Shown here: positions 1 through 64,000 of the stretch, in pieces | Layout: every line of letters starts with the position of its first letter | Numbering within the stretch: position 1 is the first letter of the stretch | NCBI RefSeq assembly: GCF_000013405.1 | Contig: NC_007759.1 | Location: 2,419,001 to 2,483,000 of the forward strand | Source of the DNA: Syntrophus aciditrophicus SB | GTDB lineage: Bacteria; Desulfobacterota; Syntrophia; Syntrophales; Syntrophaceae | DNA: 64,000 nucleotides | Direction: 5' to 3' | The notes under the pieces: model-generated | What the model was told of the DNA's origin: nothing | Databases searched by the model: none | What the model saw: only the letters and a program-made list of their open reading frames with translations | Position numbers and translations under genes: made by a program

Positions 1-1100
1 AGGCGGAACCCGTAATTGACGAGAGTCTCCTTTCGGGACCGGTCACCGCGGTACATCCCGATCAGCTGGGGAACGGTAACGTGACTCTCGTCGAGGATGA
101 TCAGGGCGTCCTTCGGGAGGTATTCCACCAGGGTGGGAGGCGGTTCGCCGGGAGCCCGGCCGGTGAGGTGGCGGGAATAATTTTCGATGCCCTGGCAGTA
201 ACCCATTTCCTCCATCATCTCGATGTCGAAATTCGTACGCTGTTCCAGGCGCTGCGCCTCCAGCAGTTTGTTTGCCGCGTGCAGCTCTGCCAGTCTGCCC
301 TGCAGTTCCTCCCGGATTGCCGCAATGGCCCGGTTGAGGTTGTCCCGCGTGGTTACATAATGGCTCCCCGGATAGACGGCAATCCGCTCCAGGGAATGAA
401 GCTTCTTCCCCCGCAGAGGATCCACGAAGGACAGGGCGTCCACGACATCGCCGAAAAATTCCACACGGATCGCCCGGTCTTCTTCATAGGGCGGAAAAAT
501 CTCCACCACATCGCCCCGGACGCGAAAAGAGCCCCGATGGAAGTCAACATCGTTCCGCTCATATTGAATGTCCACCAGCCTTCTCAGCATCATTTCCCGG
601 GACAGCTCCATTCCTGCCTCCAGTTCCAGCAGCAGGCCCTGGTAAGCCTCGGGAGAACCCAGTCCGTAGATGCAGGAGACACTGGCCACAATGATCACAT
701 CCCGGCGATCCAGGAGGGAATGGGTCGCCGCGTGGCGCAGTTTGTCGATGTCCTCATTGATCGAGGAGTCCTTCTCGATGTAGGTGTCCGTGCTGGGGAT
801 GTAGGCCTCGGGCTGATAATAGTCGTAATAACTGACGAAGTATTCGACGGCGTTATCCGGAAAAAGGCTTTTGAACTCACCATAGAGCTGGGCGGCCAGG
901 GTCTTGTTGGGGGCGATGATCAGGGCCGGTTTCTGCACCGCTTCGATCACGTTGGCGATCGTAAAGGTTTTTCCCGATCCGGTCACGCCCACCAGAACCT
1001 GGTGAGGCAGGCCCAGCCGCAAGCCATCCGCCAGTTTCTCGATCGCCTGGGGCTGATCTCCCCGAGGTTTGAACTCCGTCACGATACGAAAGGGCTTCAT
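1..1100 (-). CDS. uvrB: UvrB, excinuclease ABC subunit B (C-terminus beyond window edge)
   Basis: The minus-strand frame runs off the left edge and gives the first ~366 residues of UvrB, the ATP-dependent damage-verifying subunit of the UvrABC nucleotide excision repair nuclease in the cytoplasm. Visible are [11 protein letters not shown] at residues 10-20, a Walker A motif VTGSGKT at 39-45, the damage-probing beta-hairpin [12 protein letters not shown] at 91-102, and a Walker B/DExx motif LDESH near 337-340. The ATG at 1100 is preceded by AGGAG at good spacing and aligns with the normal UvrB N-terminus. Full-length UvrB is about 670 residues, so roughly 45% lies outside the window. No LexA-type operator was recognised upstream. 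The identification is secure. Confidence 0.97.
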
Positions 1101-1346
1101 GGCGCTTTGCTCCTGCAAATTACCTGAATTTCCATGGAAATCAAATCCCTGTATATCATCAGGCCGACGGCATTCCCACTTCAATTTGAGATGACGATTA
1201 CGGGATTATGAAAGGTTTGTTTTTACGGATGCGCCGAAAGTCATCCACCGTCCGTCCAGAGGGAAGCTGGCTGATACTCCTTTGTAAATCGTTTCATGAT
1301 CCGGTCAGATTTTTCCAGCAGAGAGATGTTTCAGGATAAATTCCGA

Positions 1347-2810
1347 TTACGCCCGGATTTCCCATCTTTCCCTGCCGAGCCTGAGGACGTGCTGAATGCA
1401 GGGAATCATTTCCGCTTCCTGGTGGGTAACATAGATCATCGCCGCCGAGGTCTTCCTGCCGATTTCCTCCATAAGCGCCAGAACCATCTGCCGGTTTGAG
1501 AGGTCCAGTCCCTGGCAGGGTTCGTCAAGAATCAGCAGCTCGGGCGATTTAATCATGGCCCGCGCGATGAGGATCAGGCGCTTCTCCCCGTAAGAAAGCT
1601 GATTGAACGGCCTTTCGGCGTAATCACTCATCCCGACGCAGTTCAGCCACTGGTCGGCAAGGGCTGACTGTTCCGCGGTCACCTTCCTGTACAGGCCGAT
1701 CGAGTCAAAAAATCCGGACAGCGCCACATCCCGGACGCGAACCGATTTGCGGTACCGAAGCTGGAGTTCGGGAGAAACCAGTCCGATCCTGCGCCTGATC
1801 TCCCAGATGCTTTCACCTTCGCCTCGTTTATGACCGAAAAATCTGACTTCATTGGCGTAAACCTGAAGGTTGTCTCCGGTGATCAGCGACAGGAGGGTTG
1901 TTTTTCCTGATCCGTTGGGTCCGACGACAGTCCACTTCTCACCGCGCCGGACGCTCCATGTCAGCCGGTCCAGAACGACCACATCGCCGTATGCGACATG
2001 AACATTTTTCATCTCGATGAGAATGTCGGCGCTCGAACCGGTCCCGGTCGCCGCCGCGGGAATCGGCCGGGCAAGGGGAGGTAGTTCTGTCGGGCTCCCG
2101 GAAAAGGGGTTCATCGACTCGGAGGCCATTACCTCCTCCCGCCTTCCGACTTCGGAGACGCGTCCATCCCGGATCAAAAGGACATGGGAAATGCCGGCGA
2201 TGATCTCCTCCAGGCGCTGTGTAATGAGGACGATTTGTGTTCCTTTTGCCATCAGATCGGTGATCGCGCGGCCCAGGGATTCGCGGCTCGCGACGTCGAG
2301 ACCCGCAAAGGGTTCGTCGAGAATCAGAATCTTTGGAGCGGACAGCAGGGCACTGGTGATCAGCACTTTGCGCATCTCCCCGTTGGAGAGGGCCCTGATG
2401 CTCCGGTTCAGCAGGGGCCGGATGCCCATGATGTCGTCAAAATCTTTCCCCGCACCTCCTCCTTCGAGATCAAGGCCCAGCATCTCCCCCGCTGTCATGG
2501 CATGCCCTTTGCCGCTGAAGAAGCGGGTATACTCGAACCAGTCTTCACGCAACAGGAGTTCCTCCAGAAGCTCGAAGGAGAGATAACCTATCCTCTCCGC
2601 CACCGCTTCCGGCACATGTCGAATCACCTCTCCCCGGACATAGGGGACATTCCCTTTGATGACTCCTGCCAGAACGGATTTCCCCGAACCGTTCGCACCC
2701 AGTATCGCCCAGTTCTGACCGGCGCGGATTTCCCAGAACGTATCGGGCAGAAGAAAGGCACTCCCTTTGCGCAGCGTGATGCCCCGCATCGAAATCAGAG
2801 GCTTTTCCAT
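1347..2810 (-). CDS. ModF/PhrA-like tandem ABC transporter ATPase
   Basis: A 487-residue protein with two complete ABC ATPase domains and no membrane segment. Domain 1 has Walker A GANGSGKS at residues 38-45, signature LSNGEMRK at about 141-148 and Walker B LILDEP. Domain 2 has GPNGSGKT at about 297-304, signature LSYGEKRL and LLILDEP. Length and layout match ModF (about 490 residues), which sits near molybdate transport genes in some bacteria; its role is poorly known and no modABC genes are here. The frame stays open to a GTG at 2963, but the ATG at 2810 is chosen because AGGGA precedes it and the ABC fold begins just after it, as in ModF. The 51 extra residues have no family counterpart. 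Cytoplasmic; substrate unknown. Confidence 0.88.
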   Translation of the reverse strand: MEKPLISMRGITLRKGSAFLLPDTFWEIRAGQNWAILGANGSGKSVLAGVIKGNVPYVRGEVIRHVPEAVAERIGYLSFELLEELLLREDWFEYTRFFSGKGHAMTAGEMLGLDLEGGGAGKDFDDIMGIRPLLNRSIRALSNGEMRKVLITSALLSAPKILILDEPFAGLDVASRESLGRAITDLMAKGTQIVLITQRLEEIIAGISHVLLIRDGRVSEVGRREEVMASESMNPFSGSPTELPPLARPIPAAATGTGSSADILIEMKNVHVAYGDVVVLDRLTWSVRRGEKWTVVGPNGSGKTTLLSLITGDNLQVYANEVRFFGHKRGEGESIWEIRRRIGLVSPELQLRYRKSVRVRDVALSGFFDSIGLYRKVTAEQSALADQWLNCVGMSDYAERPFNQLSYGEKRLILIARAMIKSPELLILDEPCQGLDLSNRQMVLALMEEIGRKTSAAMIYVTHQEAEMIPCIQHVLRLGRERWEIRA

Positions 2811-3076
2811 TTCATTTTTTTCCCTGTCCATGGTCCGCTCGACTTTTTTCCGGAAATCGTCCCGCAACTCCCTTGCCGATTCCATATTTTTCCAGTGAAA
2901 TTCAATATTAAAGATTGCGGGAAAGAAAGATTCTTTAAATTTAACATAAGAGGGATTCATCACCTTGTAAGTTCAATCAAGATATTCGAACAAGATGCTT
3001 CCCCAAACGGAAATAAAAATTTATACTTGGAAAAACCGAAACTCTTATTAACACAAGTCAGAAATAGAGGAAAATC

Positions 3077-3871
3077 ATGATTGACTATACCGAGATTGAC
3101 GGGAATCCCGAGTTAAGAGCCCTGATATTTTATCCGCGCAGGGGAATGGATGCCTGCCCGTCTTATGCGTCTGACTCGCTTGTCCGGGTTGCCGATGATA
3201 TCGTCATATCCTGCCGTTTTTATTCCGGCGATTCCGCGAACCCCTGGATTCTCTATTTTCATGGCAATGGGGAGATATCCAGTGATTATGATGACATCGC
3301 GCCATTTTATCTACAGAAGAATCTCAATGTGGTTGTGGCGGATTACCGCGGTTACGGCTTGAGTTCCGGAACGCCCACTCTAATGGATCTGTTGAAGGAT
3401 TGTCACCCGATTTTTTCTTCTGTTCGCAAGGAACTTTTCCAGCGGGGATATACCGGAAAGCTTTGGCTGATGGGCCGATCCCTGGGCAGCCTTTCCGCTC
3501 TCGAACTCGCCTCTTCATCTCCTGACGAGATTAAGGGCCTCATACTTGAGAGCGGTTTCGCGAGCATCGTTTCGATTTTGAGGCATCTTTTTAGTACTCT
3601 GCTTCCTGATGATGAAGGTCTCGCCGAACGAATCGAAAAGGAAGCGCTGGCACAGGCGGGAAGAATTTTTCTGCCCGCTCTGGTGATCCATGGCGATCGG
3701 GACACTCTGGTTCCTTTTCAGGAAGCCAGGAAGCTTTACGATGCCCTGGGTTCCTCTCAAAAACAACTCCTCGTTATCCCCGACGCCGATCACAACTCCA
3801 CCATTTTTTCTGATCCCGGTCTCTATTTTGGTGCAATTTCAGAGTTTGTTTCAGGAAAAGAAAGCGAGTAA
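3077..3871 (+). CDS. Alpha/beta hydrolase (BEM46/ABHD13-type serine hydrolase)
   Basis: A 264-residue alpha/beta-hydrolase fold protein. The oxyanion strand FHGNGE is at residues 61-66, the nucleophile elbow GRSLGS at 133-138 (Ser135), the acid-bearing strand HGDRDTLVP near 209-217, and the catalytic His lies in DADHN near 245. This completes a Ser-Asp-His triad of the kind found in ABHD13/BEM46 proteins. No signal peptide is visible, so it is probably cytoplasmic. AGAGGA precedes the ATG. It stands alone, head-to-head with the ModF-like gene and 72 bases ahead of the hexapeptide-repeat gene, with which it could be cotranscribed. Substrate cannot be told from sequence; an esterase or thioesterase role is possible. 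Confidence 0.88.
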   Translation: MIDYTEIDGNPELRALIFYPRRGMDACPSYASDSLVRVADDIVISCRFYSGDSANPWILYFHGNGEISSDYDDIAPFYLQKNLNVVVADYRGYGLSSGTPTLMDLLKDCHPIFSSVRKELFQRGYTGKLWLMGRSLGSLSALELASSSPDEIKGLILESGFASIVSILRHLFSTLLPDDEGLAERIEKEALAQAGRIFLPALVIHGDRDTLVPFQEARKLYDALGSSQKQLLVIPDADHNSTIFSDPGLYFGAISEFVSGKESE

Positions 3872-3943
3872 AAACAGCGTGAAAACCAAGACGATGTAAT
3901 CCCATAATTTTTAGAAATTTGCCGCTTCCGGAGTGAACTCATC

Positions 3944-4468
3944 ATGCCGATCTATGAATTTGCGGGGAAAAAACCGATCATTGCCTCTGATACCTTTGTA
4001 CATCCGACTGCCGCCATCATAGGCGATGTCACAATAGGCAGTTCCTGCTACATAGCGCCGAGTGCCGTTATCCGAGGTGATTTCGGACAAATCATCATTG
4101 GCGATTGTTCAAGCATCCAGGATAATTCAACGATTCATGTAAATGAGGGAGGCACGGTTGCAATCGGGCGGAATGTCATTGTCGGTCATAACGTCGTTCT
4201 CCACGATGTCACACTCCATGATGAATGTGTGGTCGGAATGGGAGCAGTGCTGTTATCGAATGTGGTCTGCGAGAAGGGTGTCGTGATAGCTGCCGGATCG
4301 CTTGTGCCTCAGGGCATGAAGATTCCGTCTGCTAAACTGGCGATGGGTAATCCCGCAAGGATCATAAAAGACGTTTCACCGGAACTGGAGGCCTATGTAA
4401 CCGCAGGGATCAAGCAATACAAAGAACTCACCCGCCTTTATCTCCAGACGATGAAAGAGATTCGCTGA
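3944..4468 (+). CDS. Gamma-carbonic-anhydrase-like hexapeptide-repeat protein
   Basis: A 174-residue left-handed beta-helix protein of the YrdA/PaaY/CaiE group. Successive hexapeptide turns such as IGDVTIGSSCYIAPSAVIRG and IGRNVIVGHNVVLHD fill residues ~20-140. Histidines in STIHV, VGHNVV and VLHD occupy the places of the three zinc-binding histidines of gamma carbonic anhydrases, and the MGNPARIIK closing motif is typical. Proteins of this group are trimers with a metal site at the subunit interface. Some have carbonic anhydrase or CoA-ester activity and many are uncharacterised. Codirectional with the upstream hydrolase. The family is secure; enzymatic activity is not. Confidence 0.9.
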   Translation: MPIYEFAGKKPIIASDTFVHPTAAIIGDVTIGSSCYIAPSAVIRGDFGQIIIGDCSSIQDNSTIHVNEGGTVAIGRNVIVGHNVVLHDVTLHDECVVGMGAVLLSNVVCEKGVVIAAGSLVPQGMKIPSAKLAMGNPARIIKDVSPELEAYVTAGIKQYKELTRLYLQTMKEIR

Positions 4469-4552
4469 TTTTTTTCGCGTTGAATAATACAGGAATGAAG
4501 ATGCCCTTGATCGTAAAATGAAAATGAGAGAAATAAAAATTATTCCTGTAAA

Positions 4553-4879
4553 TTAAGATAAGATTTTCGCAATCATAATCAATACCATGACTCCCATGTA
4601 CAACCCGCCCGCCATCGTCATGAGATTCTGTGTCCTGGCAAGCCTGACAGACTCAGTCGGTGTTGGATAGCCGTTCATAGTATAACTTTCCGGGGCATCG
4701 GCCGGATCGGCCATAATGACAACCTTGCAACAGGGACAGCGAAAATACAGTTTTCCGGAACGGGGGTCACGTCCTTCGAGGGTAAATACACCCGCAATCG
4801 ATTCAGTAGTTTCAGTCCCGGGAATTTCTCTCGAACCTTCATGGCCGCAGTGTGAACACCAAATCCTTTTTGAAATCAT
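4553..4879 (-). CDS. Small cysteine-pair protein with C-terminal membrane helix (family A, copy 1)
   Basis: A 108-residue protein of unknown function. It starts MISKRIWCSHCGHEG, giving one CxxC pair at residues 8-11, and has a second cysteine cluster, CPCC, near 49-52. Together these look like a zinc ribbon. The last ~20 residues are hydrophobic (YMGVMVLIMIAKIL), consistent with a single tail membrane helix. Close paralogues lie at 18995-19321 and 41552-41854 and a decayed one just upstream at 5110-5308. All share a leader containing GAATGTTT or the related GAACATTC ahead of the ATG. GAGGAGTGGAATCTTTAG precedes the ATG here. The CRP-type promoter at 5060-5145 points at this gene with a leader of about 175 bases. 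No known family is recognised; a metal- or redox-linked membrane role is only a guess. Confidence 0.8.
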   Translation of the reverse strand: MISKRIWCSHCGHEGSREIPGTETTESIAGVFTLEGRDPRSGKLYFRCPCCKVVIMADPADAPESYTMNGYPTPTESVRLARTQNLMTMAGGLYMGVMVLIMIAKILS

Positions 4880-5059
4880 CTAAAGATTCCACTCCTCCTC
4901 ATGACAGCAAACATTCTGCCCGGTCCTCTTCAGCATGTCCACGGCAGGTCACTTTTGTTGAAGGGCTTTCGTCACTGTGAGCAGGGAAGCCTTTTGCAGT
5001 TGAGACCACTGTTGGGACAATGTATGTTGCTGCTTTCAAGATCGTACATTTCGACGGGC

Positions 5060-5145
5060 AACTTATTACCGTAAGTCATTACGATCAATAGGGGGAGTGT
5101 GATAAACTTCACTGATATTTCAGGTGGGATGGTGATATTTTTCAC
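5060..5145 (-). promoter_or_regulatory. Paired CRP-type palindromes and promoter (copy 1)
   Basis: Two GTGA-N6-TCAC palindromes at 5099-5112 and 5132-5145, offset by 33 bases, read toward the cysteine-pair gene ending at 4553. On the minus strand the nearer palindrome is followed by exactly 10 bases (ACTCCCCCTA), then TTGATC (5083-5088), a 17-base spacer and TAAGTT (5060-5065). This is one of six copies with the same geometry. GTGA/TCAC half-sites separated by six bases match the CRP family consensus rather than the FNR one (TTGAT-N4-ATCAA). Confidence 0.7.
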
Positions 5146-5308
5146 ACAGGGGATCAGAAAAAATTGTCGGAAATAAAATTTCTCCCTCATCGGGGTCATG
5201 TCCACGGTCGGGAAACATATCCGCTGTGGCCTTGGAGCAGACAATCCCGATAATTTTCCTCGACCGCTCATGCCCGCGGCATGAACAGCGAATTATTGTT
5301 GAAATCAT
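5110..5308 (-). pseudogene. Decayed tandem copy of the cysteine-pair protein family A
   Basis: The minus-strand reading from the ATG at 5308 begins MISTIIRCSCRGHERSRK and keeps the DPDEGE segment, clearly aligning with MISKRIWCSHCGHEG and DPRSGK of the intact paralogues. The CxxC pair is already disrupted (CSCR). After about residue 44 the match moves to another frame (EKFYFRQFFLIPCVKN against GKLYFRCPCCKVV), so a frameshift has occurred and the second cysteine cluster is lost. The leader upstream of 5308 is also recognisably the same as that upstream of 4879, so a whole gene plus leader was duplicated in tandem. The promoter of the surviving copy lies within and just past the decayed 3' part. 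Confidence 0.65.
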
Positions 5309-5391
5309 TTAAGGTTCCAAGGTTCCTGCTTTTTGACAATAAACATTCTGTTCACTGTCTTCTTCAGCAGAGTGTTCCTCAAATCAACGAA

Positions 5392-5598
5392 TTACCAGAG
5401 GGAAGAGAGCGGGATTTTAATCACCCCATGAATATCATGATGAATAATCACAAAATCGTCCTGAACTTTGAGAAGATGGGCATTTCTCATTCGAACATTT
5501 GGCTCATTAAAGCGAAGACTGTAATGGACATTATTCTCAGACCTACAAAGTGTTCCTCTTCTCCCGATTAACGTTTTCAAATATTCTTTGTAATTCAA
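5392..5598 (-). CDS. Small Sm-like protein of family B, copy 1 (TTG start)
   Basis: A 68-residue protein of unknown function. It shares a start NYKEYLKTLIGRRGTL and an ending VQDDFVIIHHDIHGVIKIPL with paralogues at 36914-37129 and 38928-39218. The pattern of short strands, an alternating DDFVVIHHD strand and a final KIPL turn suggests a small beta-barrel of the Sm/SH3 sort; this is inference. The start is taken as the TTG at 5598, six bases after GGAGGG, because it aligns with the ATG of both paralogues; this copy has therefore exchanged ATG for TTG. The 11-base-period box at 5745-5800 lies about 150 bases upstream in the correct orientation. Confidence 0.7.
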   Translation of the reverse strand: MNYKEYLKTLIGRRGTLCRSENNVHYSLRFNEPNVRMRNAHLLKVQDDFVIIHHDIHGVIKIPLSSLW

Positions 5599-5744
5599 TA
5601 TCAACCCTCCAGTACGGTAACCATGAACCGTTTTCGTTAAAGCGCCTGATCACCGCGGCAAACAGCGCATCCCCTTAAACGTTGAATTGGCTGTGGTTTT
5701 CAGCATAACGCACATCGCGACCTGTTCCTGTCGCTTCAGCGGCT

Positions 5745-5800
5745 CTATAATGACATAAGAAAAAAGCAATGCAATACGGATCGATTACGGACGTTATAAC
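5745..5800 (-). promoter_or_regulatory. 11-base-period direct-repeat box, copy 1
   Basis: On the minus strand this reads CCGTAATCGAT (5780-5790) directly followed by CCGTATTGCAT (5769-5779), preceded by GTTATAACGT. CATTAT lies 16 bases after TTGCAT. It is one of four copies and faces the Sm-like gene that starts at 5598. Direct repeats with an 11-base period next to the -35 region are typical of OmpR/PhoB-type response regulators; which regulator acts here is unknown. Confidence 0.6.
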
Positions 5801-5848
5801 AGCGAAATACTGACATTAAAGCGGAGAGACAATCGGGATGATGAGAAG

Positions 5849-6622
5849 TTATTTATCGTTTGATTTAGCATGCTCCTTTTTTATTCTTGTCTTTACTTTA
5901 TTCCAGGACCTGGTGATCAAAAAGCTTTCGTCCATATTGCCAACCATTCTGACGAATTTCGGCCAGGGAACAGCAAAGGTCAATACATTCGAAGGCACAC
6001 AGGGACGCGCCGAGACATCAAACATTCCCAATACGGAACGGGGGTCAGGGGAGTTAAGTTCTTTATAGGGATAATCCACAATAGACGCGCATCCTGCACC
6101 AAAAGGAGCAATGACCCCATGAGGATGGGTTTCATCAAAATTAGCCAGCGTAAAAAGCCCGGAAAGGACATCCGGAGCAGCGAAAAAGATGACGACTGAA
6201 GGTATGTCCGCGTTCTCCATCTGATCCCACCTTTTGAAGATGATATAATTCCCCGGCGCCTTCAAAGGCTGCTGATGTTTCAAGTGTTCTTTAACAAGTT
6301 CCGGAGATTTCTTGTACCGTTCTCCCTCTATTTTCCCTGGGATGCCACAGGAAAGAAAGTATTCGAAATCAGGCGTCAACTTACTTTCGAAACCAAGGTA
6401 TCGTTTACCCCCAAAGCAGCCGATGGCGTTGTTGTCAAAACACTGCGGTTTCCCTTTCCTGACTTTTGCCAGATCTCCAATGATGCAACGATGTCTTTTG
6501 GGCGGTTTCGCCATAAATTTTGTTTCCGCCGAATCGGTATAATAAAATCCAATCGGTAATTCAGCGCCCGGGAAATATCTGCTCCAGCTTTGCATGAATT
6601 TTTTTTGAAACTCAGCTTCCAT
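5849..6622 (-). CDS. DUF169 family protein
   Basis: A 257-residue protein of the DUF169 (COG2043) family, common in anaerobes and archaea and functionally uncharacterised. Visible family features are LPIGFYYTD near residue 22, a cysteine in RHRCIIGDL, KGKPQCFD, and the glycine-rich GCFGGKRYLGF stretch. Several conserved cysteines hint at metal or cofactor binding. The start is the ATG at 6622, preceded by a strong AGGAGGAAAGTC. Longer readings would overlap the upstream PHP gene without a ribosome site. It lies 35 bases downstream of the PHP phosphoesterase on the same strand, so the two are probably cotranscribed. Confidence 0.85.
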   Translation of the reverse strand: MEAEFQKKFMQSWSRYFPGAELPIGFYYTDSAETKFMAKPPKRHRCIIGDLAKVRKGKPQCFDNNAIGCFGGKRYLGFESKLTPDFEYFLSCGIPGKIEGERYKKSPELVKEHLKHQQPLKAPGNYIIFKRWDQMENADIPSVVIFFAAPDVLSGLFTLANFDETHPHGVIAPFGAGCASIVDYPYKELNSPDPRSVLGMFDVSARPCVPSNVLTFAVPWPKFVRMVGNMDESFLITRSWNKVKTRIKKEHAKSNDK

Positions 6623-6657
6623 GACTTTCCTCCTTGCCTCCTTGATCACAGCGTCGA

Positions 6658-7503
6658 TCAAGTTTTGTTTTGAGAAATTTTCTGAAGAAGCGGCTGAGAA
6701 CAACTTTCCGGCACCGGTCTGCGGTGACCGTAATAGCCGAGACATGCGCCGTTATCCCCGTGAAAATCACTGCCTCCCGTTGCGATAAGGCGATGCCGTC
6801 GAGCCAATTCAAGAAACAGTCTTACATCCTGATTGTCATGCAGGGACGCATAAACCTCGATGCCAGCCAGTCCGTGACTTACACACATTTGAATGATTCG
6901 TTCATATTCTTCGTGATTTTCACCATTCAGAGATTTAGGATGAGCCAGTACGGATAAGCCGCCCGCATTGTTTATAAGCTCGCATGCCGATTCAAGGGAA
7001 AGTTTCTCTTTGGGAACATATCCCGGCATGCCCTCATTTAGATATGTTTTACAGGCGACGTTAAAATTGGAGGCATATCTCTTTCTCACAAGGACGCGCG
7101 CCACATGAGCCTTGCCGGGCGCATCGCCCTGCGATTCGTTCTGGAGGTCCTCATGGGTTAAATTCAGCCCATATCTCTTCAATCGTTCAATAATCCGGAA
7201 TATCCGCTCTTCGCGTATGGTTCTCAGTTGCGCGAGCTTGTTTCTGAAATTCTCATTTTTATATTGAATTCCATAGCCAAGAAGATGAAAATCCCCCTTT
7301 GGAAAGGCTACGGATAACTCTATGGCAGGAATGAGGCATATGCCCTCTTTTTCCGCGGCTCCCGCCGCCTCGTCAAGGCCGTTCACCGTATCATGATCGG
7401 CAATGGCCAGAACGGCAATGCCCTTTCGAGACGCCTGTCTGATAACATTGGATGGAGTCACCACACCATCTGAAGCAGTGGTGTGGCAGTGAAGATCTAT
7501 CAT
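6658..7503 (-). CDS. PHP-domain phosphoesterase (TrpH/YciV-like)
   Basis: A 281-residue PHP-domain protein. Metal-binding motifs read in order: DLHCHTTASDG at residues 3-13, ADHDTVNG near 36-43, a glutamate in IPAIELSV, a histidine in VLAHPK, and GSDFHGDNG near the C-terminus. This order matches the TrpH/YciV group, whose E. coli member trims 5' ends of short RNAs and 3',5'-bisphosphate nucleotides with a trinuclear metal centre. The protein is cytoplasmic. The ATG at 7503 has GAGGAAAACAGG upstream. It heads a likely two-gene unit with the DUF169 gene. Confidence 0.9.
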   Translation of the reverse strand: MIDLHCHTTASDGVVTPSNVIRQASRKGIAVLAIADHDTVNGLDEAAGAAEKEGICLIPAIELSVAFPKGDFHLLGYGIQYKNENFRNKLAQLRTIREERIFRIIERLKRYGLNLTHEDLQNESQGDAPGKAHVARVLVRKRYASNFNVACKTYLNEGMPGYVPKEKLSLESACELINNAGGLSVLAHPKSLNGENHEEYERIIQMCVSHGLAGIEVYASLHDNQDVRLFLELARRHRLIATGGSDFHGDNGACLGYYGHRRPVPESCSQPLLQKISQNKT

Positions 7504-7785
7504 GAAACCTGTTTTCCTCTTGTCTTCAATTTTGATAATAAGAATCTACAGAAATGATCCTTTATTGTCGATCATTTCTTTAATCCAATCTCTTGAAAGG
7601 CAGAAGGCAGTTAAAATGTTCGATGTAAAATTCGAGGAGAAATTGCGTGTTGTAAAGCTGTTCCGGTAACGCTACACTATCCCGCAAAAAATAAAAGAAA
7701 AGGATAAGCTCAATTCAAAAGACAGATCATTTTTTGTGCAGTTCGCCGGAAAACGCATAAGAATGCAACTGCAGGGGGGTAACAT

Positions 7786-8151
7786 TTGAACACATCATTT
7801 TACAAATCTGATCGGGTGCACTGGGGGATAGAACTCGTCAGGGTATCAAACATTCCTCCGTGGTGGCTTTATTTTTCCCGCCCCTGGCTGAGGGGAATCC
7901 GTACATATAAACCACTTTACCCTCCCAAAGACTTGTATTGGGACTATCTGAACGGGAAAATATCAGATGAGCAATATCGGATTCGTTATCATATAAAGGT
8001 GTTAAGCAAGTTGAACCCTGAAAAGGTTTATCAGGACCTGGGACAGGACACTACAATCCTGTGTTTTTGTAAACAGGGAAACTTCTGTCATCGGGAGGTC
8101 ATTGCCGAATGGTTTTATGATCATCTGGGAATTGAAGTGCCGGAACTGTAA
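7786..8151 (+). CDS. DUF488-like protein (TTG start)
   Basis: A 121-residue protein whose C-terminal half carries the DUF488 hallmark, a strand ending in cysteines and a histidine-arginine pair (TILCFCKQGNFCHREVIAEW). DUF488 proteins are uncharacterised and often treated as possible nucleotide- or sulfur-handling proteins. The N-terminal half, with YFSRPWLRG and LYPPKDLYWDY, is also in the style of the family. The start is a TTG eight bases after AGGGGGG; no ATG lies in frame near it. The gene stands alone between stretches of ~280 and ~200 bases in which nothing else was recognised. Confidence 0.75.
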   Translation: MNTSFYKSDRVHWGIELVRVSNIPPWWLYFSRPWLRGIRTYKPLYPPKDLYWDYLNGKISDEQYRIRYHIKVLSKLNPEKVYQDLGQDTTILCFCKQGNFCHREVIAEWFYDHLGIEVPEL

Positions 8152-8352
8152 TTTGAACAACTAATCCTTCCTCTTATCCCTTTCGGCAAATTATTATTCC
8201 AGGTAATAATTTTCGCAGTAAAAAATCAGAATTGACCCGATTGCAGGCCTCTATGTCGTCTTGTATATATAAGTCAGAAGACACAAAAAGTTGAGCACTT
8301 CAATACCCTTGGACACTTACGAAAAGAAATCTGCTCATCGGGAAGGTAAAAG

Positions 8353-8727
8353 ATGATGGGAGAATACGACTTTGAGGAATGTTACCAATACTGGATAGCA
8401 ATGCGCCACAAGCCCCTGATGATCGGGCAGAAAATTTCTGCCGGTTTATTTGACGACGGCGGAGAAAAGATTGGAATTATTTTCAATATAGAAGGCGAAC
8501 AAATACCGGAAAGCATTGTGGTGTTGCATGTTTTCAATAAATATTCGAAAATGAAGGAAGATTTGAGAATAGGCGGAAACGCCCTCTTTGACGTGGTCTG
8601 GCAGGATGGGGGCATCAGCTCGATACCGGAGCGGTATATTCGCAACTATGGAGGAGTGATGCTTATTCCCGAAATAGCCGATTCCAACGAAATCGAACAG
8701 GCACTGAAAATTGGTTTCTCCGCATGA
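8353..8727 (+). CDS. Hypothetical protein, 124 residues
   Basis: I do not recognise this protein. It is acidic, with no signal peptide, no membrane helix and no cysteine cluster. A mid region of alternating hydrophobic residues (ESIVVLHVFNKYSKMKEDL) and a C-terminal GGVMLIPEIA suggest a small alpha/beta domain. ATGATG starts at 8353 after GAAGGTAAAAG, a weak ribosome site, so the second ATG at 8356 is equally possible. Codon usage resembles neighbouring genes. It stands alone in the small-gene stretch. Confidence 0.6.
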   Translation: MMGEYDFEECYQYWIAMRHKPLMIGQKISAGLFDDGGEKIGIIFNIEGEQIPESIVVLHVFNKYSKMKEDLRIGGNALFDVVWQDGGISSIPERYIRNYGGVMLIPEIADSNEIEQALKIGFSA

Positions 8728-8914
8728 TGCAAAAATTCCCGCAACTGTAACCATGTCTTCGTAATCTTGCCATAGATCAAGAAAGCAGGAGTAATGAAAA
8801 GAGCGAAATCATGTTGCTGAAAATGACCCCGTGACATGCCGGGTCATCGGCAACATGAAGGCGCGGGGTTGGAATTCCATATTATGATGGAAGGAAATTG
8901 AAAGGAGTATTGTC

Positions 8915-9238
8915 ATGGTTAAGTTATTCCTGATCGGAATCGCTTTGGTTGCCCTTACCGGCGCCGGCATAGCAGCAGAACCGGGTTATGATACAGAAGC
9001 TCTTAACAGCCAGGCGGATCGGATTGAAGGCGATACCAGAAAAAGCATCAATAAGGCAGTCGCCCCCGATGAGGTCTACCAGATTATAGGGAAAGCACAA
9101 ATGGATTACTCCCGGATGCTGATTCGACAGAATAGTGAAATAATACGGCAGAACAGTGAAATGATTAGACAGAATAATGAGTTGATTCGGCAGAACAATG
9201 AAGTGATCCGACTTCTGCGCAATCAACCCAGAAAATGA
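8915..9238 (+). CDS. Secreted coiled-coil protein with tandem heptads
   Basis: A 107-residue protein with an N-terminal signal peptide (KLFLIGIALVALTGAGIAA, cleavage probably near residue 21). The mature part ends in four near-perfect seven-residue repeats of the form IRQN(S/N)E(I/M/L/V) at about residues 70-97. Isoleucine and a second hydrophobic residue recur with heptad spacing, so a parallel helical coiled coil is likely, with an unusual run of buried asparagines and glutamines. It has the look of a small periplasmic or outer-membrane-linked oligomer like Lpp, but no lipobox cysteine is present. GAAAGGAG precedes the ATG. Function unknown. Confidence 0.75.
   Translation: MVKLFLIGIALVALTGAGIAAEPGYDTEALNSQADRIEGDTRKSINKAVAPDEVYQIIGKAQMDYSRMLIRQNSEIIRQNSEMIRQNNELIRQNNEVIRLLRNQPRK
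9122..9205 (+). repeat. Four 21-base coding repeats
   Basis: Four consecutive 21-base units of the type ATTCGRCAGAAYARTGAAATR encode the IRQN heptads of the gene at 8915-9238. They differ at third positions, so the array has been kept by selection on the protein rather than arising very recently. Confidence 0.8.
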
Positions 9239-9958
9239 CACCCGGTTTGTGCATTCTTTCCATCAGAGACGCTATAGCACTAAAAATCAAACATGAGATT
9301 TTGTGGCTTTATCAGGAAGATCAGCACAATTCAAAATTTCCTGGAATTTACAAAACAGGACGGTTAATGGAGGATTTTTGAAAGAAAATCAATATGGTCA
9401 ACGCTATAATGCGGAGTCTCGCGAAGCAGAACGATGAATTCGTCGCAGCCATTCGTTCTCCGCCACTGATCGGGAGATTCCTCGGATTTTCTCCTGCTCA
9501 CCGGATCCCATTGTATCGCGCCCTGTCGCCATGAATGCTTTGCTTATTGATTGACATGCTTTGTATGCCGGAAAGTCACCCTAAGATTGTTTTGGAAAAG
9601 CTTTTTACAGTTACAGAATAAATAAAAGTCGCTTTGCACTTGCACGATTGCCTGCAAAGAAAAAATATTTAAACAAATTTGATGTCACATTTTGAGAGCA
9701 AACAATGCAGATTGACTACAGGAACGACCTCATCCGCAAAATGGGATCAGGTTATGTTATATTGAATTAAGTCGGATTCTTCAGGGTTTTCTATAGGACA
9801 TCGCTTCCAGTTTTCTTCAATCATCCTTCAATAATTGTCTCAGCTATACCTTCTTCAATGATCATTCGCCTTCGGATGACCGCCTAAAAAACAAGATTAT
9901 CCGGCAGGCGATTCGGAAATTCCCAATAATATCCGCGTAAAATCGAGCTACGGTTCAT
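9239..9958. other. 720-base stretch without a recognised gene
   Basis: AT-rich sequence between the coiled-coil gene and the paired palindromes at 9963. It holds only short open frames without ribosome sites (for example a 47-codon frame from 9393). I see no tRNA, hairpin terminator or repeat. A small RNA cannot be excluded by eye. Confidence 0.4.
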
Positions 9959-9962
9959 CAAG

Positions 9963-10049
9963 GTGAAACATATCACAATATTGCCATGGCTTTTCTGTGA
10001 AGCATATCACTCTGGCCCTATTGATAATGTTCACCATCGGTAATAAGTT
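9963..10049 (+). promoter_or_regulatory. Paired CRP-type palindromes and promoter (copy 2)
   Basis: GTGAAACATATCAC at 9963-9976 and GTGAAGCATATCAC at 9997-10010, 34 bases apart. The second is followed by exactly 10 bases (TCTGGCCCTA), TTGATA (10021-10026), a 17-base spacer and TAAGTT (10044-10049). The predicted start near 10056 puts the palindromes at about -52 and -86. It drives the helix-turn-helix gene at 10154. Confidence 0.75.
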
Positions 10050-10153
10050 GATTTCCAAGAGGGGCAAACATTGAAGCGACAGGATGAATTGCCTCGATGG
10101 AATCTGGATGAGGAATAGATATTTCTTTCCAGCATCGGGATAGAAAGGAGACA

Positions 10154-10444
10154 ATGAAAATGAAAACAAAGGTGACCCCCACGAAGCGGGAATTAGCCCA
10201 ATATAAGGCTCTGATTGACGTTGGTCTGACAGCGAATGCCGTTGCCGTCAGGTTGGAAAGAGATCCGAAAACCGTGAGAAAATATCTTCGCTCTGATGTT
10301 TATAGAGACCCGGAAATAAAGGCAATGGTCGACAAGATCAAAAAGAAGGAAATCGCTTACCTGTACTTCCTTGGGAGTAAATCCAGACAGCAGCAGAGAG
10401 AACGGTTTACTGACGGCGGCGCCTCCAGAGCCGCGTTCACATAA
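10154..10444 (+). CDS. Small helix-turn-helix protein (family C, copy 1)
   Basis: A 96-residue basic protein. Residues ~9-45 form a clear helix-turn-helix: KRELAQYKALIDVGLTANAV followed by AVRLERDPKTVRKYL, in the manner of transposase and resolvase HTH domains that end in TVRKYL. The rest (AYLYFLGSKSRQQQ) is short and basic, and no catalytic domain follows. It is about 80% identical by eye to the protein at 39223-39525. AAGGAGACA precedes the ATG at 10154. The gene lies ~100 bases downstream of the paired CRP-type promoter and is followed by two further small genes. It is probably a DNA-binding protein; its target is unknown. Confidence 0.8.
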   Translation: MKMKTKVTPTKRELAQYKALIDVGLTANAVAVRLERDPKTVRKYLRSDVYRDPEIKAMVDKIKKKEIAYLYFLGSKSRQQQRERFTDGGASRAAFT

Positions 10445-10515
10445 TAAACTGAAGGTCTATTCCTTGAAGGAATTTCAGCTCACTGGAAAATAACAGCAAG
10501 CGGAGGAAATCAAGC

Positions 10516-10887
10516 ATGAAATTGATAGAGTTGGCTAAACAAATGGATGAAGTGCGGGATTGGACCTGGGATGCAGAGTCTTACGTTAAATTTGCTATGA
10601 GTCCTCTCGAAAAAGCCATCAAGGAAATGTTGAATGATGATCCCCGCAAGAATGCTCTATTGGCCTTATTAAACTCCGGCAATGAAAAAATTCACGAAAT
10701 GGCGGATCGTATTCAAACCGATATCGGCACTTTAAAAATCAGGACCAGCGGCTGGGATTCAGGCTGTTTTCGCAGAGAAAGAGTCATTGCTGCTTATATT
10801 GAGCGGGCAGATAAACCATCCTCTCCGAGTGCGAAGAAAGCACCTCACTTATTTATTGAACGAAGGCGTTACAAGCGGGAGAAATGA
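10516..10887 (+). CDS. Hypothetical protein, 123 residues
   Basis: I do not recognise this protein. It is helix-rich and charged, with no signal peptide, membrane segment or cysteine cluster, and has a basic C-terminal tail (FIERRRYKREK). A strong ribosome site (GGAGGAAATCAAGC) precedes the ATG, which supports translation. It lies 71 bases after the helix-turn-helix gene on the same strand and is probably in the same transcript. It has no counterpart in the second copy of this mini-locus at 38.9-39.8 kb. Confidence 0.65.
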   Translation: MKLIELAKQMDEVRDWTWDAESYVKFAMSPLEKAIKEMLNDDPRKNALLALLNSGNEKIHEMADRIQTDIGTLKIRTSGWDSGCFRRERVIAAYIERADKPSSPSAKKAPHLFIERRRYKREK

Positions 10888-11040
10888 TATTAAGTCCCTG
10901 ATATTCATTATTGAAACCCGATCCATAGCGGCTTTGCAGGCTATTGCCGTCCTGCAGACGAGAAGATCTCGTTGATTTTAAGGTATCTCTCAACGGGATA
11001 AACATTTTATTAATGTCAGGAATTTTGAATACGGGAAAAC

Positions 11041-11229
11041 ATGACTATGACAAAATCCATAAAAAAGAAAGCCATCCCAAGACTCCGCAGGATTAGATAC
11101 TTCGGTTTAAACGATTCCATACTCAGGAATAAAACGGTATTTCTGCTCCCCTGTATGAAAAACAGCAGCGATTTCAATATTGGAGAAGCCACTATTTATG
11201 ACACTTTGAAACAAGACGATGAACCATAA
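11041..11229 (+). CDS. Small basic protein (family D, copy 1)
   Basis: A 62-residue protein of unknown function. It begins with a strongly basic tract (TKSIKKKAIPRLRRIRYFG) followed by NDSILRNKTVFLLP, and aligns closely with the protein at 39646-39843 (PRSRRMRLFG, SDSILSNTTVYLNP). The conserved block runs to about residue 39 and the tails differ. The ribosome site is weak (GGGAAAAC); the third residue is also an ATG and could be the real start. In both copies the gene lies downstream of a family C helix-turn-helix gene, so the pairing is probably meaningful. Confidence 0.65.
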   Translation: MTMTKSIKKKAIPRLRRIRYFGLNDSILRNKTVFLLPCMKNSSDFNIGEATIYDTLKQDDEP

Positions 11230-11488
11230 ACCTGTCCCCTGACGGAATCCCATGAGGAGAAAGAGTTCGGGATGCCGCAAGGAACAGATAAATGGTCCAG
11301 CTGTTTCCACGGCTTTATTGAGCAAGGCGGGGGCAAAATCGCCGTTCTGTTTCCCGGCCTATTATTCCACAGGTGATGGGGAGAAATTCCCCAATCCTTC
11401 CTCTTTTTCTCAATCTTCCTTCTGCTGTACAATCCCAAATTACTCGCAGTTGCAGCATGTTACTTAATTCCATGAATTTTTAAAGAAA

Positions 11489-11950
11489 ATGGCATACAAA
11501 ATGCTCATTACCGTTAAAAATCATTCATGGATAGACATGCGAGAAGTTGCGATCAGTATTATTTTTATAACCTTTATTTTCTGTTCATTGGCTTTTGCTG
11601 AGGATCGGGCAGTCAAAGTGCATTCACAATCTGAACCGGCAAAGTCAGCAATCCTGAAGGTTGTAAAGATGAGGGCAACGGGCAGGATCATTGATATTAC
11701 GGACACCACGCTGAAGATTGAACGTGTTATTAAAGGAACCGTTGAACCATTTGAATTTCAATTGGAAAAACCAATAACAAAATTCAGGGTCGGCGACAAA
11801 GTTGTTGTCAGGTACATCACAAAAGATGAGAAAAACATCTTGAAAGAGATAATGCCGCAGCGGAAGCTTAATTCATCAAAAGAAATGGTGCAACCTCGAG
11901 TAAAATCGGCCGATTTGCCGCCTTTAAAAGGCTCGGCTCCCTTGAAATGA
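11489..11950 (+). CDS. Secreted protein with a small beta domain
   Basis: A 153-residue exported protein. A hydrophobic export segment (VAISIIFITFIFCSLAFAED) spans residues ~19-39, with likely cleavage after AFA. The mature part has a strand-rich domain (ATGRIIDITDTTLKIER, KFRVGDKVVVRYI) that resembles the small OB-like beta-barrels of many deltaproteobacterial periplasmic proteins, then a lysine- and proline-rich tail. The ATG at 11537 would place the signal peptide closer to the N-terminus and may be the true start; neither site has a strong Shine-Dalgarno. Function unknown. Confidence 0.65.
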   Translation: MAYKMLITVKNHSWIDMREVAISIIFITFIFCSLAFAEDRAVKVHSQSEPAKSAILKVVKMRATGRIIDITDTTLKIERVIKGTVEPFEFQLEKPITKFRVGDKVVVRYITKDEKNILKEIMPQRKLNSSKEMVQPRVKSADLPPLKGSAPLK

Positions 11951-12030
11951 GTTTTTCCATGAATTGTCATGGATAGTAACCACTCCCTGAGGAGATGGTA
12001 AATTAAAAAAGTGGTAAAAGGAGAAAGATT

Positions 12031-12306
12031 ATGAAGAAGGCTATGTTGTTTGTTGTTGGTTTGGTTTTCCTGTTCTCGACATCGGCGTTTGCAGTTGACA
12101 AGACTGCCCCGGCAGCGACCCCGGCAGAACCCGCCGTAAAGGCTGAGCCGGCGAAACCCGCCGCGGAGAAGAAGGAAGTAAAGAAGGCTGCCCCGAAGAA
12201 GGCAAAAAAAGTAAAGAAGGCCGCAAAGAAAGCCGCAAAACCGGCCGAAGAGAAAAAGGCTGTTCCGGCTACCCCGGCCACCCCGGCTGCTCCAGCTGCA
12301 AAATAA
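12031..12306 (+). CDS. Secreted Ala/Lys/Pro-rich protein
   Basis: A 91-residue protein with a clean signal peptide (MKKAMLFVVGLVFLFSTSAFA) and a mature region made almost wholly of alanine, lysine, proline and glutamate, including histone-H1-like AKKVKKAAKKAAK. Such low-complexity exported proteins are widespread in deltaproteobacteria and have no established role; binding to an anionic surface such as lipopolysaccharide or DNA is a guess from charge. AAAAGGAGAAAGATT precedes the ATG, and a strong terminator follows, so it is probably a well-expressed single gene. Confidence 0.75.
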   Translation: MKKAMLFVVGLVFLFSTSAFAVDKTAPAATPAEPAVKAEPAKPAAEKKEVKKAAPKKAKKVKKAAKKAAKPAEEKKAVPATPATPAAPAAK

Positions 12307-12330
12307 TCTCTTGATATTTGGTTTCTGTGT

Positions 12331-12372
12331 AAAAAAGAGGCATGAGGTGATTATCCTTCATGCCTCTTTTTT
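12331..12372 (+). terminator. Rho-independent terminator after the Ala/Lys-rich gene
   Basis: AAAAAAGAGGCATGA and TCATGCCTCTTTTTT form a near-perfect stem around a 12-base loop. The run of Ts on one side and As on the other makes it usable from both strands. Confidence 0.85.
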
Positions 12373-12401
12373 GAAGCAATACGAAACCAGGATCAACAGT
12401 G

Positions 12402-12699
12402 TCAAGTGTCAATCTTTCTGGTACTTTTGTTTCGGCCAAAATTTTTATCCCAAACGTGATCCGTCACTTCTTTCGCGGTCATCTCACTAATCATTCCGCC
12501 AAGAATTTCTGACTGACCATCCTGATATTAATATTCGGATGGTAGCAATTGTAATTCCCGCGGGTATATTCTTCATAATGGCATTCAGGATATTTTCATT
12601 CTCTTCAGCTCTGTCCTGAGCTTTTCTCGCCTCTTCCAGTTCTTTGATGAGCTGCGCCTTGGTCTTGTTCTTTGTCGTCCATGGAAATTTATTTATCAT
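12402..12699 (-). pseudogene. Remnant of a PAS-domain sensor protein
   Basis: The minus-strand frame from 12699 starts MINKFPWTTKNKTKAQLIKE and contains ILNAIMKNIPAGITIA, the usual start of a PAS domain in sensor kinases. Immediately afterwards the match moves to another frame (PNINIRMVSQKF, where PAS sensors have APDVNIRMVSRYG), and a third frame gives MISEMTAKEVTDHVW. At least two frameshifts therefore separate the pieces, and nothing resembling a kinase follows. I read it as a decayed gene fragment rather than a working 70-residue protein. Confidence 0.55.
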
Positions 12700-12884
12700 T
12701 TTACTGATATAAATAAGCTACTTAGACGAAGATACAGCGATCAGTCAGGTGATTATGCAAATCATTATCATTATTCCTGAAAATTAATTCATGAATCATT
12801 CGGAATCAACTTTATTTGCAGTGATATTCGTTGAATTTTAATGGAACAAGCATAAAATAGGAATAAAAAAAGGAGGATGGAAAA

Positions 12885-13340
12885 ATGAAAAAATTTACCT
12901 TTTTGACGGCGATGATTTTTGTCATTAGCCTCTCCCTTGTTTCTGAGTCTTTCGCCCAAACAGGAATGATGTGGAGAGGCAGCGGCGGCTGGGGAACGGG
13001 AACACCCTATGGCAGGATATATAATCCCGCAACCGTTGAAACGATTGCGGGAGAGGTCACCGGTATTGACAAGATTACTCCCTTTAGAGGTATGAACTAT
13101 GGCGTTCACATGACGGTAAAAACGGATAAGGAAGTCATCTCCATTCACCTGGGACCAGGATGGTTTATTGAAAATCAGGATGTAAATATCAACAACGGGG
13201 ACAAGGTCGAAGTTAAAGGCTCAAGGGTAACTTTTAATGGAAAGCCGGCAATCATTGCTGCGGAGATTAAGAAAGGTAAAGATGTATTAAAGCTTCGGGA
13301 TGAAAACGGGTTTCCTGTCTGGAGCGGCTGGAGAAGATGA
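12885..13340 (+). CDS. Secreted OB-fold-like protein
   Basis: A 151-residue exported protein with a signal peptide ending near residue 24 (SLVSESFA). The mature part begins with a Gly/Trp-rich stretch (MMWRGSGGWGTG). It then carries a strand-rich domain (VETIAGEVTGIDKI, VHMTVKTDKEVISIHLGPGW, NNGDKVEVKGSRV) and ends LKLRDENGFPVW. This layout is common in periplasmic proteins of deltaproteobacteria and resembles a small OB barrel; function is not established. AAAGGAGGATGGAAAA precedes the ATG and a strong hairpin terminator follows, so the gene is monocistronic. Confidence 0.75.
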   Translation: MKKFTFLTAMIFVISLSLVSESFAQTGMMWRGSGGWGTGTPYGRIYNPATVETIAGEVTGIDKITPFRGMNYGVHMTVKTDKEVISIHLGPGWFIENQDVNINNGDKVEVKGSRVTFNGKPAIIAAEIKKGKDVLKLRDENGFPVWSGWRR

Positions 13341-13407
13341 TGCACGGAACTGAGTCAACTCAGCGGCAGCTCATAACGGCGCAGATGAAAAGGCCGTAAA
13401 AAAAGTT

Positions 13408-13442
13408 CGCGCGGACGGGCATTTATCCGTCCGCGCGTTTTT
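13408..13442 (+). terminator. Rho-independent terminator after the OB-like gene
   Basis: An 11-base perfect stem CGCGCGGACGG / CCGTCCGCGCG with an 8-base loop is followed by GTTTTT-type T residues on the plus strand. Confidence 0.85.
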
Positions 13443-13504
13443 CTAAGTCACTTTTTCAAAATTGACGCGGGATGCACCGGGCGCCGTCAGAAAACAAAAG
13501 GCGA

Positions 13505-14050
13505 TTAGAAACGCCAGTTGACAAAAACCATCCCGGGGGCCAGCTCGTCAGGAAATCTGGTGAACCATTGGTTTTGGGGAATAAGATTGATGAGCCCGAT
13601 CTGAACCCCTGTTGTCGCTTTTGCGGCATAATTGACGAAACCAAACTGAACGCCTGTAAGATGATCCGAATAGTTCACTGCACCAGTCTGCAGACCCTTC
13701 ACTGAGCCTTCCGCGTAGTTGACGATACCGGATTGCCATCCAAGAAAGCTTTTTTTCGTGTAATTAACCGGCGCCCACTGTACCCCCTTATAACTTTCTG
13801 CGTAGTTGAGGAGAAAGCCAAAGCTTAAGCCGGCGCTGTTGCCCTTAGATCCGTTGACAATTCCAATGGCCAGTGCTGTCTGTGGATTTTCGCCCCATAT
13901 GCCGAGCGTCAACCCTCTGATTTCTGTATCTCTGTCGAAGACGGCAATGTCCGGAGTGAGACTCAGCTGTATCGGTTTCGATTCAGCCATTGCCATGCTG
14001 GCGACAGCCATGATGATGCCTAAACATGTAATAAAGATGATTTTTTTCAT
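13505..14050 (-). CDS. Secreted surface-repeat protein of LA_2272 type
   Basis: A 181-residue exported protein with a signal peptide (KKIIFITCLGIIMAVASMAMA). The mature part is built from repeats of about 15 residues in the form G-x-Q-x-G-x-V-N-Y-A, for instance WQSGIVNYAEGSVKGLQTGA and GVQFGFVNYAAKATTGVQ. This is the pattern of the LA_2272 surface-repeat family, thought to form outer-membrane beta structure; no activity is known. The protein ends in an aromatic residue (NWRF), as outer-membrane barrels often do. Its product probably sits in or on the outer membrane. AAGGAGGCAAAGA precedes the ATG. Confidence 0.8.
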   Translation of the reverse strand: MKKIIFITCLGIIMAVASMAMAESKPIQLSLTPDIAVFDRDTEIRGLTLGIWGENPQTALAIGIVNGSKGNSAGLSFGFLLNYAESYKGVQWAPVNYTKKSFLGWQSGIVNYAEGSVKGLQTGAVNYSDHLTGVQFGFVNYAAKATTGVQIGLINLIPQNQWFTRFPDELAPGMVFVNWRF

Positions 14051-14118
14051 TCTTTGCCTCCTTCTTCCATGATTTTTGGAACATCTTATTTTTAATATAT
14101 TCTGGAATTTCTCTCAAA

Positions 14119-15126
14119 TTAATAGTTAATTGCCTCTTCAAAAAATGAACGTGCATCCGGTGTGCCCACATTTACAGGCAAATCGACATGGGCTAGCAGC
14201 GGAAAATGGTCGGAGGGGTAACACTTTCCCCATCGCCGTTGAATAATTTCCGCATCTATGACCCGTGCGGAACCGGAAACAAAAATATAATCGATCTTGA
14301 AACGGAAAAAATAGCTGCGATAGCCATGAAACGTAGCAATATTTCGATTGTCTGGATATTTCACCCGGAAGGTGTCCATCAAAGGAACAGGATTTAATAC
14401 TTTGGCTTTTATCTTAATTTTTAAAGGAACCTCACCTTTTAAATATTGTATGGCAGCGCTCCTTTCCCGGGAATTGAAATCCCCTGTAAGAACAAGAGGC
14501 TCCGTAAAAGGCCGCTCATGGATGTGCCGGGTCAGCAATATGACACTTTTTTTACGCGCACGAAGAGAAATATGATCCAAATGGGTATTATAAAAATAAA
14601 AAGCCTGCTGAGATTTTTTTTCAACCAGCCGCGCCCAGGTGCAGATTCGTGGAATGATGTTCCCCCATCCTTTCGACGCCGGGATATCGGGTGCGTCGGA
14701 CAGCCAGAAAGTGCCTTCGTCAGATATCAGAAACCGCGTGGCATCATAGAAAATGGCATTATGCAATCCTCTGCTGCCGCCCAAATTTCCAATGCCGACT
14801 TTCTCATACCCGGGAAGCATGCTGCAGACTTCAGACATTTGAAAGTCTAACGCTTCCTGCAGGCCCAGAACGTCCGGACGATATTGATTCAATATTTCTC
14901 GCACCAGATTGCGACGATATATCCAGTGATTTCTGCCGTCCTGCCTGGTTCCGCGCCGGATATTAAAACTCATGACATTCAGTTTCAAACCGATATCCGG
15001 AGATAAATCGGAAAATGAACTTTTTTTTGCTTCCTGACTTCTCAATTGGGATTGAAAGCCGGAAAGCCAATTCACTGACCAGCAAGTTTGATTGATTATT
15101 TTTTTATCAAATTTGAATATTTTCAT
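14119..15126 (-). CDS. Endonuclease/exonuclease/phosphatase (EEP) family protein
   Basis: A 335-residue protein with the metal-dependent EEP fold shared by Mg-dependent endonucleases, sphingomyelinases and inositol phosphatases. Motifs in order: LNVMSFNIRRG near residue 49, GLQEALDFQ, NTHLDHISLRARKKS, LTGDFNSRERS, IDYIFVSG and the closing SDHFPLLAHV. All catalytic residues (Asn, Glu, His-Asp, Asp-Asn, Asp-His) are present. The gene lies 68 bases upstream of the surface-repeat gene on the same strand. No signal peptide is evident, although the first ~48 residues lie outside the fold. Substrate is unknown; hydrolysis of a phosphodiester is the safe statement. Confidence 0.85.
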   Translation of the reverse strand: MKIFKFDKKIINQTCWSVNWLSGFQSQLRSQEAKKSSFSDLSPDIGLKLNVMSFNIRRGTRQDGRNHWIYRRNLVREILNQYRPDVLGLQEALDFQMSEVCSMLPGYEKVGIGNLGGSRGLHNAIFYDATRFLISDEGTFWLSDAPDIPASKGWGNIIPRICTWARLVEKKSQQAFYFYNTHLDHISLRARKKSVILLTRHIHERPFTEPLVLTGDFNSRERSAAIQYLKGEVPLKIKIKAKVLNPVPLMDTFRVKYPDNRNIATFHGYRSYFFRFKIDYIFVSGSARVIDAEIIQRRWGKCYPSDHFPLLAHVDLPVNVGTPDARSFFEEAINY

Positions 15127-15406
15127 TTAAATGTTTCTATCCTAAAAACGTAATTTCAGCATGACTCGAGATTACCCCGGTCAGAACAATAAAATTGATG
15201 ACAAGCTGTCAAGCCATAGCGATCTACTTTCTATGATACAATTTATTAAAATGCCACAAAAAAGAGGGGGGTAACATGTAATAAAAAAGTCTTGAAATAC
15301 CGCGACATCGCCTGTAACCAGACGACTCGAAATAATTGAATCTAAATCAATCAGGGATTGAAAAAAAATCAAGTTTACTGAAACCGTTTAAGCGATAGGA
15401 TCAATA

Positions 15407-16615
15407 ATGATCACCACAGGAATCATCCTCGGATTGACCCTTTTTGTCTTTGCTGTCGGAAAAAGTCCCGTATTCCGCATCGACAGGGCAGGGGCGGCCA
15501 TTATCGGAGCAACCGCAACCATCGCCGCGGGAGCCCTGAGTTTCGACCAGGCGGCACAGGCAATTGACCATCGGACATTAGTCCTCCTGTTCTCCATGAT
15601 GATCATCTCCGCTAATCTCAAACTGGGCGGCTTTTTTGAAAAGACTGGTGATTTTCTGCTCCGGGCCGCTTCCAGCAGACGGCAGCTGCTCATGGTGATC
15701 GTGATGATGAGCGGCCTTCTTTCCGCTCTGTGCATCAACGACATCGTCTGTCTGCTTTTGACGCCCATAGTCCTGACCGTCTGCCGCCGATCTGGGGCCC
15801 CTCCGCTGCCCCACCTCCTGGGAGTCGCCATGGCCTCAAACATCGGCAGCGCCGCGACCCTGGTAGGCAATCCGCAGAATATTCTGATTGCCAGCATTTC
15901 CGGCATGTCTTTCATCTCCTATTTCCTGATGGCAGCGCCTGTTGCTGTTGTAAGCCTGTTTGTAACTTATATCGTCATTGCCTTCATATTCAGAAAACAC
16001 CTTGAAGGTCGTCTCGAGCATGGGGAAACGGAAAGTACAGAATACAATTCCTATGTCGTGGGCAAATCCCTTCTGGCACTGACCCTGGTTTTGACAGGTT
16101 TTCTACTCTCTCTGGACATGGCCGTCACCGCCAGCATCGGTGCGGCCTATCTATTGATTACAAGGCGAGTCTCTCCCAACAGGGTCTATGAAAGCGTTGA
16201 TTTCAATCTGCTGGTCATCTTTACGGGACTGTTTGTCATTGTGGGCGGGGTTGAACACACCGGCCTCATGAAGTGGCTGATAGGGAAGAGTCCTTTTATC
16301 GATTTCGGTAATCTTGCTGTTTTCGGCGCGGCAACGGTTGTTCTATCCAACATCTTCAGCAATGTTCCGGCAGTCATGCTCCTGAAGTACTTTATGCCCC
16401 AGCAGAGTTCGGATGTCTGGTGGACGGCGCTGGCCATTTTTTCGACCATCGCGGGCAACCTGACGATTACAGGCTCCATTGCCAATCTGATTGTGGCGGA
16501 GATCGCTAAAGGCGAACGGATCCGCATCGGCTTCTGGGACTATTTCAAGGCAGGATTTCCCCTGACCGTCGTCGTCTCCGCCCTGTCCATGCTGATTCTC
16601 TGGCAGATATCATGA
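15407..16615 (+). CDS. SLC13/ArsB-type anion transporter
   Basis: A 402-residue inner-membrane protein with about ten hydrophobic segments. Features of the ion-transporter (IT) superfamily are the NDIVCLLLTPIV helix-hairpin at about 107-118 and the ASNIGSAATLVGNPQN motif near 144-159, found in YbiR, ArsB and SLC13 members. A second related hairpin (LSNIFSNVPAVMLL) lies in the C-terminal half, as expected for the inverted-repeat fold. The substrate is probably an oxyanion or dicarboxylate but cannot be specified. No Shine-Dalgarno of note precedes the ATG (GATCAATA). The gene stands alone. Confidence 0.88.
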   Translation: MITTGIILGLTLFVFAVGKSPVFRIDRAGAAIIGATATIAAGALSFDQAAQAIDHRTLVLLFSMMIISANLKLGGFFEKTGDFLLRAASSRRQLLMVIVMMSGLLSALCINDIVCLLLTPIVLTVCRRSGAPPLPHLLGVAMASNIGSAATLVGNPQNILIASISGMSFISYFLMAAPVAVVSLFVTYIVIAFIFRKHLEGRLEHGETESTEYNSYVVGKSLLALTLVLTGFLLSLDMAVTASIGAAYLLITRRVSPNRVYESVDFNLLVIFTGLFVIVGGVEHTGLMKWLIGKSPFIDFGNLAVFGAATVVLSNIFSNVPAVMLLKYFMPQQSSDVWWTALAIFSTIAGNLTITGSIANLIVAEIAKGERIRIGFWDYFKAGFPLTVVVSALSMLILWQIS

Positions 16616-16877
16616 TGATTTCGGATCACAACCCCATGACCAGATTCAGAGATATCCTGTTCGCCTCGCTGAACCGGAAGATTCTGGAATTGGAAGGACC
16701 ATTGATTTAACAAAAAAGCAGTGTTGCTCGCTTTTATTCCAGAATTTCACTTGAAATTTATATCGGCGGATTGATTGCTTCTGAATGCGTTAGAGGCTGA
16801 ATTGATGAAGAGGCCCAGGACGGCATTTTGATAAAAAGTCGGTACAAACCCTGTAATCGGCAATGGATGACCGGATT

Positions 16878-17681
16878 CTAACTTCCGGCTATCTGAATCC
16901 GGTTTTCTACAGACTCAACACCTTCCACTTTCAGTGCGGTCATTTCCGCGGCCAGTTTTTCCCGGGGATCATGCACAATCCCCGTCAACCGGACTTTTCC
17001 CGGCGCATTGACGAACGGTGAAGCGTAATTCGATGGAAAACCTGCATTCGCAAGCGCCGCTTTTACTTTTGCCGTAAGTTCCATAAGATTCAGAGGGCTC
17101 ATCCCATCGCGGGAAGGGCACTGGGATTCTCTCAGACGGGCCGCGCGTAAAATCGTATCAGCCGCACTCCTTACCGTCATGTTGTCCATGTTGAGTACCA
17201 TATCATACAACTCGGGATCGCCCCAGTCCCGATTGAAAGCAAACCTGATAAAACTTGAGCGCTCTTGATCGCTCTTCTCCATAATCATGACGGCGGTTTC
17301 CCTCCTGTAAACCTTCTCCAGCAGGTTTTGAACACGCTTTTCATGCGATGCGATTACCCGGACATGAAGCGCATGAGGGATGGGACGAAAAAGCATATTA
17401 CCTCCCCGTCCAAGCACGACCGCGTTCCCATAACGTGAAAGGTCGTAAATTACTGTGTACAGGTGTTCGAGGCAGGTTTCTGTCTGCCATGAAAAAAGCT
17501 GTTTCAAAGGAGAAGGCGGCTTGTCATCTACCTTGCGGATATCATCCAGGAATCCCATTTCTCCCGCTTTTTTTTCGATGGCTTCTGTATCATAGAAGTC
17601 ATAATGAAGTTCTTTTGCCACAAGTTTCGCTATTTCGGTTCCTTTTGTACCTAACTGTCTGGATAAAGTAATAAAGTACAT
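16878..17681 (-). CDS. Cytidylate-kinase-like protein with C-terminal BON domain
   Basis: A 267-residue fusion. Residues 1-~190 belong to the cytidylate-kinase-like group: ITLSRQLGTKGTEIAKLVAK in place of the P-loop, DFYDTEAIEKKA, VVLGRGGNMLF, and RSSFIRFAFNRDWGDPELYDMVLNM. The nucleotide loop is altered (GTKGTEI where relatives have GSGGREI). Residues ~195-267 form a BON domain (GKVRLTGIVHDPREK, GVESVENRIQI), a phospholipid- or ligand-binding module usually exported. The fusion is unusual, and the kinase part may serve as a sensor. The 11-base-period box lies ~80 bases upstream, and GGGAGGGCCCC precedes the ATG. A paralogue without BON is at 23622-24269. Confidence 0.82.
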   Translation of the reverse strand: MYFITLSRQLGTKGTEIAKLVAKELHYDFYDTEAIEKKAGEMGFLDDIRKVDDKPPSPLKQLFSWQTETCLEHLYTVIYDLSRYGNAVVLGRGGNMLFRPIPHALHVRVIASHEKRVQNLLEKVYRRETAVMIMEKSDQERSSFIRFAFNRDWGDPELYDMVLNMDNMTVRSAADTILRAARLRESQCPSRDGMSPLNLMELTAKVKAALANAGFPSNYASPFVNAPGKVRLTGIVHDPREKLAAEMTALKVEGVESVENRIQIAGS

Positions 17682-17761
17682 GGGGCCCTCCCTGCGATGA
17701 CTTTCTCCTTTTCAGTGGACATGAATGTTACGGTTTATTCTTCCCGCCCTGGAAGCGTGCC

Positions 17762-17820
17762 ATATAATGCCATGGCAAAAAAAAACAATGCAATACGGTG
17801 TGATTACGGTCACTATATCA
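17762..17820 (-). promoter_or_regulatory. 11-base-period direct-repeat box, copy 2
   Basis: On the minus strand CCGTAATCACA (17799-17809) is followed by CCGTATTGCAT (17788-17798), a T-rich 18-base spacer and CATTAT. This is the most diverged of the four copies in its first repeat. It faces the kinase-BON gene that starts at 17681. Confidence 0.6.
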
Positions 17821-18127
17821 GTCATATACTGGGATAATGAGGGTCAAGCGGATCTGCGTTGTTCCTTTGGTTTATTTGAGGATAAGCAAAGAGGCAGGAG
17901 AGGAATTTCTCCTTTACATCCCATGAAATTTGGAAAGGGTTTGACAGTCAGTTGCCGATTTATGTAGCATACCGAATTCGATGCCCGGCATTCGTCTACT
18001 CGGAATCGCATTCTTGCATGTATGATCCCGCCGGTTGCGATTCGGGGGCTAAAAATGGTCCACTATGCAGTTAGAAAGCTGCAGGCCACAGCCAACAAAT
18101 AATCTAATTTTCAGGAAAGGAAATAAA

Positions 18128-18595
18128 ATGAATCCAAAACGAATGTTTTTTACAGGAGTTTTTATCTCATGCCTTTTTCTTGTCGGGGGACAGTCCGCTT
18201 CAGCCGAGGATTGGCGTCCCATTAAAGATTCGAATTCGTTCTTCGATGCCTCCAGAATCACTCGCGTTTCTCCATCGGTCATTCGCGCCTGGGAAAGGGT
18301 GTTCCCCGAAAGATACCCGCAAGATCCGACTTTCAGTGTTCTCCTCAGGTTTCAGATCGACTGCAGGAAACAAACAATCGGAATTGTACATCGCACCCAT
18401 TACAATTCGAACGGCCGTGTGATCTATGACGCGGATTTCGAGCGGTCAGGCATTAAAATGCAAAAAGCAGTTCCTGATTCTCACGAAGAGGATATTGTTC
18501 AATCAGTTTGCGATCATGTCAACGCACCCCCGAAGAAAAAGAAAAGAGGCTGGAAGGACAGGATTTTTGGCATTTTCAAAACAGATCGTCCCTGA
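18128..18595 (+). CDS. Secreted protein resembling surface-adhesin protein E (family E, copy 1)
   Basis: A 155-residue exported protein. The signal peptide is MNPKRMFFTGVFISCLFLVG, with cleavage near SASA. The mature part starts EDWRPIKDSNSFFDASRITR and carries VIRAWERVFPE, a cysteine in QIDCRKQTIGI, HYNSNGRVIYD and a second cysteine in QSVCDHVN near the end. This order (W, acidic-Asp-aromatic pair, single Cys, Cys near C-terminus) is that of proteins with the surface-adhesin E domain, in which the two cysteines are likely to pair. AGGAAAGGAAATAAA precedes the ATG at 18128. A paralogue is at 23023-23523. The family assignment is tentative. Confidence 0.7.
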   Translation: MNPKRMFFTGVFISCLFLVGGQSASAEDWRPIKDSNSFFDASRITRVSPSVIRAWERVFPERYPQDPTFSVLLRFQIDCRKQTIGIVHRTHYNSNGRVIYDADFERSGIKMQKAVPDSHEEDIVQSVCDHVNAPPKKKKRGWKDRIFGIFKTDRP

Positions 18596-18830
18596 GCACA
18601 GATTATCAGCATCGCAGTCAACCGGTTTCTGAGCGGATTTCTCCTATCTTCGGTACGGCATCTCTCTAATAAGCGTCGCCGGAATTACGGCGTTCCCGGC
18701 ACTGACGTATTGGCTGATTTTCAAAAGATAATCCCCAAAAGGGCATTGTGAATTGTAAGGCCGCCTTTTTATATCGAATAAACATTCTTTCTTTTAATCA
18801 AAAAACTAACCAGCGCACTCCCGATTTTCT
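18596..18830. other. Intergenic stretch without a recognised gene
   Basis: Together with the box region up to 18994 this makes about 400 bases between the adhesin-E-like gene and the cysteine-pair gene. I see no open frame with a ribosome site and no clear terminator in this part. Confidence 0.4.
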
Positions 18831-18855
18831 CTATGCCAGTTTGCACCTGGCATAG
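18831..18855. repeat. Perfect 9-base inverted repeat beside the direct-repeat box
   Basis: CTATGCCAG-TTTGCAC-CTGGCATAG forms a perfect palindrome that ends three bases before the 11-base-period box of copy 3. No T-run follows, so it is more likely an operator than a terminator. Confidence 0.6.
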
Positions 18856-18903
18856 CCTCCGTAATCAATCCGTATTGCATTACATTTAAACTATGGCATT
18901 ATA
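18849..18903 (+). promoter_or_regulatory. 11-base-period direct-repeat box, copy 3
   Basis: CCGTAATCAAT (18859-18869) directly followed by CCGTATTGCAT (18870-18880), a 16-base spacer and CATTAT (18897-18902). It faces the cysteine-pair gene at 18995, giving a leader of roughly 85 bases. The two 11-mers are identical to those of copy 4. Confidence 0.65.
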
Positions 18904-18994
18904 GCCCACACTGTGGCGATGTGGATTCCTTATTAACAAAATCCAGATGAGCACGAACCGAATGTTTCTTGACCAAAAAAGGGGGAAGCCTTAA

Positions 18995-19321
18995 ATGATT
19001 TCTAAAAGAATATGGTGTTCATGCTGTGGGCATGAAGGTCCAAGAGAAATTACAGGGGCAGAACCTGCTGAATCAAGAGGCGATGCGTTCACATCAGAAG
19101 GACATGATCCCTATTCCGCGAAACTTTATTTCCGCTGCCCCCGGTGCAAGGTCGTCATTACCGTTGATCCAAACGACGCTCTGGGAAGTTACACCATGAA
19201 CGGCTACCCTTCTCCGACTGAGGCCGCAAAACCGACCGGAACACAGAACTTCATGACAATGCTTGGCGGGCTGTACGCGGGACTCGCGGTTTTGATCCTC
19301 ATTACACAAATATTCTGCTGA
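18995..19321 (+). CDS. Small cysteine-pair protein with C-terminal membrane helix (family A, copy 2)
   Basis: A 108-residue paralogue of the protein at 4553-4879, matching along its whole length. It has MISKRIWCSCCGHEG with a CSCC pair at residues 8-11, CPRC near 49-52, the PNDALGSYTMNGYPSPTE linker and a C-terminal hydrophobic helix (GLYAGLAVLILITQIF). The leader again contains ACCGAATGTTTCTTG, shared with the other copies. AGGGGGAAGCC precedes the ATG. It is driven by the 11-base-period box rather than by CRP-type palindromes, so members of this family answer to two different signals. Probably a zinc-ribbon protein anchored in the inner membrane; function unknown. Confidence 0.8.
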   Translation: MISKRIWCSCCGHEGPREITGAEPAESRGDAFTSEGHDPYSAKLYFRCPRCKVVITVDPNDALGSYTMNGYPSPTEAAKPTGTQNFMTMLGGLYAGLAVLILITQIFC

Positions 19322-19396
19322 TTTTATTTCTGCAAACCGATTGACCCATCAGAGCTCATATTGAAAAGACCAACATAATTATAAAGGAGAATAATG

Positions 19397-19597
19397 ATGC
19401 CGGAAGGAACAGTTAAATGGTTTAATGATTCAAAAGGATTTGGTTTTATCGCACAGGACAGCGGCAATGATGTCTTCGTACATTATTCAGCCATCCAGGG
19501 AACAGGATTTAAAACGCTGGCAGAAAGCGAACGCGTCAGTTTCGACGTTGTCCAGGGCGCCAAGGGACCTTCCGCCGAAAATGTTCGCAAGCTCTGA
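19397..19597 (+). CDS. Cold-shock domain protein
   Basis: A 66-residue single cold-shock domain protein. It carries [15 protein letters not shown] (RNP1, KGFGFI) and DVFVHYSAI (RNP2, VFVHY), the aromatic patch that binds single-stranded RNA and DNA, plus the closing [17 protein letters not shown]. It acts in the cytoplasm as an RNA chaperone. Two ATGs are adjacent (19394 and 19397); the second sits at better distance from AGGAG and gives the usual family start. It follows the family A gene by 75 bases and ends at a terminator, so the two may share a transcript. Confidence 0.95.
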
Positions 19598-19622
19598 GAG
19601 CTGAATTCATTTTACGTTAAGA

Positions 19623-19649
19623 AGCCTCCGATCTCAGGGGGCTTTTTTT
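19623..19649 (+). terminator. Rho-independent terminator after the cold-shock gene
   Basis: AGCCTCC pairs with GGGGGCT (one G-T pair) around a 7-base loop, followed by seven Ts. Confidence 0.8.
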
Positions 19650-19847
19650 ATTGCCATCATCCAGAACCTGAAGATCAGCACAGGCAATGCACGGATAACA
19701 GGTCGAATTTCCACACCAAGCCGCATAGAATGCATACTTTTTACTGTTGACATGGTTTCTGACCGGCGGATATAAAAAATAACGATTACCCGGAAATATG
19801 CCGAATAAACATCAACCGAAATGAACAAAACAAAAAGGAAAAGAGAA

Positions 19848-20090
19848 ATGATATTGAATTTAACGGAACAGCAGAGAGATTATATTAAGATTACCTATAA
19901 TTACAACCGTTATGAGGTAAATTTCGGCGAAAAAGATCCCATACACAGAGAATATTATTCCGCATTGGATTTGATCAATGAGTTCGCGGAAAATGAAATT
20001 GAGAAAGCCGATTTTGACGACGAGGCACATCATATGTATATCGTGGAACTCGAATCCTTTGCTGAAAATATGGAACATTTTAACTGTTAG
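19848..20090 (+). CDS. Hypothetical acidic protein, 80 residues
   Basis: I do not recognise this protein. It is short, acidic and rich in tyrosine and glutamate (QRDYIKITYNYNRYEVNF), and ends in a helix-forming acidic tail with a terminal cysteine (ENMEHFNC). It has no signal peptide or membrane segment. The start at 19848 is chosen because AAGGAAAAGAGAA precedes it; an ATG at 19821 in the same frame lacks such a site. Nothing in its surroundings indicates a role. Confidence 0.6.
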   Translation: MILNLTEQQRDYIKITYNYNRYEVNFGEKDPIHREYYSALDLINEFAENEIEKADFDDEAHHMYIVELESFAENMEHFNC

Positions 20091-20231
20091 GTCCCTCCAC
20101 CCACCTGTACGTCAGTAAAATTTCACCATTCAATTCGCACGCGTCGACAGACAAACAGGCCGGGATGCACAGTGGCTTGAAATCATCACCCTCATACCGC
20201 GTTTTAAAAACAAAGAATAAATCGAGATCTC

Positions 20232-21230
20232 ATGAGATACCTCGGACATCTTCCCATAAAAGATCCTCTTTACGGATATCTGAGCGATGACATTCTCCCG
20301 CGGCTCAGCGCCTCAGGCCACTCTCCCGTATTCCGGGTCTATCAGATACCGGCCTCCAACGATGTCTACCTTTACGAAGATCAGGAAAACCGGATAAACC
20401 TTGTGGGAAAATTCTTCAACGGCGTCAAGAATCGCTCACCAGAAATCGCCTTCCGTCACATGGAACGGGAATTCAACAACCTCAAGCATCTGAGAGGCAT
20501 CGGCTTCACCTGCCACCCTCATTGCATCGCCCCTCCCCTCGGTTGCAATGCACGTCTCAACTGTGTCCTGATAGAGGAGTTCTGTCACGGCCTTTCGCTT
20601 GACTATTTTATCATCAAGGCCATCCGGGAGGGGGCGCGGGAATGTCTTTTTCAAAAGCTCACCGCCCTCGCCTATTTTCTTGCGACGCTGCATAATCGGA
20701 CCGCAACCGGAAAAAAGGTGGACATGAGCGAGGACTGCGTCTACTTCGACCGGATTGTGGATTTTCTCAAAAATCGGGGACATGTCGGATGGAGCGAGGC
20801 GGAAGACTTCCTCCTGCTGAAGGAGCAGTGGCGAAAAAAGGAATGCATGTGGGAAGACAACCAAGTCCTTGTCCACGGTGATGTGACACCGGCCAATATC
20901 CTTTTCGGTGATGGCCTCGGGGTGATCGCCATCGATCTGGAGCGGATGAAAAAAGCCGACCGGGTCTTCGATGTGGGCCGGGTGGCCGCCGAGATCAAGC
21001 ATTTCTTCATGCAGCACGCCGGCAACGGGACGCAGGCGGAACCCTTTATCGGACACTTCTTATGGGAATATGCCTGCCACTTTCCGGATCGGGACAGAGC
21101 CTTTCGGTCCATCGTTCGCCGCATTCCGTTTCACATGGGAATGACCCTTCTGCGCATTGCCCGTAATCCCTGGATATCCGATGCATACCGCCGGCAGTTG
21201 CTGGATGAAGCCAGGAAAACACTGAGGTAG
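20232..21230 (+). CDS. Aminoglycoside-phosphotransferase/LPS-kinase-like protein
   Basis: A 332-residue protein with the APH/choline-kinase version of the protein-kinase fold. The catalytic loop HGDVTPANILF lies near residues 215-225 and the metal-binding segment AIDLERMKKADRVFDVGR near 236-253, in place of the DFG-like motif. An N-terminal lobe with YLYEDQENRINLVGKFF supplies the ATP-binding strands. It is followed after seven bases by a HAD phosphatase on the same strand, so a kinase/phosphatase pair acting on one small molecule or glycan is likely. Substrate unknown; resistance to an antibiotic should not be assumed. Probably cytoplasmic. Confidence 0.82.
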   Translation: MRYLGHLPIKDPLYGYLSDDILPRLSASGHSPVFRVYQIPASNDVYLYEDQENRINLVGKFFNGVKNRSPEIAFRHMEREFNNLKHLRGIGFTCHPHCIAPPLGCNARLNCVLIEEFCHGLSLDYFIIKAIREGARECLFQKLTALAYFLATLHNRTATGKKVDMSEDCVYFDRIVDFLKNRGHVGWSEAEDFLLLKEQWRKKECMWEDNQVLVHGDVTPANILFGDGLGVIAIDLERMKKADRVFDVGRVAAEIKHFFMQHAGNGTQAEPFIGHFLWEYACHFPDRDRAFRSIVRRIPFHMGMTLLRIARNPWISDAYRRQLLDEARKTLR

Positions 21231-21237
21231 ATTATTT

Positions 21238-21960
21238 ATGGCCATTCATGGAATTCTCTTCGACCTTTACGGAACACTGATCGATATCAGGACCGACGAA
21301 TCCCGGGAAGACATCTATCGCACCATCGCCCATTTTCTGACCTATCATGGAGTCTATATGCACCGGTGGGCCGTGCGGGATCGTTACCATGAGATATTGA
21401 AGCAGCAGAAAGGAGAGCGGCAGGAGGAATATCCCGAGATAGACGTAGAGGTCATCTGGAACAGACTTCTCCTGCAGGAAGGTGTAAAATCAAGAACAAC
21501 GCGGCAGAAGCTGTCCACGATTCTTGCCCAGATGTACAGGGCCGTCTCCCGGAAACGCCTCAGACTTTACCCCGGCGTGAAGAGAGTGCTGGATGAACTG
21601 CGCCTGACATACCATTTAGCCCTTGTTTCCGACGCCCAGCCCTGTTACATCCTGCCGGAGATCAAAGCAGTGGGACTGGAAGGCTGCTTCGATCCCATCA
21701 TTATTTCCGCGCATTATGGATTCAGGAAGCCGGACGGAAGGCTCATCGAAAAGGCTCTCAACCTCATGAAGCTGAAACCGGCGGAGGTGATTTACGTGGG
21801 AAACGATATGTACCGGGACATCCATGGAGCTCAACGATTTGGAATAAAAACCATCTTCATCGACTCCAACCAGGGAGAAAAATTTTACGAAAACGTGTCC
21901 CCAGACTATGTTGCCCATCATTCCGGAGATATTCTCACAGGGCTGAAAGCATTGCTGTAA
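21238..21960 (+). CDS. HAD-superfamily hydrolase
   Basis: A 240-residue haloacid-dehalogenase-type phosphatase. Motif I is LFDLYGTLIDI at residues 7-17 with the Asp nucleophile. Motif II is LVSDAQ near 143, with Ser where most have Ser or Thr. Motif III is RKPDGRLIEKAL near 165, and motif IV is YVGNDMYRDI near 187. A four-helix cap lies between residues ~20 and 100, so it belongs to cap subclass I (phosphoglycolate-phosphatase-like). It starts seven bases after the APH-like kinase gene and is surely cotranscribed with it. The phosphorylated substrate cannot be named. Confidence 0.88.
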   Translation: MAIHGILFDLYGTLIDIRTDESREDIYRTIAHFLTYHGVYMHRWAVRDRYHEILKQQKGERQEEYPEIDVEVIWNRLLLQEGVKSRTTRQKLSTILAQMYRAVSRKRLRLYPGVKRVLDELRLTYHLALVSDAQPCYILPEIKAVGLEGCFDPIIISAHYGFRKPDGRLIEKALNLMKLKPAEVIYVGNDMYRDIHGAQRFGIKTIFIDSNQGEKFYENVSPDYVAHHSGDILTGLKALL

Positions 21961-22010
21961 TTTCAAAAAAAACGAAGCAATCAGGCCCCGCCAGCTTTGA
22001 TCCGCCAGAA

Positions 22011-22202
22011 TCACGATCCCGGAGGATGGCTGAAATGCCGTGGTTTAGAGGGACTGAATTTGGATTTAGCCGAACGGCACATCGGGCAGGTCCAGTTATC
22101 GGGGAGATCTTCAAACGCCGTGCCTGGCGGGATGCCGGACTTGGGATCTCCGCGTTCAGGGTCATAAACATAAAAGCAGACTGAACACTTGTATTTCTCC
22201 AT
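22011..22202 (-). CDS. Rubredoxin
   Basis: A 63-residue rubredoxin, a one-iron electron carrier of anaerobes. The iron is held by [15 protein letters not shown] at residues 5-19 and CPMC near 38-41. WTCPMC and the FEDLPDNW loop are typical. The start is the ATG at 22202, preceded by AGAGGG; an upstream in-frame ATG lacks a site. The C-terminal tail ([14 protein letters not shown]) is a little longer than usual. It may supply electrons to the rubrerythrin encoded at 43040, although the genes are not adjacent. Confidence 0.95.
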
Positions 22203-22456
22203 TTTTCCCTCTCTTCCGGGATTCAAGCCACTGTCGACGCCGGCTGTTCTTCACGACAGGCCGGCACAAGTCCATCCAGCTCTCAACGACTTTCCCCTCC
22301 TGTTTTGGTGACCGCAGGTTGAGGTTCCGGGTTTGAAACAGTATTGCGTCATGATGGCTGGAGTCCCTTTCCCCTGTAGGGTAAGGCCGTGTCGAATTCA
22401 GAGAAAGAAATTCTGTGGACAGGAGCAAGCAAGAGAATTGGATTACGAATAAAGGT

Positions 22457-22490
22457 TGGCGCCGCCTGGGGTTAAACCCGGACGGCGCCA
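22457..22490 (-). terminator. GC-rich hairpin downstream of dodecin
   Basis: TGGCGCCG and CGGCGCCA form an 8-base perfect stem, with a smaller inner pairing (GGGTT/AACCC). It lies 13 bases past the dodecin stop codon. The T-run on the minus-strand side is poor, so its strength as a terminator is uncertain. Confidence 0.55.
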
Positions 22491-22502
22491 TATGGTTTTT
22501 CA

Positions 22503-22715
22503 TCAGTCTTCTTCGACCCTGAAACCGATTTTAACTGTGACCTGGAAGTGGGCGACCTTGCCATCAACGACGTGCCCGGTGGTTTCGACCACTTCAAACC
22601 AGTCGACGTTTCGGATAGTTTTTGCGGCAGTTTCAATCGCGTTGTTAACGGCGTCATCAAAGCCTTTTTTCGAGGTTCCGACGATTTCAACTTTCTTGTA
22701 GACTCGATCCGACAT
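22503..22715 (-). CDS. Dodecin family flavin-binding protein
   Basis: A 70-residue dodecin. The sequence VYKKVEIVGTSKKGFDDAVN followed by TIRNVDWFEVVETTGHV and a final strand AHFQVTVKIGFRVE is the complete family signature, including the flavin-stacking tryptophan (NVDWFEV). Dodecins form hollow dodecamers that bind riboflavin-type molecules and act as flavin stores. The ATG at 22715 is preceded by AAGGAGGCTGCC; the longer frame upstream lacks any site. It is separated from rubredoxin by ~300 bases that contain the hairpin. Confidence 0.95.
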   Translation of the reverse strand: MSDRVYKKVEIVGTSKKGFDDAVNNAIETAAKTIRNVDWFEVVETTGHVVDGKVAHFQVTVKIGFRVEED

Positions 22716-23022
22716 GGCAGCCTCCTTTTCTGGACTCATATCGTTTTTTATGGATGAGTTTGCAACCCTGCGCAATCCCCGCCGCATATATCCTTCGCAA
22801 AAACCGGGCTGCGCTCCTGATGACACTCCGCTTGCTGACCCCACCAGCCCCGCGTACTGCTTGCGTTATGACCTGTGATAAGTCATTTTATTATGGTTTG
22901 AGTATAAGACTGGCAGTTTTGTTTGTCAATAATAAAGGCCCACAGAATGCTGGATTCAAAGGGGATGATGGCGCATGGGTGATGTCAATTACAGAGTCCC
23001 GCGTAACACTGACCGCCGGTTT
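22716..23022. other. Intergenic stretch without a recognised gene
   Basis: About 300 bases between dodecin and the second adhesin-E-like gene. No supported open frame, tRNA or clear terminator was seen. The dodecin promoter should lie here. Confidence 0.4.
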
Positions 23023-23523
23023 TTACGGAGAGCAAGAATGCGGCTGAAATGGTCTGCTCCCTTCTCTTTTCAGCTTTTTCGCGGGAACTTTTTTCACATA
23101 CTCACAAACGGCCTGAATAAAAGCGTCGCCATCAGAACATCGCACCACGGGCAACATCTGGATGTTATTTAATTTTGTTTTTTCATCGAAAGATTGGATC
23201 ACGCCGCCGCGAGTATCGTAGTCTGTGGACCCGGCAGCTCCGATCGTTCGTTTCCTGCAGTTAATCCGCTTCATGTTAATGGTATGGGAATAATTGGAGT
23301 AGTCATGAGCCCGGTCTTTCCGCAATTTAGACAGGGCTTCTTCGGAAAGTATGACTCTTTGCCGGACATGAACGACAGATGGAGAGATATGAATCACTCT
23401 GGAAGCATCGAACTTCGAATGGTCAGCAGACCGCCAATCTTCGGCGGAAGCAGTCTTCTGGTCCGCTCCGGAAGCCAGGCATAAGATAAAAAATGCGACA
23501 AGAAAGAGCCGATATGTATTCAT
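23023..23523 (-). CDS. Secreted protein resembling surface-adhesin protein E (family E, copy 2)
   Basis: A 166-residue paralogue of the protein at 18128-18595. The signal peptide (MNTYRLFLVAFFILCLASGA) is followed by SAEDWRSADHSKFDASRVIH, VVHVRQRVILSEE, the first cysteine in RINCRKRTIGA, DYDTRGGVI and the second cysteine in QAVCEYVKK. Spacing of the cysteines matches copy 1, while the central part carries an insertion. The start is the ATG at 23523 with AGGAAAGGGAC upstream. It is probably periplasmic or surface-exposed. The role is unknown and the adhesin-E assignment is tentative. Confidence 0.68.
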   Translation of the reverse strand: MNTYRLFLVAFFILCLASGADQKTASAEDWRSADHSKFDASRVIHISPSVVHVRQRVILSEEALSKLRKDRAHDYSNYSHTINMKRINCRKRTIGAAGSTDYDTRGGVIQSFDEKTKLNNIQMLPVVRCSDGDAFIQAVCEYVKKVPAKKLKREGSRPFQPHSCSP

Positions 23524-23621
23524 TGAATGAATGTCCCTTTCCTGAAAACTGCCATGCGGCCGTTGTCTGCAGCCAAAACGATTGGCACACCCCACGGACC
23601 GTGTCGAAGTATCTGTCTCTA

Positions 23622-24269
23622 TTATGGAATACAGTCCCTGACTTTAATTAATTCCAGGTATGTCAAAATGCAGTCTACAGTTTTGTCGACACCTGTTCTG
23701 CCCGTATTTACGGAAAGGCCATACTGCCTCGCATCCGCCCAATCCTTCCCTGTAAATTTATAATGATATTGAGATCGTTCTTCATCACTTTGTACGATCA
23801 TTTTCTCGGCAACATTTTCTGATACATGATAAATTTTTTGAATGCGACTTTTCCGAAAGGATAAATCCCCGTGCAAAAACATGCTGACATGATTCGGATG
23901 TTCACGAAGGATATAAGAACCGCATCTTCCTATAATAACCGTTGAATGTTCTTGTGCAATGCGAGTAATGATTTCGCTTTCCGTTTTAAATAATTCCCGA
24001 TCTGACGGTACCGTAATCTGTGGCGGTATATAGGAAGTTTCCGGCGTGCAGGCGCAGGATTGGATCAGGAACTGCCAGAGAGAAAGACTTTTTTCATCAC
24101 GTGGTTCCAGTTCTTCCTCCATCACGGAAAGCTTTCTCGCCGCCTGTCCGATGATTTCACGATCCGCGTAAAAAATACTCAATTTTTTTGCCAGTTGTTG
24201 TCCTATATATGCCCCGCCTGCCCCCAGCTGGCGGCTGATTGTAATGACAAAAGGGAAAGTATTTTTCAT
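23622..24269 (-). CDS. Cytidylate-kinase-like protein
   Basis: A 215-residue member of the cytidylate-kinase-like group. It keeps a canonical start FVITISRQLGAGGAYIGQQL with GAGGAYI as the nucleotide loop, then FYADREIIGQAARKLS, VIIGRCGSYIL, the arginine-rich lid SDEERSQYHYKFTGKDWADARQ-type segment, and YGLSVNTGRTGVDKTVD. It lacks the BON domain of the paralogue at 16878-17681. The ATG at 24269 is preceded by AGGTGGG. Members of this group are often found in anaerobes, and their true substrates are unproven; the housekeeping cytidylate kinase is probably elsewhere. Confidence 0.8.
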   Translation of the reverse strand: MKNTFPFVITISRQLGAGGAYIGQQLAKKLSIFYADREIIGQAARKLSVMEEELEPRDEKSLSLWQFLIQSCACTPETSYIPPQITVPSDRELFKTESEIITRIAQEHSTVIIGRCGSYILREHPNHVSMFLHGDLSFRKSRIQKIYHVSENVAEKMIVQSDEERSQYHYKFTGKDWADARQYGLSVNTGRTGVDKTVDCILTYLELIKVRDCIP

Positions 24270-24393
24270 TCTTCCCACCTTTTATATTTTATTACAGATT
24301 ATTTTATTTATAATTATATCAATATAAAAGAAATAGATAGCAGTTTGCGCATCAGGATTCAGAGAATGTTTTATCCAGGGGGCCGATTGAAAC

Positions 24394-24711
24394 ATGCAAA
24401 GCACCGGGAAGAAGAAAACTGGCGGTAATTCGGTTTCAGGTGTTATACTTCATAAAAGACAGACGGACAGAACAGAGAACAGGAGTAAGAAGAAAGGGCC
24501 GTCGCACATTGACGTCTTCAGGGAGTGGTGCAAGGGTTGCGGCATCTGCGTCGCCTTTTGCCCGAAGCAGGTGCTTGCCCTCGATGAAAACGGCCATTCA
24601 TACGCGAAGAATCCTGAGGCCTGTATTCAGTGCGGCATGTGCGAGATGAGATGCCCTGACTTTGCCATCTCCGTGGTGGGAAAAAAGACCGGGGCTTCGG
24701 TGGAGGGATAG
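24394..24711 (+). CDS. korD: 2-oxoacid:ferredoxin oxidoreductase, delta (ferredoxin) subunit
   Basis: A 105-residue protein with two [4Fe-4S] motifs, CKGCGICVAFCP at about 49-60 and CIQCGMCEMRCP at about 80-91. It is the electron-accepting subunit of a four-subunit 2-oxoacid:ferredoxin oxidoreductase. A basic ~45-residue N-terminal tail precedes the first motif. It is the first gene of a six-gene operon, and the next gene begins two bases after its stop. Electrons from 2-oxoacid oxidation pass through it to free ferredoxin. Confidence 0.9.
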   Translation: MQSTGKKKTGGNSVSGVILHKRQTDRTENRSKKKGPSHIDVFREWCKGCGICVAFCPKQVLALDENGHSYAKNPEACIQCGMCEMRCPDFAISVVGKKTGASVEG

Positions 24712-24712
24712 A

Positions 24713-25855
24713 TTGAAAAGCAGCAGATCCGGAGAAAGGCTGCTTCAAGGCAGCGAGGCTGTTGCGGAAGCCGCCCTGCGGGCCGGTTGCCGCTTTTTTG
24801 CAGGCTATCCCATTACACCGGCAACGGAAATCGCGGAAATCATGTCTGTGAGGCTGCCGGCCGTCAATGGCACATTCATCCAGATGGAAGACGAGATCGC
24901 CAGCATGGGGGCTATAATCGGGGCTTCCCTTGCCGGCACGAAATCGATGACCGCCACTTCGGGGCCCGGCTTTTCACTCATGCAGGAGAACCTGGGATAT
25001 GCCATCATGGCCGAAATCCCCTGCGTCGTTGTCAATGTCATGCGCGGTGGACCGAGTACGGGGCTCCCCACCATGCCGTCTCAGGGTGACGTGATGCAGG
25101 CCCGGTGGGGCACACATGGAGACCACCCCATTCTTGTCCTTTCAGCATCGACAGTCCGTGAATGCTACGACTTCACCCTCCGTGCCTTCAACCTCTCCGA
25201 AGAGTTCAGAATCCCCGTCATTCTTCTTCTCGACGAAATTGTGGTCCACATGCGCGAGAAGGTGGCGCTTCCGCCCGAAGGTGAGGCGTTGACCGTTGAA
25301 AGGCCGCGCCCCCGGGTTCCGCCCGAGTGGTATATTCCCTACGAGGACACCCCTGCAGGCATTCCCGCCATGGCTGATTTCGGAGAAGGCTATCGATACC
25401 ACGTGACCGGCCTGGCCCATGATATCAGGGGGTTTCCCACGGAAAGGCCGGACGAAATCGGGCCGCTCATGGCAAGGCTTTTCAGAAAGATCAGTCAGAG
25501 GATGGCGGACATTCACAGCGGGGATTTCTATCAGACTGAAGATGCCGGAATCGTCATTATCGCCTACGGAAGCGTTGCCCGCACCGCGAGGCGCAGCGTC
25601 CGGATCTTGAGAGAAAGAGGAATTCAAGCCGGATTGTTGAAATTGAACACGCTCTGGCCTTTCATGAGAAAAGCCGTGGAAAGTCTGCTCCCCACGGCAC
25701 GGATACTGGTGGTTCCTGAAATGAATGTGGGCCAGATCTCGCGGGAAGTGAAGCGAGTCAATCAGGGAAGGGCCCGGGTTGTGGGAGTGAACAAGATGGA
25801 CGGCACCCTGATCACGCCCGACGAAATCCTCGAAAGGGTCATGGAGATTGTATGA
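24713..25855 (+). CDS. korA: 2-oxoacid:ferredoxin oxidoreductase, alpha subunit
   Basis: A 380-residue subunit with FAGYPITPATEIAEIM near residue 24, the domain I signature, QMEDEIASMGAIIGAS, and a C-terminal domain with IAYGSVARTARRSV and LLKLNTLWPF. Length and layout fit the alpha subunit of 2-oxoglutarate-type enzymes. The start is a TTG at 24713 directly behind GGAGGGATAGA and two bases after the ferredoxin gene. The longer in-frame ATG at 24662 lies inside that gene with no ribosome site. It acts with KorB, KorC and KorD in the cytoplasm to oxidise a 2-oxoacid to its CoA ester. Confidence 0.92.
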   Translation: MKSSRSGERLLQGSEAVAEAALRAGCRFFAGYPITPATEIAEIMSVRLPAVNGTFIQMEDEIASMGAIIGASLAGTKSMTATSGPGFSLMQENLGYAIMAEIPCVVVNVMRGGPSTGLPTMPSQGDVMQARWGTHGDHPILVLSASTVRECYDFTLRAFNLSEEFRIPVILLLDEIVVHMREKVALPPEGEALTVERPRPRVPPEWYIPYEDTPAGIPAMADFGEGYRYHVTGLAHDIRGFPTERPDEIGPLMARLFRKISQRMADIHSGDFYQTEDAGIVIIAYGSVARTARRSVRILRERGIQAGLLKLNTLWPFMRKAVESLLPTARILVVPEMNVGQISREVKRVNQGRARVVGVNKMDGTLITPDEILERVMEIV

Positions 25856-26781
25856 CCACTGAAGTGACCAAACTGATCCACAAGTATCTCCGGCATGACA
25901 AGAAGTTTCCCCATGTGTGGTGTCCGGGCTGCGGAATCGGCATTATTCTGGGATCCCTCATCCGTGCCATAGACAGAACGGGCCTGGAAAAGAATGACGT
26001 CGTTCTTGTCTCCGGCATAGGCTGCTCCGGGAGGCTTCCTGTTTATGTCGACTTCAATACCCTTCATACAACCCACGGCAGGGCACTGACCTTTGCCACC
26101 GGCATCAAGCTCGCCAAACCCCGGCTTAAGGTCATTGTCATCATGGGTGACGGCGACGCGGTGGCCATAGGAGGAAACCACTTCATTCACGCGGCCAGAC
26201 GGAACATCGATCTTACGGCAATCATCGTGAACAACGGCATCTATGGCATGACCGGCGGGCAGTATTCGCCAACCACCCCCTATGGAATGACTTCGACGAC
26301 GAGCCGCTACACAAACATCGAGCATGCTTTTTACATCGCGGAACTGGCGGTGACCGCCGGGGCCGCCTTTGTGGGGCGAGGCACCGTGTTCCATGTCGCC
26401 ATGCTCGACAGCCTTATGGAGAAAGCATTTATGAAGCAGGGATTCTCGGTCGTTGAAGTGGTCTCCCATTGCCATACCTATTACGGAAAACTGAACCGAA
26501 TGGGAGATGCCGTAGAAATGCTCAAATGGCAGCGGGATCACGCCGTCCCGATCGGCGCGGCCGGCCTTGCCCCTCTGGATGGCGAACCCGCAGGATATTC
26601 ATCCTCCAGGTTTGTTCCCTGGTTTACAGGTCCTGCTGGTTCGGCGTCGGACTCAGGAAGAACGATGCCGCCTCCGCCGGACAAATTCACCATCGGGGTG
26701 CTTGCTGACCGGGATATGCCTGCTTACGAGGAGGAGTACGAGAAAATCAGAAAGCGAGCCAGAGAAGCAGAGGAAAAGTAG
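25852..26781 (+). CDS. korB: 2-oxoacid:ferredoxin oxidoreductase, beta (TPP) subunit
   Basis: A 309-residue thiamine-diphosphate-binding subunit. It begins with HVWCPGCGIGIILGSLIRAI, the usual signature with cluster or TPP-proximal cysteines. The TPP/Mg motif runs from GDGDAVAIGGNHFIHAARRN to VNNGIYGMTGGQYSPTTP. Length and motifs agree with the beta subunit of 2-oxoglutarate or 2-oxoisovalerate enzymes rather than pyruvate enzymes. The start overlaps the korA stop (ATGA), indicating coupled translation. The adjacent succinyl-CoA synthetase genes favour 2-oxoglutarate as substrate. Confidence 0.92.
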   Translation: MTTEVTKLIHKYLRHDKKFPHVWCPGCGIGIILGSLIRAIDRTGLEKNDVVLVSGIGCSGRLPVYVDFNTLHTTHGRALTFATGIKLAKPRLKVIVIMGDGDAVAIGGNHFIHAARRNIDLTAIIVNNGIYGMTGGQYSPTTPYGMTSTTSRYTNIEHAFYIAELAVTAGAAFVGRGTVFHVAMLDSLMEKAFMKQGFSVVEVVSHCHTYYGKLNRMGDAVEMLKWQRDHAVPIGAAGLAPLDGEPAGYSSSRFVPWFTGPAGSASDSGRTMPPPPDKFTIGVLADRDMPAYEEEYEKIRKRAREAEEK

Positions 26782-27363
26782 ATGAGGTACGATATCAGGC
26801 TTTCCGGATCTGGAGGCCAGGGGATCATTGTCATGGGAATTGTGCTCGCCGAAGCGATCGGCGTTTATGATGGAAAGCATGTGGCCCAGACGCAGAGCTA
26901 TGGACCGCAGTCGCGCGGCGGCTCCAGCAAAGCCGAAATCGTCGTCAGCGATGAAGAAATAGACTATCCCGAGGCGATGAAACTGGACCTGCTTCTGGCG
27001 ATGAATCAGATCTCGTGCGATGAGTATTACACGGATTTGAAGCCTGAAGGCTTATTGATCGCCGATTCCACCTTTGTGACCCAATTGCCTGTTTCGCGGG
27101 CTTTTGTCATCCCCTTTACGAGAATCGCCAGGGAAAAGCTCAATCAGGAATCCACGGCAAATATGATCGCCATCGGAACACTTCCCATCCTTACCGGAAT
27201 CGTATCACCGCGGGCTCTTGAAAGGGCAATACGGGAACGACTGCCCGGGGCCGAGGATCTCAACTTAAAGGCCATGCGCGCGGGCATGGCTGCCGCGCGA
27301 AAGGCTGCACGGAAAGCGGCGGGTGCGACGCGACGGATTGCATGGGAAAATGAAGATTTATGA
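26782..27363 (+). CDS. korC: 2-oxoacid:ferredoxin oxidoreductase, gamma subunit
   Basis: A 193-residue gamma subunit with the start DIRLSGSGGQGIIVMGIVLA, QTQSYGPQSRGGSSKAEI and AMNQISCDEY, all diagnostic. It helps close the active site and bind CoA. It begins immediately after the korB stop codon. Its 3' end overlaps the next gene by 14 bases, so the whole set is translated as a coupled operon. Confidence 0.93.
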   Translation: MRYDIRLSGSGGQGIIVMGIVLAEAIGVYDGKHVAQTQSYGPQSRGGSSKAEIVVSDEEIDYPEAMKLDLLLAMNQISCDEYYTDLKPEGLLIADSTFVTQLPVSRAFVIPFTRIAREKLNQESTANMIAIGTLPILTGIVSPRALERAIRERLPGAEDLNLKAMRAGMAAARKAARKAAGATRRIAWENEDL

Positions 27364-28519
27364 ATATCAGGTAAAAGAGTTTTTCCGCAGCTTCGGCATA
27401 CCCACACCCCGGGGTGCTGCAGGAAAGACATCGGATGAAATTGTCACCGCCGCGCGATCGCTCGGCGTCATGCCGGTTGTCCTGAAGTCACAGATCAAGG
27501 CGGGAGGCAGAGGCAAGGCCGGGGGAATCCGGACCGCAAACACCCTGGAAGAGGCGGGCCTGCAGGCAATTGATCTTCTCGGCAGCCGGCTGGTGACAGC
27601 TCAAACCGGACCGGCCGGGGAGCAGGTCAACAGCCTGCTCCTGGAAGAACGCATTGACCACGAACGGGAACTCTATGTGGGAATTCTGGTGGACAGGGAA
27701 ACAGGGAGGCCGGCTCTTCTGGTCAGCGGCGAAGGCGGTGTTGATATCGAAAAACTCGGCCGCGAAGCGCCGGGACAGATTCTCTGCGAATCCATTGATC
27801 CTGCTTACGGCCTGCGGTCGTTTCAAGCTTCACGCGTCTTTCTTTCCCTTGGGCTTCCGTCTGCTTCAGCAGCCCGCTGCGCGGAATTGTCTCTGAGCCT
27901 CTACAGGCTGTTCATGGAAATGGACTGTTCCGATGTGGAGATCAATCCCCTCGCCCTCACGACATCGGGAGAACCCGTCGCCCTGGATGGCAAAGTCAAT
28001 GTAGACGACAACGCCCTGTACCGTCACCCGCCCCTGGCCTCCCTGCATGAGAAGGAAGAGGAGAACGCCCTGGAAGCCGCCGCGTCGGCGCTGGGATTGA
28101 ATTACATCAAATTGAACGGCAGTGTGGGCTGCATGGTGAACGGGGCCGGGCTGGCCATGGCGACCATGGATCTCATCAAGATGACAGGCGCCGAGCCGGC
28201 GAATTTTCTCGATGTGGGAGGAGGGGCGAGCGTTTCCAGGATCAGAGAGGGGCTTCGAATCGTCCTTGCCGACAGGAATGTCAAGATACTCTTCGTCAAC
28301 ATCTTCGGTGGCATACTCCGCTGCGACACCGTCGCCGAGGGTATTGCCCAGGGCGTAAGAGACCTGTCCATCAGCGTTCCGGTGGTGATCCGACTGGAGG
28401 GAACCAACAGGGATGAGGGACTGAAGATTCTATCCTCCTCAGGGCTCAATTTTATCCAGGTAACCGACCTGAGGGAAGCCGTACTGCGGATCGGAGAAGA
28501 GGTCGCGAGGGCGGGATGA
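27350..28519 (+). CDS. sucC: Succinate-CoA ligase (ADP-forming), beta subunit
   Basis: A 389-residue ATP-grasp subunit. Visible are [20 protein letters not shown] at the N-terminus, the nucleotide-binding [32 protein letters not shown], and the C-terminal GGASVSRI and [12 protein letters not shown] segments. It couples cleavage of succinyl-CoA to phosphorylation of ADP. The start at 27350 aligns with the family; the frame opens at 27323 inside korC without a site. With SucD it turns the thioester made by KorABCD into ATP, a short substrate-level phosphorylation route. Confidence 0.95.
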
Positions 28520-29391
28520 GCATTCTCATCAATGAGAATACGCGCGTGGCAGTGCAGGGGATTACAGGAACCGAAGGCGCTTTTCACGCGCGCCGGATGA
28601 TCGAATACGGGACTAAGGTCGTTGCCGGCGTCACACCGGGAAAAGGCGGACTTGTCCATGACGGCGTGCCGGTTTTTGATTCAATGCGGGAGGCGGCACA
28701 GGAGACGGCCCCCGACGTCTCGGTGATTTTTGTGCCTGCCCCTTACGCCGCCGATGCAGTCATGGAGGCTACGGAGGCGGGGATAAAGCTGGTGGTCTGC
28801 CCTGCCGAAGGAATCCCCGTGCTTGATACGGTTCTTGCCCGCCGCTATCTTGAAGAAAGAAAGGTGATGCTTATCGGCCCCAATACACCGGGCATTATTT
28901 CACCGGGCAAGTGTAAGGTCGGCCTGATGGCCGGATATATTCACCGTCAGGGATCCGTGGGGGTCGTTTCCAGAAGCGGGACGCTGACCTACGAAGCCGT
29001 TCACCAGTTGAGCCGGAAGGGAATCGGGCAGTCGACCTGTCTCGGCATTGGGGGTGATCCTGTTGTCGGACTTTCTTTTGTCGATATTCTTCAACTTTAC
29101 GAGGAAGATCCGGGGACCAAGGCCGTCGTCCTCATCGGCGAAATTGGAGGCAGTATGGAGGAAAAGGCGGCGGAATTCTTCAGAACGACGATGACGAAAC
29201 CCCTGATCGCCTACATCGCCGGCGTGACGGCCCCCCCGGAACGGCGCATGGGCCACGCGGGGGCCATCATTTCCAGGAACCGCGGAGGGGCTCAGGAAAA
29301 GATCCGGGCCTTGGAGGATGCCGGGGTCATTGTGGTAAGAAATCCCGCGGAAATCGGCGATATCGTGGAAAGCGCACTCCATCTACGGTGA
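28516..29391 (+). CDS. sucD: Succinate-CoA ligase (ADP-forming), alpha subunit
   Basis: A 291-residue alpha subunit with the CoA-binding start [55 protein letters not shown] and the phosphohistidine loop [18 protein letters not shown] near 250. The start codon overlaps the sucC stop (ATGA). It is the last gene of the korDABC-sucCD operon. Other family members that take different acyl-CoAs exist, so the true substrate could be another acyl-CoA if the Kor enzyme accepts another 2-oxoacid. Confidence 0.95.
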
Positions 29392-29495
29392 GGCCCCGGG
29401 CTGTCTCCACAGCCGTTGACAATATCTCTTTTCAATCTTTTATCCCCGTGTTAAAAATGAATTGTTGCATACCCTTTATTCAAGGAGGACTGACT

Positions 29496-30182
29496 ATGAA
29501 AAGATTTTGCAGATTACTGGTCTTATTCGGTTTAGTTGCTTTCCTTCTTTTAGCCACGGCGCCAGCGGCGTCGGCACAGAAACCAGGGCCGTATATCGGG
29601 GTATTCGGGGGGCTTGCAATCCCTGATGATCTGCGGTGGGGATGGGGTGACTACTACGATGACTGGGGTTACGACGAAGACCCCGATGAAAGCTGGGCGC
29701 TCGGAGTCAAATTTGGATATATATTCCCACAACTCAGCTACATGGCTTTCGAACTGGAGTATACCTGTCTGGGAGACCAGGATTATGGTCAGACATGGTC
29801 CTATAGAAGATCAAACGGCGATCAGGTCATAGATAGCTACGACGGCGATTTCAGCGCCCACAACGTGATGGCCAACCTCCTGTTCCGTTATCCGTATGGC
29901 AGGGTCCACCCGTATGTGGGATTCGGCCTTGGCCTGTCGATGGGCAATATTACAGAAAAAGGAACACGCGAGGTTAATGGTCAGCTATATGATTCATACG
30001 ACATCGATGAAGATGACGCGGCCTTCGCGACTCAGTTTATTCTTGGAGTCAACTTTGAAATCGCACCGAACCTTTCCGCCGAACTCGCCTACAAATATTT
30101 TTACAGTGAATACGACATAATCAATTATGATATTGAAGCGGAGGATCACCTGTTCACCCTGGGCCTCAACGTTCACTTTTAA
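29496..30182 (+). CDS. Outer-membrane beta-barrel protein (family F, copy 1)
   Basis: A 228-residue outer-membrane protein. The signal peptide KRFCRLLVLFGLVAFLLLAT ends near SAQ. The mature part alternates aromatic and polar residues in eight or so strands (YIGVFGGLAIPDD, WALGVKFGYIFP, FELEYTCLGDQDY, VHPYVGFGLGLSMGNI, NLSAELAYKYFY) and closes with GLNVHF, ending in phenylalanine as barrels do. Asp/Tyr-rich loops (WGWGDYYDDWGYDEDPDE) are prominent. AAGGAGGACTGACT precedes the ATG at 29496. It resembles the protein at 32806-33405 in the strands AHNVMANLLFRYPYGRVHPY and NHAIVLG/DHLFTLG. Confidence 0.85.
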   Translation: MKRFCRLLVLFGLVAFLLLATAPAASAQKPGPYIGVFGGLAIPDDLRWGWGDYYDDWGYDEDPDESWALGVKFGYIFPQLSYMAFELEYTCLGDQDYGQTWSYRRSNGDQVIDSYDGDFSAHNVMANLLFRYPYGRVHPYVGFGLGLSMGNITEKGTREVNGQLYDSYDIDEDDAAFATQFILGVNFEIAPNLSAELAYKYFYSEYDIINYDIEAEDHLFTLGLNVHF

Positions 30183-30208
30183 ACCTAACACACCTTTGAA
30201 AATGGATT

Positions 30209-30243
30209 TAAAAAAAGGAGAGTCGCTAAGGCCTCCTTTTTTT
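30209..30243 (+). terminator. Rho-independent terminator after the barrel gene
   Basis: AAAAAAAGGAG and CTCCTTTTTTT pair around a small loop (AGTCGCTAAGGC), with long A and T runs, 26 bases after the stop codon. Confidence 0.85.
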
Positions 30244-30310
30244 ATTTTTTGCGCGCACGGCATGTATGCAAAAAAAAGACAGAACCGATTTGACCCTGTC
30301 TTTTTCTGAA

Positions 30311-30385
30311 TGGAGGCGACGTCTGGATTCGAACCAGAGAATATGGTTTTGCAAGCCATTGCCTTAACCACTTGGCTACGTCGCC
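30311..30385 (-). tRNA. tRNA-Cys (anticodon GCA), with encoded CCA
   Basis: On the minus strand the sequence folds as a tRNA: acceptor GGCGACG/CGTCGCC, D-arm GCCAAGTGGTTAAGGC, anticodon loop TTGCAAA with GCA, T-arm CTGGTTCGAATCCAG, discriminator T and an encoded CCA. The acceptor and T stems pair fully. A CRP-type palindrome with the conserved promoter geometry lies about 70 bases upstream. Confidence 0.97.
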
Positions 30386-30454
30386 GTTTTATCTATACGA
30401 ACCGCGCTTTTTCCGAACATCCTGCCCTTCTTCAAGGCATCTTTGTTCGATTTC

Positions 30455-30507
30455 AAGATATCTTAATTATAGATTTTCTACAATAGGGCCAATGTGATAG
30501 GTCTCAC
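30455..30507 (-). promoter_or_regulatory. Single CRP-type palindrome and promoter before tRNA-Cys (copy 3)
   Basis: On the minus strand TGTGAGACCTATCACA (core 30494-30507, the most symmetrical of the six) is followed by exactly 10 bases (ATTGGCCCTA), TTGTAG (30478-30483), a 17-base spacer and TATCTT (30455-30460). There is no second palindrome here. The next feature downstream is tRNA-Cys. Confidence 0.6.
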
Positions 30508-30584
30508 ACAGACAAAGCCAAATGTCATTTTCCATGGTCCTCCATTCTATGCTGTTACCGTGCAGGTACTTCTTTTTCATTCTT

Positions 30585-31943
30585 CTATTCCGCCGCGGGC
30601 GGTTCATCCGAAACGGCACCCTGATATTCGGGCTTTATAAACAGATAATACAACCGGCCTTCCTTATAGGTCTGCCCTGCCAGCCTTCCGGCAGTATCGC
30701 CTTGCCCCATATAGATGTCGCACCTGCCTGGCGCACGGATAGCGCCACCGGTATCCTGATCCAGTGCAAACCCCTGATACGGCTCCTGAGCCACCACATT
30801 GCCGTTCGCCCGTGGCAGGATAGTGGATATAAAGGCCAGACACGCCCGGGGATAGATCGATTTGTCGGTGGCTATGGTGCGCAAAGCCGTCACCGGTTCA
30901 TTGATCGATCCCCTCGGTATACCGTCTGTGATTCGGAAGAAGACAAAGCGGGGATTAATTCCGGTATATTCCGCCACCTTTTCCGGGTGGGCCTTGAAGT
31001 ACGCAATCATCGAGGATAGATTCATCTGGTCTCTCGATATCTTTCCATCATCGACCAGCTTCTGGGCGACGCTTACATACACATGTCCGTTATTTGCGGC
31101 GTAACCGATTCCGACGAACGAACCGTCGGGCTGCCGTATCCTGGCCGAGCCCTGTACATGGGCGATATAGGCCTCGAAGGGATCATCAAGCCACATGATT
31201 TCCCTGCCCTTCAACATCCCGGAGCTTTCGATCTCGGCACGCTGCGGATACGGAACAATGCCGTTGACCGTGCGTCTGCCGAGGGTGACGCCGTCCGGAC
31301 TTTTCACGAGATCATCGGGCTGACTGTACAAGGGATACTTAAAGCGCCCGGCAGGGTCTGTGGAGCCTTCAAATGTCGGAGTGTAGTAGCCGGTAAAGAG
31401 CACGGTTCCCAGGTCATCACAGCCGACAGAAGTATAGACATCGAACTGTTCCCGGATGAGGGCGTTGAGCTGCGCGCCTCTGTAACCGGAAGCGATCAGC
31501 CCGGCAAATGCCTTCAGGCTGTCCTCCGCCTGTTTGTGCTGAATATCGCCGTAGGGGAAAAACTGTCTGCTTGAGGGTTTGCTGAGATAGTTCAGACTGT
31601 TGTTAATGGCCGCCTCCAGATTGGACAGGTCCTCACAGGCCCCGGTAAAGTCCGGTATATCGGCAGGGTCGGTTATTTTCCGCAGGGAAAGTTCCCCCGG
31701 AGGCAGTTGCTTTGAGTAATTCAGCTTTTGAGGCTCCGCCGGCAGATCTCTTGAGGATATCTCTTTTCGAGGCTCCGGTGGCAACTCTTTTGGGGATATC
31801 TGTTCCTGAGGTTCCAGGGGCGGCTGCTTTGAGGGCGCCTGTTTTTGAGGTTCATGCGGCAGTGCCAGGATTCTGGGTTTTTGACACCCGACTGAAAATA
31901 TGACCAGGACCAACGCGATTGTCAGAAAAATTTTTGCCTTCAC
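30585..31943 (-). CDS. mltA: Membrane-bound lytic murein transglycosylase A (MltA)
   Basis: A 452-residue lipoprotein. The lipobox LVIFSVGC lies at residues ~13-20, so the mature protein is anchored to the outer membrane facing the periplasm. Residues ~25-95 are an unusual Pro/Glu/Lys-rich spacer of repeats such as LPPEPRKEIS and LPAEPQKLN. The MltA core follows: FTGYYTPTFEGS, WLDDPFEAYIAHVQGSARI, GYAANNGH, and the 3D domain ending in the catalytic-Asp region FALDQDTGGAIRAPGRCDIY with MGQGDTAGRLAG. It cleaves the peptidoglycan beta-1,4 bond to give 1,6-anhydro-muropeptides. The spacer could let the enzyme reach across the periplasm. Confidence 0.92.
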   Translation of the reverse strand: MKAKIFLTIALVLVIFSVGCQKPRILALPHEPQKQAPSKQPPLEPQEQISPKELPPEPRKEISSRDLPAEPQKLNYSKQLPPGELSLRKITDPADIPDFTGACEDLSNLEAAINNSLNYLSKPSSRQFFPYGDIQHKQAEDSLKAFAGLIASGYRGAQLNALIREQFDVYTSVGCDDLGTVLFTGYYTPTFEGSTDPAGRFKYPLYSQPDDLVKSPDGVTLGRRTVNGIVPYPQRAEIESSGMLKGREIMWLDDPFEAYIAHVQGSARIRQPDGSFVGIGYAANNGHVYVSVAQKLVDDGKISRDQMNLSSMIAYFKAHPEKVAEYTGINPRFVFFRITDGIPRGSINEPVTALRTIATDKSIYPRACLAFISTILPRANGNVVAQEPYQGFALDQDTGGAIRAPGRCDIYMGQGDTAGRLAGQTYKEGRLYYLFIKPEYQGAVSDEPPAAE

Positions 31944-32103
31944 GAATTTACCGGTTTCCTTTCCTGAAGCTGAGTTCTGCTTGCATCATTATCATATAAG
32001 GCCGATTCTTGGTCTTTTTCATGCGATGGCAACCATTGAGCGGCGCCGTCTTCGAAATGGCAGATGAAGTCAATCAGCAACTTGATCCGCTCGCTTCGTT
32101 TTC

Positions 32104-32568
32104 TCATTTAAATTCACCCGTTTCGTCGAAGGGGATACGGATGGAGGGGGATCCCGAATAAAGGCCGCCCTTCAGCCTGTACCTGAATCCTGTGTCGTAG
32201 TTTCCTTTTCTTAACTCCGAAAGCTGCCGGAGGATACTGGTGAGTCCAGTGTAAGCCTCCATTTTGACAATCTTCGTGCTCAGGCGCTCCACCTTGAAGC
32301 TTTGATTGGAGACCCCCCTGGCAAAGGGTTGCCCGTTGATCTCGAGATCGAAGAAAAGCCCGTTGATGACCAGGTCCGTCTCCGTGGGATTCTGGATACG
32401 CAGCTCCATCATAAAAGTCTGCTCCATGAGCCGCATCTCCGTGGGAATGATGTTCACGATATCAACGCGCGGCTTCTCCCCCATCCACATGAGCGAAGCG
32501 CATCCGGACACAAAAACCGCAAAGAACACGACCCATAAAAAACAAACTGAAACAAATTTCCGTCGCAT
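32104..32568 (-). CDS. LEA14-like (WHy-domain) lipoprotein
   Basis: A 154-residue lipoprotein with a lipobox FAVFVSGC at residues ~15-22. The mature part has the LEA-2/WHy layout: VDIVNIIPTEMRLMEQTFMM, LRIQNPTETDLVINGLFFDL, EINGQPFARGVSNQ and a final GLYSGSPSIRIPFDETGEF. In plants such domains are linked to desiccation and pathogen responses; bacterial members are periplasmic and uncharacterised. The ATG at 32568 has AAGGAGCGGAAACC upstream. It follows mltA in the reverse order on the same strand, separated by ~160 bases. Confidence 0.85.
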   Translation of the reverse strand: MRRKFVSVCFLWVVFFAVFVSGCASLMWMGEKPRVDIVNIIPTEMRLMEQTFMMELRIQNPTETDLVINGLFFDLEINGQPFARGVSNQSFKVERLSTKIVKMEAYTGLTSILRQLSELRKGNYDTGFRYRLKGGLYSGSPSIRIPFDETGEFK

Positions 32569-32805
32569 GGTTTCCGCTCCTTTTCTTCCGACGCAGTCGG
32601 ATGACAAGTATGTCGGCAATCTTATTGATTAGGCGATGCTTTTCACGAAGGGAGTATATGAGGAAAAAAATTGTGTGTCAAGACGCGAGGCTTGCAGCCG
32701 CGAGATTAGGAGCTGATCAGGGAAATTTACTTTAAAAGAGGGCATGGCATCAATGCCGACAATTTTTCTGCTTTTCAGGATTTTCGAGGAACATTCCCGA
32801 CTGTT

Positions 32806-33405
32806 TTAGAAATGGTAATTGACGCCTAACACGATTGCATGGTTTTCATCTTTAGCGTCAACATTTTCGTTCTCATATCTGCTGTTTAAATACCGATAGG
32901 CGAGATCGGCCGACCAGTTCGGCAGTATTTCATAATTTATTCCGGTTATAAGCTGCCATGCAAGGGCGTTATCTGATTCTTCAAGTACGTTTGCATTGAT
33001 TTCAGCCCATGAAAAGCCGATGCCGACCCCCGCAAAAGGATAAATCCGCCCCCTGGGATATCTCAGCAGAAAGTTGGCCATCACGTTGTGCGTCTTGTCC
33101 CTGAAATCGGCTTCCGGCTCATCGATATCGTGCTTTTCCAGAAAAGCATACTCCACTTCGGCACCCAGCCACCGGGCAGCAGGAACAACATAACCTTTTT
33201 TAGCCCCGAGAGCCCAGCTTTTATCGATCTTGACCTCTTCAGGAAAAACGGCTCCTTCCGACCGGAGATCAGTGGCAATAACATAGCTGCTGAGGATGCC
33301 CGCATAAAATGGCCCGGCATCTTCGGCCCACGCCCTGGATGCGAAGGGGGCAAGAAGAAATACCGCCGAGCAGAACATCGCCACAATTCTGCAAATTCTC
33401 TTCAT
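32806..33405 (-). CDS. Outer-membrane beta-barrel protein (family F, copy 2)
   Basis: A 199-residue outer-membrane protein with a signal peptide ending near RAWA and barrel strands such as FYAGILSSYVIATDLR, WALGAKKGYVVPA, GAEVEYAFLEKHD, HNVMANFLLRYPRGRIYPFA and WSADLAYRYLNSRYE, closing with NYHF. It matches the barrel at 29496-30182 throughout, but lacks its Tyr/Trp/Asp-rich loop. Barrels of this size probably have eight strands and may be structural or small-molecule pores. The ORF begins at 33405 close to a modest purine-rich site. Confidence 0.82.
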   Translation of the reverse strand: MKRICRIVAMFCSAVFLLAPFASRAWAEDAGPFYAGILSSYVIATDLRSEGAVFPEEVKIDKSWALGAKKGYVVPAARWLGAEVEYAFLEKHDIDEPEADFRDKTHNVMANFLLRYPRGRIYPFAGVGIGFSWAEINANVLEESDNALAWQLITGINYEILPNWSADLAYRYLNSRYENENVDAKDENHAIVLGVNYHF

Positions 33406-34150
33406 GGTAAACCCTGTTAAATTCGTCGTTCTTGGCCAGACAAAACAAATGGAAAACCGGAGCGCGCGAAAAATAAAGATGATTTAGAGAGGATAGTGAT
33501 TTAATGAGTAAAACAGCAGAATAATATTTTATTAAAATACATTCTCATAAAAGTCAATAAGTACCTCTCCGAGATTGAACGGGATCGGAATGTGCTTGAT
33601 TTCATCTGCCGTCTCTATAAAAAGGGAGGGGTTAAAAATCTTTTCTTTAATTCATTCTTGCCCTTTTCCCTGGCATTCAGCAGAACTTCCATGGCCGTAT
33701 TGACTTTCATGCCAAGAAAAAATACGAACCTTAAAATGTCATTTACATGAAAACTTCTGCACACTGATCGATGACGGAATGATCCGGGGCGGAATCTGAT
33801 TTTTCGCAGAAAGACGATGCCGCGGCAGTGAATGTCGGCGATCGTTCCCTCGGTCGCCGGGTGCCGCTTTGTCAATGTTTTTATTGCATGCCGGCACAAA
33901 ACCCAATATAAATATTGCAAATCCCTTTTTTGCAGAGGCTTTCAGACACCCCTGCTTCTTCAGGCGGAATTACTTCAGAGATAAACGCCCTTACAAACCG
34001 TCACGGTATTGGCTGTTGTGTATTTTTTTGCGGCGGCATCCTGGAATTGGTTATCTGCACTGCAATTCGCAAGCAAAACAGAAAAGTGTGCTTTGCTTAT
34101 CTTGCTGTCCAGGGGGATGATCTTCACAGTTGACTGGAAGGACGTTTTCA
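33406..34150. other. 745-base stretch, mostly without recognised genes
   Basis: AT-rich sequence between the second barrel gene and the SpoIIE phosphatase. Its only candidate is the weak minus-strand frame at 33615-33920. The promoters of both flanking genes should lie here. No tRNA or paired palindrome was found. Confidence 0.4.
33615..33920 (-). CDS. Doubtful open frame, possible PilZ-like remnant
   Basis: A 101-residue frame with weak resemblance to a PilZ c-di-GMP-binding domain: TEGTIADIHCRGIVFLRKIR recalls the D-x-S-x-x-G-x-x-F strand of PilZ, but the RxxxR motif is not convincing. No good ribosome site precedes it, and codon use is AT-rich and irregular. It could be a decayed gene or chance. 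Listed because nothing else explains this stretch. Confidence 0.25.
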   Translation of the reverse strand: MQYLYWVLCRHAIKTLTKRHPATEGTIADIHCRGIVFLRKIRFRPGSFRHRSVCRSFHVNDILRFVFFLGMKVNTAMEVLLNAREKGKNELKKRFLTPPFL

Positions 34151-35368
34151 ATGACTGCGAATCTTACAGAAGTACTTCATAAATACAGCAAAGAGGTGGC
34201 CAGGCAATGGGCGGAATGCCTCCATCAGGAGGTCAGCGAACTTTACGCCAGACGTCCTCTTGAAGAGCTCATAGCCACGACATCACAGGCCGGCGAAGCA
34301 TACCTGGCCGCGATTGTGCACCACGACTGCTCCCAGATAGATGCCTTTATCGCCAGAATCAGCAAACTGCGTCTGGAGGGCGGCTTTTCTCTATCGGAAG
34401 TCCAGAAGGCCTTTGAAATTTATCGAACGCTCCTGATTCCGATCCTTGTAAAAGAACTGAGAGGCGATGCCCTGCTCAGCGCCCTGCAAAGTCTCAATAA
34501 TTGCATGAGTCACACCATCTTCTCTTTCAGCGACTATTTCCACAACATGGCCAATGCCAGATTGATGGAAAAGCAGAAGAAACTCGACGAAGATCTCAAG
34601 GCGGCGGCTGGAATCCAGCAGTGTCTCCTGCCACGGAAACTCGAGAAACGACCGAAATTTGAAAATGTGGATATCGACTGGAAATTCATGCCCTGCGAAA
34701 CGATCGGCGGTGACATCTTCAATATCATCCACCTCGATGAGGATCATCTAGGGTTTTACATGATCGATGTCAGTGGACACGGGGTACCCTCTGCCCTGGT
34801 AACCTTTTCCATTTCCCAGGCCCTTCAGCCCCAGATGGGCTACACCATCCGGAAACGACCCGGCCTCTCCCCGGATTATGAAATCGTACCTCCCGGCGAG
34901 GTTCTGAAGGCGCTTGATTCGGAATATCCCTGGGAACGTTTCGAGAAATTTCTGACCATTATCTATGTCATCGTGGATATCCGCAGCGGTCGTCTGATCT
35001 ACAGCAACGCAGCTCATCCTCCTCCCATTCTTCTCCACGCCGATGGAACTTTTGAACTCCTGGAAAAAGGGGGAACCATCATCGGCATGGATGGCATTCT
35101 CCCCTTTGAAGAGGAAGAGAAGGCTTTTTCCCCAGGGGATAAAATACTTCTCTATACGGATGGGGTTTTTGAATTCACGAATGACGAGGGGGAATTATAC
35201 GGGGAGAAACGGTTTTATCCTCTTGTAAAAAGCCTGAGCGGGCTGGCCGTCGGTAAAGTTCTGGACGAGATCATCCTGACGATCGAGCGTTTCGCGCGGG
35301 GAGAGAAATTTCCCGATGATGTGAGCCTCATGGGAATTGAATTTAAAGAAGAAAGCAAGACAACTTAA
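34151..35368 (+). CDS. SpoIIE/RsbU-type serine phosphatase with RsbR-like N-domain
   Basis: A 405-residue protein. Residues 1-~140 are helical with features of the RsbRD N-terminal sensor (VARQWAECLHQEVSELYA, GGFSLSEVQKAFEIYRTLLIP). A short linker (EKQKKLDEDLKAAAGIQQCLLPRKL) leads to the PP2C-like SpoIIE domain with ETIGGDIFNIIHLDEDHLGF, MIDVSGHGVPSALVTF, YSNAAHPPPILL and LLYTDGVFE, which carry the metal-binding aspartates. Such enzymes dephosphorylate anti-sigma antagonists in partner-switching cascades, so it probably controls a stress sigma factor, though no anti-sigma gene lies nearby. GGAAGGACG precedes the ATG at 34151. Confidence 0.9.
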   Translation: MTANLTEVLHKYSKEVARQWAECLHQEVSELYARRPLEELIATTSQAGEAYLAAIVHHDCSQIDAFIARISKLRLEGGFSLSEVQKAFEIYRTLLIPILVKELRGDALLSALQSLNNCMSHTIFSFSDYFHNMANARLMEKQKKLDEDLKAAAGIQQCLLPRKLEKRPKFENVDIDWKFMPCETIGGDIFNIIHLDEDHLGFYMIDVSGHGVPSALVTFSISQALQPQMGYTIRKRPGLSPDYEIVPPGEVLKALDSEYPWERFEKFLTIIYVIVDIRSGRLIYSNAAHPPPILLHADGTFELLEKGGTIIGMDGILPFEEEEKAFSPGDKILLYTDGVFEFTNDEGELYGEKRFYPLVKSLSGLAVGKVLDEIILTIERFARGEKFPDDVSLMGIEFKEESKTT

Positions 35369-35386
35369 GCAGGGAAAGAGATATCG

Positions 35387-35428
35387 CGCCGGGTCAATGA
35401 GGCTCAAAAGTCTCGGTCCGGCGTTTTT
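35387..35428 (+). terminator. Rho-independent terminator between the phosphatase and radical SAM genes
   Basis: CGCCGG and CCGGCG, with an inner GAG/CTC pairing, form a hairpin followed by five Ts. It lies 19 bases after the phosphatase stop and just before the end of the converging radical SAM gene. Confidence 0.75.
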
Positions 35429-35432
35429 GCGC

Positions 35433-36731
35433 TCAAGGCATCAGTCGGGACCGGATTGCGCGGATGATATTTTCCAGAATGTCATCCGGGCAACTGCGCA
35501 TGTCGATCCCTTCTTCTCTGAGATAAGGGCTCAGAGTTTCGTACAGATCTTCAGGAAGCCCCCCATATTGACCAAGAAAGGACTGAAGCCGCGCGTTGAA
35601 ACTGAAGATCCGCTTATTCCGATCAGACAGGGCAAGGTAGTCATCAATGATTTTCAGAAACCTGCCCCGGTCCTCCGGCAGTTTCCCATATAAATCAAGG
35701 AGATTGGAAGCACTGTCACTCAAGAGTTCCGTCTTTACATGAATTCCACTGATCATGATTCTCAGCTCCCTGATGATCTGTTCTTCCGGACACTCCTCAA
35801 ACTCGCCGTCTTTTAAAGCCTTTTCAAGAGGGGTCTGTGGAAAAATTTCCAGCGTCCGCAACCGGACGAAATCAGGGGCGGCGGCATTGATGACCCGTGC
35901 CGTTTCAGTGGCATGCTCCTCTGATAATTCTGTACCACCGAGGCCGGGCATGATGTAAACGGAGCAGGAAAGACCGGCCTCTTTGATCTTCAGGCAGCCC
36001 TCCACGTGCTCCGCGCTGCTTTCCCCTTTATTCATGAAAGCCAGGACCCTGTCGCTTCCGCTTTCAACGCCGAAGTGCACCCGATTCAGTCCTGCTGCGG
36101 CCATGGCCCGCAGATCAGCAAGGCTTCGCTGTCGAGCCGCTGTTCTTGTCCTTCCATAAACGGTAAAGCGTTTGATGGAGGGGAAACGGGATTTGATTTC
36201 ATTGACGACCGTGGCCAGAAATTCCGGTTTCAGGATCAGGCCATCCGCATCGCCAAGGAAGCAGGTTTCGCCCCCGGCCAAGCGCCAGGTCAGCACATGG
36301 GCGAGGCTGTCCTGAAGTGAAGGCTGGTCGTTAAACCAGGAGAAAAACCAGGCCAGTCTCGGGTCGACATCGGCGGAAAGCTCCGCGGCAGCCCGGCGCG
36401 TCTGGACGTCATGACCGGCTTTCTTCGCGACCTGGAGAATCTCATCGGCAAGCCCCGGCAATTTGCTGTAATCAGACTGGGTATATTTCGGACTGCCGAT
36501 CCCCTGTTCCCGCATCAGATCATCCAACGCCTTCGCTCTTTCGATGTCTCTCAGAACTTCGTCGAGAGAGCGCCTGGAAAAAACAGCGCCCATTTTATAG
36601 ACAGGGCAGAATCTGCATTTGTTCCAATAGCAGTTGCGGGTCAGGCGAAAGGTCAGGCTTGCGTTTTCGGTAGGAGGTCGAATCGTGCAGATTTCAAAGG
36701 GCTCCAAGGCGATCAAATCCGTACTGGTCAT
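35433..36731 (-). CDS. Radical SAM protein
   Basis: A 432-residue radical S-adenosylmethionine enzyme. The [4Fe-4S] cluster motif is CYWNKCRFC at about residues 37-45. Downstream come the SAM-binding GETCFLGDADGLIL and later strands FTVYGRTRTAARQ, RVHFGVESGSDRVLAFMNKG and YIMPGLGG typical of Elp3/MiaB-like TIM barrels. There is no TRAM or B12 domain. The ATG at 36731 is nine bases after GGGGAGG; upstream starts add sequence unlike the family. The reaction is unknown. Comparable proteins are often labelled coproporphyrinogen-oxidase-like, but the sequence does not prove that. Confidence 0.85.
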   Translation of the reverse strand: MTSTDLIALEPFEICTIRPPTENASLTFRLTRNCYWNKCRFCPVYKMGAVFSRRSLDEVLRDIERAKALDDLMREQGIGSPKYTQSDYSKLPGLADEILQVAKKAGHDVQTRRAAAELSADVDPRLAWFFSWFNDQPSLQDSLAHVLTWRLAGGETCFLGDADGLILKPEFLATVVNEIKSRFPSIKRFTVYGRTRTAARQRSLADLRAMAAAGLNRVHFGVESGSDRVLAFMNKGESSAEHVEGCLKIKEAGLSCSVYIMPGLGGTELSEEHATETARVINAAAPDFVRLRTLEIFPQTPLEKALKDGEFEECPEEQIIRELRIMISGIHVKTELLSDSASNLLDLYGKLPEDRGRFLKIIDDYLALSDRNKRIFSFNARLQSFLGQYGGLPEDLYETLSPYLREEGIDMRSCPDDILENIIRAIRSRLMP

Positions 36732-36913
36732 AAAATTCATCCTCCCCTGATGTCTTTGTTTAATCTCCAGGCGGATCTTTCTTATATCCATAGGTACCAG
36801 ATACCAGATAACCAAGGCGATCACAACCGGGCCTTTCACGATATTGTGATGCCTGTCTGCAATTCTCATCAACCGTTCAGACTGGGCCCGAACGGGGTTT
36901 GGCAAGCTCCGCC

Positions 36914-37129
36914 TTACAGACAATGAGACATAGGTATTTTTACCGTCCCATGGACATCGTGATGGACGACAACAAAATCATCCTGCACGTCTGTCACTTG
37001 CGCATTCCCTATCTGGACATCGGATTTATTGTAGCAGAGAACGTAATAACTGCACCCCATTCTCGGCATGTCCAGCGTTCCTTTTTTCCCGATCAACGTT
37101 TTCAAGTAATCTTTATAATTATAATTCAT
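36914..37129 (-). CDS. Small Sm-like protein of family B, copy 2
   Basis: A 71-residue protein aligned with those at 5392-5598 and 38928-39218: NYKDYLKTLIGKKGTLDMPR, SDVQIGNAQVTDVQDDFVVV and HHDVHGTVKIPM. The shared core is about 65 residues. GGGAGGCATTGAAC precedes the ATG at 37129. Paired CRP-type palindromes and their promoter lie at 37204-37290, so a leader of about 70 bases is expected. No metal ligand, signal peptide or membrane segment is seen. The strand pattern suggests a small beta-barrel, perhaps nucleic-acid- or ligand-binding; this is inference only. Confidence 0.75.
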   Translation of the reverse strand: MNYNYKDYLKTLIGKKGTLDMPRMGCSYYVLCYNKSDVQIGNAQVTDVQDDFVVVHHDVHGTVKIPMSHCL

Positions 37130-37203
37130 GTTCAATGCCTCCCATTGTCTCATCCATAACCGGTAAATTCTTTGTTTTCCTCAGACCGTCTTTTTTGATT
37201 ATC

Positions 37204-37290
37204 ATCTTATTCTCGTCATTGATGACATTCAATGGGGGCAATGTGATAAGCTTCACCGATATTCAATGGGTGTACAGTGATATGCTTCAC
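37204..37290 (-). promoter_or_regulatory. Paired CRP-type palindromes and promoter (copy 4)
   Basis: GTGATAAGCTTCAC (37243-37256) and GTGATATGCTTCAC (37277-37290), 34 bases apart. On the minus strand the nearer one is followed by 10 bases (ATTGCCCCCA), TTGAAT (37227-37232), a 17-base spacer and TAAGAT (37204-37209). It drives the Sm-like gene that starts at 37129. Confidence 0.75.
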
Positions 37291-37466
37291 CAAAAAAGAG
37301 CGAATAGAAAGGATTGAGAAAAGGGAACATGGAAACAGTTCGATATGACAGGAGTGTAAAACGATGAAGGTCATCGCCGGTAACGGAGGTACTCGAAAAA
37401 ACCGGAACACGACCCCACTCCTGCAAAAAGCCCTTAATGGGGCGACATCGCAGGGCGCGGAACCCG

Positions 37467-38333
37467 TCAGTTCTGGCCCAGTTTCATCAGCAGGAGGGAT
37501 AAAACCGTCATGAATATTCCCGCCGTTTTCAGCACCGTCAATTTTTCCCGGTAAATGACAACCGCCAGGATATTGGCGATGACGAAATTCATACCCACCA
37601 CGGGAACGATGATGGACAGGGGTCCTGTCTCCATGGCCCGAAGCAGGATAAAAAAGGCTGCGAAATTGACCAGCCCTAAGACAAAACCGATCAGCAGTGC
37701 TTCTCCGTAGCGGCGGCTGGCCCCCTCTTTCTCGAAAGGCTTCCGGAACCCCAGGGAAAAGAGCATGCTGAGCGAATACGTGAGAGCGATGAAAGCAAGC
37801 GAATTCGTATACAAGGCGGCAAACTTGCTGGAAACCGCCGCCACGGCTCCGGACAGGACGGCCAGCCCGATCAGAATCAGCCCCTTGCGGATGTTTCGGT
37901 TCCCCTGTCTTTCTTCCTCGGAAAACCGCGTCAAAGTCATGATGACGCCAATGGCGAGAATGATGCCCGCGATCTGATAACCGTTCAGCGAATCCTGAAA
38001 ATAGAAAATGGAGAAAAGGACCGCGAGAACCGCGCTCATCCGCGTCATCGGATAGACAATCGTCGTAGGCAGATAACGGAGCGCCTCGATGGTCACGACC
38101 GTATCGACGAAAAAGGTCAGGCTGTTGATCGCGGCCAGGGCCAGCAGCCAGTTCAGGTTTCTCAGCGCTTCATCTGAGGCGAACCAGAGAACAGTGCTCA
38201 AGAGTGCCACCGTCCCCATAAAGGACAGGGTCGTCCAGGCGGTGTTGCAGTTCCGTTCCGCCGATACCTTGTAGAGGAAACGCTGAATCCCATAGAGGAA
38301 GAAACAGACAATTGTCAAAAAAAACCAGTTCAC
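37467..38333 (-). CDS. EamA/DMT-superfamily transporter
   Basis: A 288-residue inner-membrane protein with ten hydrophobic helices arranged as two five-helix repeats, as in EamA drug/metabolite transporters. Features include ALRYLPTTIVYPMTRMSAVL in repeat 1 and RAMETGPLSIIVPVVGMNFV in repeat 2, the two equivalent proline-containing helices, and the C-terminal FMTVLSLLLMKLGQ. No Shine-Dalgarno sequence stands out upstream of the ATG (AAATAAAGTGA). The substrate (amino acid, nucleotide sugar or drug) cannot be predicted from this. The gene stands alone. Confidence 0.85.
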   Translation of the reverse strand: MNWFFLTIVCFFLYGIQRFLYKVSAERNCNTAWTTLSFMGTVALLSTVLWFASDEALRNLNWLLALAAINSLTFFVDTVVTIEALRYLPTTIVYPMTRMSAVLAVLFSIFYFQDSLNGYQIAGIILAIGVIMTLTRFSEEERQGNRNIRKGLILIGLAVLSGAVAAVSSKFAALYTNSLAFIALTYSLSMLFSLGFRKPFEKEGASRRYGEALLIGFVLGLVNFAAFFILLRAMETGPLSIIVPVVGMNFVIANILAVVIYREKLTVLKTAGIFMTVLSLLLMKLGQN

Positions 38334-38426
38334 TTTATTTCACCAGAAAATCCGGCAAGTCATGATGGCCGTTCCACCCTGCCCCCCTGCTAAGCATCGA
38401 TCAGCAGGTCTTTCTTCATCCTTGAT

Positions 38427-38460
38427 AAAAAAGGAGACTCAAACTTCCGAGTCCCCTTTT
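38427..38460 (-). terminator. Rho-independent hairpin
   Basis: AAAAAAGGAGACTC and GAGTCCCCTTTT pair around 8 bases. It lies before the start of the EamA gene and just past the remnant at 38486-38762 on the minus strand, so it probably ended that vanished gene. Confidence 0.7.
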
Positions 38461-38485
38461 GAGAATTTCAAGAGCTGAAAGGCCT

Positions 38486-38762
38486 TTACTTTTGCCCGGG
38501 AGCGGGAACTGCTTCCTCAGCCTTTTTCCCCATCTCGGTCCCCTCGATCCAATGCCTGGATATCCCTGACCCAATATTTCTGTTCAGTTACAGAGCAGAA
38601 AGAGTAAATCTTCATTCCGCATTTTTCAACTTGCTTTTGGAAACAAAAGGATTTCCAGTCGCACCATAACAATAAAGTTGAAAAAATCGAAGTCGGATTG
38701 CTCCTTCTCAACCGTTTCGACAAATTCTTTTTCCAAACCTCCAAAGTGAACATTATCACCAA
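38486..38762 (-). pseudogene. Decayed small gene of unknown family
   Basis: The last ~45 codons before a stop at 38486 read ISRHWIEGTEMGKKAEEAV then PAPGQK, which looks like a genuine protein C-terminus and is followed at once by a hairpin terminator. Upstream, the plausible coding signal changes frame more than once (WVRDIQALDRGDRDGEK and FNFIVMVRLEILLF lie in different frames), and a stop interrupts the C-terminal frame. A frameshifted gene is the best reading. The paired CRP-type sites at 38746 overlap its 5' region. Confidence 0.3.
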
Positions 38763-38833
38763 TTTCCCATGAAATATCAGTGATCCATATCACTCTGTCC
38801 CTCTTGAATATGAATGGGTGACGCAAATAAAAT
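38746..38833 (+). promoter_or_regulatory. Paired CRP-type palindromes and promoter (copy 5)
   Basis: GTGAACATTATCAC (38746-38759) and GTGATCCATATCAC (38780-38793), 34 bases apart. The nearer one is followed by 10 bases (TCTGTCCCTC), TTGAAT (38804-38809), an 18-base spacer and TAAAAT (38828-38833). It drives the small-gene cluster starting at 38928. Confidence 0.75.
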
Positions 38834-38927
38834 AGTCAACAGGAAAGGCGGATAAAGGAGCATTCTAAATAGGCTCTTAAAGTTGGGACACGCAGGAATG
38901 ACGCTTCATATTCCGGAGGGATTGACC

Positions 38928-39218
38928 ATGAATTACAAAGAATATTTGAAAACGATGATCAGAAGAAGAGGAACACTGGACATGCCCGAGGATGGATCCT
39001 GTTACACGCTTCGCTTCAATGAATCAGACGCCCGGCTCAAGAATGCCCATCTCGTTGAAGTGCAGGATGATTTTGTGGTCATCCACCATGATCACCATGG
39101 AATGCTCAAAATCCCCCTCTTCTCCCTGGTCGATCCTTATTTAAGGTTACGCATGGAGGCACAGGATATCCAGAACAGCGCTGACCGTATTGTGAATACA
39201 GAGATAGAAAGGGGATAA
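38928..39218 (+). CDS. Small Sm-like protein of family B, copy 3
   Basis: A 96-residue member of the family at 5392-5598 and 36914-37129, with NYKEYLKTMIRRRGTLDMPE, RLKNAHLVEVQDDFVVIHHD and MLKIPLFSLV. It differs in having ~28 extra C-terminal residues (YLRLRMEAQDIQNSADRIVN) that should form a charged helix. GGAGGGATTGACC precedes the ATG at 38928. It is the first gene of a three- or four-gene cluster behind paired CRP-type palindromes and ends four bases before the helix-turn-helix gene, so the two are translationally linked. Confidence 0.75.
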   Translation: MNYKEYLKTMIRRRGTLDMPEDGSCYTLRFNESDARLKNAHLVEVQDDFVVIHHDHHGMLKIPLFSLVDPYLRLRMEAQDIQNSADRIVNTEIERG

Positions 39219-39222
39219 GAAA

Positions 39223-39525
39223 ATGGAAAGCAGGATAACACCAACGAAACGAGAACTCGCGCGATACAAGGCACTCAGTGACGTGGGCCTGACAGCGAAT
39301 GCGGTTGCAGTCAGGTTGGGAAGATATCCCAAAACCGTCCGGAAATATCTGCGCTCCGATGTTTACAAAGATCCGGGAATAACGGCGATGGTCGATACCA
39401 TCAAAAGAAAGGAGCTGGCCTATCTGTACTTTCTTGGCGCGAAGCCCCGGAAGCAGCCCAGGGAACGGCTCGATAAAAGATATATTGCGAACGGAAATGC
39501 ACCCCGGTCTACGTTTCGATCATGA
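39223..39525 (+). CDS. Small helix-turn-helix protein (family C, copy 2)
   Basis: A 100-residue basic protein about 80% identical by eye to the one at 10154-10444. It has TPTKRELARYKALSDVGLTA and AVRLGRYPKTVRKYLRSDVY as the helix-turn-helix, then KELAYLYFLGAKPRKQPRER. GAAAGGGGATAAGAAA precedes the ATG. Here the gene follows a family B Sm-like gene with a four-base gap, and a family D basic gene follows it, as at 11041. The conserved pairing suggests the HTH and basic proteins work together. It is likely a small DNA-binding protein. Confidence 0.8.
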   Translation: MESRITPTKRELARYKALSDVGLTANAVAVRLGRYPKTVRKYLRSDVYKDPGITAMVDTIKRKELAYLYFLGAKPRKQPRERLDKRYIANGNAPRSTFRS

Positions 39526-39645
39526 CCTGAAGCGCGGGTACGCTGTTTTCCCGTAAAGAACTCGAAATTTGGTTTCAGGCATCCATCACCGGGCGAAACG
39601 AATAAAGATCATCTTCAACGCATATTGAAAGAGTGGAAAAAGAAC

Positions 39646-39843
39646 ATGGCAACCTTGACAAAATCCACCGAAAAAAAAATACCACGCAGTCGGAGGATGA
39701 GACTGTTCGGTTGTAGCGATTCAATCCTGAGCAATACGACGGTTTATTTGAATCCCTATCCGGAACCCCGCAGCCCCGTCTCTGGAGAAAAGGCTGCCCT
39801 GTTCGCCGCTGCGACCCGGTCCTTAAACAGAAGAGACTCATAG
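39646..39843 (+). CDS. Small basic protein (family D, copy 2)
   Basis: A 65-residue protein aligned with that at 11041-11229: TKSTEKKIPRSRRMRLFG, then SDSILSNTTVYLNPYPEPRS. The basic N-terminal tract and the DSIL/TV segment are the conserved parts, while the alanine-rich tail is specific to this copy. GAGTGGAAAAAGAAC precedes the ATG at 39646; a start at 39625 in frame is less well placed. It follows the helix-turn-helix gene by 120 bases. Function unknown. Confidence 0.65.
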   Translation: MATLTKSTEKKIPRSRRMRLFGCSDSILSNTTVYLNPYPEPRSPVSGEKAALFAAATRSLNRRDS

Positions 39844-39935
39844 AGGCGATGCGGACAGAACCTTTATTATCCGTATTTCCTTGCCCGGTTTCTTGTGTTT
39901 GACAATTTTGAAAAAATATTATAGCAGCCTTTCCC

Positions 39936-40106
39936 ATGATGACATCAAAAGAAGACTTTATCAAAAAACTATGCCTTAACGACGAGGAAACCGATGGGCA
40001 TACTCCTCTCAGGCGTACAAACCCGGCGCTGGAGCGAGTCATAGACGGTATGGAAAGGCTGCTGGAAGAACTGGCAAAAGAGGAAGAACAGGAAAAGGAT
40101 TCTTAA
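39936..40106 (+). CDS. Hypothetical protein, 56 residues
   Basis: A short open frame beginning MMTSKEDFIKKLCLNDEETD and ending in an amphipathic acidic helix (ALERVIDGMERLLEELAKEE). The composition is that of a real helical protein rather than chance, and it lies 92 bases behind the family D gene on the same strand. No convincing Shine-Dalgarno precedes the ATG, so the call is moderate. It has no counterpart after 11229 in the sister locus. Confidence 0.4.
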   Translation: MMTSKEDFIKKLCLNDEETDGHTPLRRTNPALERVIDGMERLLEELAKEEEQEKDS

Positions 40107-40304
40107 GTCCTTTTAATCAGCTTCACCTTTGAATCCCTTCCCCTCTTCTGCGCATACCTCCCAATTATCGGATGTTCTCTTGTCTCAAAAAACAGCGCCC
40201 AATTACAGGATCAGACTGAACCTCTCATTCAATATATAGAATGGCAAGGATCTCAGAACGCAACCTGAATCCGGGTCATGCCATTCAGTTCCGGGATGGG
40301 AAAC

Positions 40305-40766
40305 CTATCCGACCAAGTTCTTGTGCTCCACCATTAAGCATCTCGACTGAACAACACAGATCCCTGCTGAACGGGCCTTTTTTGCCGCTTCGTTGTGTAC
40401 CAGCCCCAATTGCATCCATATGGCCCCCGCCTTGATCCCAATCGCTTCTTCAACGACTTCCGGGATGGCATCCACATCACGAAAGATGTCCACGATATCA
40501 ACCGGTTCGGTAATCGAAGCAAGGTTGGGGTAGCATTTCTCTCCCATAATCTCCTTCCTGGTCGGATTGACCGGAATAATCCGGTATCCTTTCCCTTTGA
40601 GATAGGCGGCCACACGATAACTGGCCCGGTCGGGACGATCTGAAAGCCCAACAACAGCGATGGTTCGGCAACTTTTGAGTATGGCCGCCATCTCTTCACC
40701 GGGGGGATTGCCACCGGGAGCGTCACTGCCAGAGTTTAAATCTTCTTTTTCGTTTTCTCTTTTCAT
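40305..40766 (-). CDS. CoA-binding domain protein (YccU-like)
   Basis: A 153-residue protein of the CoA_binding_2/YccU family. After a short acidic tail of ~25 residues, the Rossmann domain shows CRTIAVVGLSDRPDRASYRV, KGYRIIPVNPTRKEIMGEKC, VDIVDIFRDVDAIPEVVEEA and the cysteine-containing end VVQSRCLMVEHK. These proteins bind CoA through the glycine loop and are uncharacterised, perhaps controlling an acyl-CoA-linked process. The ATG is preceded by GGGAAGATACAAAG. The gene stands alone, ~500 bases downstream of a CRP-type promoter that points toward it. Confidence 0.88.
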   Translation of the reverse strand: MKRENEKEDLNSGSDAPGGNPPGEEMAAILKSCRTIAVVGLSDRPDRASYRVAAYLKGKGYRIIPVNPTRKEIMGEKCYPNLASITEPVDIVDIFRDVDAIPEVVEEAIGIKAGAIWMQLGLVHNEAAKKARSAGICVVQSRCLMVEHKNLVG

Positions 40767-41264
40767 CTTTGTATCTTCCCTCTCAATTTTCTAAACCAGC
40801 AACAATTCATATCTTTTTCTCTCTGTGAATCGGCATTTCAGTTTGATCCCTTCTCAATTTCCATGGCTGATTCACCTTTGTTTTCAATTTGTTGATTTAC
40901 CGCAACCTTTGGTCGACGCCCTGGTCGGTACAAACGCAGGCAACACGTCAAATCTCCGAATCGAATTACAAAGCAACTCGAAGATTATTCAAAAACGGGA
41001 CTAAAAAATCAGTTTAACTAAAACTTTAAAGACTTGGTCCAAACGGAAGATAAGGCGGCGGAAAAGACCTGACTCTAATGCAGAAAAAAGAATTGGTATG
41101 ATTAATTGGAAAATTACCCCGGCAATAAAATGGATCGTTATTGTCGGTTTTGCTCAGGATGGAATCCACTTATGCCACTTATAATAAATAAACTTGATTA
41201 CTAATTGAACCAGAAGAGTACGGGAATAAGGAGAAGAACGTTTCATCGCCGGAGTAATGATGCT
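40767..41264. other. ~500-base stretch without a recognised gene
   Basis: AT-rich sequence between the CoA-binding gene and the single CRP-type promoter at 41265-41318. I found no open frame with a ribosome site on either strand. If the promoter is active, this would be a very long leader or an untranslated RNA. Confidence 0.4.
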
Positions 41265-41318
41265 GAATTACACTTAACGCTGAACATTTGTCAATAGGGG
41301 CAATGTGAAATATGTCAC
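41265..41318 (-). promoter_or_regulatory. Single CRP-type palindrome and promoter (copy 6)
   Basis: On the minus strand GTGACATATTTCAC (41305-41318) is followed by exactly 10 bases (ATTGCCCCTA), TTGACA (41289-41294), an 18-base spacer and TAATTC (41265-41270). It has the best -35 of the six. No second palindrome is present and no gene begins within 450 bases downstream. Confidence 0.6.
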
Positions 41319-41551
41319 TCAACGGGACGAAAATAAGAGCTTCTGATAAAGAAGACCCTTTATTGAAATTGAAATCCCGTACCCCCCCCCTAAACAAATC
41401 TGCAAAAGCAGCGCGTGAAAACATAGTGTTTTTCCGTCAGCATTGAGAAGCGACCTCCTGAAATCTCCCGCTCATTTTTTTAATTTCGCTGCTGCCGGTT
41501 TTTCGATCAATAATTCAAGCAGATGTTTTGCCGTGGGAAATAATGAGTTGA

Positions 41552-41854
41552 TCAGACGGGATCGATAAAATCATCCCCCCATACCGACATGAGATTTCTG
41601 GTCTTCATCAATCTGGTATCCAGAGTTTCCGGAAAGACAGGAAATTCATTCATGGTATCAGCCGCCAGGAAGGAGGTGAGTTTAACGGCAACGAGAAAAC
41701 CGCACTGTGGACAACGGAAATGGAGTTTTTCGGAATAGGGATCAAGTCTCTGCTCTCTGGGTACGTCCGGCTGGAATTCAGCTGATTCCGGCCCCATCGA
41801 TTTGCTCAGCCCTTCATATCCACAGCATGTGCATCGAATTCCTTTAGAAATCAT
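41552..41854 (-). CDS. Small cysteine-pair protein (family A, copy 3, lacking the membrane tail)
   Basis: A 100-residue relative of the proteins at 4553-4879 and 18995-19321. It keeps MISKGIRCTCCGYEG with a CTCC pair, DPYSEKLHFRCPQCGF with CPQC as the second pair, and a degenerate form of the TMNEFPVFPE linker. It diverges at the end: where the others have a membrane helix, this copy reads TRNLMSVWGDDFIDPV, so it should be soluble. The leader carries the related GGAACATTC block, and AAGGAGCGGTTAT precedes the ATG. The 11-base-period box at 41950-42005 lies ~100 bases upstream. Two CxxC pairs suggest zinc binding; the function is unknown. Confidence 0.72.
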   Translation of the reverse strand: MISKGIRCTCCGYEGLSKSMGPESAEFQPDVPREQRLDPYSEKLHFRCPQCGFLVAVKLTSFLAADTMNEFPVFPETLDTRLMKTRNLMSVWGDDFIDPV

Positions 41855-41949
41855 ATAACCGCTCCTTATCCCAAAATGAATGTTCCGTGCGTTATCTTCA
41901 TTATTTTATGTCGGAGGCTAACATGCCGCCTGCACCGCTTATATGGAGC

Positions 41950-42005
41950 CATGATGCCACAACTGAAAAGTAATGCAATACGGATTGATTACGGACGCTA
42001 TAACA
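41950..42005 (-). promoter_or_regulatory. 11-base-period direct-repeat box, copy 4
   Basis: On the minus strand GTTATAGCGT, CCGTAATCAAT (41984-41994), CCGTATTGCAT (41973-41983), a 16-base spacer and CATCAT. Both 11-mers are identical to copy 3. It faces the cysteine-pair gene that starts at 41854. The remaining ~245 bases up to 42250 hold no recognised gene. Confidence 0.65.
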
Positions 42006-42250
42006 GGATTAAACTGTGACAGAAGGATGAATTGCAGCCCGCCGATCATTATTTGAAGCCATCATGTTCAAATTTTGCTGGACAGCAAGGCTTTTGACTG
42101 ACTATGAAAGTTCCTGTTCACAGCTACCAGGAAACAGAAATCTTGAAGCATCGGCGGGAAGAATGAGCCTTGTGATCTGCTTGTTCTTAATTGATAGTAC
42201 ACAAAAGAGCAGTCAAACCGTCTTTCACAGAAGCATAAGGATGGTCTCAT

Positions 42251-43021
42251 ATGTTTGGTGCAATTGCCGGGGATGTCATCGGCTCCGTTTATGAGCTTAC
42301 CCGCATAAAAACAATGAATTTCCAGTTATTCCAGAAGCACTCCCGCTATACCGACGATACGGTCATGACGCTGGCGATTGCTCATGCCATCCTTCACGAG
42401 AAGAACTATGCCGGATCGATGAAATCATTCGGGCGCAGATATCCGAACGCGGGTTACGGCCCGGCCTTCTTCGAATGGATATTTGCCCCTGAAAGCAGAC
42501 CGTACCACAGCTGGGGAAACGGCTCGGCCATGCGCGTCAGTCCGATCGGCTATGCCTTTTCCACGAGGGAGACCGTGTTGTCGGAAGCTCGGAAGAGCGC
42601 CGAAGTTTCCCATAATCATCCGGAAGGCATCAAAGGCGCGCAGGCAGTCGCCCTTGCTGTCTTTCTCGCTCGAACAGGGGCAGGGAAAAAAGACATCCGC
42701 AAAGAAATTCATGACCGATTCGAATACAACCTCAACCGGACGATTGATGACATTCGACCCGATTACCGGTTTGATGTTTCCTGTCAGGGATCCGTTCCCG
42801 AAGGCATTCTTGCCTTTCTCGATTCCGAAGATTATGAGGACGCGATTAGAAAAGCGGTCTCCCTGGGCGGCGACAGCGATACTCTTGCCTGCATCGCCGG
42901 CGGGATCGCCCAGGCCTTTTATAAGGAGATTCCCGCGGAAATTGTTAAGGAAGTGAGGAAAAGGCTGCCTCAGGAGTTTTTAGAGATTATCGACACATTC
43001 AACAAAAAATATACTGAATGA
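42251..43021 (+). CDS. ADP-ribosylglycohydrolase family protein
   Basis: A 256-residue protein of the DraG/ARH family. The dinuclear metal site is supplied by GAIAGDVIGSVYE at residues 3-15, YTDDTVMTLAIAHA near 35-48 and the C-terminal GGDSDTLACIAGGIAQAFY near 215-233. NGSAMRVSPIG and VSHNHPEGIKGAQAVALAVF are also typical. Members remove ADP-ribose from arginine, serine or other acceptors, or act on free ADP-ribose compounds. No partner ADP-ribosyltransferase or nitrogenase gene is nearby, so the target is open. The start follows a weak purine-rich site. Cytoplasmic. Confidence 0.9.
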   Translation: MFGAIAGDVIGSVYELTRIKTMNFQLFQKHSRYTDDTVMTLAIAHAILHEKNYAGSMKSFGRRYPNAGYGPAFFEWIFAPESRPYHSWGNGSAMRVSPIGYAFSTRETVLSEARKSAEVSHNHPEGIKGAQAVALAVFLARTGAGKKDIRKEIHDRFEYNLNRTIDDIRPDYRFDVSCQGSVPEGILAFLDSEDYEDAIRKAVSLGGDSDTLACIAGGIAQAFYKEIPAEIVKEVRKRLPQEFLEIIDTFNKKYTE

Positions 43022-43039
43022 ATCAGGGTTCTTAATAGT

Positions 43040-43615
43040 TTAATAGTTTTCAGCCAGCACTTCGAAATACGCCTGTTCATGATCACAGGAAGGACATTTT
43101 TCGGGCGCTTCCTCATTTTCGAGAACGTAACCGCAATTCCGGCATCGCCATTTCACCGGGGTGTCTTTCTTGAAAACCTTACCCTCCTGCAAATTAGCCA
43201 GCAGCTTCCGGTATCGGTTTTCGTGACTGGTCTCCGCCCTCGCGATCTGTCTCCATAAATCCGCGATCTCGTAAAACCCCTCTTCATCGGCTATATCCGC
43301 AAATTCAGGATAAAGATTCGACCATTCCTCGTATTCACCTGCCGCGGCCTCGGCAAGATTTTCAGCGGTGTTTCCGATCACCCCGGCAGGATAGGATGCC
43401 GTGATTTCCACCATCCCACCTTCCAGATATTTAAAGAACCGCTTTGCGTGTTCTTTTTCGTTGTCGGCCGTATCGGTGAAAATCCAGGAGATCTGTTCGA
43501 GCCCCTCCTTCTTGGCCTGGGAAGCAAAGTAGGTATAACGGTTTCTTGCCTGCGATTCCCCGGCAAAGGATTTAAGCAGATTCTGTTCTGTCTTCGTTCC
43601 TTTCAATAATGCCAT
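43040..43615 (-). CDS. Rubrerythrin
   Basis: A 191-residue rubrerythrin. Residues 1-~145 form the ferritin-like diiron four-helix domain (FAGESQARNRYTYFA, ADNEKEHAKRFFKYL, ARAETSHENRYRKLL with the Glu and His ligands). The C-terminal rubredoxin-like iron site is CRNCGYVL plus CPSC near 158-176. It reduces hydrogen peroxide in anaerobes. The ATG at 43615 is preceded by AGGAGGAGGTACAATTT. It lies 107 bases downstream of perR on the same strand, so perR and this gene are likely cotranscribed and peroxide-induced. Confidence 0.95.
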   Translation of the reverse strand: MALLKGTKTEQNLLKSFAGESQARNRYTYFASQAKKEGLEQISWIFTDTADNEKEHAKRFFKYLEGGMVEITASYPAGVIGNTAENLAEAAAGEYEEWSNLYPEFADIADEEGFYEIADLWRQIARAETSHENRYRKLLANLQEGKVFKKDTPVKWRCRNCGYVLENEEAPEKCPSCDHEQAYFEVLAENY

Positions 43616-43722
43616 AAATTGTACCTCCTCCTGAAATTGAATTGATATTTTTGCGCCGGACACCATGCCGCCGGCATTGTGATCCCGGCGCTTCTTTCCC
43701 GAATGGGGAACTTTATCCTGCA

Positions 43723-44187
43723 TCAGGGATTCTTTTCACATGCCGCGGGCGGTTCCTTCCTTTTGAGTTGAGTCTTTTGTTGCCGAACATCCCCGCCCTT
43801 TCTGCATTCGGGACAGACACCATAGAAATCAACATGATTTTCAGTAATCTCGAATCCATGCCGGTCGGCTCCCGGGAGTTTCAGATCAAACTCCAGATAA
43901 ATATCCACGATCTTTCGACACACTGTGCAAATGAGATGGTGATGACGGACGGTATCCGGGTCATACCGCTTCCTTCCCGAATCGATGGCCAGTTCGATGA
44001 CATTGTCCTTTTTCTTCAGGGCCTTCAGAGTATTGTATACGGTGGCGAAGGACATGGTGGGAAACTTCTCCAATACGGCAGCGTAAATATCCGCTGCCGA
44101 AGGATGATCCCTGTTATCCTTCAGGTATTCCAGAATGGCCAGACGCTGCGGCGTCAGCTTAAAACCGAATTCTTTATATTTCTTCAT
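43723..44187 (-). CDS. perR: Fur-family peroxide regulator (PerR-like)
   Basis: A 154-residue Fur-family repressor. The N-terminal winged helix contains KLTPQRLAILEYLKDNRDHP and SFATVYNTLKALKKKD, the recognition helix. Metal sites are visible as RHHHLICTVC and the second CxxC near the end (GVCPEC), which bind structural zinc. Position before rubrerythrin and the operator-like palindrome just upstream support a PerR rather than a Fur role. The ATG at 44187 is chosen because the family fold begins right after it; no good Shine-Dalgarno is present at this or the alternative start at 44238. Confidence 0.88.
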   Translation of the reverse strand: MKKYKEFGFKLTPQRLAILEYLKDNRDHPSAADIYAAVLEKFPTMSFATVYNTLKALKKKDNVIELAIDSGRKRYDPDTVRHHHLICTVCRKIVDIYLEFDLKLPGADRHGFEITENHVDFYGVCPECRKGGDVRQQKTQLKRKEPPAACEKNP

Positions 44188-44197
44188 GCGTATCAAA

Positions 44198-44220
44198 TTA
44201 TAACAATTATTATTTAATAA
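44198..44220 (-). promoter_or_regulatory. Probable PerR operator
   Basis: TTATAACAATTATTA followed by TTTAATAA, a near match to the Per-box consensus TTATAATNATTATAA, lies 11-33 bases ahead of the perR start. It would allow autoregulation and peroxide induction of perR and the rubrerythrin gene. Confidence 0.6.
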
Positions 44221-44685
44221 CTTTTCTAAAAAATACATGACAAATGTACAATCGTCAATATTTTTCCCCGTTCCTGAACCCCATTTATTCTGTTAAAAAA
44301 GATAGTTAATAATAATCATACACTTACGAGACATTGATTTGCTTTATCATTTCATAATCGTCTCAGTGAAATGGAATGAAGTCTTGAAAGTGTTTGAATT
44401 CAGTTGACAGACTGACTTGACTATCGATTACTGAAAATTAACTTATTCCAGAGGATCAACGGCAGGATTTCTTGAATGCCGGATTACCCCGTGTTATCGA
44501 AGTTCTCTACCCCGGGTAAATCATGGCCACAACAATGATTTAAATAAATTATTTGCACATCGGTTATCTCGAAGGTATAAATAATGTATTTGAAACGACC
44601 CTGAACGATTAAAAAACATCATGAGCTTTGGACAACATTTTCAAATTCGGAAAGGAAGCAAAACATTACCTTCTGGTAACCCTTC
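44221..44685. other. ~465-base stretch without a recognised gene
   Basis: AT-rich sequence between the divergent perR and corC-type genes. No open frame with a ribosome site, no paired palindrome and no direct-repeat box was found. It should hold both promoters. Confidence 0.4.
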
Positions 44686-45984
44686 ATGAACACAATCTTG
44701 TTTGAAATTTCGATCATCGTTTTCCTGATCATTCTTAATGGTTTACTTGCTTTATCGGAACTTGCTCTTGTTTCCGCCAGCAGGGTCCGGTTGGAAAGAC
44801 TGGCAAAGGAAGGTGACTCCAAGGCACTCACCGCGCTGGAACTCGCTGATACGCCGGACAGTTTTTTATCCACGATACAAATCGGCATTACGTTTGTCGG
44901 CATTCTGGCCGGCGCATTCGGCGGCGCAACCCTTGCGGGGCCGCTCACCGAATATTTTGCTGTCTTCCCCATGCTTGCCCCGTACGCTCCAACAATCAGC
45001 ATCGCAGTCGTCGTCGTCTGCATCACCTATTTATCAATCGTTATCGGCGAACTGGTTCCGAAGCGGCTTGCACTCAGCAACCCGGAAAAGCTTGCCCGCC
45101 TGGTTGCCGTTCCGATCAAACGCCTTTCCCGGCTGGCACATCCCCTGGTTCTCTTGCTGAGCGCTTCAACCAATCTGACGCTGCGTATCTTTCACGTCCA
45201 GCCTTCCACCGAACCGGTTGTCACGGAAGAGGAGATAAGGTTGTTGATTGACAAGGGTACGCAGGCGGGAACCTTTCAGGAGTTCGAGCAGGATACGATC
45301 GAGCGTGTGTTTCGTCTGGCCGACCGCAGAGTGGCTTACCTGATGACCCCAAAATCTGAGATTGTCTGGCTTGACCTGGATGAAAGCCAGGAGGTGGCAC
45401 AACGGAAGATCGCGGAGCATAAATATTCTTTCTACCCTCTCGTCCACGATACGCTTGACAATGTTGTGGGAGTGATTCGTGCGAAGGAACTTCTTGCCCT
45501 GATCATGGAGGGGAAGCCTTTTAATCTGAAAAGCGTCTGCCGTAAACCCCTTTACGTTTCCGAAACGACACCTGCAGTCAAGGTACTTGAATTATTCAAA
45601 AAATCAGGAATGCACATCGCTTTTGTCGTGGATGAGTACGGTGCGATTCTTGGACTCGTCACATTCGACGATATTCTGCATTCCGTCTTCGAAGACATCG
45701 AAGAGGGAGGCAATGGTGAAAAGGAAATCGTGGAAAGGGAAGACGGTTCGTGGCTCATATCGGGAAGTCTGCCCCTGGATGAGTTCATGGATTACATGGA
45801 AATCGGCGAACCGGATGAAGACGAGTTGACCGGAATGAATACCGTGGGCGGTTTTGTCATGACGATGCTCGGCACCGTTCCTGCTGAGGGACAGCATTTC
45901 ATCTGGCGCGGACTGAGATGCGAAGTCGTCGACATGGACGGCAGGCGGGTCGACAAGATTATCGTTTCCCGATTAGAAGGCTGA
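44686..45984 (+). CDS. CNNM/CorC-type (HlyC/CorC) membrane protein
   Basis: A 432-residue protein with an N-terminal DUF21 membrane domain of three to four helices (FLIILNGLLALSELALVSAS, SIAVVVVCITYLSIVIGELV). Two CBS domains follow (VAYLMTPKSEIVWLDLDES, AVKVLELFKKSGMHIAFVVD), then a C-terminal CorC/HlyC domain (EREDGSWLISGSLPLDEFMD). It belongs to the group related to magnesium/cobalt efflux proteins and was once called hemolysin-like, a misleading name. It probably takes part in Mg2+ or other divalent-cation export, with the CBS pair sensing ATP-Mg. Monocistronic. Confidence 0.92.
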   Translation: MNTILFEISIIVFLIILNGLLALSELALVSASRVRLERLAKEGDSKALTALELADTPDSFLSTIQIGITFVGILAGAFGGATLAGPLTEYFAVFPMLAPYAPTISIAVVVVCITYLSIVIGELVPKRLALSNPEKLARLVAVPIKRLSRLAHPLVLLLSASTNLTLRIFHVQPSTEPVVTEEEIRLLIDKGTQAGTFQEFEQDTIERVFRLADRRVAYLMTPKSEIVWLDLDESQEVAQRKIAEHKYSFYPLVHDTLDNVVGVIRAKELLALIMEGKPFNLKSVCRKPLYVSETTPAVKVLELFKKSGMHIAFVVDEYGAILGLVTFDDILHSVFEDIEEGGNGEKEIVEREDGSWLISGSLPLDEFMDYMEIGEPDEDELTGMNTVGGFVMTMLGTVPAEGQHFIWRGLRCEVVDMDGRRVDKIIVSRLEG

Positions 45985-46010
45985 CATAAGCAAAAGGCGT
46001 TAATCCCCCC

Positions 46011-47666
46011 TCAGCAGATCTGATGCGTTCCGCAGGAAAGAATCTGGTAGCCGCGGCTTTTGTTTCGAAAAACGGTTGTGCCTTTGAGTCCCATTCGATA
46101 GGCCGCCACATAGATGTCGAGGATGTCGTCGGCCGTGGCCGTCTCCGGGAGATTGACGGTTTTGGAGACGGCATTGTCGACGGAGCTCTGGAAAGTCCTC
46201 TGGATATTGAGATGGGCAAACGGCGAGACCTCGTAGGCCTTCCGGAAAAGTCGCCGCCGCAGTTCATCCGCATCCGGCCTGTCCTTCGCCTTCCGCCACA
46301 AGGGATCTTCCACTTCCACCTCGATCCCGCCAGGCAGAATCCTCTTGTACCGGATGTCGTAAATCGGCTCTACGCCGCTGGATGTTCCGGCCAGAATGCT
46401 CAAGGTGCCGGTGGGGGCAATGGTCGTCGTGGTTGCATTTCGCTGGAGCAGGTTCTTTCTGTCCCACACACTGCCCTTGAAGTTGGGGAAAGGGCCGCGC
46501 TTTTCCGCCAGCCGGTTCGAAGCGATCTTCGATTCCCTCTCGATAAGCCGGATGATCTCCCCGCCGGTCCGCTCCGCGTCGGGAGAATCGTAAGGAATCC
46601 CGAGCCGGATGAGCAGGTGCGCAAATCCCATGACTCCGAGGCCGATCTTACGGTTCCCACTGGTCATCGCTCGAATCTCTTCTGAAGGGTACGTACTGAC
46701 CTCAACCACATCATCCAGAAAACGGACGCCCAGGTGAGTCAGCTTTTGAAGTCGTTGCCAGTCGATGCCCCCATTCCGAACAATTCGAGAAAGGTTGATA
46801 GAGCCGAGGCAGCAGGATTCGTAGGGAAGCAGAGGCTGTTCGCCGCAGGGATTCGTCGCCTCGATCTCCCCCACATGGGGTGTCGGGTTTGCCCGGTTGA
46901 TGGCATCGAGAAAGATCACTCCCGGTTCCCCTGAAGCCCAGGCCGCTTCCGCGATAAACCTCAGCAGTTCCCTTGCGTTGACCTTCCCTGCCGCTTTTTT
47001 CGTTCTTGGATTGATGAGTGCAACATCGCGGTTTTCCTCATAGGAACGCATGAACTCGTCGGTAATCGCAACGGATAGATTGAAGTTGGTCAACTCTGCG
47101 GGATCCCTCTTGATCGCAACGAATTCCATGATATCCGGATGGTCGATCCGGAGTATGCCCATATTGGCGCCGCGGCGGGTGCCGCCCTGCTTGATCGCCT
47201 CGGTCGCGCAGTTGAAAACGCGGATAAAGGAAACCGGACCGCTGGCGACGCCCATCGTCGACTTGACGACATCATTTTTCGGACGGAGGCGGGAGAAGGA
47301 AAATCCCGTTCCTCCCCCGGTCTGATGAATCTTCGCGGTGAGCTTCACTGAATCGAAAATGGAATCGAGGGAATCCTCGACCGGGAGAACAAAACAGGCG
47401 GCGAGCTGCCCCAGGGGACGACCCGCATTCATGAGAGTTGGTGAGTTGGGAAGAAACTCCAGGCTGGTCATCATTTCATAGAAGGCTTCTTCCATCTCCG
47501 CCGACCGTCCCTCCGGGTCGTTATTCTCCCCCTGGGAAACGGAACAGGCGACACGGCGGAAGAGCTCCTCCGGCGTCTCCAGAAGAGTTCCCGCCTCATC
47601 CCTGATGAGGTACCTCTCCCTCAAAACCAGCAGAGCGTTATCGTCGAGTTGCACACTCCCCTCCAT
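46011..47666 (-). CDS. nrdJ: Adenosylcobalamin-dependent ribonucleotide reductase (class II)
   Basis: A 551-residue class II ribonucleotide reductase, which uses vitamin B12 rather than oxygen to make its radical. Motifs in order: FLPNSPTLMNAGRPLGQLAA with the first redox cysteine just after (ACFVLP), QTGGGTGFSFSRLRP, TRRGANMGIL, ATNPCGEQPLLPYESCCLGS with the active-site cysteine, APTGTLSILAGTSSGVEP, and the end LSCGTHQIC, where the C-terminal cysteine pair needed for re-reduction sits. There is no long C-terminal zinc domain, so it is the short form. It provides deoxynucleotides under anoxic conditions. The gene follows buk on the same strand after ~80 bases. Confidence 0.94.
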   Translation of the reverse strand: MEGSVQLDDNALLVLRERYLIRDEAGTLLETPEELFRRVACSVSQGENNDPEGRSAEMEEAFYEMMTSLEFLPNSPTLMNAGRPLGQLAACFVLPVEDSLDSIFDSVKLTAKIHQTGGGTGFSFSRLRPKNDVVKSTMGVASGPVSFIRVFNCATEAIKQGGTRRGANMGILRIDHPDIMEFVAIKRDPAELTNFNLSVAITDEFMRSYEENRDVALINPRTKKAAGKVNARELLRFIAEAAWASGEPGVIFLDAINRANPTPHVGEIEATNPCGEQPLLPYESCCLGSINLSRIVRNGGIDWQRLQKLTHLGVRFLDDVVEVSTYPSEEIRAMTSGNRKIGLGVMGFAHLLIRLGIPYDSPDAERTGGEIIRLIERESKIASNRLAEKRGPFPNFKGSVWDRKNLLQRNATTTTIAPTGTLSILAGTSSGVEPIYDIRYKRILPGGIEVEVEDPLWRKAKDRPDADELRRRLFRKAYEVSPFAHLNIQRTFQSSVDNAVSKTVNLPETATADDILDIYVAAYRMGLKGTTVFRNKSRGYQILSCGTHQIC

Positions 47667-47744
47667 TACATTTAATTGTAAGGCTGATCATCCGATGTCC
47701 CTGCACCCGTCCCTGCCCCTGGGTTCCGGCGGTGACTCTTACGG

Positions 47745-48827
47745 TCAGCCTGTGTGCCGGTATGGCTTCACGTCTTCTTCCTTCAGCAGCACCCTCAGGC
47801 CGCCTTCGGCAAGGGCTGCCATTTCGTCCTCGCCGGGATAGACGAAGACGGGGGCGATGAATTGAACCCGCCCCCGGATCCAGTCCGTCAGCATCTCCAC
47901 ATTGGCCAGCCCGCCCGTCAGGACGATTCCATCGATTCGCCCTTCCAGAACGGTGGCCATGGCGCCGATCTCCTTGGCGATCTGATAAGCCATGGCTTCA
48001 AAAATCAACTTCGCCCTTTCATCTCCCGCCAGGATCTTGCCCAGGACTTCGGTTGCGTCGGTCGTTCCCAGATAGGCGCAGAGCCCCCCTTTTCCCACAA
48101 GTGCATCCGAAATCGTTTTCCTGTCCTTATTTCCAGAAAAAACCAGGTCGATCAGATCCATCGTCGGCAGGGCGCCGGCTCGCTCCGGCGTCAGGGGACC
48201 CTCTCCCAGGCCATGGGTGCAATCGATCACTTTGCCGTTGCGATGGGCGCCGATGGTGATGCCGCCGCCCAGGTGGGCAACAATGAGGTTCAGCGCTTCA
48301 TATCTTTTATCGAGGTCCGAAGCGAGGCGCCGTGCGGCGGCCTTCTGGTTCAGGGCGTGAAAAACGCTCTTGCGCTCTATTTCCGGAAGGCCCGAAATTC
48401 TGGCCAGAGGATGAAATTCATCGGTACTCGGCGGATCGACGACAATGGCCGGTTTTCCGTATCGTTTCGAGAGGTTCAGAGCCATCGCCGGCCCAAGAGC
48501 CGAAGGATGTTTCCCGTATCTTCCTTCCAGCAGGTCCTCGCACATGACCTCGTCAATCCGGTAAACGCCTGCCGGCGCCGGATTGCCCAGACCGCCGCGG
48601 CTTATGAACAGATCGACCGCTTCCGGATCGAGTGAATTCTTTTTCAGAAAATCGAGGAGCCCCTTTTCCCGAAGAGGCAACTGCTCGCGCAGAGAGGCAT
48701 AGGGGGCCAGATCTTCGCTTTGATACCGGATCGTTTCCAGGGCCGCCGGTTCTCTTCCCTGAAACCAGGCCGCTTTTGTCGATGTCGACCCGACGTTGAT
48801 CACAAGCAGGGAACAGGCCTTATTCAT
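47745..48827 (-). CDS. buk: Butyrate kinase
   Basis: A 360-residue ASKHA-fold kinase with the phosphate-1 motif LLVINVGSTSTKAAWF at residues 7-22, the central VDPPSTDEFHPLARISGLPE, adenosine and phosphate-2 motifs NLIVAHLGGGITIGAHRNGK, and DGIVLTGGLA near the C-terminus. Length and motifs match Buk rather than acetate kinase. It converts butyryl phosphate (or another short or branched acyl phosphate) and ADP to the acid and ATP. The start overlaps the upstream ptb stop by eight bases. With two Ptb-type proteins it gives a substrate-level ATP step from acyl-CoA. Confidence 0.93.
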   Translation of the reverse strand: MNKACSLLVINVGSTSTKAAWFQGREPAALETIRYQSEDLAPYASLREQLPLREKGLLDFLKKNSLDPEAVDLFISRGGLGNPAPAGVYRIDEVMCEDLLEGRYGKHPSALGPAMALNLSKRYGKPAIVVDPPSTDEFHPLARISGLPEIERKSVFHALNQKAAARRLASDLDKRYEALNLIVAHLGGGITIGAHRNGKVIDCTHGLGEGPLTPERAGALPTMDLIDLVFSGNKDRKTISDALVGKGGLCAYLGTTDATEVLGKILAGDERAKLIFEAMAYQIAKEIGAMATVLEGRIDGIVLTGGLANVEMLTDWIRGRVQFIAPVFVYPGEDEMAALAEGGLRVLLKEEDVKPYRHTG

Positions 48828-49734
48828 GGTTTCCTCCTTTGCGGGTCATCAGAACAGCAAGGGCGAGCTCCGCCGCCCTTTCCTCATCGGAAATGAAAGG
48901 AATATCCGGAATGACCGGCACTTTCGCGCCCAGCATCATGCCCGCCGTTTTCATCCCGCCAAAAAAACAGAGGGCCTGGACGAGGGGAAGACCGGTTTCT
49001 ATCTCTGGAACGAGATAAATGTCCGCGTTACCGGTCACGACGCTGCGCACGTTTTTTCTCGCCGCCGCGACCCGGCTCAGGGCGCAATCCATATCCAGGG
49101 GGCCGTCAACCACAGCCTTCCCAAACTGTCCCCTTTCTGCCATTTTAGCCAGGGCGGCGGCATCGAGCGTCGAGGGGATGCTGGGGTTCACCTGCTCGAT
49201 AGCGGAGATAACCGCGACCTTCGGTTCTTCCATTCCCAGAATGCCGGCAAGACCCAGGGCGTTTTCCAGGATGATCTGCTTTTCGGCGATTCCCGGAAAA
49301 TTGTTGATGAAGGTATCGGTCACAAGAACCAGTTTCTCCCGGCGCTGAAACTGAACGATGGATGCATAACTGGCAACCTTGCTTTTCAATAATCCGTTTT
49401 TCGCGTCGAGGACTTCCTCCATGAAGGGCTTCTGACCAATGCCGCCCTGCATGAGGATGTCCGCTCGGCCTTCCCGGACAAGCGTTATCGCCGTGCTCAG
49501 CGCCTCGCCGGGATCTTCCACATTCACGATCTCGTGTTCCAGGGAGGAGAGTGGACTTTTTTTTACCAGGCTTTCCATTGCCCCGCCATCACCAATCAGC
49601 ACGGGAAGGATAAACCCTTCTTCGGTCACCCGGCAGAGAAGATCCAGGTCCTGCTTTATCGGCAACGGAACGGCCAGGCGGGCGCGGACGCCGCCCCTTG
49701 CGGATGCAATCATTTTCTGAAATGTCCCGATCAT
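48820..49734 (-). CDS. ptb: Phosphate butyryltransferase (copy 1, next to buk)
   Basis: A 304-residue phosphate acyltransferase. Visible are LAVPLPIKQDLDLLCRVTEE, GRADILMQGGIGQKPFMEEV, LVTDTFINNFPG, the central SAIEQVNPSIPSTLDAAALA, DGPLDMDCALS and VPEIETGLPLVQALCFFGGM, which are characteristic of the Pta/Ptb fold and its CoA site. It moves an acyl group between CoA and phosphate. The stop overlaps the butyrate kinase start, so the two are translated together. It is preceded after one base by a second, diverged Ptb-like gene. Confidence 0.9.
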   Translation of the reverse strand: MIGTFQKMIASARGGVRARLAVPLPIKQDLDLLCRVTEEGFILPVLIGDGGAMESLVKKSPLSSLEHEIVNVEDPGEALSTAITLVREGRADILMQGGIGQKPFMEEVLDAKNGLLKSKVASYASIVQFQRREKLVLVTDTFINNFPGIAEKQIILENALGLAGILGMEEPKVAVISAIEQVNPSIPSTLDAAALAKMAERGQFGKAVVDGPLDMDCALSRVAAARKNVRSVVTGNADIYLVPEIETGLPLVQALCFFGGMKTAGMMLGAKVPVIPDIPFISDEERAAELALAVLMTRKGGNHE

Positions 49735-49735
49735 C

Positions 49736-50659
49736 TCATCTCACCCCCTCTTGAATTCGGTCGGCCACAACGACGCCCATTTCAATCTGATCTTCGATCG
49801 CGCTGCTCAGGTCCGATCGGGCCGGAATGCAGACGGCCCCCCGCGAGGTCACGGATATGGAACAGCGCTTTATATCCATGGCAAGATCGAGCTTGGCCAG
49901 GATATTTGCCGTATCGAGGCAGGGAGCAAGAAATATGTGAGGCGTTTTCGAGAGATCGATCCCGTCGAAGGATTCCTTCAGACGGCCTCCCGCGCCCAGA
50001 AAGATTTCGGCGATGGAGGTCGCCTCCAGGATCTCGCAATCCCCAAGGCATCCCGATCCGGCCATCCTTCGCAGCAATTCATAGTCGGCATAGGAGGGCA
50101 AATCCTCTCCGAAAGTCCTTCGTCCGGAAAGGACAGCGATTCCGGGCGTTTCATACCCCAGCAGATGGCAGAGAAAAACGGCGTTCCGCAAAATCTCCAC
50201 CTTGGTCTTGAAATCCGGCCGGATATTGACTCCGGAATCCGTGAAGCCGACAAGATGATCGACCCCCGGAACCTCCCAGATGGAAACGACGGTGACTGTC
50301 ATGCCCGACGCGGCTTTCGCCTCCGCCCGAATGATCGAACGGTAGACATAGGAAGTGGTAATCTGGCCTTTACTGACAACGGAAACGTCCCCGGAAAAGA
50401 GCATGCCGATCCCCAGATCGGAAACGGTCTGCCGGTCGTGTTCGACAATCTGCTCAAACCTGGAAATATCGAAGCCAACCGTTTCCGCCACCCGCGCCAT
50501 CTTGTCCCTGTCCCCGATCAGGACAGGTTCGATGCATCCTTTTTCCCAGCTCCTTTTTACGGCAAGCATGAACTCTTCATCTTCAGGAGCGAGAACGGCA
50601 AGCTTTTTCGGCCCTTTTTCCAGTGCAAGTCGTGAAATGTCACTCAATGATCTGATCAT
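49736..50659 (-). CDS. Phosphate butyryltransferase-like protein (copy 2)
   Basis: A 307-residue relative of the gene product just downstream. It carries KKLAVLAPEDEEFMLAVKRS, GCIEPVLIGDRDKMARVAET, SVVSKGQITTSYVYRSIIRA, VDHLVGFTDSGVNIRPDFKT, AVLSGRRTFGEDLPSY, DGIDLSKTPHIFLAPCLDTA and a conserved C-terminal RGAVCIPARSDLSSAIEDQI. It diverges strongly from copy 1, so the two probably act on different acyl groups, or the second is a structural partner. Its stop lies one base from the start of copy 1. A broad phosphotransacylase role is the safe reading. Confidence 0.82.
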   Translation of the reverse strand: MIRSLSDISRLALEKGPKKLAVLAPEDEEFMLAVKRSWEKGCIEPVLIGDRDKMARVAETVGFDISRFEQIVEHDRQTVSDLGIGMLFSGDVSVVSKGQITTSYVYRSIIRAEAKAASGMTVTVVSIWEVPGVDHLVGFTDSGVNIRPDFKTKVEILRNAVFLCHLLGYETPGIAVLSGRRTFGEDLPSYADYELLRRMAGSGCLGDCEILEATSIAEIFLGAGGRLKESFDGIDLSKTPHIFLAPCLDTANILAKLDLAMDIKRCSISVTSRGAVCIPARSDLSSAIEDQIEMGVVVADRIQEGVR

Positions 50660-50840
50660 CCGGCACCTCCAAAAGTTTTCCGCATCGATTGAACAGTTCC
50701 TGGTTACAGAGAAGTCCGGTCGGACCTATGCTTCCCCACACAAAAAGACATCGCAAAAACAAATTTTTAAGGCAAAAACCTTCCCATTCAACCGTTATCC
50801 CGAAATCTTCACTCAGTTGAACATGACCTGCCGGCCGGCG

Positions 50841-51803
50841 TCATGCCGTGAGATGTCCCTGACCGGGGATAATCGTCGTTCCCGCCCTCCCCTCCAGCGC
50901 AGCTCCCATCCGCTCGGGAAGGGTGATGACGACCCGCCTTCCCCCGGCCTCGAGAAAGCGGATCGCCGCCTCGATCTTGGGTCCCATACTTCCCGGCGGA
51001 AAGTGACCCTCCTCATGGAATCTCCTGATATCCCGAAGCGTTACATGACCAATACCCTTCTGTTCTGCTTTGCCGAATTTGAGATAAACCCGCTCCACAT
51101 CCGTCAGAATGACGATGTTCTCCGCGCCGATTTCCGTAGCCAGTACGCTCGTCGTCAAGTCTTTGTCTATGACGGCGTCGATGCCCCGGAGCATTCCCTC
51201 GGATGTCTCCACCACCGGCACACCTCCACCGCCGGCGGCGATCACCACGACGCCTTCAAGTGCGAGCCGTTGAATGACGTCCTTCTCGATCACCCGTTTC
51301 GGCCTCGGTGAAGGCACCACCCGCCGATAGCCGCCGGCCTGCCCGACCAGCGTCCATCCCCTTTCCTTCCGCAGAACCTCCGCCTCCTCTTCCCGGTAGT
51401 AGGGACCGATGGGTTTGGTCGGGTGTGTAAAGGCCGGATCGTCAGCATCGACGACGACCTGAGTGATGATCGTCACCACCTCCTTGACTTCGCGGATCAT
51501 CATGAGTCGATTGTACAGGGTCTGCTGTATCATGAACCCGATTCCGCCCTCGGAATCGGCATCGGAGTAATAAAGCGGCATGGGAGGAATGGTGTTTCCC
51601 GCACACTCTCCCCGGATGACTATGTTTCCCACAATCGGCCCGTTGCCGTGGGTAATGACCACCTTGCGCCCCGAGGCAAGCATTCCGGCCACCTCGGCCA
51701 TGCAGGCATCGGCGTTGCGAAACTGTTCCTCGACGGTGCCCCGCTCACCGCGTCTCAGGATGGCATTGCCACCCAGGGAGATGATGCTGATGTTATTTCC
51801 CAT
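50841..51803 (-). CDS. arcC: Carbamate kinase
   Basis: A 320-residue amino-acid-kinase-fold enzyme with ISLGGNAILRRGERG at the N-terminus, VVITHGNGPIVGNIVIRGEC, VVVDADDPAFTHPTKPIGPY, RRVVPSPRPKRVIEKDVIQR, VVIAAGGGGVPVVE and IDAVIDKDLTTSVLATEI, all diagnostic. It makes ATP from carbamoyl phosphate and ADP, or runs in reverse. The ATG at 51803 is used; the frame opens nine bases earlier at a TTG. It overlaps the COG2403 GTPase gene by 11 bases. No arginine deiminase or ornithine carbamoyltransferase gene is adjacent, so the source of carbamoyl phosphate is not the usual arginine pathway, at least from this locus. Confidence 0.93.
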   Translation of the reverse strand: MGNNISIISLGGNAILRRGERGTVEEQFRNADACMAEVAGMLASGRKVVITHGNGPIVGNIVIRGECAGNTIPPMPLYYSDADSEGGIGFMIQQTLYNRLMMIREVKEVVTIITQVVVDADDPAFTHPTKPIGPYYREEEAEVLRKERGWTLVGQAGGYRRVVPSPRPKRVIEKDVIQRLALEGVVVIAAGGGGVPVVETSEGMLRGIDAVIDKDLTTSVLATEIGAENIVILTDVERVYLKFGKAEQKGIGHVTLRDIRRFHEEGHFPPGSMGPKIEAAIRFLEAGGRRVVITLPERMGAALEGRAGTTIIPGQGHLTA

Positions 51804-53118
51804 GCCCGACAAATTCCTCGATTGCGTGCTTCAGCCGTTTTTCCTCCGTTTCCTCGATTTCATAAGTCACCCGGACCGCGGGTTTCCGCAGGGCCAGCCG
51901 CCATTGAAGGTCCGCCGGCGTGGCGATCACGACGACATCACAGGGTGTCGCCTCGATGGTTTCCTTCAGTTCCTCCATCTGCCTCTCCGAGTAACCCATG
52001 GCGGGAAGAACCGTTTCGAGATGAGGATACTCCTGAAAGGTTACCCGGAGGGAGCCTTTCGCGTAAGGCCGGGGATCGGCAAACTCCGCGGCGCCTGCAT
52101 TTCTCGCTGCAATGACACCCGCTCCATAGGACATCCCCCCGTGGGTCAGCGTGGGACCATCCTCGACGACCAGCACACGTCTGCCCCGCAGGCTTTCGGC
52201 ATTGTCCAGGAAAACCGGGGAAGCTGTAAAAACAATCTTCGCCGTCGGATTCAGTTGCCGGATATTTTCTTCCACCGCCTCTACGGCTTCCGCCGTTGCG
52301 GTATCCACCTTGTTGATGACGGCAATATCGGCCCGGATCAGGTTGGCTTCCCCTGGATAAAAGGAAAGTTCGTGACCGGCCCGATGGGGATCAAAAACCA
52401 CGATTTCGAGGTTCGGCCGCAGGAACGGCAGGTCGTTGTTTCCCCCGTCCCATAAGAGGATATCGGCCTCTTCTTCGGCCTTCCGGACGATCTCTCCGTA
52501 ATCGACACCCGCATAGACGACGATCCCGGCGTTGACCAGCGGTTCGAACTCCTCGAGTTCCTCGATCGTACAATGGCAGGCCCGCGCGTCCGCCATGGAG
52601 CCGAACCGTTGCAGCCTCCCTTCCCGCAGATCCAGATAGGGCATGGGATGCCGCAGGACAACCGGCCTTTTGCCCAGTTCCTTGAGAAGGCGGGCGATAT
52701 AGCGCGTCACCCCGCTTTTGCCCGCCCCCGTCCGGACGGAGCAGACCGAGATCACCGGCCGGGACGAATCCAGCATGGTCCTTTCCGGCCCGAGGAGGAC
52801 AAAATCCGCACCCAAAGCAAGGCACAGGGAAGCCTTGTGCATGACATGCTCGTGGGAAACGTCGCTGTAAGCAAAGACAACCTGGTCGACGTGAAATTCC
52901 TGGATGAGATTCGCCAGTTCCTCTTCCGGCCTTATAGGGATGCCCTCGGGATAAAGAGGGCCGGCCAGTTCCGGAGGATAAAGCCTTCCGCCGATATTGG
53001 GAATCTGGGTTGCAGTGAAGGCAACGACCTCAAAATCAGCATTGTCCCGGCAGGTCATGTTGAAATTGTGAAAGTCCCTTCCGGCAGCGCCCATGATGAT
53101 CAATCGTTGTTTCTTCAT
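51793..53118 (-). CDS. COG2403 GTPase / cyclic-2,3-diphosphoglycerate-synthetase-like
   Basis: A 441-residue protein. The N-terminal half is Rossmann-like (RLIIMGAAGRDFHNFNM, VDQVVFAYSDVSHEHVMHKA). The C-terminal half holds a P-loop in the segment SVCSVRTGAGKSGVTRYIAR near residue 138, with LLWDGGNNDLPFLRPN, ADIAVINKVDTATAEAVEAV (the NKVD base-specificity motif) and GRRVLVVEDGPTLTHGGMSY. This is the COG2403 family, often annotated as cyclic 2,3-diphosphoglycerate synthetase from its archaeal relatives. Its real role in bacteria is unproven. It sits between carbamate kinase and an aminotransferase with overlaps at both ends, so the three form one operon. Confidence 0.85.
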   Translation of the reverse strand: MKKQRLIIMGAAGRDFHNFNMTCRDNADFEVVAFTATQIPNIGGRLYPPELAGPLYPEGIPIRPEEELANLIQEFHVDQVVFAYSDVSHEHVMHKASLCLALGADFVLLGPERTMLDSSRPVISVCSVRTGAGKSGVTRYIARLLKELGKRPVVLRHPMPYLDLREGRLQRFGSMADARACHCTIEELEEFEPLVNAGIVVYAGVDYGEIVRKAEEEADILLWDGGNNDLPFLRPNLEIVVFDPHRAGHELSFYPGEANLIRADIAVINKVDTATAEAVEAVEENIRQLNPTAKIVFTASPVFLDNAESLRGRRVLVVEDGPTLTHGGMSYGAGVIAARNAGAAEFADPRPYAKGSLRVTFQEYPHLETVLPAMGYSERQMEELKETIEATPCDVVVIATPADLQWRLALRKPAVRVTYEIEETEEKRLKHAIEEFVGHGK

Positions 53119-54395
53119 GCTGATTTCACGATCGCCTCCTCAAGAATGTCCAGCCCGTGGTCCATTTCCTCCCTCGTGATGACAAGCGGCGGAATCAGCC
53201 GGAGAATGTTCTTGTCCCCTCCACACTCAACAAGGAGAAGGCCGCGATCAAGGCAGGTCTTCATGATTTTCTCCACAGTCGCCCGGTCCGGCTCCTTCCC
53301 TTCCCGGACAAACTCCACCCCGATCATCAGTCCCCGTCCCCGCACGTCGCCGATTACGGGATGCCGATCCTTCATGGACTCCAGCCGTTCCAGGGCTTTA
53401 CTGCCCACGACGGCTGCATTCTCCAGGAGTCTCTCCTCTTCGATGACCCTGAGGGTCGCCGCTGCCGCACAGAGAGAGACCGGATTGCCGCCGAATGTCG
53501 TGCCATGCGTTCCCGGCGCCCAGCCATCCATGATCCTGCCCGATGACACGACGGCGCTCAGGGGCATGCCGTTCGCGATCCCCTTGGCCAGGGTCATGAT
53601 ATCGGGAACAATCCCGAAGTGTTCCGACGCGAACCATCTCCCCGTCCGGCCCATTCCCGACTGAACCTCGTCAAAAATGAGGAGGATTCCCTCCCGGTCG
53701 CAGAGTTTCCTGAGTTTTTTCAGATACCGGGCCGGCGGCACTACGTATCCCCCTTCTCCGAGCATCGGTTCGATGACGGCGCAGGCGATCTCTTCCGGAG
53801 CAATCAGCCGATTCAGCAGGGTTTCCACATGACCGAAACATTCCAGGCTGCACGTTTCCGGTTCCCGGCCAATGTCACAGCGGTAGCAGTACGGGTAAGG
53901 AGCGTGATATACGGAAGGAAGTAAAGGGGCGTACCGGTTCCGGTATTTCGCGTTCGATGCCGTCAGGGACAGCGCTCCGTACGTCCTTCCATGGAAGGCC
54001 CCGGAAAAGGCCAGAATGCCCTGCCGACCCGTGAAATACCGAGCGAGTTTGAGAGCCCCCTCGATGGCCTCCGCTCCGGAATTGCTGAAAAAAAACCGGT
54101 CAAGTCCCGGCGGCGTCACCTCCTTGAGTCTCTCCGGATATTCGGCAAGGGGCTCGTAATAGAACATGCACCCGGCATGCACCAGTTCCTCCGCCTGTTT
54201 TTTGATGGCCTCCACGATTTTCGGATGACTGTGCCCCACATTGGCAACGGCAAGACCGGAGGTAAAGTCAAGATACCGTTTGCCGTCGACCGACTCAAGA
54301 TAAACCCCATGGCCCCTTTTGACGACGATGTCGGAGTGGATAACCAGGGAGGGCGCCAGCAGCCTCTGCGTCCGCGTGACCAGATCTTCTCTCAT
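53115..54395 (-). CDS. Class III (ornithine/acetylornithine/GABA-type) aminotransferase
   Basis: A 426-residue PLP enzyme. Visible are GVYLESVDGKRYLDFTSGLA, SNSGAEAIEGALKLARYFTG, FSGAFHGRTYGALSLTASNA, the Asp in LLIFDEVQSGMGRTG, MTLAKGIANGMPLSAVV with the Schiff-base lysine in LAKGIAN, and GTHGTTFGGNPVSLCAAAAT. The insert PYPYCYRCDIGREPETCSLE is cysteine-rich and typical of the 4-aminobutyrate/2-oxoglutarate group, which makes a GabT-like role more probable than acetylornithine transamination. The ATG at 54395 has AGGGGGAGACA upstream. It is first in the operon with the COG2403 GTPase and carbamate kinase genes. Confidence 0.9.
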   Translation of the reverse strand: MREDLVTRTQRLLAPSLVIHSDIVVKRGHGVYLESVDGKRYLDFTSGLAVANVGHSHPKIVEAIKKQAEELVHAGCMFYYEPLAEYPERLKEVTPPGLDRFFFSNSGAEAIEGALKLARYFTGRQGILAFSGAFHGRTYGALSLTASNAKYRNRYAPLLPSVYHAPYPYCYRCDIGREPETCSLECFGHVETLLNRLIAPEEIACAVIEPMLGEGGYVVPPARYLKKLRKLCDREGILLIFDEVQSGMGRTGRWFASEHFGIVPDIMTLAKGIANGMPLSAVVSSGRIMDGWAPGTHGTTFGGNPVSLCAAAATLRVIEEERLLENAAVVGSKALERLESMKDRHPVIGDVRGRGLMIGVEFVREGKEPDRATVEKIMKTCLDRGLLLVECGGDKNILRLIPPLVITREEMDHGLDILEEAIVKSA

Positions 54396-54408
54396 TGTCT
54401 CCCCCTCT

Positions 54409-56208
54409 TTACTCATTCTCGTCCCACTGCAGGAATTTCCGTTCTCCTTCATAATCACCGATCAAGATCAATTCGGCATTTCGGCGAATCGGCATCTTCG
54501 GATCGGGATTGATCATCATGACCCCCTCCATCTTCATGGCAACGACGGAACAGGCTGTCCGCTCCCGGATTCCTGACTGGGCAAGGCTCTTACCCACAAG
54601 GGTTTCCGGTGCCTTGATACGGAAAATATTCAGCCCTTCGGCCAGCATCAGGGTTTCCTCGTTCTTCAGAAAATTAAAGATGGCATTGGCTCCCAGGGAA
54701 GAGTAGGACATCACGAAATCGGCGCCTGCACGATGCAGCGTGGACACGTTGCGGTCCAGGTTCGCCCGGCTGAGAAGCTGCATATCCGGCCTCAGACTCC
54801 GCATGTACTTCGTCAGGTAAATGTTCGTGGCATCGTCATGGGTCGTGATCACCGCTGCGGAAGCTTCCTCGATCCAGGCATTCTGAAGGGTCCGGATATC
54901 CGCGGCATCCCCTACGACATAATTCATTTCCTCCTGAAGCCTTCGGGGATTCTTCTCGATAATGAGGTAGGGCATGTCCCTCTCCTTGAACTGCTCCGCA
55001 ATGGTGCATCCCACCCGGCCGCCCCCGACGATGAGAACCGGGTTCGTGGAAAGCTGACAGATGTGATAAAAGGCGTAAATTTCGTCATAGGCGGCCAGAT
55101 TTTCCTCCGAACCCGCCAGAACCAGAACGCTGTTGCGACTGATCAGGCTTCCCGCATGGGGAATATCAAATTTGCCCCGTTCCCAGATCCCCACCACGGT
55201 CACCCCGAACTTTTCTCTCAGCGCGCTTTCCGCCAGGGTTTTCCCGACCAGAGGAGTGCCCAGGGCGGGAAACTCGGCAATGATCAACTCATCAAACCGG
55301 CTGATGATATTGGCCCGGCATTCGCCGCCTATCGTCCAAGTCGCCAGGGAACGCCCCAGCATGTCATACAGTTGCAGCACCTTCGAGCTTCCGGCCATCT
55401 GCAGGATGTCCTCGGAATAGGGAGAATCAGCGGTCGTGACGATCGGAACGGTCTCGCTCAGTTCGCGAACAGTGAAAGCGATATTCGTGTTGATCTCATC
55501 ACGGTTGGTCGCAACGATCAGGGCGGCCTGGTCGGCCCACACCTTTCGATAAGTCTCGGGATCGTCGATGTTCCCCACAGCTACGCGAAACCCCGCGTCG
55601 TAAAGCTGCAGAGCGCGCTGGAAGTCCTCCTCCAGAAGGACATAGTCCTGCCTGTGATCTTTCAGTTTTTCGATCAGGGCCACCGTCACCGGATCGTGGT
55701 GAGTGATGATTACGTGGTCTTTCGTTTCACGCGGCAGTTCACTGGGCGCCCGGTTTCTGGCTTCCGCCTCGATCCATGGTGCATAGAAAAACTTGATGAA
55801 GGTAAAGGGAAGCAGGGTGAGAATGAGGAAAACCCCCGACATAAGCACCAGTATGGAAAAAGCGCGCCCCAGATCCGATGAAAAGGTGATGTCTCCAAAA
55901 CCCAGGGTAGTCATTACCGTGAGCGTCCAGTAAAAACCTGTGATCCAGGAGTGCTCCCGCCCTTCATAGGCCATGAGAAAATGGAAGGCGACACTGAAAA
56001 ACGTGATCATGATGGCCAGGAAGAAAATGAATCGGATAAGCAACCGGATATTGCTTTTGGCACTCTCACCCTGAAAATAGGTGGTGAATACGGCCGGGCT
56101 TAACTTCAACGTTGACTCCCTGATTTTTGACACGCTGAGGCTCCCGGAAATATTCTCTACGAGAGCCGGCAAATTCTTGAAATGTCTGTTATATTGACAG
56201 GGCCCCAT
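54409..56208 (-). CDS. Ion channel with two RCK/TrkA domains
   Basis: A 599-residue inner-membrane protein. Two helices flank a pore loop with the selectivity filter TLGFGDITF at about residue 100-108, in place of the canonical TVGYGD of K+ channels. Two cytoplasmic RCK modules follow (HVIITHHDPVTVALIEKLKD; PVLIVGGGRVGCTIAEQFKE), each with a TrkA-C-like tail. The architecture is that of a ligand-gated K+ channel of the MthK/Kch type with doubled gating ring. The substitution of Tyr by Phe in the filter occurs in some channels and usually keeps K+ selectivity. It lies 13 bases upstream of the aminotransferase gene. A first ~45 residues outside the pore have no clear function. Confidence 0.88.
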   Translation of the reverse strand: MGPCQYNRHFKNLPALVENISGSLSVSKIRESTLKLSPAVFTTYFQGESAKSNIRLLIRFIFFLAIMITFFSVAFHFLMAYEGREHSWITGFYWTLTVMTTLGFGDITFSSDLGRAFSILVLMSGVFLILTLLPFTFIKFFYAPWIEAEARNRAPSELPRETKDHVIITHHDPVTVALIEKLKDHRQDYVLLEEDFQRALQLYDAGFRVAVGNIDDPETYRKVWADQAALIVATNRDEINTNIAFTVRELSETVPIVTTADSPYSEDILQMAGSSKVLQLYDMLGRSLATWTIGGECRANIISRFDELIIAEFPALGTPLVGKTLAESALREKFGVTVVGIWERGKFDIPHAGSLISRNSVLVLAGSEENLAAYDEIYAFYHICQLSTNPVLIVGGGRVGCTIAEQFKERDMPYLIIEKNPRRLQEEMNYVVGDAADIRTLQNAWIEEASAAVITTHDDATNIYLTKYMRSLRPDMQLLSRANLDRNVSTLHRAGADFVMSYSSLGANAIFNFLKNEETLMLAEGLNIFRIKAPETLVGKSLAQSGIRERTACSVVAMKMEGVMMINPDPKMPIRRNAELILIGDYEGERKFLQWDENE

Positions 56209-56497
56209 GCGGAAGCCCTGTTTATGACGATTTTTTAAGTATAGGCAAGGAAGATCAGCGTGTCAAGGCACAACACTTTTGACCGCGGCTGTGCATGCCG
56301 GAGAAGAACGCCCGCCGGACATCTTGTGGATATCTTATTTCCTGATCCCTGTCCCGGCTTTAACGCATGATTATCCGATTACTTTTTGAAGAAAAATAAA
56401 GGAACTTTAGCCTGGAATGTGCTACAGACCTACTCATTGGTTACCTCAAAGAAATCGCCCTGAGGCGCGACCTGAATGATCAAGGTGGAGAATACAG

Positions 56498-56983
56498 ATG
56501 AGACGATCTTTGAATAAGATGGCCGAAGAGTTCAGAATCTATTGGAGGCACTACATATTGCAGAGCCTCTTTGCCACGCTGGCTGTGTTTATCGTCCTTT
56601 ATTTGCTTACTCTGCAACACGCCATCATCATCGCTTCGATCGGCGCCACGGCTTTCATTGTTTTCACGATGCCGGACAATATAACCGCCCAGGCATGGAA
56701 CGTGATCGGTGGACATGTCGTGGGACTGTCCTGCGGATTTCTGTTTTCCCTGATTCCCCACCCCACGCTGATTCCTTCGCTTCTGGTCTATTCTCTCGCC
56801 GTCGGGACTTCGATCTTCACCATGGTTGTCACGGATACGGAGCATCCGCCGGCAGCCGGCACCGCTCTCGGAGTCGCCATAACCGGCATTTCCCTGCACG
56901 TATTTTGCGCGGTTACCCTGAGCATCATCCTGTTTTCAGTCATTCATCGATTCTTCAAACCTTATTTAAGAGATCTGACCTGA
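56498..56983 (+). CDS. HPP-family membrane protein
   Basis: A 161-residue protein with four predicted membrane helices and the hallmark DTEHPPAAGTALGVAITGIS near residue 115. HPP proteins are implicated in nitrite or anion transport in some organisms, but most are uncharacterised. The N-terminus (MRRSLNKMAEEFRIYWRHYI) is amphipathic and cytoplasmic. The gene is followed after 22 bases by the MFS transporter on the same strand and probably cotranscribed with it and the MOT1-type gene. Confidence 0.85.
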   Translation: MRRSLNKMAEEFRIYWRHYILQSLFATLAVFIVLYLLTLQHAIIIASIGATAFIVFTMPDNITAQAWNVIGGHVVGLSCGFLFSLIPHPTLIPSLLVYSLAVGTSIFTMVVTDTEHPPAAGTALGVAITGISLHVFCAVTLSIILFSVIHRFFKPYLRDLT

Positions 56984-57005
56984 AGGCGAATGAGGTTAAT
57001 ATGCA

Positions 57006-58172
57006 ATGCGAAGATTTAACTTCAAGATTCTCCTTCTTCTTTCTCTGGGCCATCTGGTAACGGATATCTATCAAGGGGCGCTGCCTGTTATACTGCCGTT
57101 CCTTAAAGAGAGCCTTTCCCTCTCCTACACCCTGACCGGCGTCATCCTGATGACGGCCAATTTCACCTCTTCCCTGATTCAGCCTCTGCTCGGCTTTCTA
57201 TCGGACAAACAGGACAAACCTCTCCTCCTGCCCCTGGGATGTTTCTGCTCCGGGCTCGGTTTATCCCTCCTGGCCATACCGTCAAGCTACATTGTCGTGC
57301 TCGGGCTGGTCGTTATCAGCGGACTCGGGGTTGCCTCCTATCATCCGGAAGGATATAAGACCGCCTATTATTTTACAGGGGAAAAACGGGCTACAGGAAT
57401 GGCCATATTTTCAGTGGGCGGAAATCTGGGATTCGCCCTGGGACCCCTGATCGCGATTTTCGTTGTTAAATATTTCGGTCTTTCCTCACTGCCTTTAATC
57501 ATGCTGCCTTCCCTGCTGTTCCCGGTAATCCTCTTTTTTTACTGGGATAAAATTACCTCAGGCAGGGTCGACAAAAAGCCCGCTCAGGAAACTCCTCATA
57601 AAATAGCCGGAACAACGTACTTATCCCTATTGATCCTCGTCGGCATCGTGATGATGCGCTCGTGGATTCAAATGGGGCTGATGAGTTACATTCCCTTTTA
57701 TTACATAGACTATCTCCAGGGGGATCCCCTTCATGCCGGGGCGCTCGTGTCCGTCTTTCTGATGGGCGGGGTTTTCGGCACACTGGGCGGCTCACCCCTG
57801 GCCGACCGCTGGGGACACCAGCGCTACCTGACCCTTTCCATGCTCCTGGCCTCCATCGTACTGCCCCTTATTTTCGTTGCCCGGGGCATTTTCCTGTTCG
57901 CCGTTCTCGGCCTTCTCGGCATGATCCTCATCTCCACCTTCACGGTCACCGTCGTCATGGCCCAACGTCTGCTGCCCCGCAATCTCGGGATTGCCTCCGG
58001 GCTGATGGTCGGCTTCGCCATTGGAGCGGGCGGCTTCTGTGTCACGCTGCTCGGAGTGATCGCCGATTCCTTCGGGGTGCCCTTCGCTCTGAAATCCATA
58101 GCGATTCTTCCTTTCATCGGGTTTCTTCTCAGCTTGTCTCTAAAATATCAAAGGACTCCCGACAGAATATGA
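57006..58172 (+). CDS. MFS transporter, fosmidomycin-resistance (Fsr) type
   Basis: A 388-residue protein with 12 predicted membrane helices of the major facilitator superfamily. The N-terminus LLLSLGHLVTDIYQGALPVI and the loop LGFLSDKQDKPLLLPLG match the Fsr subgroup; GLGVASYHPEGYKTAYYF is also characteristic. Fsr exports fosmidomycin in E. coli, but natural substrates are unknown. Its stop codon overlaps the start of the MOT1-type transporter (ATGA), so translation is coupled. Confidence 0.87.
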   Translation: MRRFNFKILLLLSLGHLVTDIYQGALPVILPFLKESLSLSYTLTGVILMTANFTSSLIQPLLGFLSDKQDKPLLLPLGCFCSGLGLSLLAIPSSYIVVLGLVVISGLGVASYHPEGYKTAYYFTGEKRATGMAIFSVGGNLGFALGPLIAIFVVKYFGLSSLPLIMLPSLLFPVILFFYWDKITSGRVDKKPAQETPHKIAGTTYLSLLILVGIVMMRSWIQMGLMSYIPFYYIDYLQGDPLHAGALVSVFLMGGVFGTLGGSPLADRWGHQRYLTLSMLLASIVLPLIFVARGIFLFAVLGLLGMILISTFTVTVVMAQRLLPRNLGIASGLMVGFAIGAGGFCVTLLGVIADSFGVPFALKSIAILPFIGFLLSLSLKYQRTPDRI

Positions 58173-59296
58173 AGATCAAATCATTTGAATTCAATCTTCG
58201 CGAACTGGGAGGAGCAATGGGGGATTTCGGAACCCTCTTCCCCCTGGCCATCGGCTACATCTATGTCTGCGGCCTCGATCCGGCCGGTTTTCTGGTCATG
58301 ATGGGACTGGCAAACATTGTCACCGGCCTTGTTTACCGTCTTCCCATGCCCATCGAACCGATGAAGGTGCTGGCTGTGGCAGCCATCGCGCAGAAATGGA
58401 CTCCCTCCATGATCTACGCCTCGGGTTTCGGCATGGGTTTGATCTGGCTGCTCTTCGCGGTCACAGGCCTGGTGGAACGGCTGGCCAGACTGACGCCGCC
58501 TTCCGTCATTCGTGGCATTCAGGTGGCGCTGGGACTTATGCTGGCTGTCGAAGCGGCGAAACTGCTGTCTACGGGCTGGTTTCTCGGCATCATTTCCATC
58601 CTGATCGTTCTTGCTCTGCGGAAAAATCGTCATGCACCGGCGGCTGTGGTTCTGATGGTTCTGGGAATTGTCGTCATGGCCGTAAAAGGAGAACTCGGAA
58701 ACATCGCCGCACCGGGTTTCAAGCTTCCACCTTTTACGACGTTCACCTTTCAGGAGGTCTGGGATACCCTGCTTCTGGCCGGTTTTGCCCAGCTCCCCCT
58801 GACCATCACCAACGCAACCATCGCCACAGCCGCCCTCATCTCAGCCTACTGGCCGAATAAAACGGTTACGGTAAGAAAGCTTTCCTGGAATCAGGGAATC
58901 ATGAACACGATTCTGCCTTTTCTGGGGGGAATGCCGATGTGCCATGGCGCGGGCGGCTTGGCCGGGCAATACTATTTCGGGGCGCGCACGGGTGGAGCCA
59001 ACATTATCGAGGGACTTATCGAAATTTTCCTTGGCCTGTTCCTGTCCGCGTCCATCGCCGGCCTTTTCTCCGTCTTTCCCGGGGCCATTATCGGCGCAAT
59101 GATGTTCATGGTCGGGATCGAACTCATGAAATTCGCAAGGGATGTAGCCATCGGTAAGGACCTGATTCCTCTGGGGACAACCCTGCTTGTTTCCCTGGCA
59201 ACAAACATGGCTTACGGGTTTCTGGCCGGTCTTGCCGTCCATTACCTGTCTCCGCTGTTTTTCAGGAACGGAAGCATCAAAAAGGAGGGGTCGTGA
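58169..59296 (+). CDS. MOT1-type molybdate/sulfate transporter
   Basis: A 375-residue membrane protein with ten or more helices and the two MOT1 signatures: NLRELGGAMGDFGTLFPLAI near residue 8, and MPMCHGAGGLAGQYYFGART near 250. MOT1 proteins carry molybdate, and relatives carry sulfate or tungstate. The start is the ATG at 58169 overlapping the preceding MFS gene; a longer in-frame reading from 57662 lies inside that gene and is rejected. Anaerobes need molybdate or tungstate for formate dehydrogenases and similar enzymes, so a Mo/W uptake role fits. Confidence 0.88.
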   Translation: MKIKSFEFNLRELGGAMGDFGTLFPLAIGYIYVCGLDPAGFLVMMGLANIVTGLVYRLPMPIEPMKVLAVAAIAQKWTPSMIYASGFGMGLIWLLFAVTGLVERLARLTPPSVIRGIQVALGLMLAVEAAKLLSTGWFLGIISILIVLALRKNRHAPAAVVLMVLGIVVMAVKGELGNIAAPGFKLPPFTTFTFQEVWDTLLLAGFAQLPLTITNATIATAALISAYWPNKTVTVRKLSWNQGIMNTILPFLGGMPMCHGAGGLAGQYYFGARTGGANIIEGLIEIFLGLFLSASIAGLFSVFPGAIIGAMMFMVGIELMKFARDVAIGKDLIPLGTTLLVSLATNMAYGFLAGLAVHYLSPLFFRNGSIKKEGS

Positions 59297-59376
59297 TGAA
59301 TGTTTCAAGAAGCAATAGTAAACAGGAAGGTGTCAGGATCTGTAAAGGCAATCTTTCCTGACGCAAATTTTCAACA

Positions 59377-60990
59377 ATGAACAGGAGAATACCAAGCCAG
59401 CAAATGAAATTCGTTATGCGGGCTTTGCGTTATCGGAATTACCGTCTTTTTTTCGTTGGTCAGGGGATCTCTCTCATCGGCACCTGGATGCAGCAGCTCG
59501 CCTTGAGCTGGCTGGTGTACCGCCTGACCGAGTCTCCCTTGTTTCTCGGAATTATAAGCTTTTCCAGCCAGATACCTTCTTTCATTTTGTCCCCTGTCGC
59601 GGGAGTCTATGCGGACCGATGGAATCGATACCATCTGGTTATCGCTACACAGTGTCTCGCCATGGTTCAGGCTTCCATTCTTGCAGTTCTTGCACTGTCC
59701 GGGGCCATAACCGTCTGGCATCTTATTATTTTGAGTTTATTTCTGGGAATCGTCAATGCATTCGATGTTCCCATCAGGCAATCCTTTGTTGTTGAAATGG
59801 TGGAACGTAAGGAAGATCTGGGAAATGCCATTGCGTTAAACTCCCTTCTTTTCAACGGCGCCCGACTCATCGGACCAACCCTGGCCGGAATGATCATCGC
59901 CTTCGCCGGGGAAGGAATCTGTTTTCTAATCAATGCGATCAGCTTCCTCGCCGTTATCCCCGCCCTGCTGGCCATGAAAATTCCCACGAGGATCGTCCGA
60001 TCTCGACGAGTTTATCTGAAGGTAGGGCTGGAAGAAGGATATCATTACGTTCGCAACTCCATTCCTATTCGATACATCCTCATGCAGCTTTCCTTGATGA
60101 GCTTCATGGGAATGTCCTATGCGGTGCTTCTTCCTGTGTTCGCCCGGGATATCCTCGGGGGCGGTCCTCATAGCCTGGGATTCCTCGTAGGAGCTGCCGG
60201 AGTAGGCGCCATGATAGGAGCGCTGTTTCTTGCATCGCGGGAATCAGTCATCGGATTGGGCAGGCTGATCGTCTTCTCCTCCGGACTCTTCGGAATCGGC
60301 GTGATCATTTTTTCCCTCTCGAAAGTTCTTCTGCTTTCAATACTGATGATGTTTGGAATCGGCTTCGGCCTCATGGTACAAATGGCCTCCAGCAATACAA
60401 TTCTTCAAACGATTGTTGAAGAAGACAAGAGAGGGCGTATCATGAGCCTGTTTGCTGTTTCATTTATGGGCGTCGCTCCCTTCGGAAGCCTTTTTACAGG
60501 GTTGATGGCATCACATATCGGGGCGCCTGCAGCACTCGTAATTTGCGGGACCTGTTGCCTCCTGGGAACGGTTCTTTTTTACAAAAAACTCCCGGATATC
60601 CGGAAGATCGTACGCCCAATCTACAAAGAAATGGGAATGTTCCCCCCCCTCGACGAAGACTTGATGAATGCTGCAAAACCACTTTTGCATTTCACCAGGC
60701 GCTCCTGCCGTTATTTGCTTTTTCTCAACAGCTCCAGCAACCTGTCCCGATACAGGTATCCCGCCAGCACAAGAATGCTGCTTACAGCGACAATCTCCAG
60801 CAACGTCAAATATTTATTGTTTCGAGCACAATTCCCGCTGACACTCAGAAGAATAGTTCCAAGCAGTCTTCCAATTGTTGAAATAATGGCCCACCATGGA
60901 AGGCCAACCAATGATCCTGCATCGTGGCCAAATAGCGGATCGATGAACAGACCAAAGATTTTAATCCCAGCTAATGGTGCTCTGACATGA
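59377..60990 (+). CDS. MFS transporter (MFS_3/EntS-like) with read-through tail
   Basis: A 537-residue frame. Residues 1-~410 are a 12-helix major facilitator protein of the EntS/MFS_3 group: NYRLFFVGQGISLIGTWMQQ, DRWNRYHLVIATQCLAMVQA, NAIALNSLLFNGARLIGPTL, GRIMSLFAVSFMGVAPFGSL. The last ~110 residues, from about LLHFTRRSC, are low in hydrophobic helices and are the complement of a second reading frame on the minus strand (60711-61010) that has real protein character. The original stop was probably lost, and the tail is new sequence. Typical MFS_3 proteins are about 400-420 residues. Export of a siderophore or drug is the family role; the substrate here is unknown. Confidence 0.78.
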   Translation: MNRRIPSQQMKFVMRALRYRNYRLFFVGQGISLIGTWMQQLALSWLVYRLTESPLFLGIISFSSQIPSFILSPVAGVYADRWNRYHLVIATQCLAMVQASILAVLALSGAITVWHLIILSLFLGIVNAFDVPIRQSFVVEMVERKEDLGNAIALNSLLFNGARLIGPTLAGMIIAFAGEGICFLINAISFLAVIPALLAMKIPTRIVRSRRVYLKVGLEEGYHYVRNSIPIRYILMQLSLMSFMGMSYAVLLPVFARDILGGGPHSLGFLVGAAGVGAMIGALFLASRESVIGLGRLIVFSSGLFGIGVIIFSLSKVLLLSILMMFGIGFGLMVQMASSNTILQTIVEEDKRGRIMSLFAVSFMGVAPFGSLFTGLMASHIGAPAALVICGTCCLLGTVLFYKKLPDIRKIVRPIYKEMGMFPPLDEDLMNAAKPLLHFTRRSCRYLLFLNSSSNLSRYRYPASTRMLLTATISSNVKYLLFRAQFPLTLRRIVPSSLPIVEIMAHHGRPTNDPASWPNSGSMNRPKILIPANGALT

Positions 60991-61010
60991 ACCCGTCCCG
61001 GACGTCCCAC
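60711..61010 (-). pseudogene. C-terminal fragment of a TVP38/VTT-domain membrane protein
   Basis: The minus-strand frame contains APLAGIKIFGLFIDPLFGHD, LVGLPWWAIISTIGRLLGTI and a final hydrophobic helix plus GYLYRDRLLELLRK. This is the pattern of the last part of TVP38/DedA-like (VTT) proteins, where a proline-glycine re-entrant loop is followed by a polar helix and an arginine-rich end. The N-terminal two thirds of such a protein is not found upstream, and there is no ribosome site. It is probably a remnant, now lying antisense to the tail of the MFS gene. Confidence 0.5.
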
Positions 61011-61030
61011 TCACTTGGAAATATGGGACG

Positions 61031-61588
61031 CACGACAAGGCTATGAAATGGAAATTTATCGGACAGCTCCGACTTCAAGGGATACTTATTCATGATCCCT
61101 TGATATCATGAAGTGATCCGGAAAGTCAGAAGAATTTCATTTATTTGGCATTGTCAGTATTTATGCCTATGAATGTCTTGGTCCTGCCTCCGTCTTCGAA
61201 ATGGCTCCCCATATCAAGCCGCATCGTCTTGTTCCCCAACAGATCAACCGGTCAGGTTGACCGAACCTCTTTCAAAATTACAGTTTTTACCTGAGGCACA
61301 TTCCGTATATATTCAGTATTCATACTTTTTTAACTTTCCCTGATTATGCGTTATTATAGAGCAGGATTGAAGTAAACAGTGAGGAGAAATCCAAAGGAAA
61401 AGGAAGGCGTCGGGAAGAGAGGGAGACGATCGGCAGTTTAACGGACGAGAAAGATCGGTGGAATAAACAGGAGACAGGCTCTTCTTTGCAATATGATGGA
61501 AGATGAAGGCAGGAACTCGGGAACCATTTCGCGCCTGACGGCGGATCAGGCGGTTTTCTTTCTGGAATGTCGAAGAGGATGAACAATC
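61031..61588. other. ~560-base stretch without a recognised gene
   Basis: Sequence between the MFS/VTT overlap and the next small gene. A CGTCCCA/TGGGACG inverted repeat straddles its left edge (61003-61030). Nothing else was recognised. Confidence 0.4.
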
Positions 61589-61912
61589 ATGGGAGGCAGA
61601 TTTCTAAGTACCAGTCGTTATATTGCGAACGAGTATTTGAGGGGAAATCACCGCGCCGTAAAAGCGATCATCAAACCCCTCCTGAGATGGGATGACGAAT
61701 CCCGTGGTGAATTTTTACGGATAGGTCATGACGAATATTATATCACACCCACGGGATTGGAGCTTCTGGCAGTCAATTTAATTTTCAACACATACCTGGC
61801 TCAGGAGAGAAAGGGAGTGGAGCGTTTATGCCAGGATCTTTATCAAATGGGATTAATGACGGATCTTTATCCTTTCAGAGACGAGAGTGACTCCTCACGA
61901 TCTGAAGCATAA
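61589..61912 (+). CDS. Hypothetical protein, 107 residues
   Basis: I do not recognise this protein. It is helix-rich, with ISRY-like N-terminal residues, HRAVKAIIKPLLRWDDESRG, a small strand pair (FLRIGHDEYYITPTGLELLA) that could be the wing of a winged helix, and an acidic C-terminus. GAGGATGAACAATC precedes the ATG. It has no signal peptide or membrane segment. It stands alone between intergenic stretches. Confidence 0.6.
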   Translation: MGGRFLSTSRYIANEYLRGNHRAVKAIIKPLLRWDDESRGEFLRIGHDEYYITPTGLELLAVNLIFNTYLAQERKGVERLCQDLYQMGLMTDLYPFRDESDSSRSEA

Positions 61913-62026
61913 TGAAATGAATCGCTGCGGTCTCTGTTTATGAAAAGGAACGCAGCAGCACCCACAAGTTCCCTTTTTTATTCTTCAAGCCCAGCTTTGC
62001 CCTGATATTTTCCCGGTGAAATTCAA

Positions 62027-62830
62027 TTAATAGTTCCTGGGACCCGCCTCGGGATCGATGCTTCTCTGTTCATGATATCCCATCAACCGTTCCAGATCCT
62101 CTTTCAGCACAAGCTTTTCCCAACTGCATCCCACTAATTCGTTCCTGGAATAACCAAACAGATGCTCGAATTCTGAATTGATCTCATGGATGATCGTATT
62201 CTCGTCGGCAATAACCATGGGCGTGCCGGTGTTTTCAAAAATGGTGCGGTACTTTCTTTCCGATTTCCGCAGAGCCACGTCCATCTTTTTCCGCTCCGTA
62301 ATGTCCTCCAGCACAACATGACATTCCTTTTCGTCCTTGGAGAGCATCGCCTCGATCATCACAATAATTTGGGAACCTTCCACATTCAGCAGCGTCACTT
62401 CACACGCAGCTTTTTCCTTACTCTCAAAGATTCCAGCAAGGAGAGCATCGAAGATGGGACGGTCCTCATCGGCAACGAAAGAAGCGAATCGTCGATTGAT
62501 CAGCAGGATACGCTCCATCCCGAGAAGACCCGCGCCGGAAGAATTGATCCTGCATATTGCCCCGCCGCGGTTGAGGCTCAGATATCCCACGGGTGCAAAA
62601 TCGTAAAGATCCCGGAACATTTCCTGTGAAGCATTCAGTTTTGATGGGGCTCGCATCAGTTCCTGATCCTTCTTTTCCAGCTCAATCCGGGCAGCCTGCA
62701 GCTCGCGGATGACCCGCCGCCTGTTCACAGGATTCAGCGGAACAGTGATATCCGCGCTTTTCCTGGAAAACCGTTCTTCCTTTCTCCGTCGTAAAGACGA
62801 ACTCAGTACAGGCCTTTGTCTCTTTCCCAT
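62027..62830 (-). CDS. Two-PAS protein, apparently truncated sensor
   Basis: A 267-residue protein. After a basic N-terminus and a short coiled coil (VIRELQAARIELEKKDQELM), a first PAS domain has FRDLYDFAPVGYLSLNRGGA and VLEDITERKKMDVALRKSER. A second follows with YRTIFENTGTPMVIADENTI and FEHLFGYSRNELVGCSWEKL. It stops at DPEAGPRNY, exactly where related sensors continue (RNYEFRFVDR and on to a histidine kinase or GGDEF domain). No output domain follows, so the protein is either a shortened sensor or a decayed gene. The start at 62830 (ATG) is used rather than a TTG at 62863. It lies 39 bases downstream of acs and is likely in its transcript. Confidence 0.75.
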   Translation of the reverse strand: MGKRQRPVLSSSLRRRKEERFSRKSADITVPLNPVNRRRVIRELQAARIELEKKDQELMRAPSKLNASQEMFRDLYDFAPVGYLSLNRGGAICRINSSGAGLLGMERILLINRRFASFVADEDRPIFDALLAGIFESKEKAACEVTLLNVEGSQIIVMIEAMLSKDEKECHVVLEDITERKKMDVALRKSERKYRTIFENTGTPMVIADENTIIHEINSEFEHLFGYSRNELVGCSWEKLVLKEDLERLMGYHEQRSIDPEAGPRNY

Positions 62831-62869
62831 GTTTTGTATCTTTCTGAAAAACCTTCTTTTCAAAAAAAT

Positions 62870-64000
62870 TTATTCCCATGCTGCCGCCAACCGCCCCTTG
62901 AGGAGATCGTCAACCACTGCCGGTTCAGCAAGGGTGGTGGTATCGCCCAGATCGGCGATGTCGTCGGCGGCGATTTTGCGGAGAATCCGCCGCATGATCT
63001 TTCCCGACCGGGTCTTGGGTAATCCGGGCGCCCACTGGATAAAGTCCGGTGCGGCGATTGCCCCGATTTCCCTTCTCACCCACGAAACAAGCTCTTTCCG
63101 CAGCGCATCCGAAGGTTGCCGATCCGTTTTCAGGGTCACGTAGGCATAGATGCCCTGCCCTTTGATCTCATGAGGAAATCCGACGACCGCCGCCTCGGCT
63201 ACGGCGGAATGGGCGGCAAGTGCGCTCTCGACCTCCGCGGTTCCCAGACGATGCCCGGATACGTTGATGACATCGTCGACCCGCCCCGTGATCCAGTAGT
63301 CGCCGTCCTCATCCCGGCGCGCTCCATCGCCGGTAAAGTAGACCCCTTTGTATGTCGAAAAATAGGTATCGAGAAACCGCTGATGATCGCCGTAAATCGT
63401 CCTCAGCATCCCCGGCCAAGGCTCGGTGATCACCAGATTGCCCGTTCCAGTTCCCTCCAGGAAACGGCCCTCGGAATCCATGATGGCCGGCTTCACTCCG
63501 AAGTACGGCCGGGCGGCGGAACCCGGTTTGAGGGCCATGGCGCCGGGAAACGGTGTGATCAGAATTCCGCCGGTCTCCGTCTGCCACCAGGTGTCGACAA
63601 TGGGACAGCGTTTTTCTCCGACGACATTGTAGTACCAGAGCCAAGCCTCCGGATTGATGGGCTCCCCGACGGTGCCGAGAAGCCGCAGGGTTTTTCGGAA
63701 GGTCTTCCGGACCGGCTCGTCACCCTGGCGCATCAGGGCGCGAATGGCCGTCGGCGCGGTATAGAGGATCGTGACCCCGTGCTTGTCCACAATACGCCAG
63801 AAGCGGGACCAGTCGGGGTAATTGGGGACGCCCTCGAACATGACCGTGGTAGCCCCATTGGCCAGCGGGCCGTAGATGGTGTAGCTGTGTCCCGTCACCC
63901 AGCCGATGTCCGCAGTGCACCAGTAGATGTCGCCATCGTGATAATCGAAGATATGCTGGTGGCTCATGGCCGTGAACAAAAGATAGCCTCCAGTGGTATG
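62870..64000 (-). CDS. acs: Acetyl-CoA synthetase, AMP-forming (N-terminus beyond window edge)
   Basis: The minus-strand frame enters from the right edge and gives the C-terminal ~376 residues of Acs. The first in-window residues are [20 protein letters not shown], followed by [80 protein letters not shown] and the terminal [17 protein letters not shown] with the lysine that is acetylated in known enzymes. In most bacteria Acs activates acetate; in syntrophic Syntrophus species it is reported to run in the ATP-forming direction using pyrophosphate. Which way it runs here cannot be seen. Confidence 0.96.

Follow-up and report, generated by a model that had tools for sequence, protein, structure and literature searches.

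The window gene encodes a soluble kinase-like protein with a BON domain

We analysed a stretch of 64,000 bases of the Syntrophus aciditrophicus SB genome (the window), covering positions 2419001-2483000 of the single 3,179,300-base contig. One of its genes, here called P0001, encodes a soluble protein in which a Cytidylate_kin2 domain is followed by a BON domain (Table 1). A Pfam scan placed both domains above their cut-offs: Cytidylate_kin2 (PF13189) scored against a cut-off of 28 bits with an E-value of 4.1e-37, and BON (PF04972) against a cut-off of 27 bits with an E-value of 3.2e-8. The initial annotation of this DNA had proposed a cytidylate-kinase-like domain joined to BON, had assigned about 70 C-terminal residues to the latter, and had named a profile search without BON as the result that would speak against it. 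The Pfam scores bear out both assignments, BON covering residues 201-265 with 34.2 bits against 27. In a phmmer search against the PDB, the first part of P0001 matched 3fdi and 3hdt and the second part matched OsmY (E 0.00054).

Neither a 19-residue hydropathy scan nor the AlphaFold model gave any sign of a signal peptide or a membrane helix in P0001. Strand 1 of the model begins at residue 3 and the hydropathy mean peaks at 0.72, and we therefore consider P0001 to be without a signal peptide or membrane segment. The same two observations ruled out an exported P0001.

Table 1. Coordinates of the kinase-BON gene, its parts and the related features in the window
Feature	Position	Strand	Remarks
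Kinase-BON gene (P0001)	16878..17681	-	267 aa, ATG start, stop counted in
Cytidylate_kin2 domain of P0001	17184..17672	-	Residues 4-166; Pfam 128.5 bits
BON domain of P0001	16887..17081	-	Residues 201-265, with conserved Gly234; Pfam 34.2 bits
Nucleotide loop GTKGTEI of P0001	17631..17651	-	Residues 11-17; Gly14 at Walker A Lys position, Lys one residue before
Repeat block: four units of 11 bases and TT, with CCGTATTGCATT at its end	17787..17832	-	Upstream of kinase-BON gene
CATTAT, putative -10-like hexamer	17764..17769	-	17 bases after block
Copies of CCGTAATCNNNCCGTATTGCATT	5768-5790, 17787-17809, 18859-18881, 41972-41994	-, -, +, -	
108-aa protein	18995..19321	+	CxxC-type pairs and hydrophobic C-terminus (by eye); box copy at 18859-18881
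SLC13-type permease (Pfam CitMHS/ArsB)	15407..16615	+	Convergent neighbour; 262 bases between stop codons
Paralogue, Cytidylate_kin2 without BON, loop GAGGAYI	23622..24278 (start used here)	-	Pfam

The predicted structure combines a CMP-kinase fold and a BON fold

We modelled P0001 with 47 relatives by AlphaFold (mean pLDDT 86.8, pTM 0.80). The solved folds that best matched its first 186 residues were 3hdt (Z 21.9, rmsd 1.5, 162 residues) and 3fdi (Z 20.6, 158 residues). CMP kinases came next, from Z 17.4 downwards, and guanylate and other kinases appeared among them from Z 13.6; E. coli Cmk (1kdo) gave Z 15.9 with the kinase half. Since the fold search with the whole model returns the kinase half only, we made a separate model of the BON part (pLDDT 89.8), which runs helix 7-23, strand 32-37, strand 40-47, helix 50-61 and strand 68-75. 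The BON domain is defined by an alpha-beta-beta-alpha-beta fold with a conserved glycine. The P0001 model shows this order of elements and this glycine, Gly234 being invariant in two family alignments, A1 and A3. Among the ten best fold matches of the isolated BON model were OsmY (8rjx, Z 11.8), DolP (6xmv, Z 9.7), BonA, the ring proteins CdsD and YscD, Kbp with potassium (7pvc, Z 9.1) and Kbp-based sensors. Thus, the structure prediction that the initial annotation had proposed as a check yielded a CMP-kinase fold together with a BON fold. As profile and fold both point to BON, a false-positive BON assignment was ruled out.

The known proteins that resemble P0001 each match it in part. The PF13189 structures 3hdt ('putative kinase') and 3fdi ('uncharacterized protein') are like it in sequence and fold, but their chains are 223 and 201 residues long and extend no further than the kinase part, and the match to P0001 stops near residue 186. 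Bacterial Cmk shares the fold of the kinase half, whereas its Walker A lysine is absent in P0001. The envelope proteins OsmY and DolP have the same BON fold; according to the accessible part of PMC7806268 they are exported and carry two BON domains, whereas P0001 has a single one and no signal peptide, and so lacks the OsmY/DolP-type pairing of a signal sequence with two BON domains. Kbp/YgaU, a potassium-binding BON-LysM protein, is like P0001 in its BON fold, its single BON domain and its lack of a signal sequence, and differs in the partner domain, which is LysM in Kbp and a kinase fold in P0001, where the Pfam scan found no LysM.

The initial annotation had set the cytoplasmic kinase part against BON domains that are usually exported. 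This contrast is no paradox, because P0001 has no hydrophobic segment and E. coli Kbp, described in the accessible part of PMC7806268 as BON plus LysM, has no discernible signal sequence. A reference cited there calls Kbp a cytoplasmic potassium sensor in its title, and its BON domain binds K+ (accessible part of PMC9481166).

The kinase-BON pair is a conserved family

The pair of kinase and BON domains is a conserved, little-studied family and not a peculiarity of the window genome. A match at E 1e-5 was present in 224 of 395 genomes of the phylum, and a kinase-BON profile matched 158 of 297 genomes at E 1e-25; BON-less kin are counted in both figures. A scan of genome contigs gave 108 relatives, from which 80 loci were kept. 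These comprise Deltaproteobacteria-type MAGs, one Spirochaetales, one SAR324, three Chloroflexi-type MAGs and a mainly Burkholderiales group of 58, made up of 55 records whose titles place them in Burkholderiales, an Azoarcus (L096), a 'Pseudomonadota' MAG (L101) and a 'Gammaproteobacteria' MAG (L102). The kinase-BON family is present in Thermodesulfobacteriota and in this mainly Burkholderiales group.

Both domains were detected at E 0.01 in every sequence of the overlapping alignments A1 (28/28) and A3 (48/48), P0001 among them. A3 consists of P0001 and 47 of the 80 kept loci. Outside it stand 33 loci: another 27 copies from the mainly Burkholderiales group, L052 (a duplicate), L057 (broken), L070 (two residues unread) and L112, L115 and L119 (all BON-less).

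The window genome carries a second kinase-BON gene at 263147-263944, whose BON domain scores 20 bits, below the cut-off. By eye, a copy-like gene of the BON-less paralogue lies about 7 kb beyond the window end (G000:C1:2490166-2490756, L004). In the three other genomes of the genus group of the window genome (the Syntrophus genomes), we found no match to the window gene at E 1e-30; among 17 further genomes of the same order, one matches at this threshold with 38% identity.

The open-access literature that we searched gave no description of the kinase-BON pair or of its linkage to transporters, and the linkage in several clades, set out below, appears to be undescribed there. For PMC7806268, one mention of 'PF13189' was counted, which does not fall in the main text as far as accessible, so the paper may mention the domain pair elsewhere; Table 1 of its accessible part names no kinase-BON class. 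As a guess, cluster 12 of that paper ('one x BON', mainly beta, few delta, as given in the accessible part) could include kinase-BON proteins. In the accessible part of PMC6917644, cytidylate kinase and TTT occur in separate places only, and that of PMC8756737 is a gene list.

Kinase-BON genes lie directly behind transporter genes in several clades

We compared the gene neighbourhoods in 80 genome stretches (one of them the window's own) and in the 80 kept loci. Genes were called with a home-made caller that misses some, and the neighbour counts and distances below depend on it; distances are start-to-end offsets, one above the number of bases between. The loci were chosen by similarity to P0001 and not randomly. 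The Pfam names of the neighbour families come from one or two representatives per family, except DctM and a FumC-like gene, which have no Pfam check.

TctA lies directly upstream of the kinase-BON gene in all 58 loci of the mainly Burkholderiales group, at an offset of at most 110 in 56 of them. In a tree of 118 rows, in which 13 of these 58 were used, a 27-row clade (SH-aLRT 100; 25 loci, 18 genera) has a transporter-type gene directly upstream in 27/27 rows, TerC in 21 and SLC13 in 6, and the offset is 3 in 8 of the 27. The second kinase-BON gene of the window genome (L120/L002) is a member of this clade, with TerC/DUF475 directly upstream at an offset of 148. Other upstream partners in the tree were TauE (2), MFS (2) and MgtC (1). 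Across several subfamilies, the gene immediately ahead of kinase-BON encodes a membrane protein, drawn from six Pfam families in all: TctA, TerC, SLC13/CitMHS, TauE, MFS and MgtC. Downstream of kinase-BON in the TerC/SLC13 clade, we also observed a sodium-pumping decarboxylase beta subunit or a cation P-type ATPase (L137, L152, L165, L167, L170; L151, L153, L160, L163).

We then counted close upstream neighbours (same strand, offset at most 110) and scored as polytopic those with five or more hydrophobic segments. Outside the mainly Burkholderiales group, 87 kinase-BON genes had a called upstream gene; it was close in 45, and polytopic in 29 of these 45. Among the other genes in the same loci, 782 had a called upstream gene, close in 280 and polytopic in 30 of the 280. 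The BON-less kinases, a small control, gave 13, 5 and 0, respectively. Of 20 stretches retrieved to serve as BON-less controls, nine (L202, L204-L211) reach through BON and were counted as kinase-BON; 7-8 of the nine have a polytopic direct upstream neighbour, and L211 has none. Fisher's test gave p 3e-14 for kinase-BON against other genes and p 0.0096 against BON-less kinases, values that overstate the number of events because the rows are related, the tree requiring at least seven changes of partner state.

Several clades follow no transporter rule. FumC-like genes stand upstream in 6 loci, PHP, YebC and GlpX occur as neighbours, and in other clades nothing recurs. The FumC-like (fumarase/aspartase) gene, named by eye, is directly upstream of kinase-BON in L046-L049, L051 and L053. 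Among the 10 loci L192-L201, whose BON-less Cytidylate_kin2 genes come from the same order, five (L194, L196, L199, L200 and L201) have an ATP synthase gamma-type gene as the direct upstream neighbour (by eye, with Pfam on L200 only).

The clades without a transporter rule would fit operon hitch-hiking with no functional meaning, BON being a passenger domain. We regard this as very improbable: different transporter families recur in separate clades with short gaps, as in the rows of the TerC/SLC13 clade with an offset of 3, TerC and SLC13 are swapped as partners inside one clade, and the enrichment over other genes in the same loci is strong by the Fisher value given above.

The Walker A lysine is absent from the whole family

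We took residue counts from a MAFFT alignment of 167 family rows, of which 58 belong to the mainly Burkholderiales group, 92 are other BON-bearing rows and 17 are BON-less; rows were assigned to the BON and BON-less groups by locus, and the broken L057 was excluded. All 92 other BON rows have a residue at the BON glycine column, which is Gly in 87.

When aligned with the genome's own canonical Cmk (L039), none of the 167 rows has Lys at the Walker A column. The Walker A lysine of Cmk falls on Gly14 of P0001, one residue after the lysine of the loop. A profile comparison of the family with Cmk aligns the loop weakly (probability 15.7%, E 0.0017), and the MAFFT alignment gives the same register. 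Of the 92 other BON-bearing rows, 76 keep Gly14. The sequence GGKT in L058 lies one residue off the Walker position and was taken as chance. P0001 lacks the canonical CMP kinase motif GxxxxGK[ST], with Gly14 at the Lys column, and scores 16.3 against the NCBIfam (d)CMP kinase model, below the cut-off of 102.1. A separate canonical Cmk (PF02224) is encoded in the window genome.

These counts bear on the initial annotation in several ways. It had read the loop as GTKGTEI, which the translation confirms. However, an altered loop is no peculiarity of the window gene, the lysine being absent from all rows. It had also described the paralogue at 23622-24269 as BON-less with a normal loop. Pfam agrees on the absence of BON; the loop, GAGGAYI, is without the Walker A GK[ST] and is no normal P-loop, because the paralogue is one of the 17 BON-less rows, all without the Walker A lysine. 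This loop comparison is the only part of its observation on P0001 that fails.

We next looked at R92 and R141, which we take to be phosphate-side residues of CMP kinases. In the MAFFT alignment, R92 aligns with an arginine of Cmk, and R141 adjoins a Cmk arginine column without lying on it. R92 is present in 17/17 BON-less rows, 77/92 other BON rows and 0/58 rows of the mainly Burkholderiales group, which all have Trp; R141 is present in 16/17, 55/92 and 0/58 rows, respectively, the last group having His throughout. By these counts, the BON lineage is marked by arginine erosion, most of all in the mainly Burkholderiales group. D138 is found in 10/17 BON-less, 92/92 other BON and 58/58 mainly Burkholderiales rows, and Y159 in 89/92 other BON and 58/58 mainly Burkholderiales rows. 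P0001 has R92, R141 and D138. Because it keeps both arginines, it cannot be called dead from its sequence, and it may be an active kinase. The suggestion in the initial annotation that the altered loop may abolish catalysis was thus not upheld, given the family-wide absence of the lysine and the retained arginines.

These observations raise the question of whether P0001 is an active small-molecule kinase with a non-Walker loop, in which BON does no more than bind the membrane or aid folding. The transporter operons would then reflect a shared substrate, the kinase phosphorylating whatever its transporter imports. The CMP kinase fold of P0001, its two arginines, which the BON-less rows keep almost throughout, and the retention of Gly14 in most BON rows outside the mainly Burkholderiales group speak for such an enzyme. 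We consider it unlikely, as the Walker A lysine is present in 0/167 rows, both arginines are lost in 58/58 rows that still have BON and the tct operon, and TctA, TerC, SLC13, TauE and MgtC have, as we judge it, no obvious common substrate.

The window gene stands outside a transporter operon and behind an 11-base-repeat box

No transporter lies directly upstream of the window gene on the same strand; the SLC13 permease is convergent to it. In the 8-row clade of the window gene (SH-aLRT 99), two rows (L041 and L045) are at contig edges, and 0/6 readable rows, the window gene included, have a direct upstream transporter. A TRAP DctM-like gene is convergent to L041-L043 of this clade and to the broken relative L057. 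We rejected the convergent SLC13 permease alone as evidence for a transporter link of the window gene, because convergence needs no shared control. Since the readable rows of its own clade are without an upstream transporter, the family-level reading reaches the window gene by inference only. The window also encodes two proteins that resemble each other by eye and match Pfam Adhesin_E, at 18065-18595(+) with 30.3 bits and at 23023-23595(-) with 16.8 bits; only the first passes the cut-off of 23.7.

Upstream of the window gene, a block of 11-base repeats contains a box, CCGTAATCNNNCCGTATTGCATT. The window holds four exact copies of it, where shuffled sequence averages 0.02. The kinase-BON ATG lies 105 bases beyond the end of one copy, and ORFs of 68, 108 and 100 aa stand behind the remaining three. 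The initial annotation had noted an 11-base box before the kinase-BON gene in common with small-protein families, and these copies agree with it. That the box is common to the paralogue at 23622-24278 is unsupported, none of the four copies being located there. Tandem 11-base repeats beside a -10 hexamer presumably resemble sites of OmpR/PhoB-type response regulators. The CATTAT hexamer after the block was not among the matches of our promoter scan.

Genome-wide, the box has 7 copies at up to 3 mismatches, 4 of them inside the window, against 0 for a reversed control. It occurs in 2 to 7 copies in each of 4/4 Syntrophus genomes and in 1 or 2 copies in 4/17 other genomes, while the reversed-control box gave one match each in 3/21 genomes, one of them Syntrophus. 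We read the DNA downstream of 17 box copies by eye, three further copies in one genome being left out. Five stand before a 100-119 aa protein like the one at 18995, five before a protein of about 66 aa, two before one of 68-76 aa and one before kinase-BON; four have nothing recurrent behind them. Thus, small proteins of three recurring families (about 66, 70 and 108 aa) are encoded behind the box, as is kinase-BON.

It may be argued that the TerC, SLC13 and TctA clades have a genuine transporter link and that the window clade has diverged, for instance into a stress or envelope response protein under the 11-base-repeat promoter. The readable rows of the 8-row clade, with no upstream transporter, fit this explanation, as do the three other Syntrophus genomes, which are without a match at E 1e-30 although the box is present in all four. 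This distribution suggests that the window gene was put under an existing local regulon. Nevertheless, the invariant kinase and BON columns (A1, A3) are common to the transporter-linked clades, and the convergent SLC13 permease adjoins the window gene just as L041-L043 and L057 face TRAP DctM. We therefore hold divergence of the window clade to be rather improbable.

A possible role as accessory subunits of transporters

The reading we favour, tentatively and at somewhat less than an even chance, is that kinase-BON proteins are cytosolic accessory subunits of transporters, each with a pseudo-kinase ligand pocket and a docking BON domain, and that the window gene is a free-standing member. The kinase-like half, without the Walker A lysine, would bind a nucleotide or similar ligand via the conserved D138, W153, Y159-D160 and N164, phosphoryl transfer being slight or absent. 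At the inner face, BON would dock on the transporter, the membrane or an ion, and the ligand state of kinase-BON would set transport activity. The window gene would be a free-standing member with its own promoter in the Syntrophus regulon of small proteins, and the target of its product might be the convergent SLC13 permease or a transporter with its gene at another locus. Gene order is not the same as physical contact, however, and it also speaks against this reading that, apart from the mainly Burkholderiales group, a close polytopic neighbour lies upstream of only 29 of the 87 kinase-BON genes.

A broader form of the proposal is possible but more doubtful. One pseudokinase-BON module would then serve secondary transporters and metal exporters in general as an interchangeable sensor subunit. 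It would have been combined again and again with TctA, TerC, SLC13, TauE, MFS and MgtC, would read a cytosolic ligand by means of a fold without its former ATP-gripping residues, and would control flux from the inner face; the window gene would have been freed from its operon under the 11-base-repeat promoter. The transporter linkage of several clades suggests a common way to sense and control transport.

The initial annotation had considered that P0001 might be a sensor or regulator built on a retired kinase fold. This idea is compatible with all that we found, and the transporter gene order makes it concrete, but the reasons given for it, the loop and the export contrast, fail.

To our knowledge, the control of most bacterial secondary transporters (tripartite tricarboxylate, SLC13, TerC-type) is largely open. 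One accessory module behind different transporters would make their control testable with a single protein family, and the same module would give BON and Cytidylate_kin2 a common cytosolic role.

The closest precedent for the way such a subunit may work is TeaD, a soluble, ATP-binding protein that is encoded with teaABC and modulates that TRAP transporter (accessible part of PMC9006882). TeaD has the fold of the USP superfamily (same part of PMC9006882), unlike kinase-BON, and the window gene stands outside any transporter operon.
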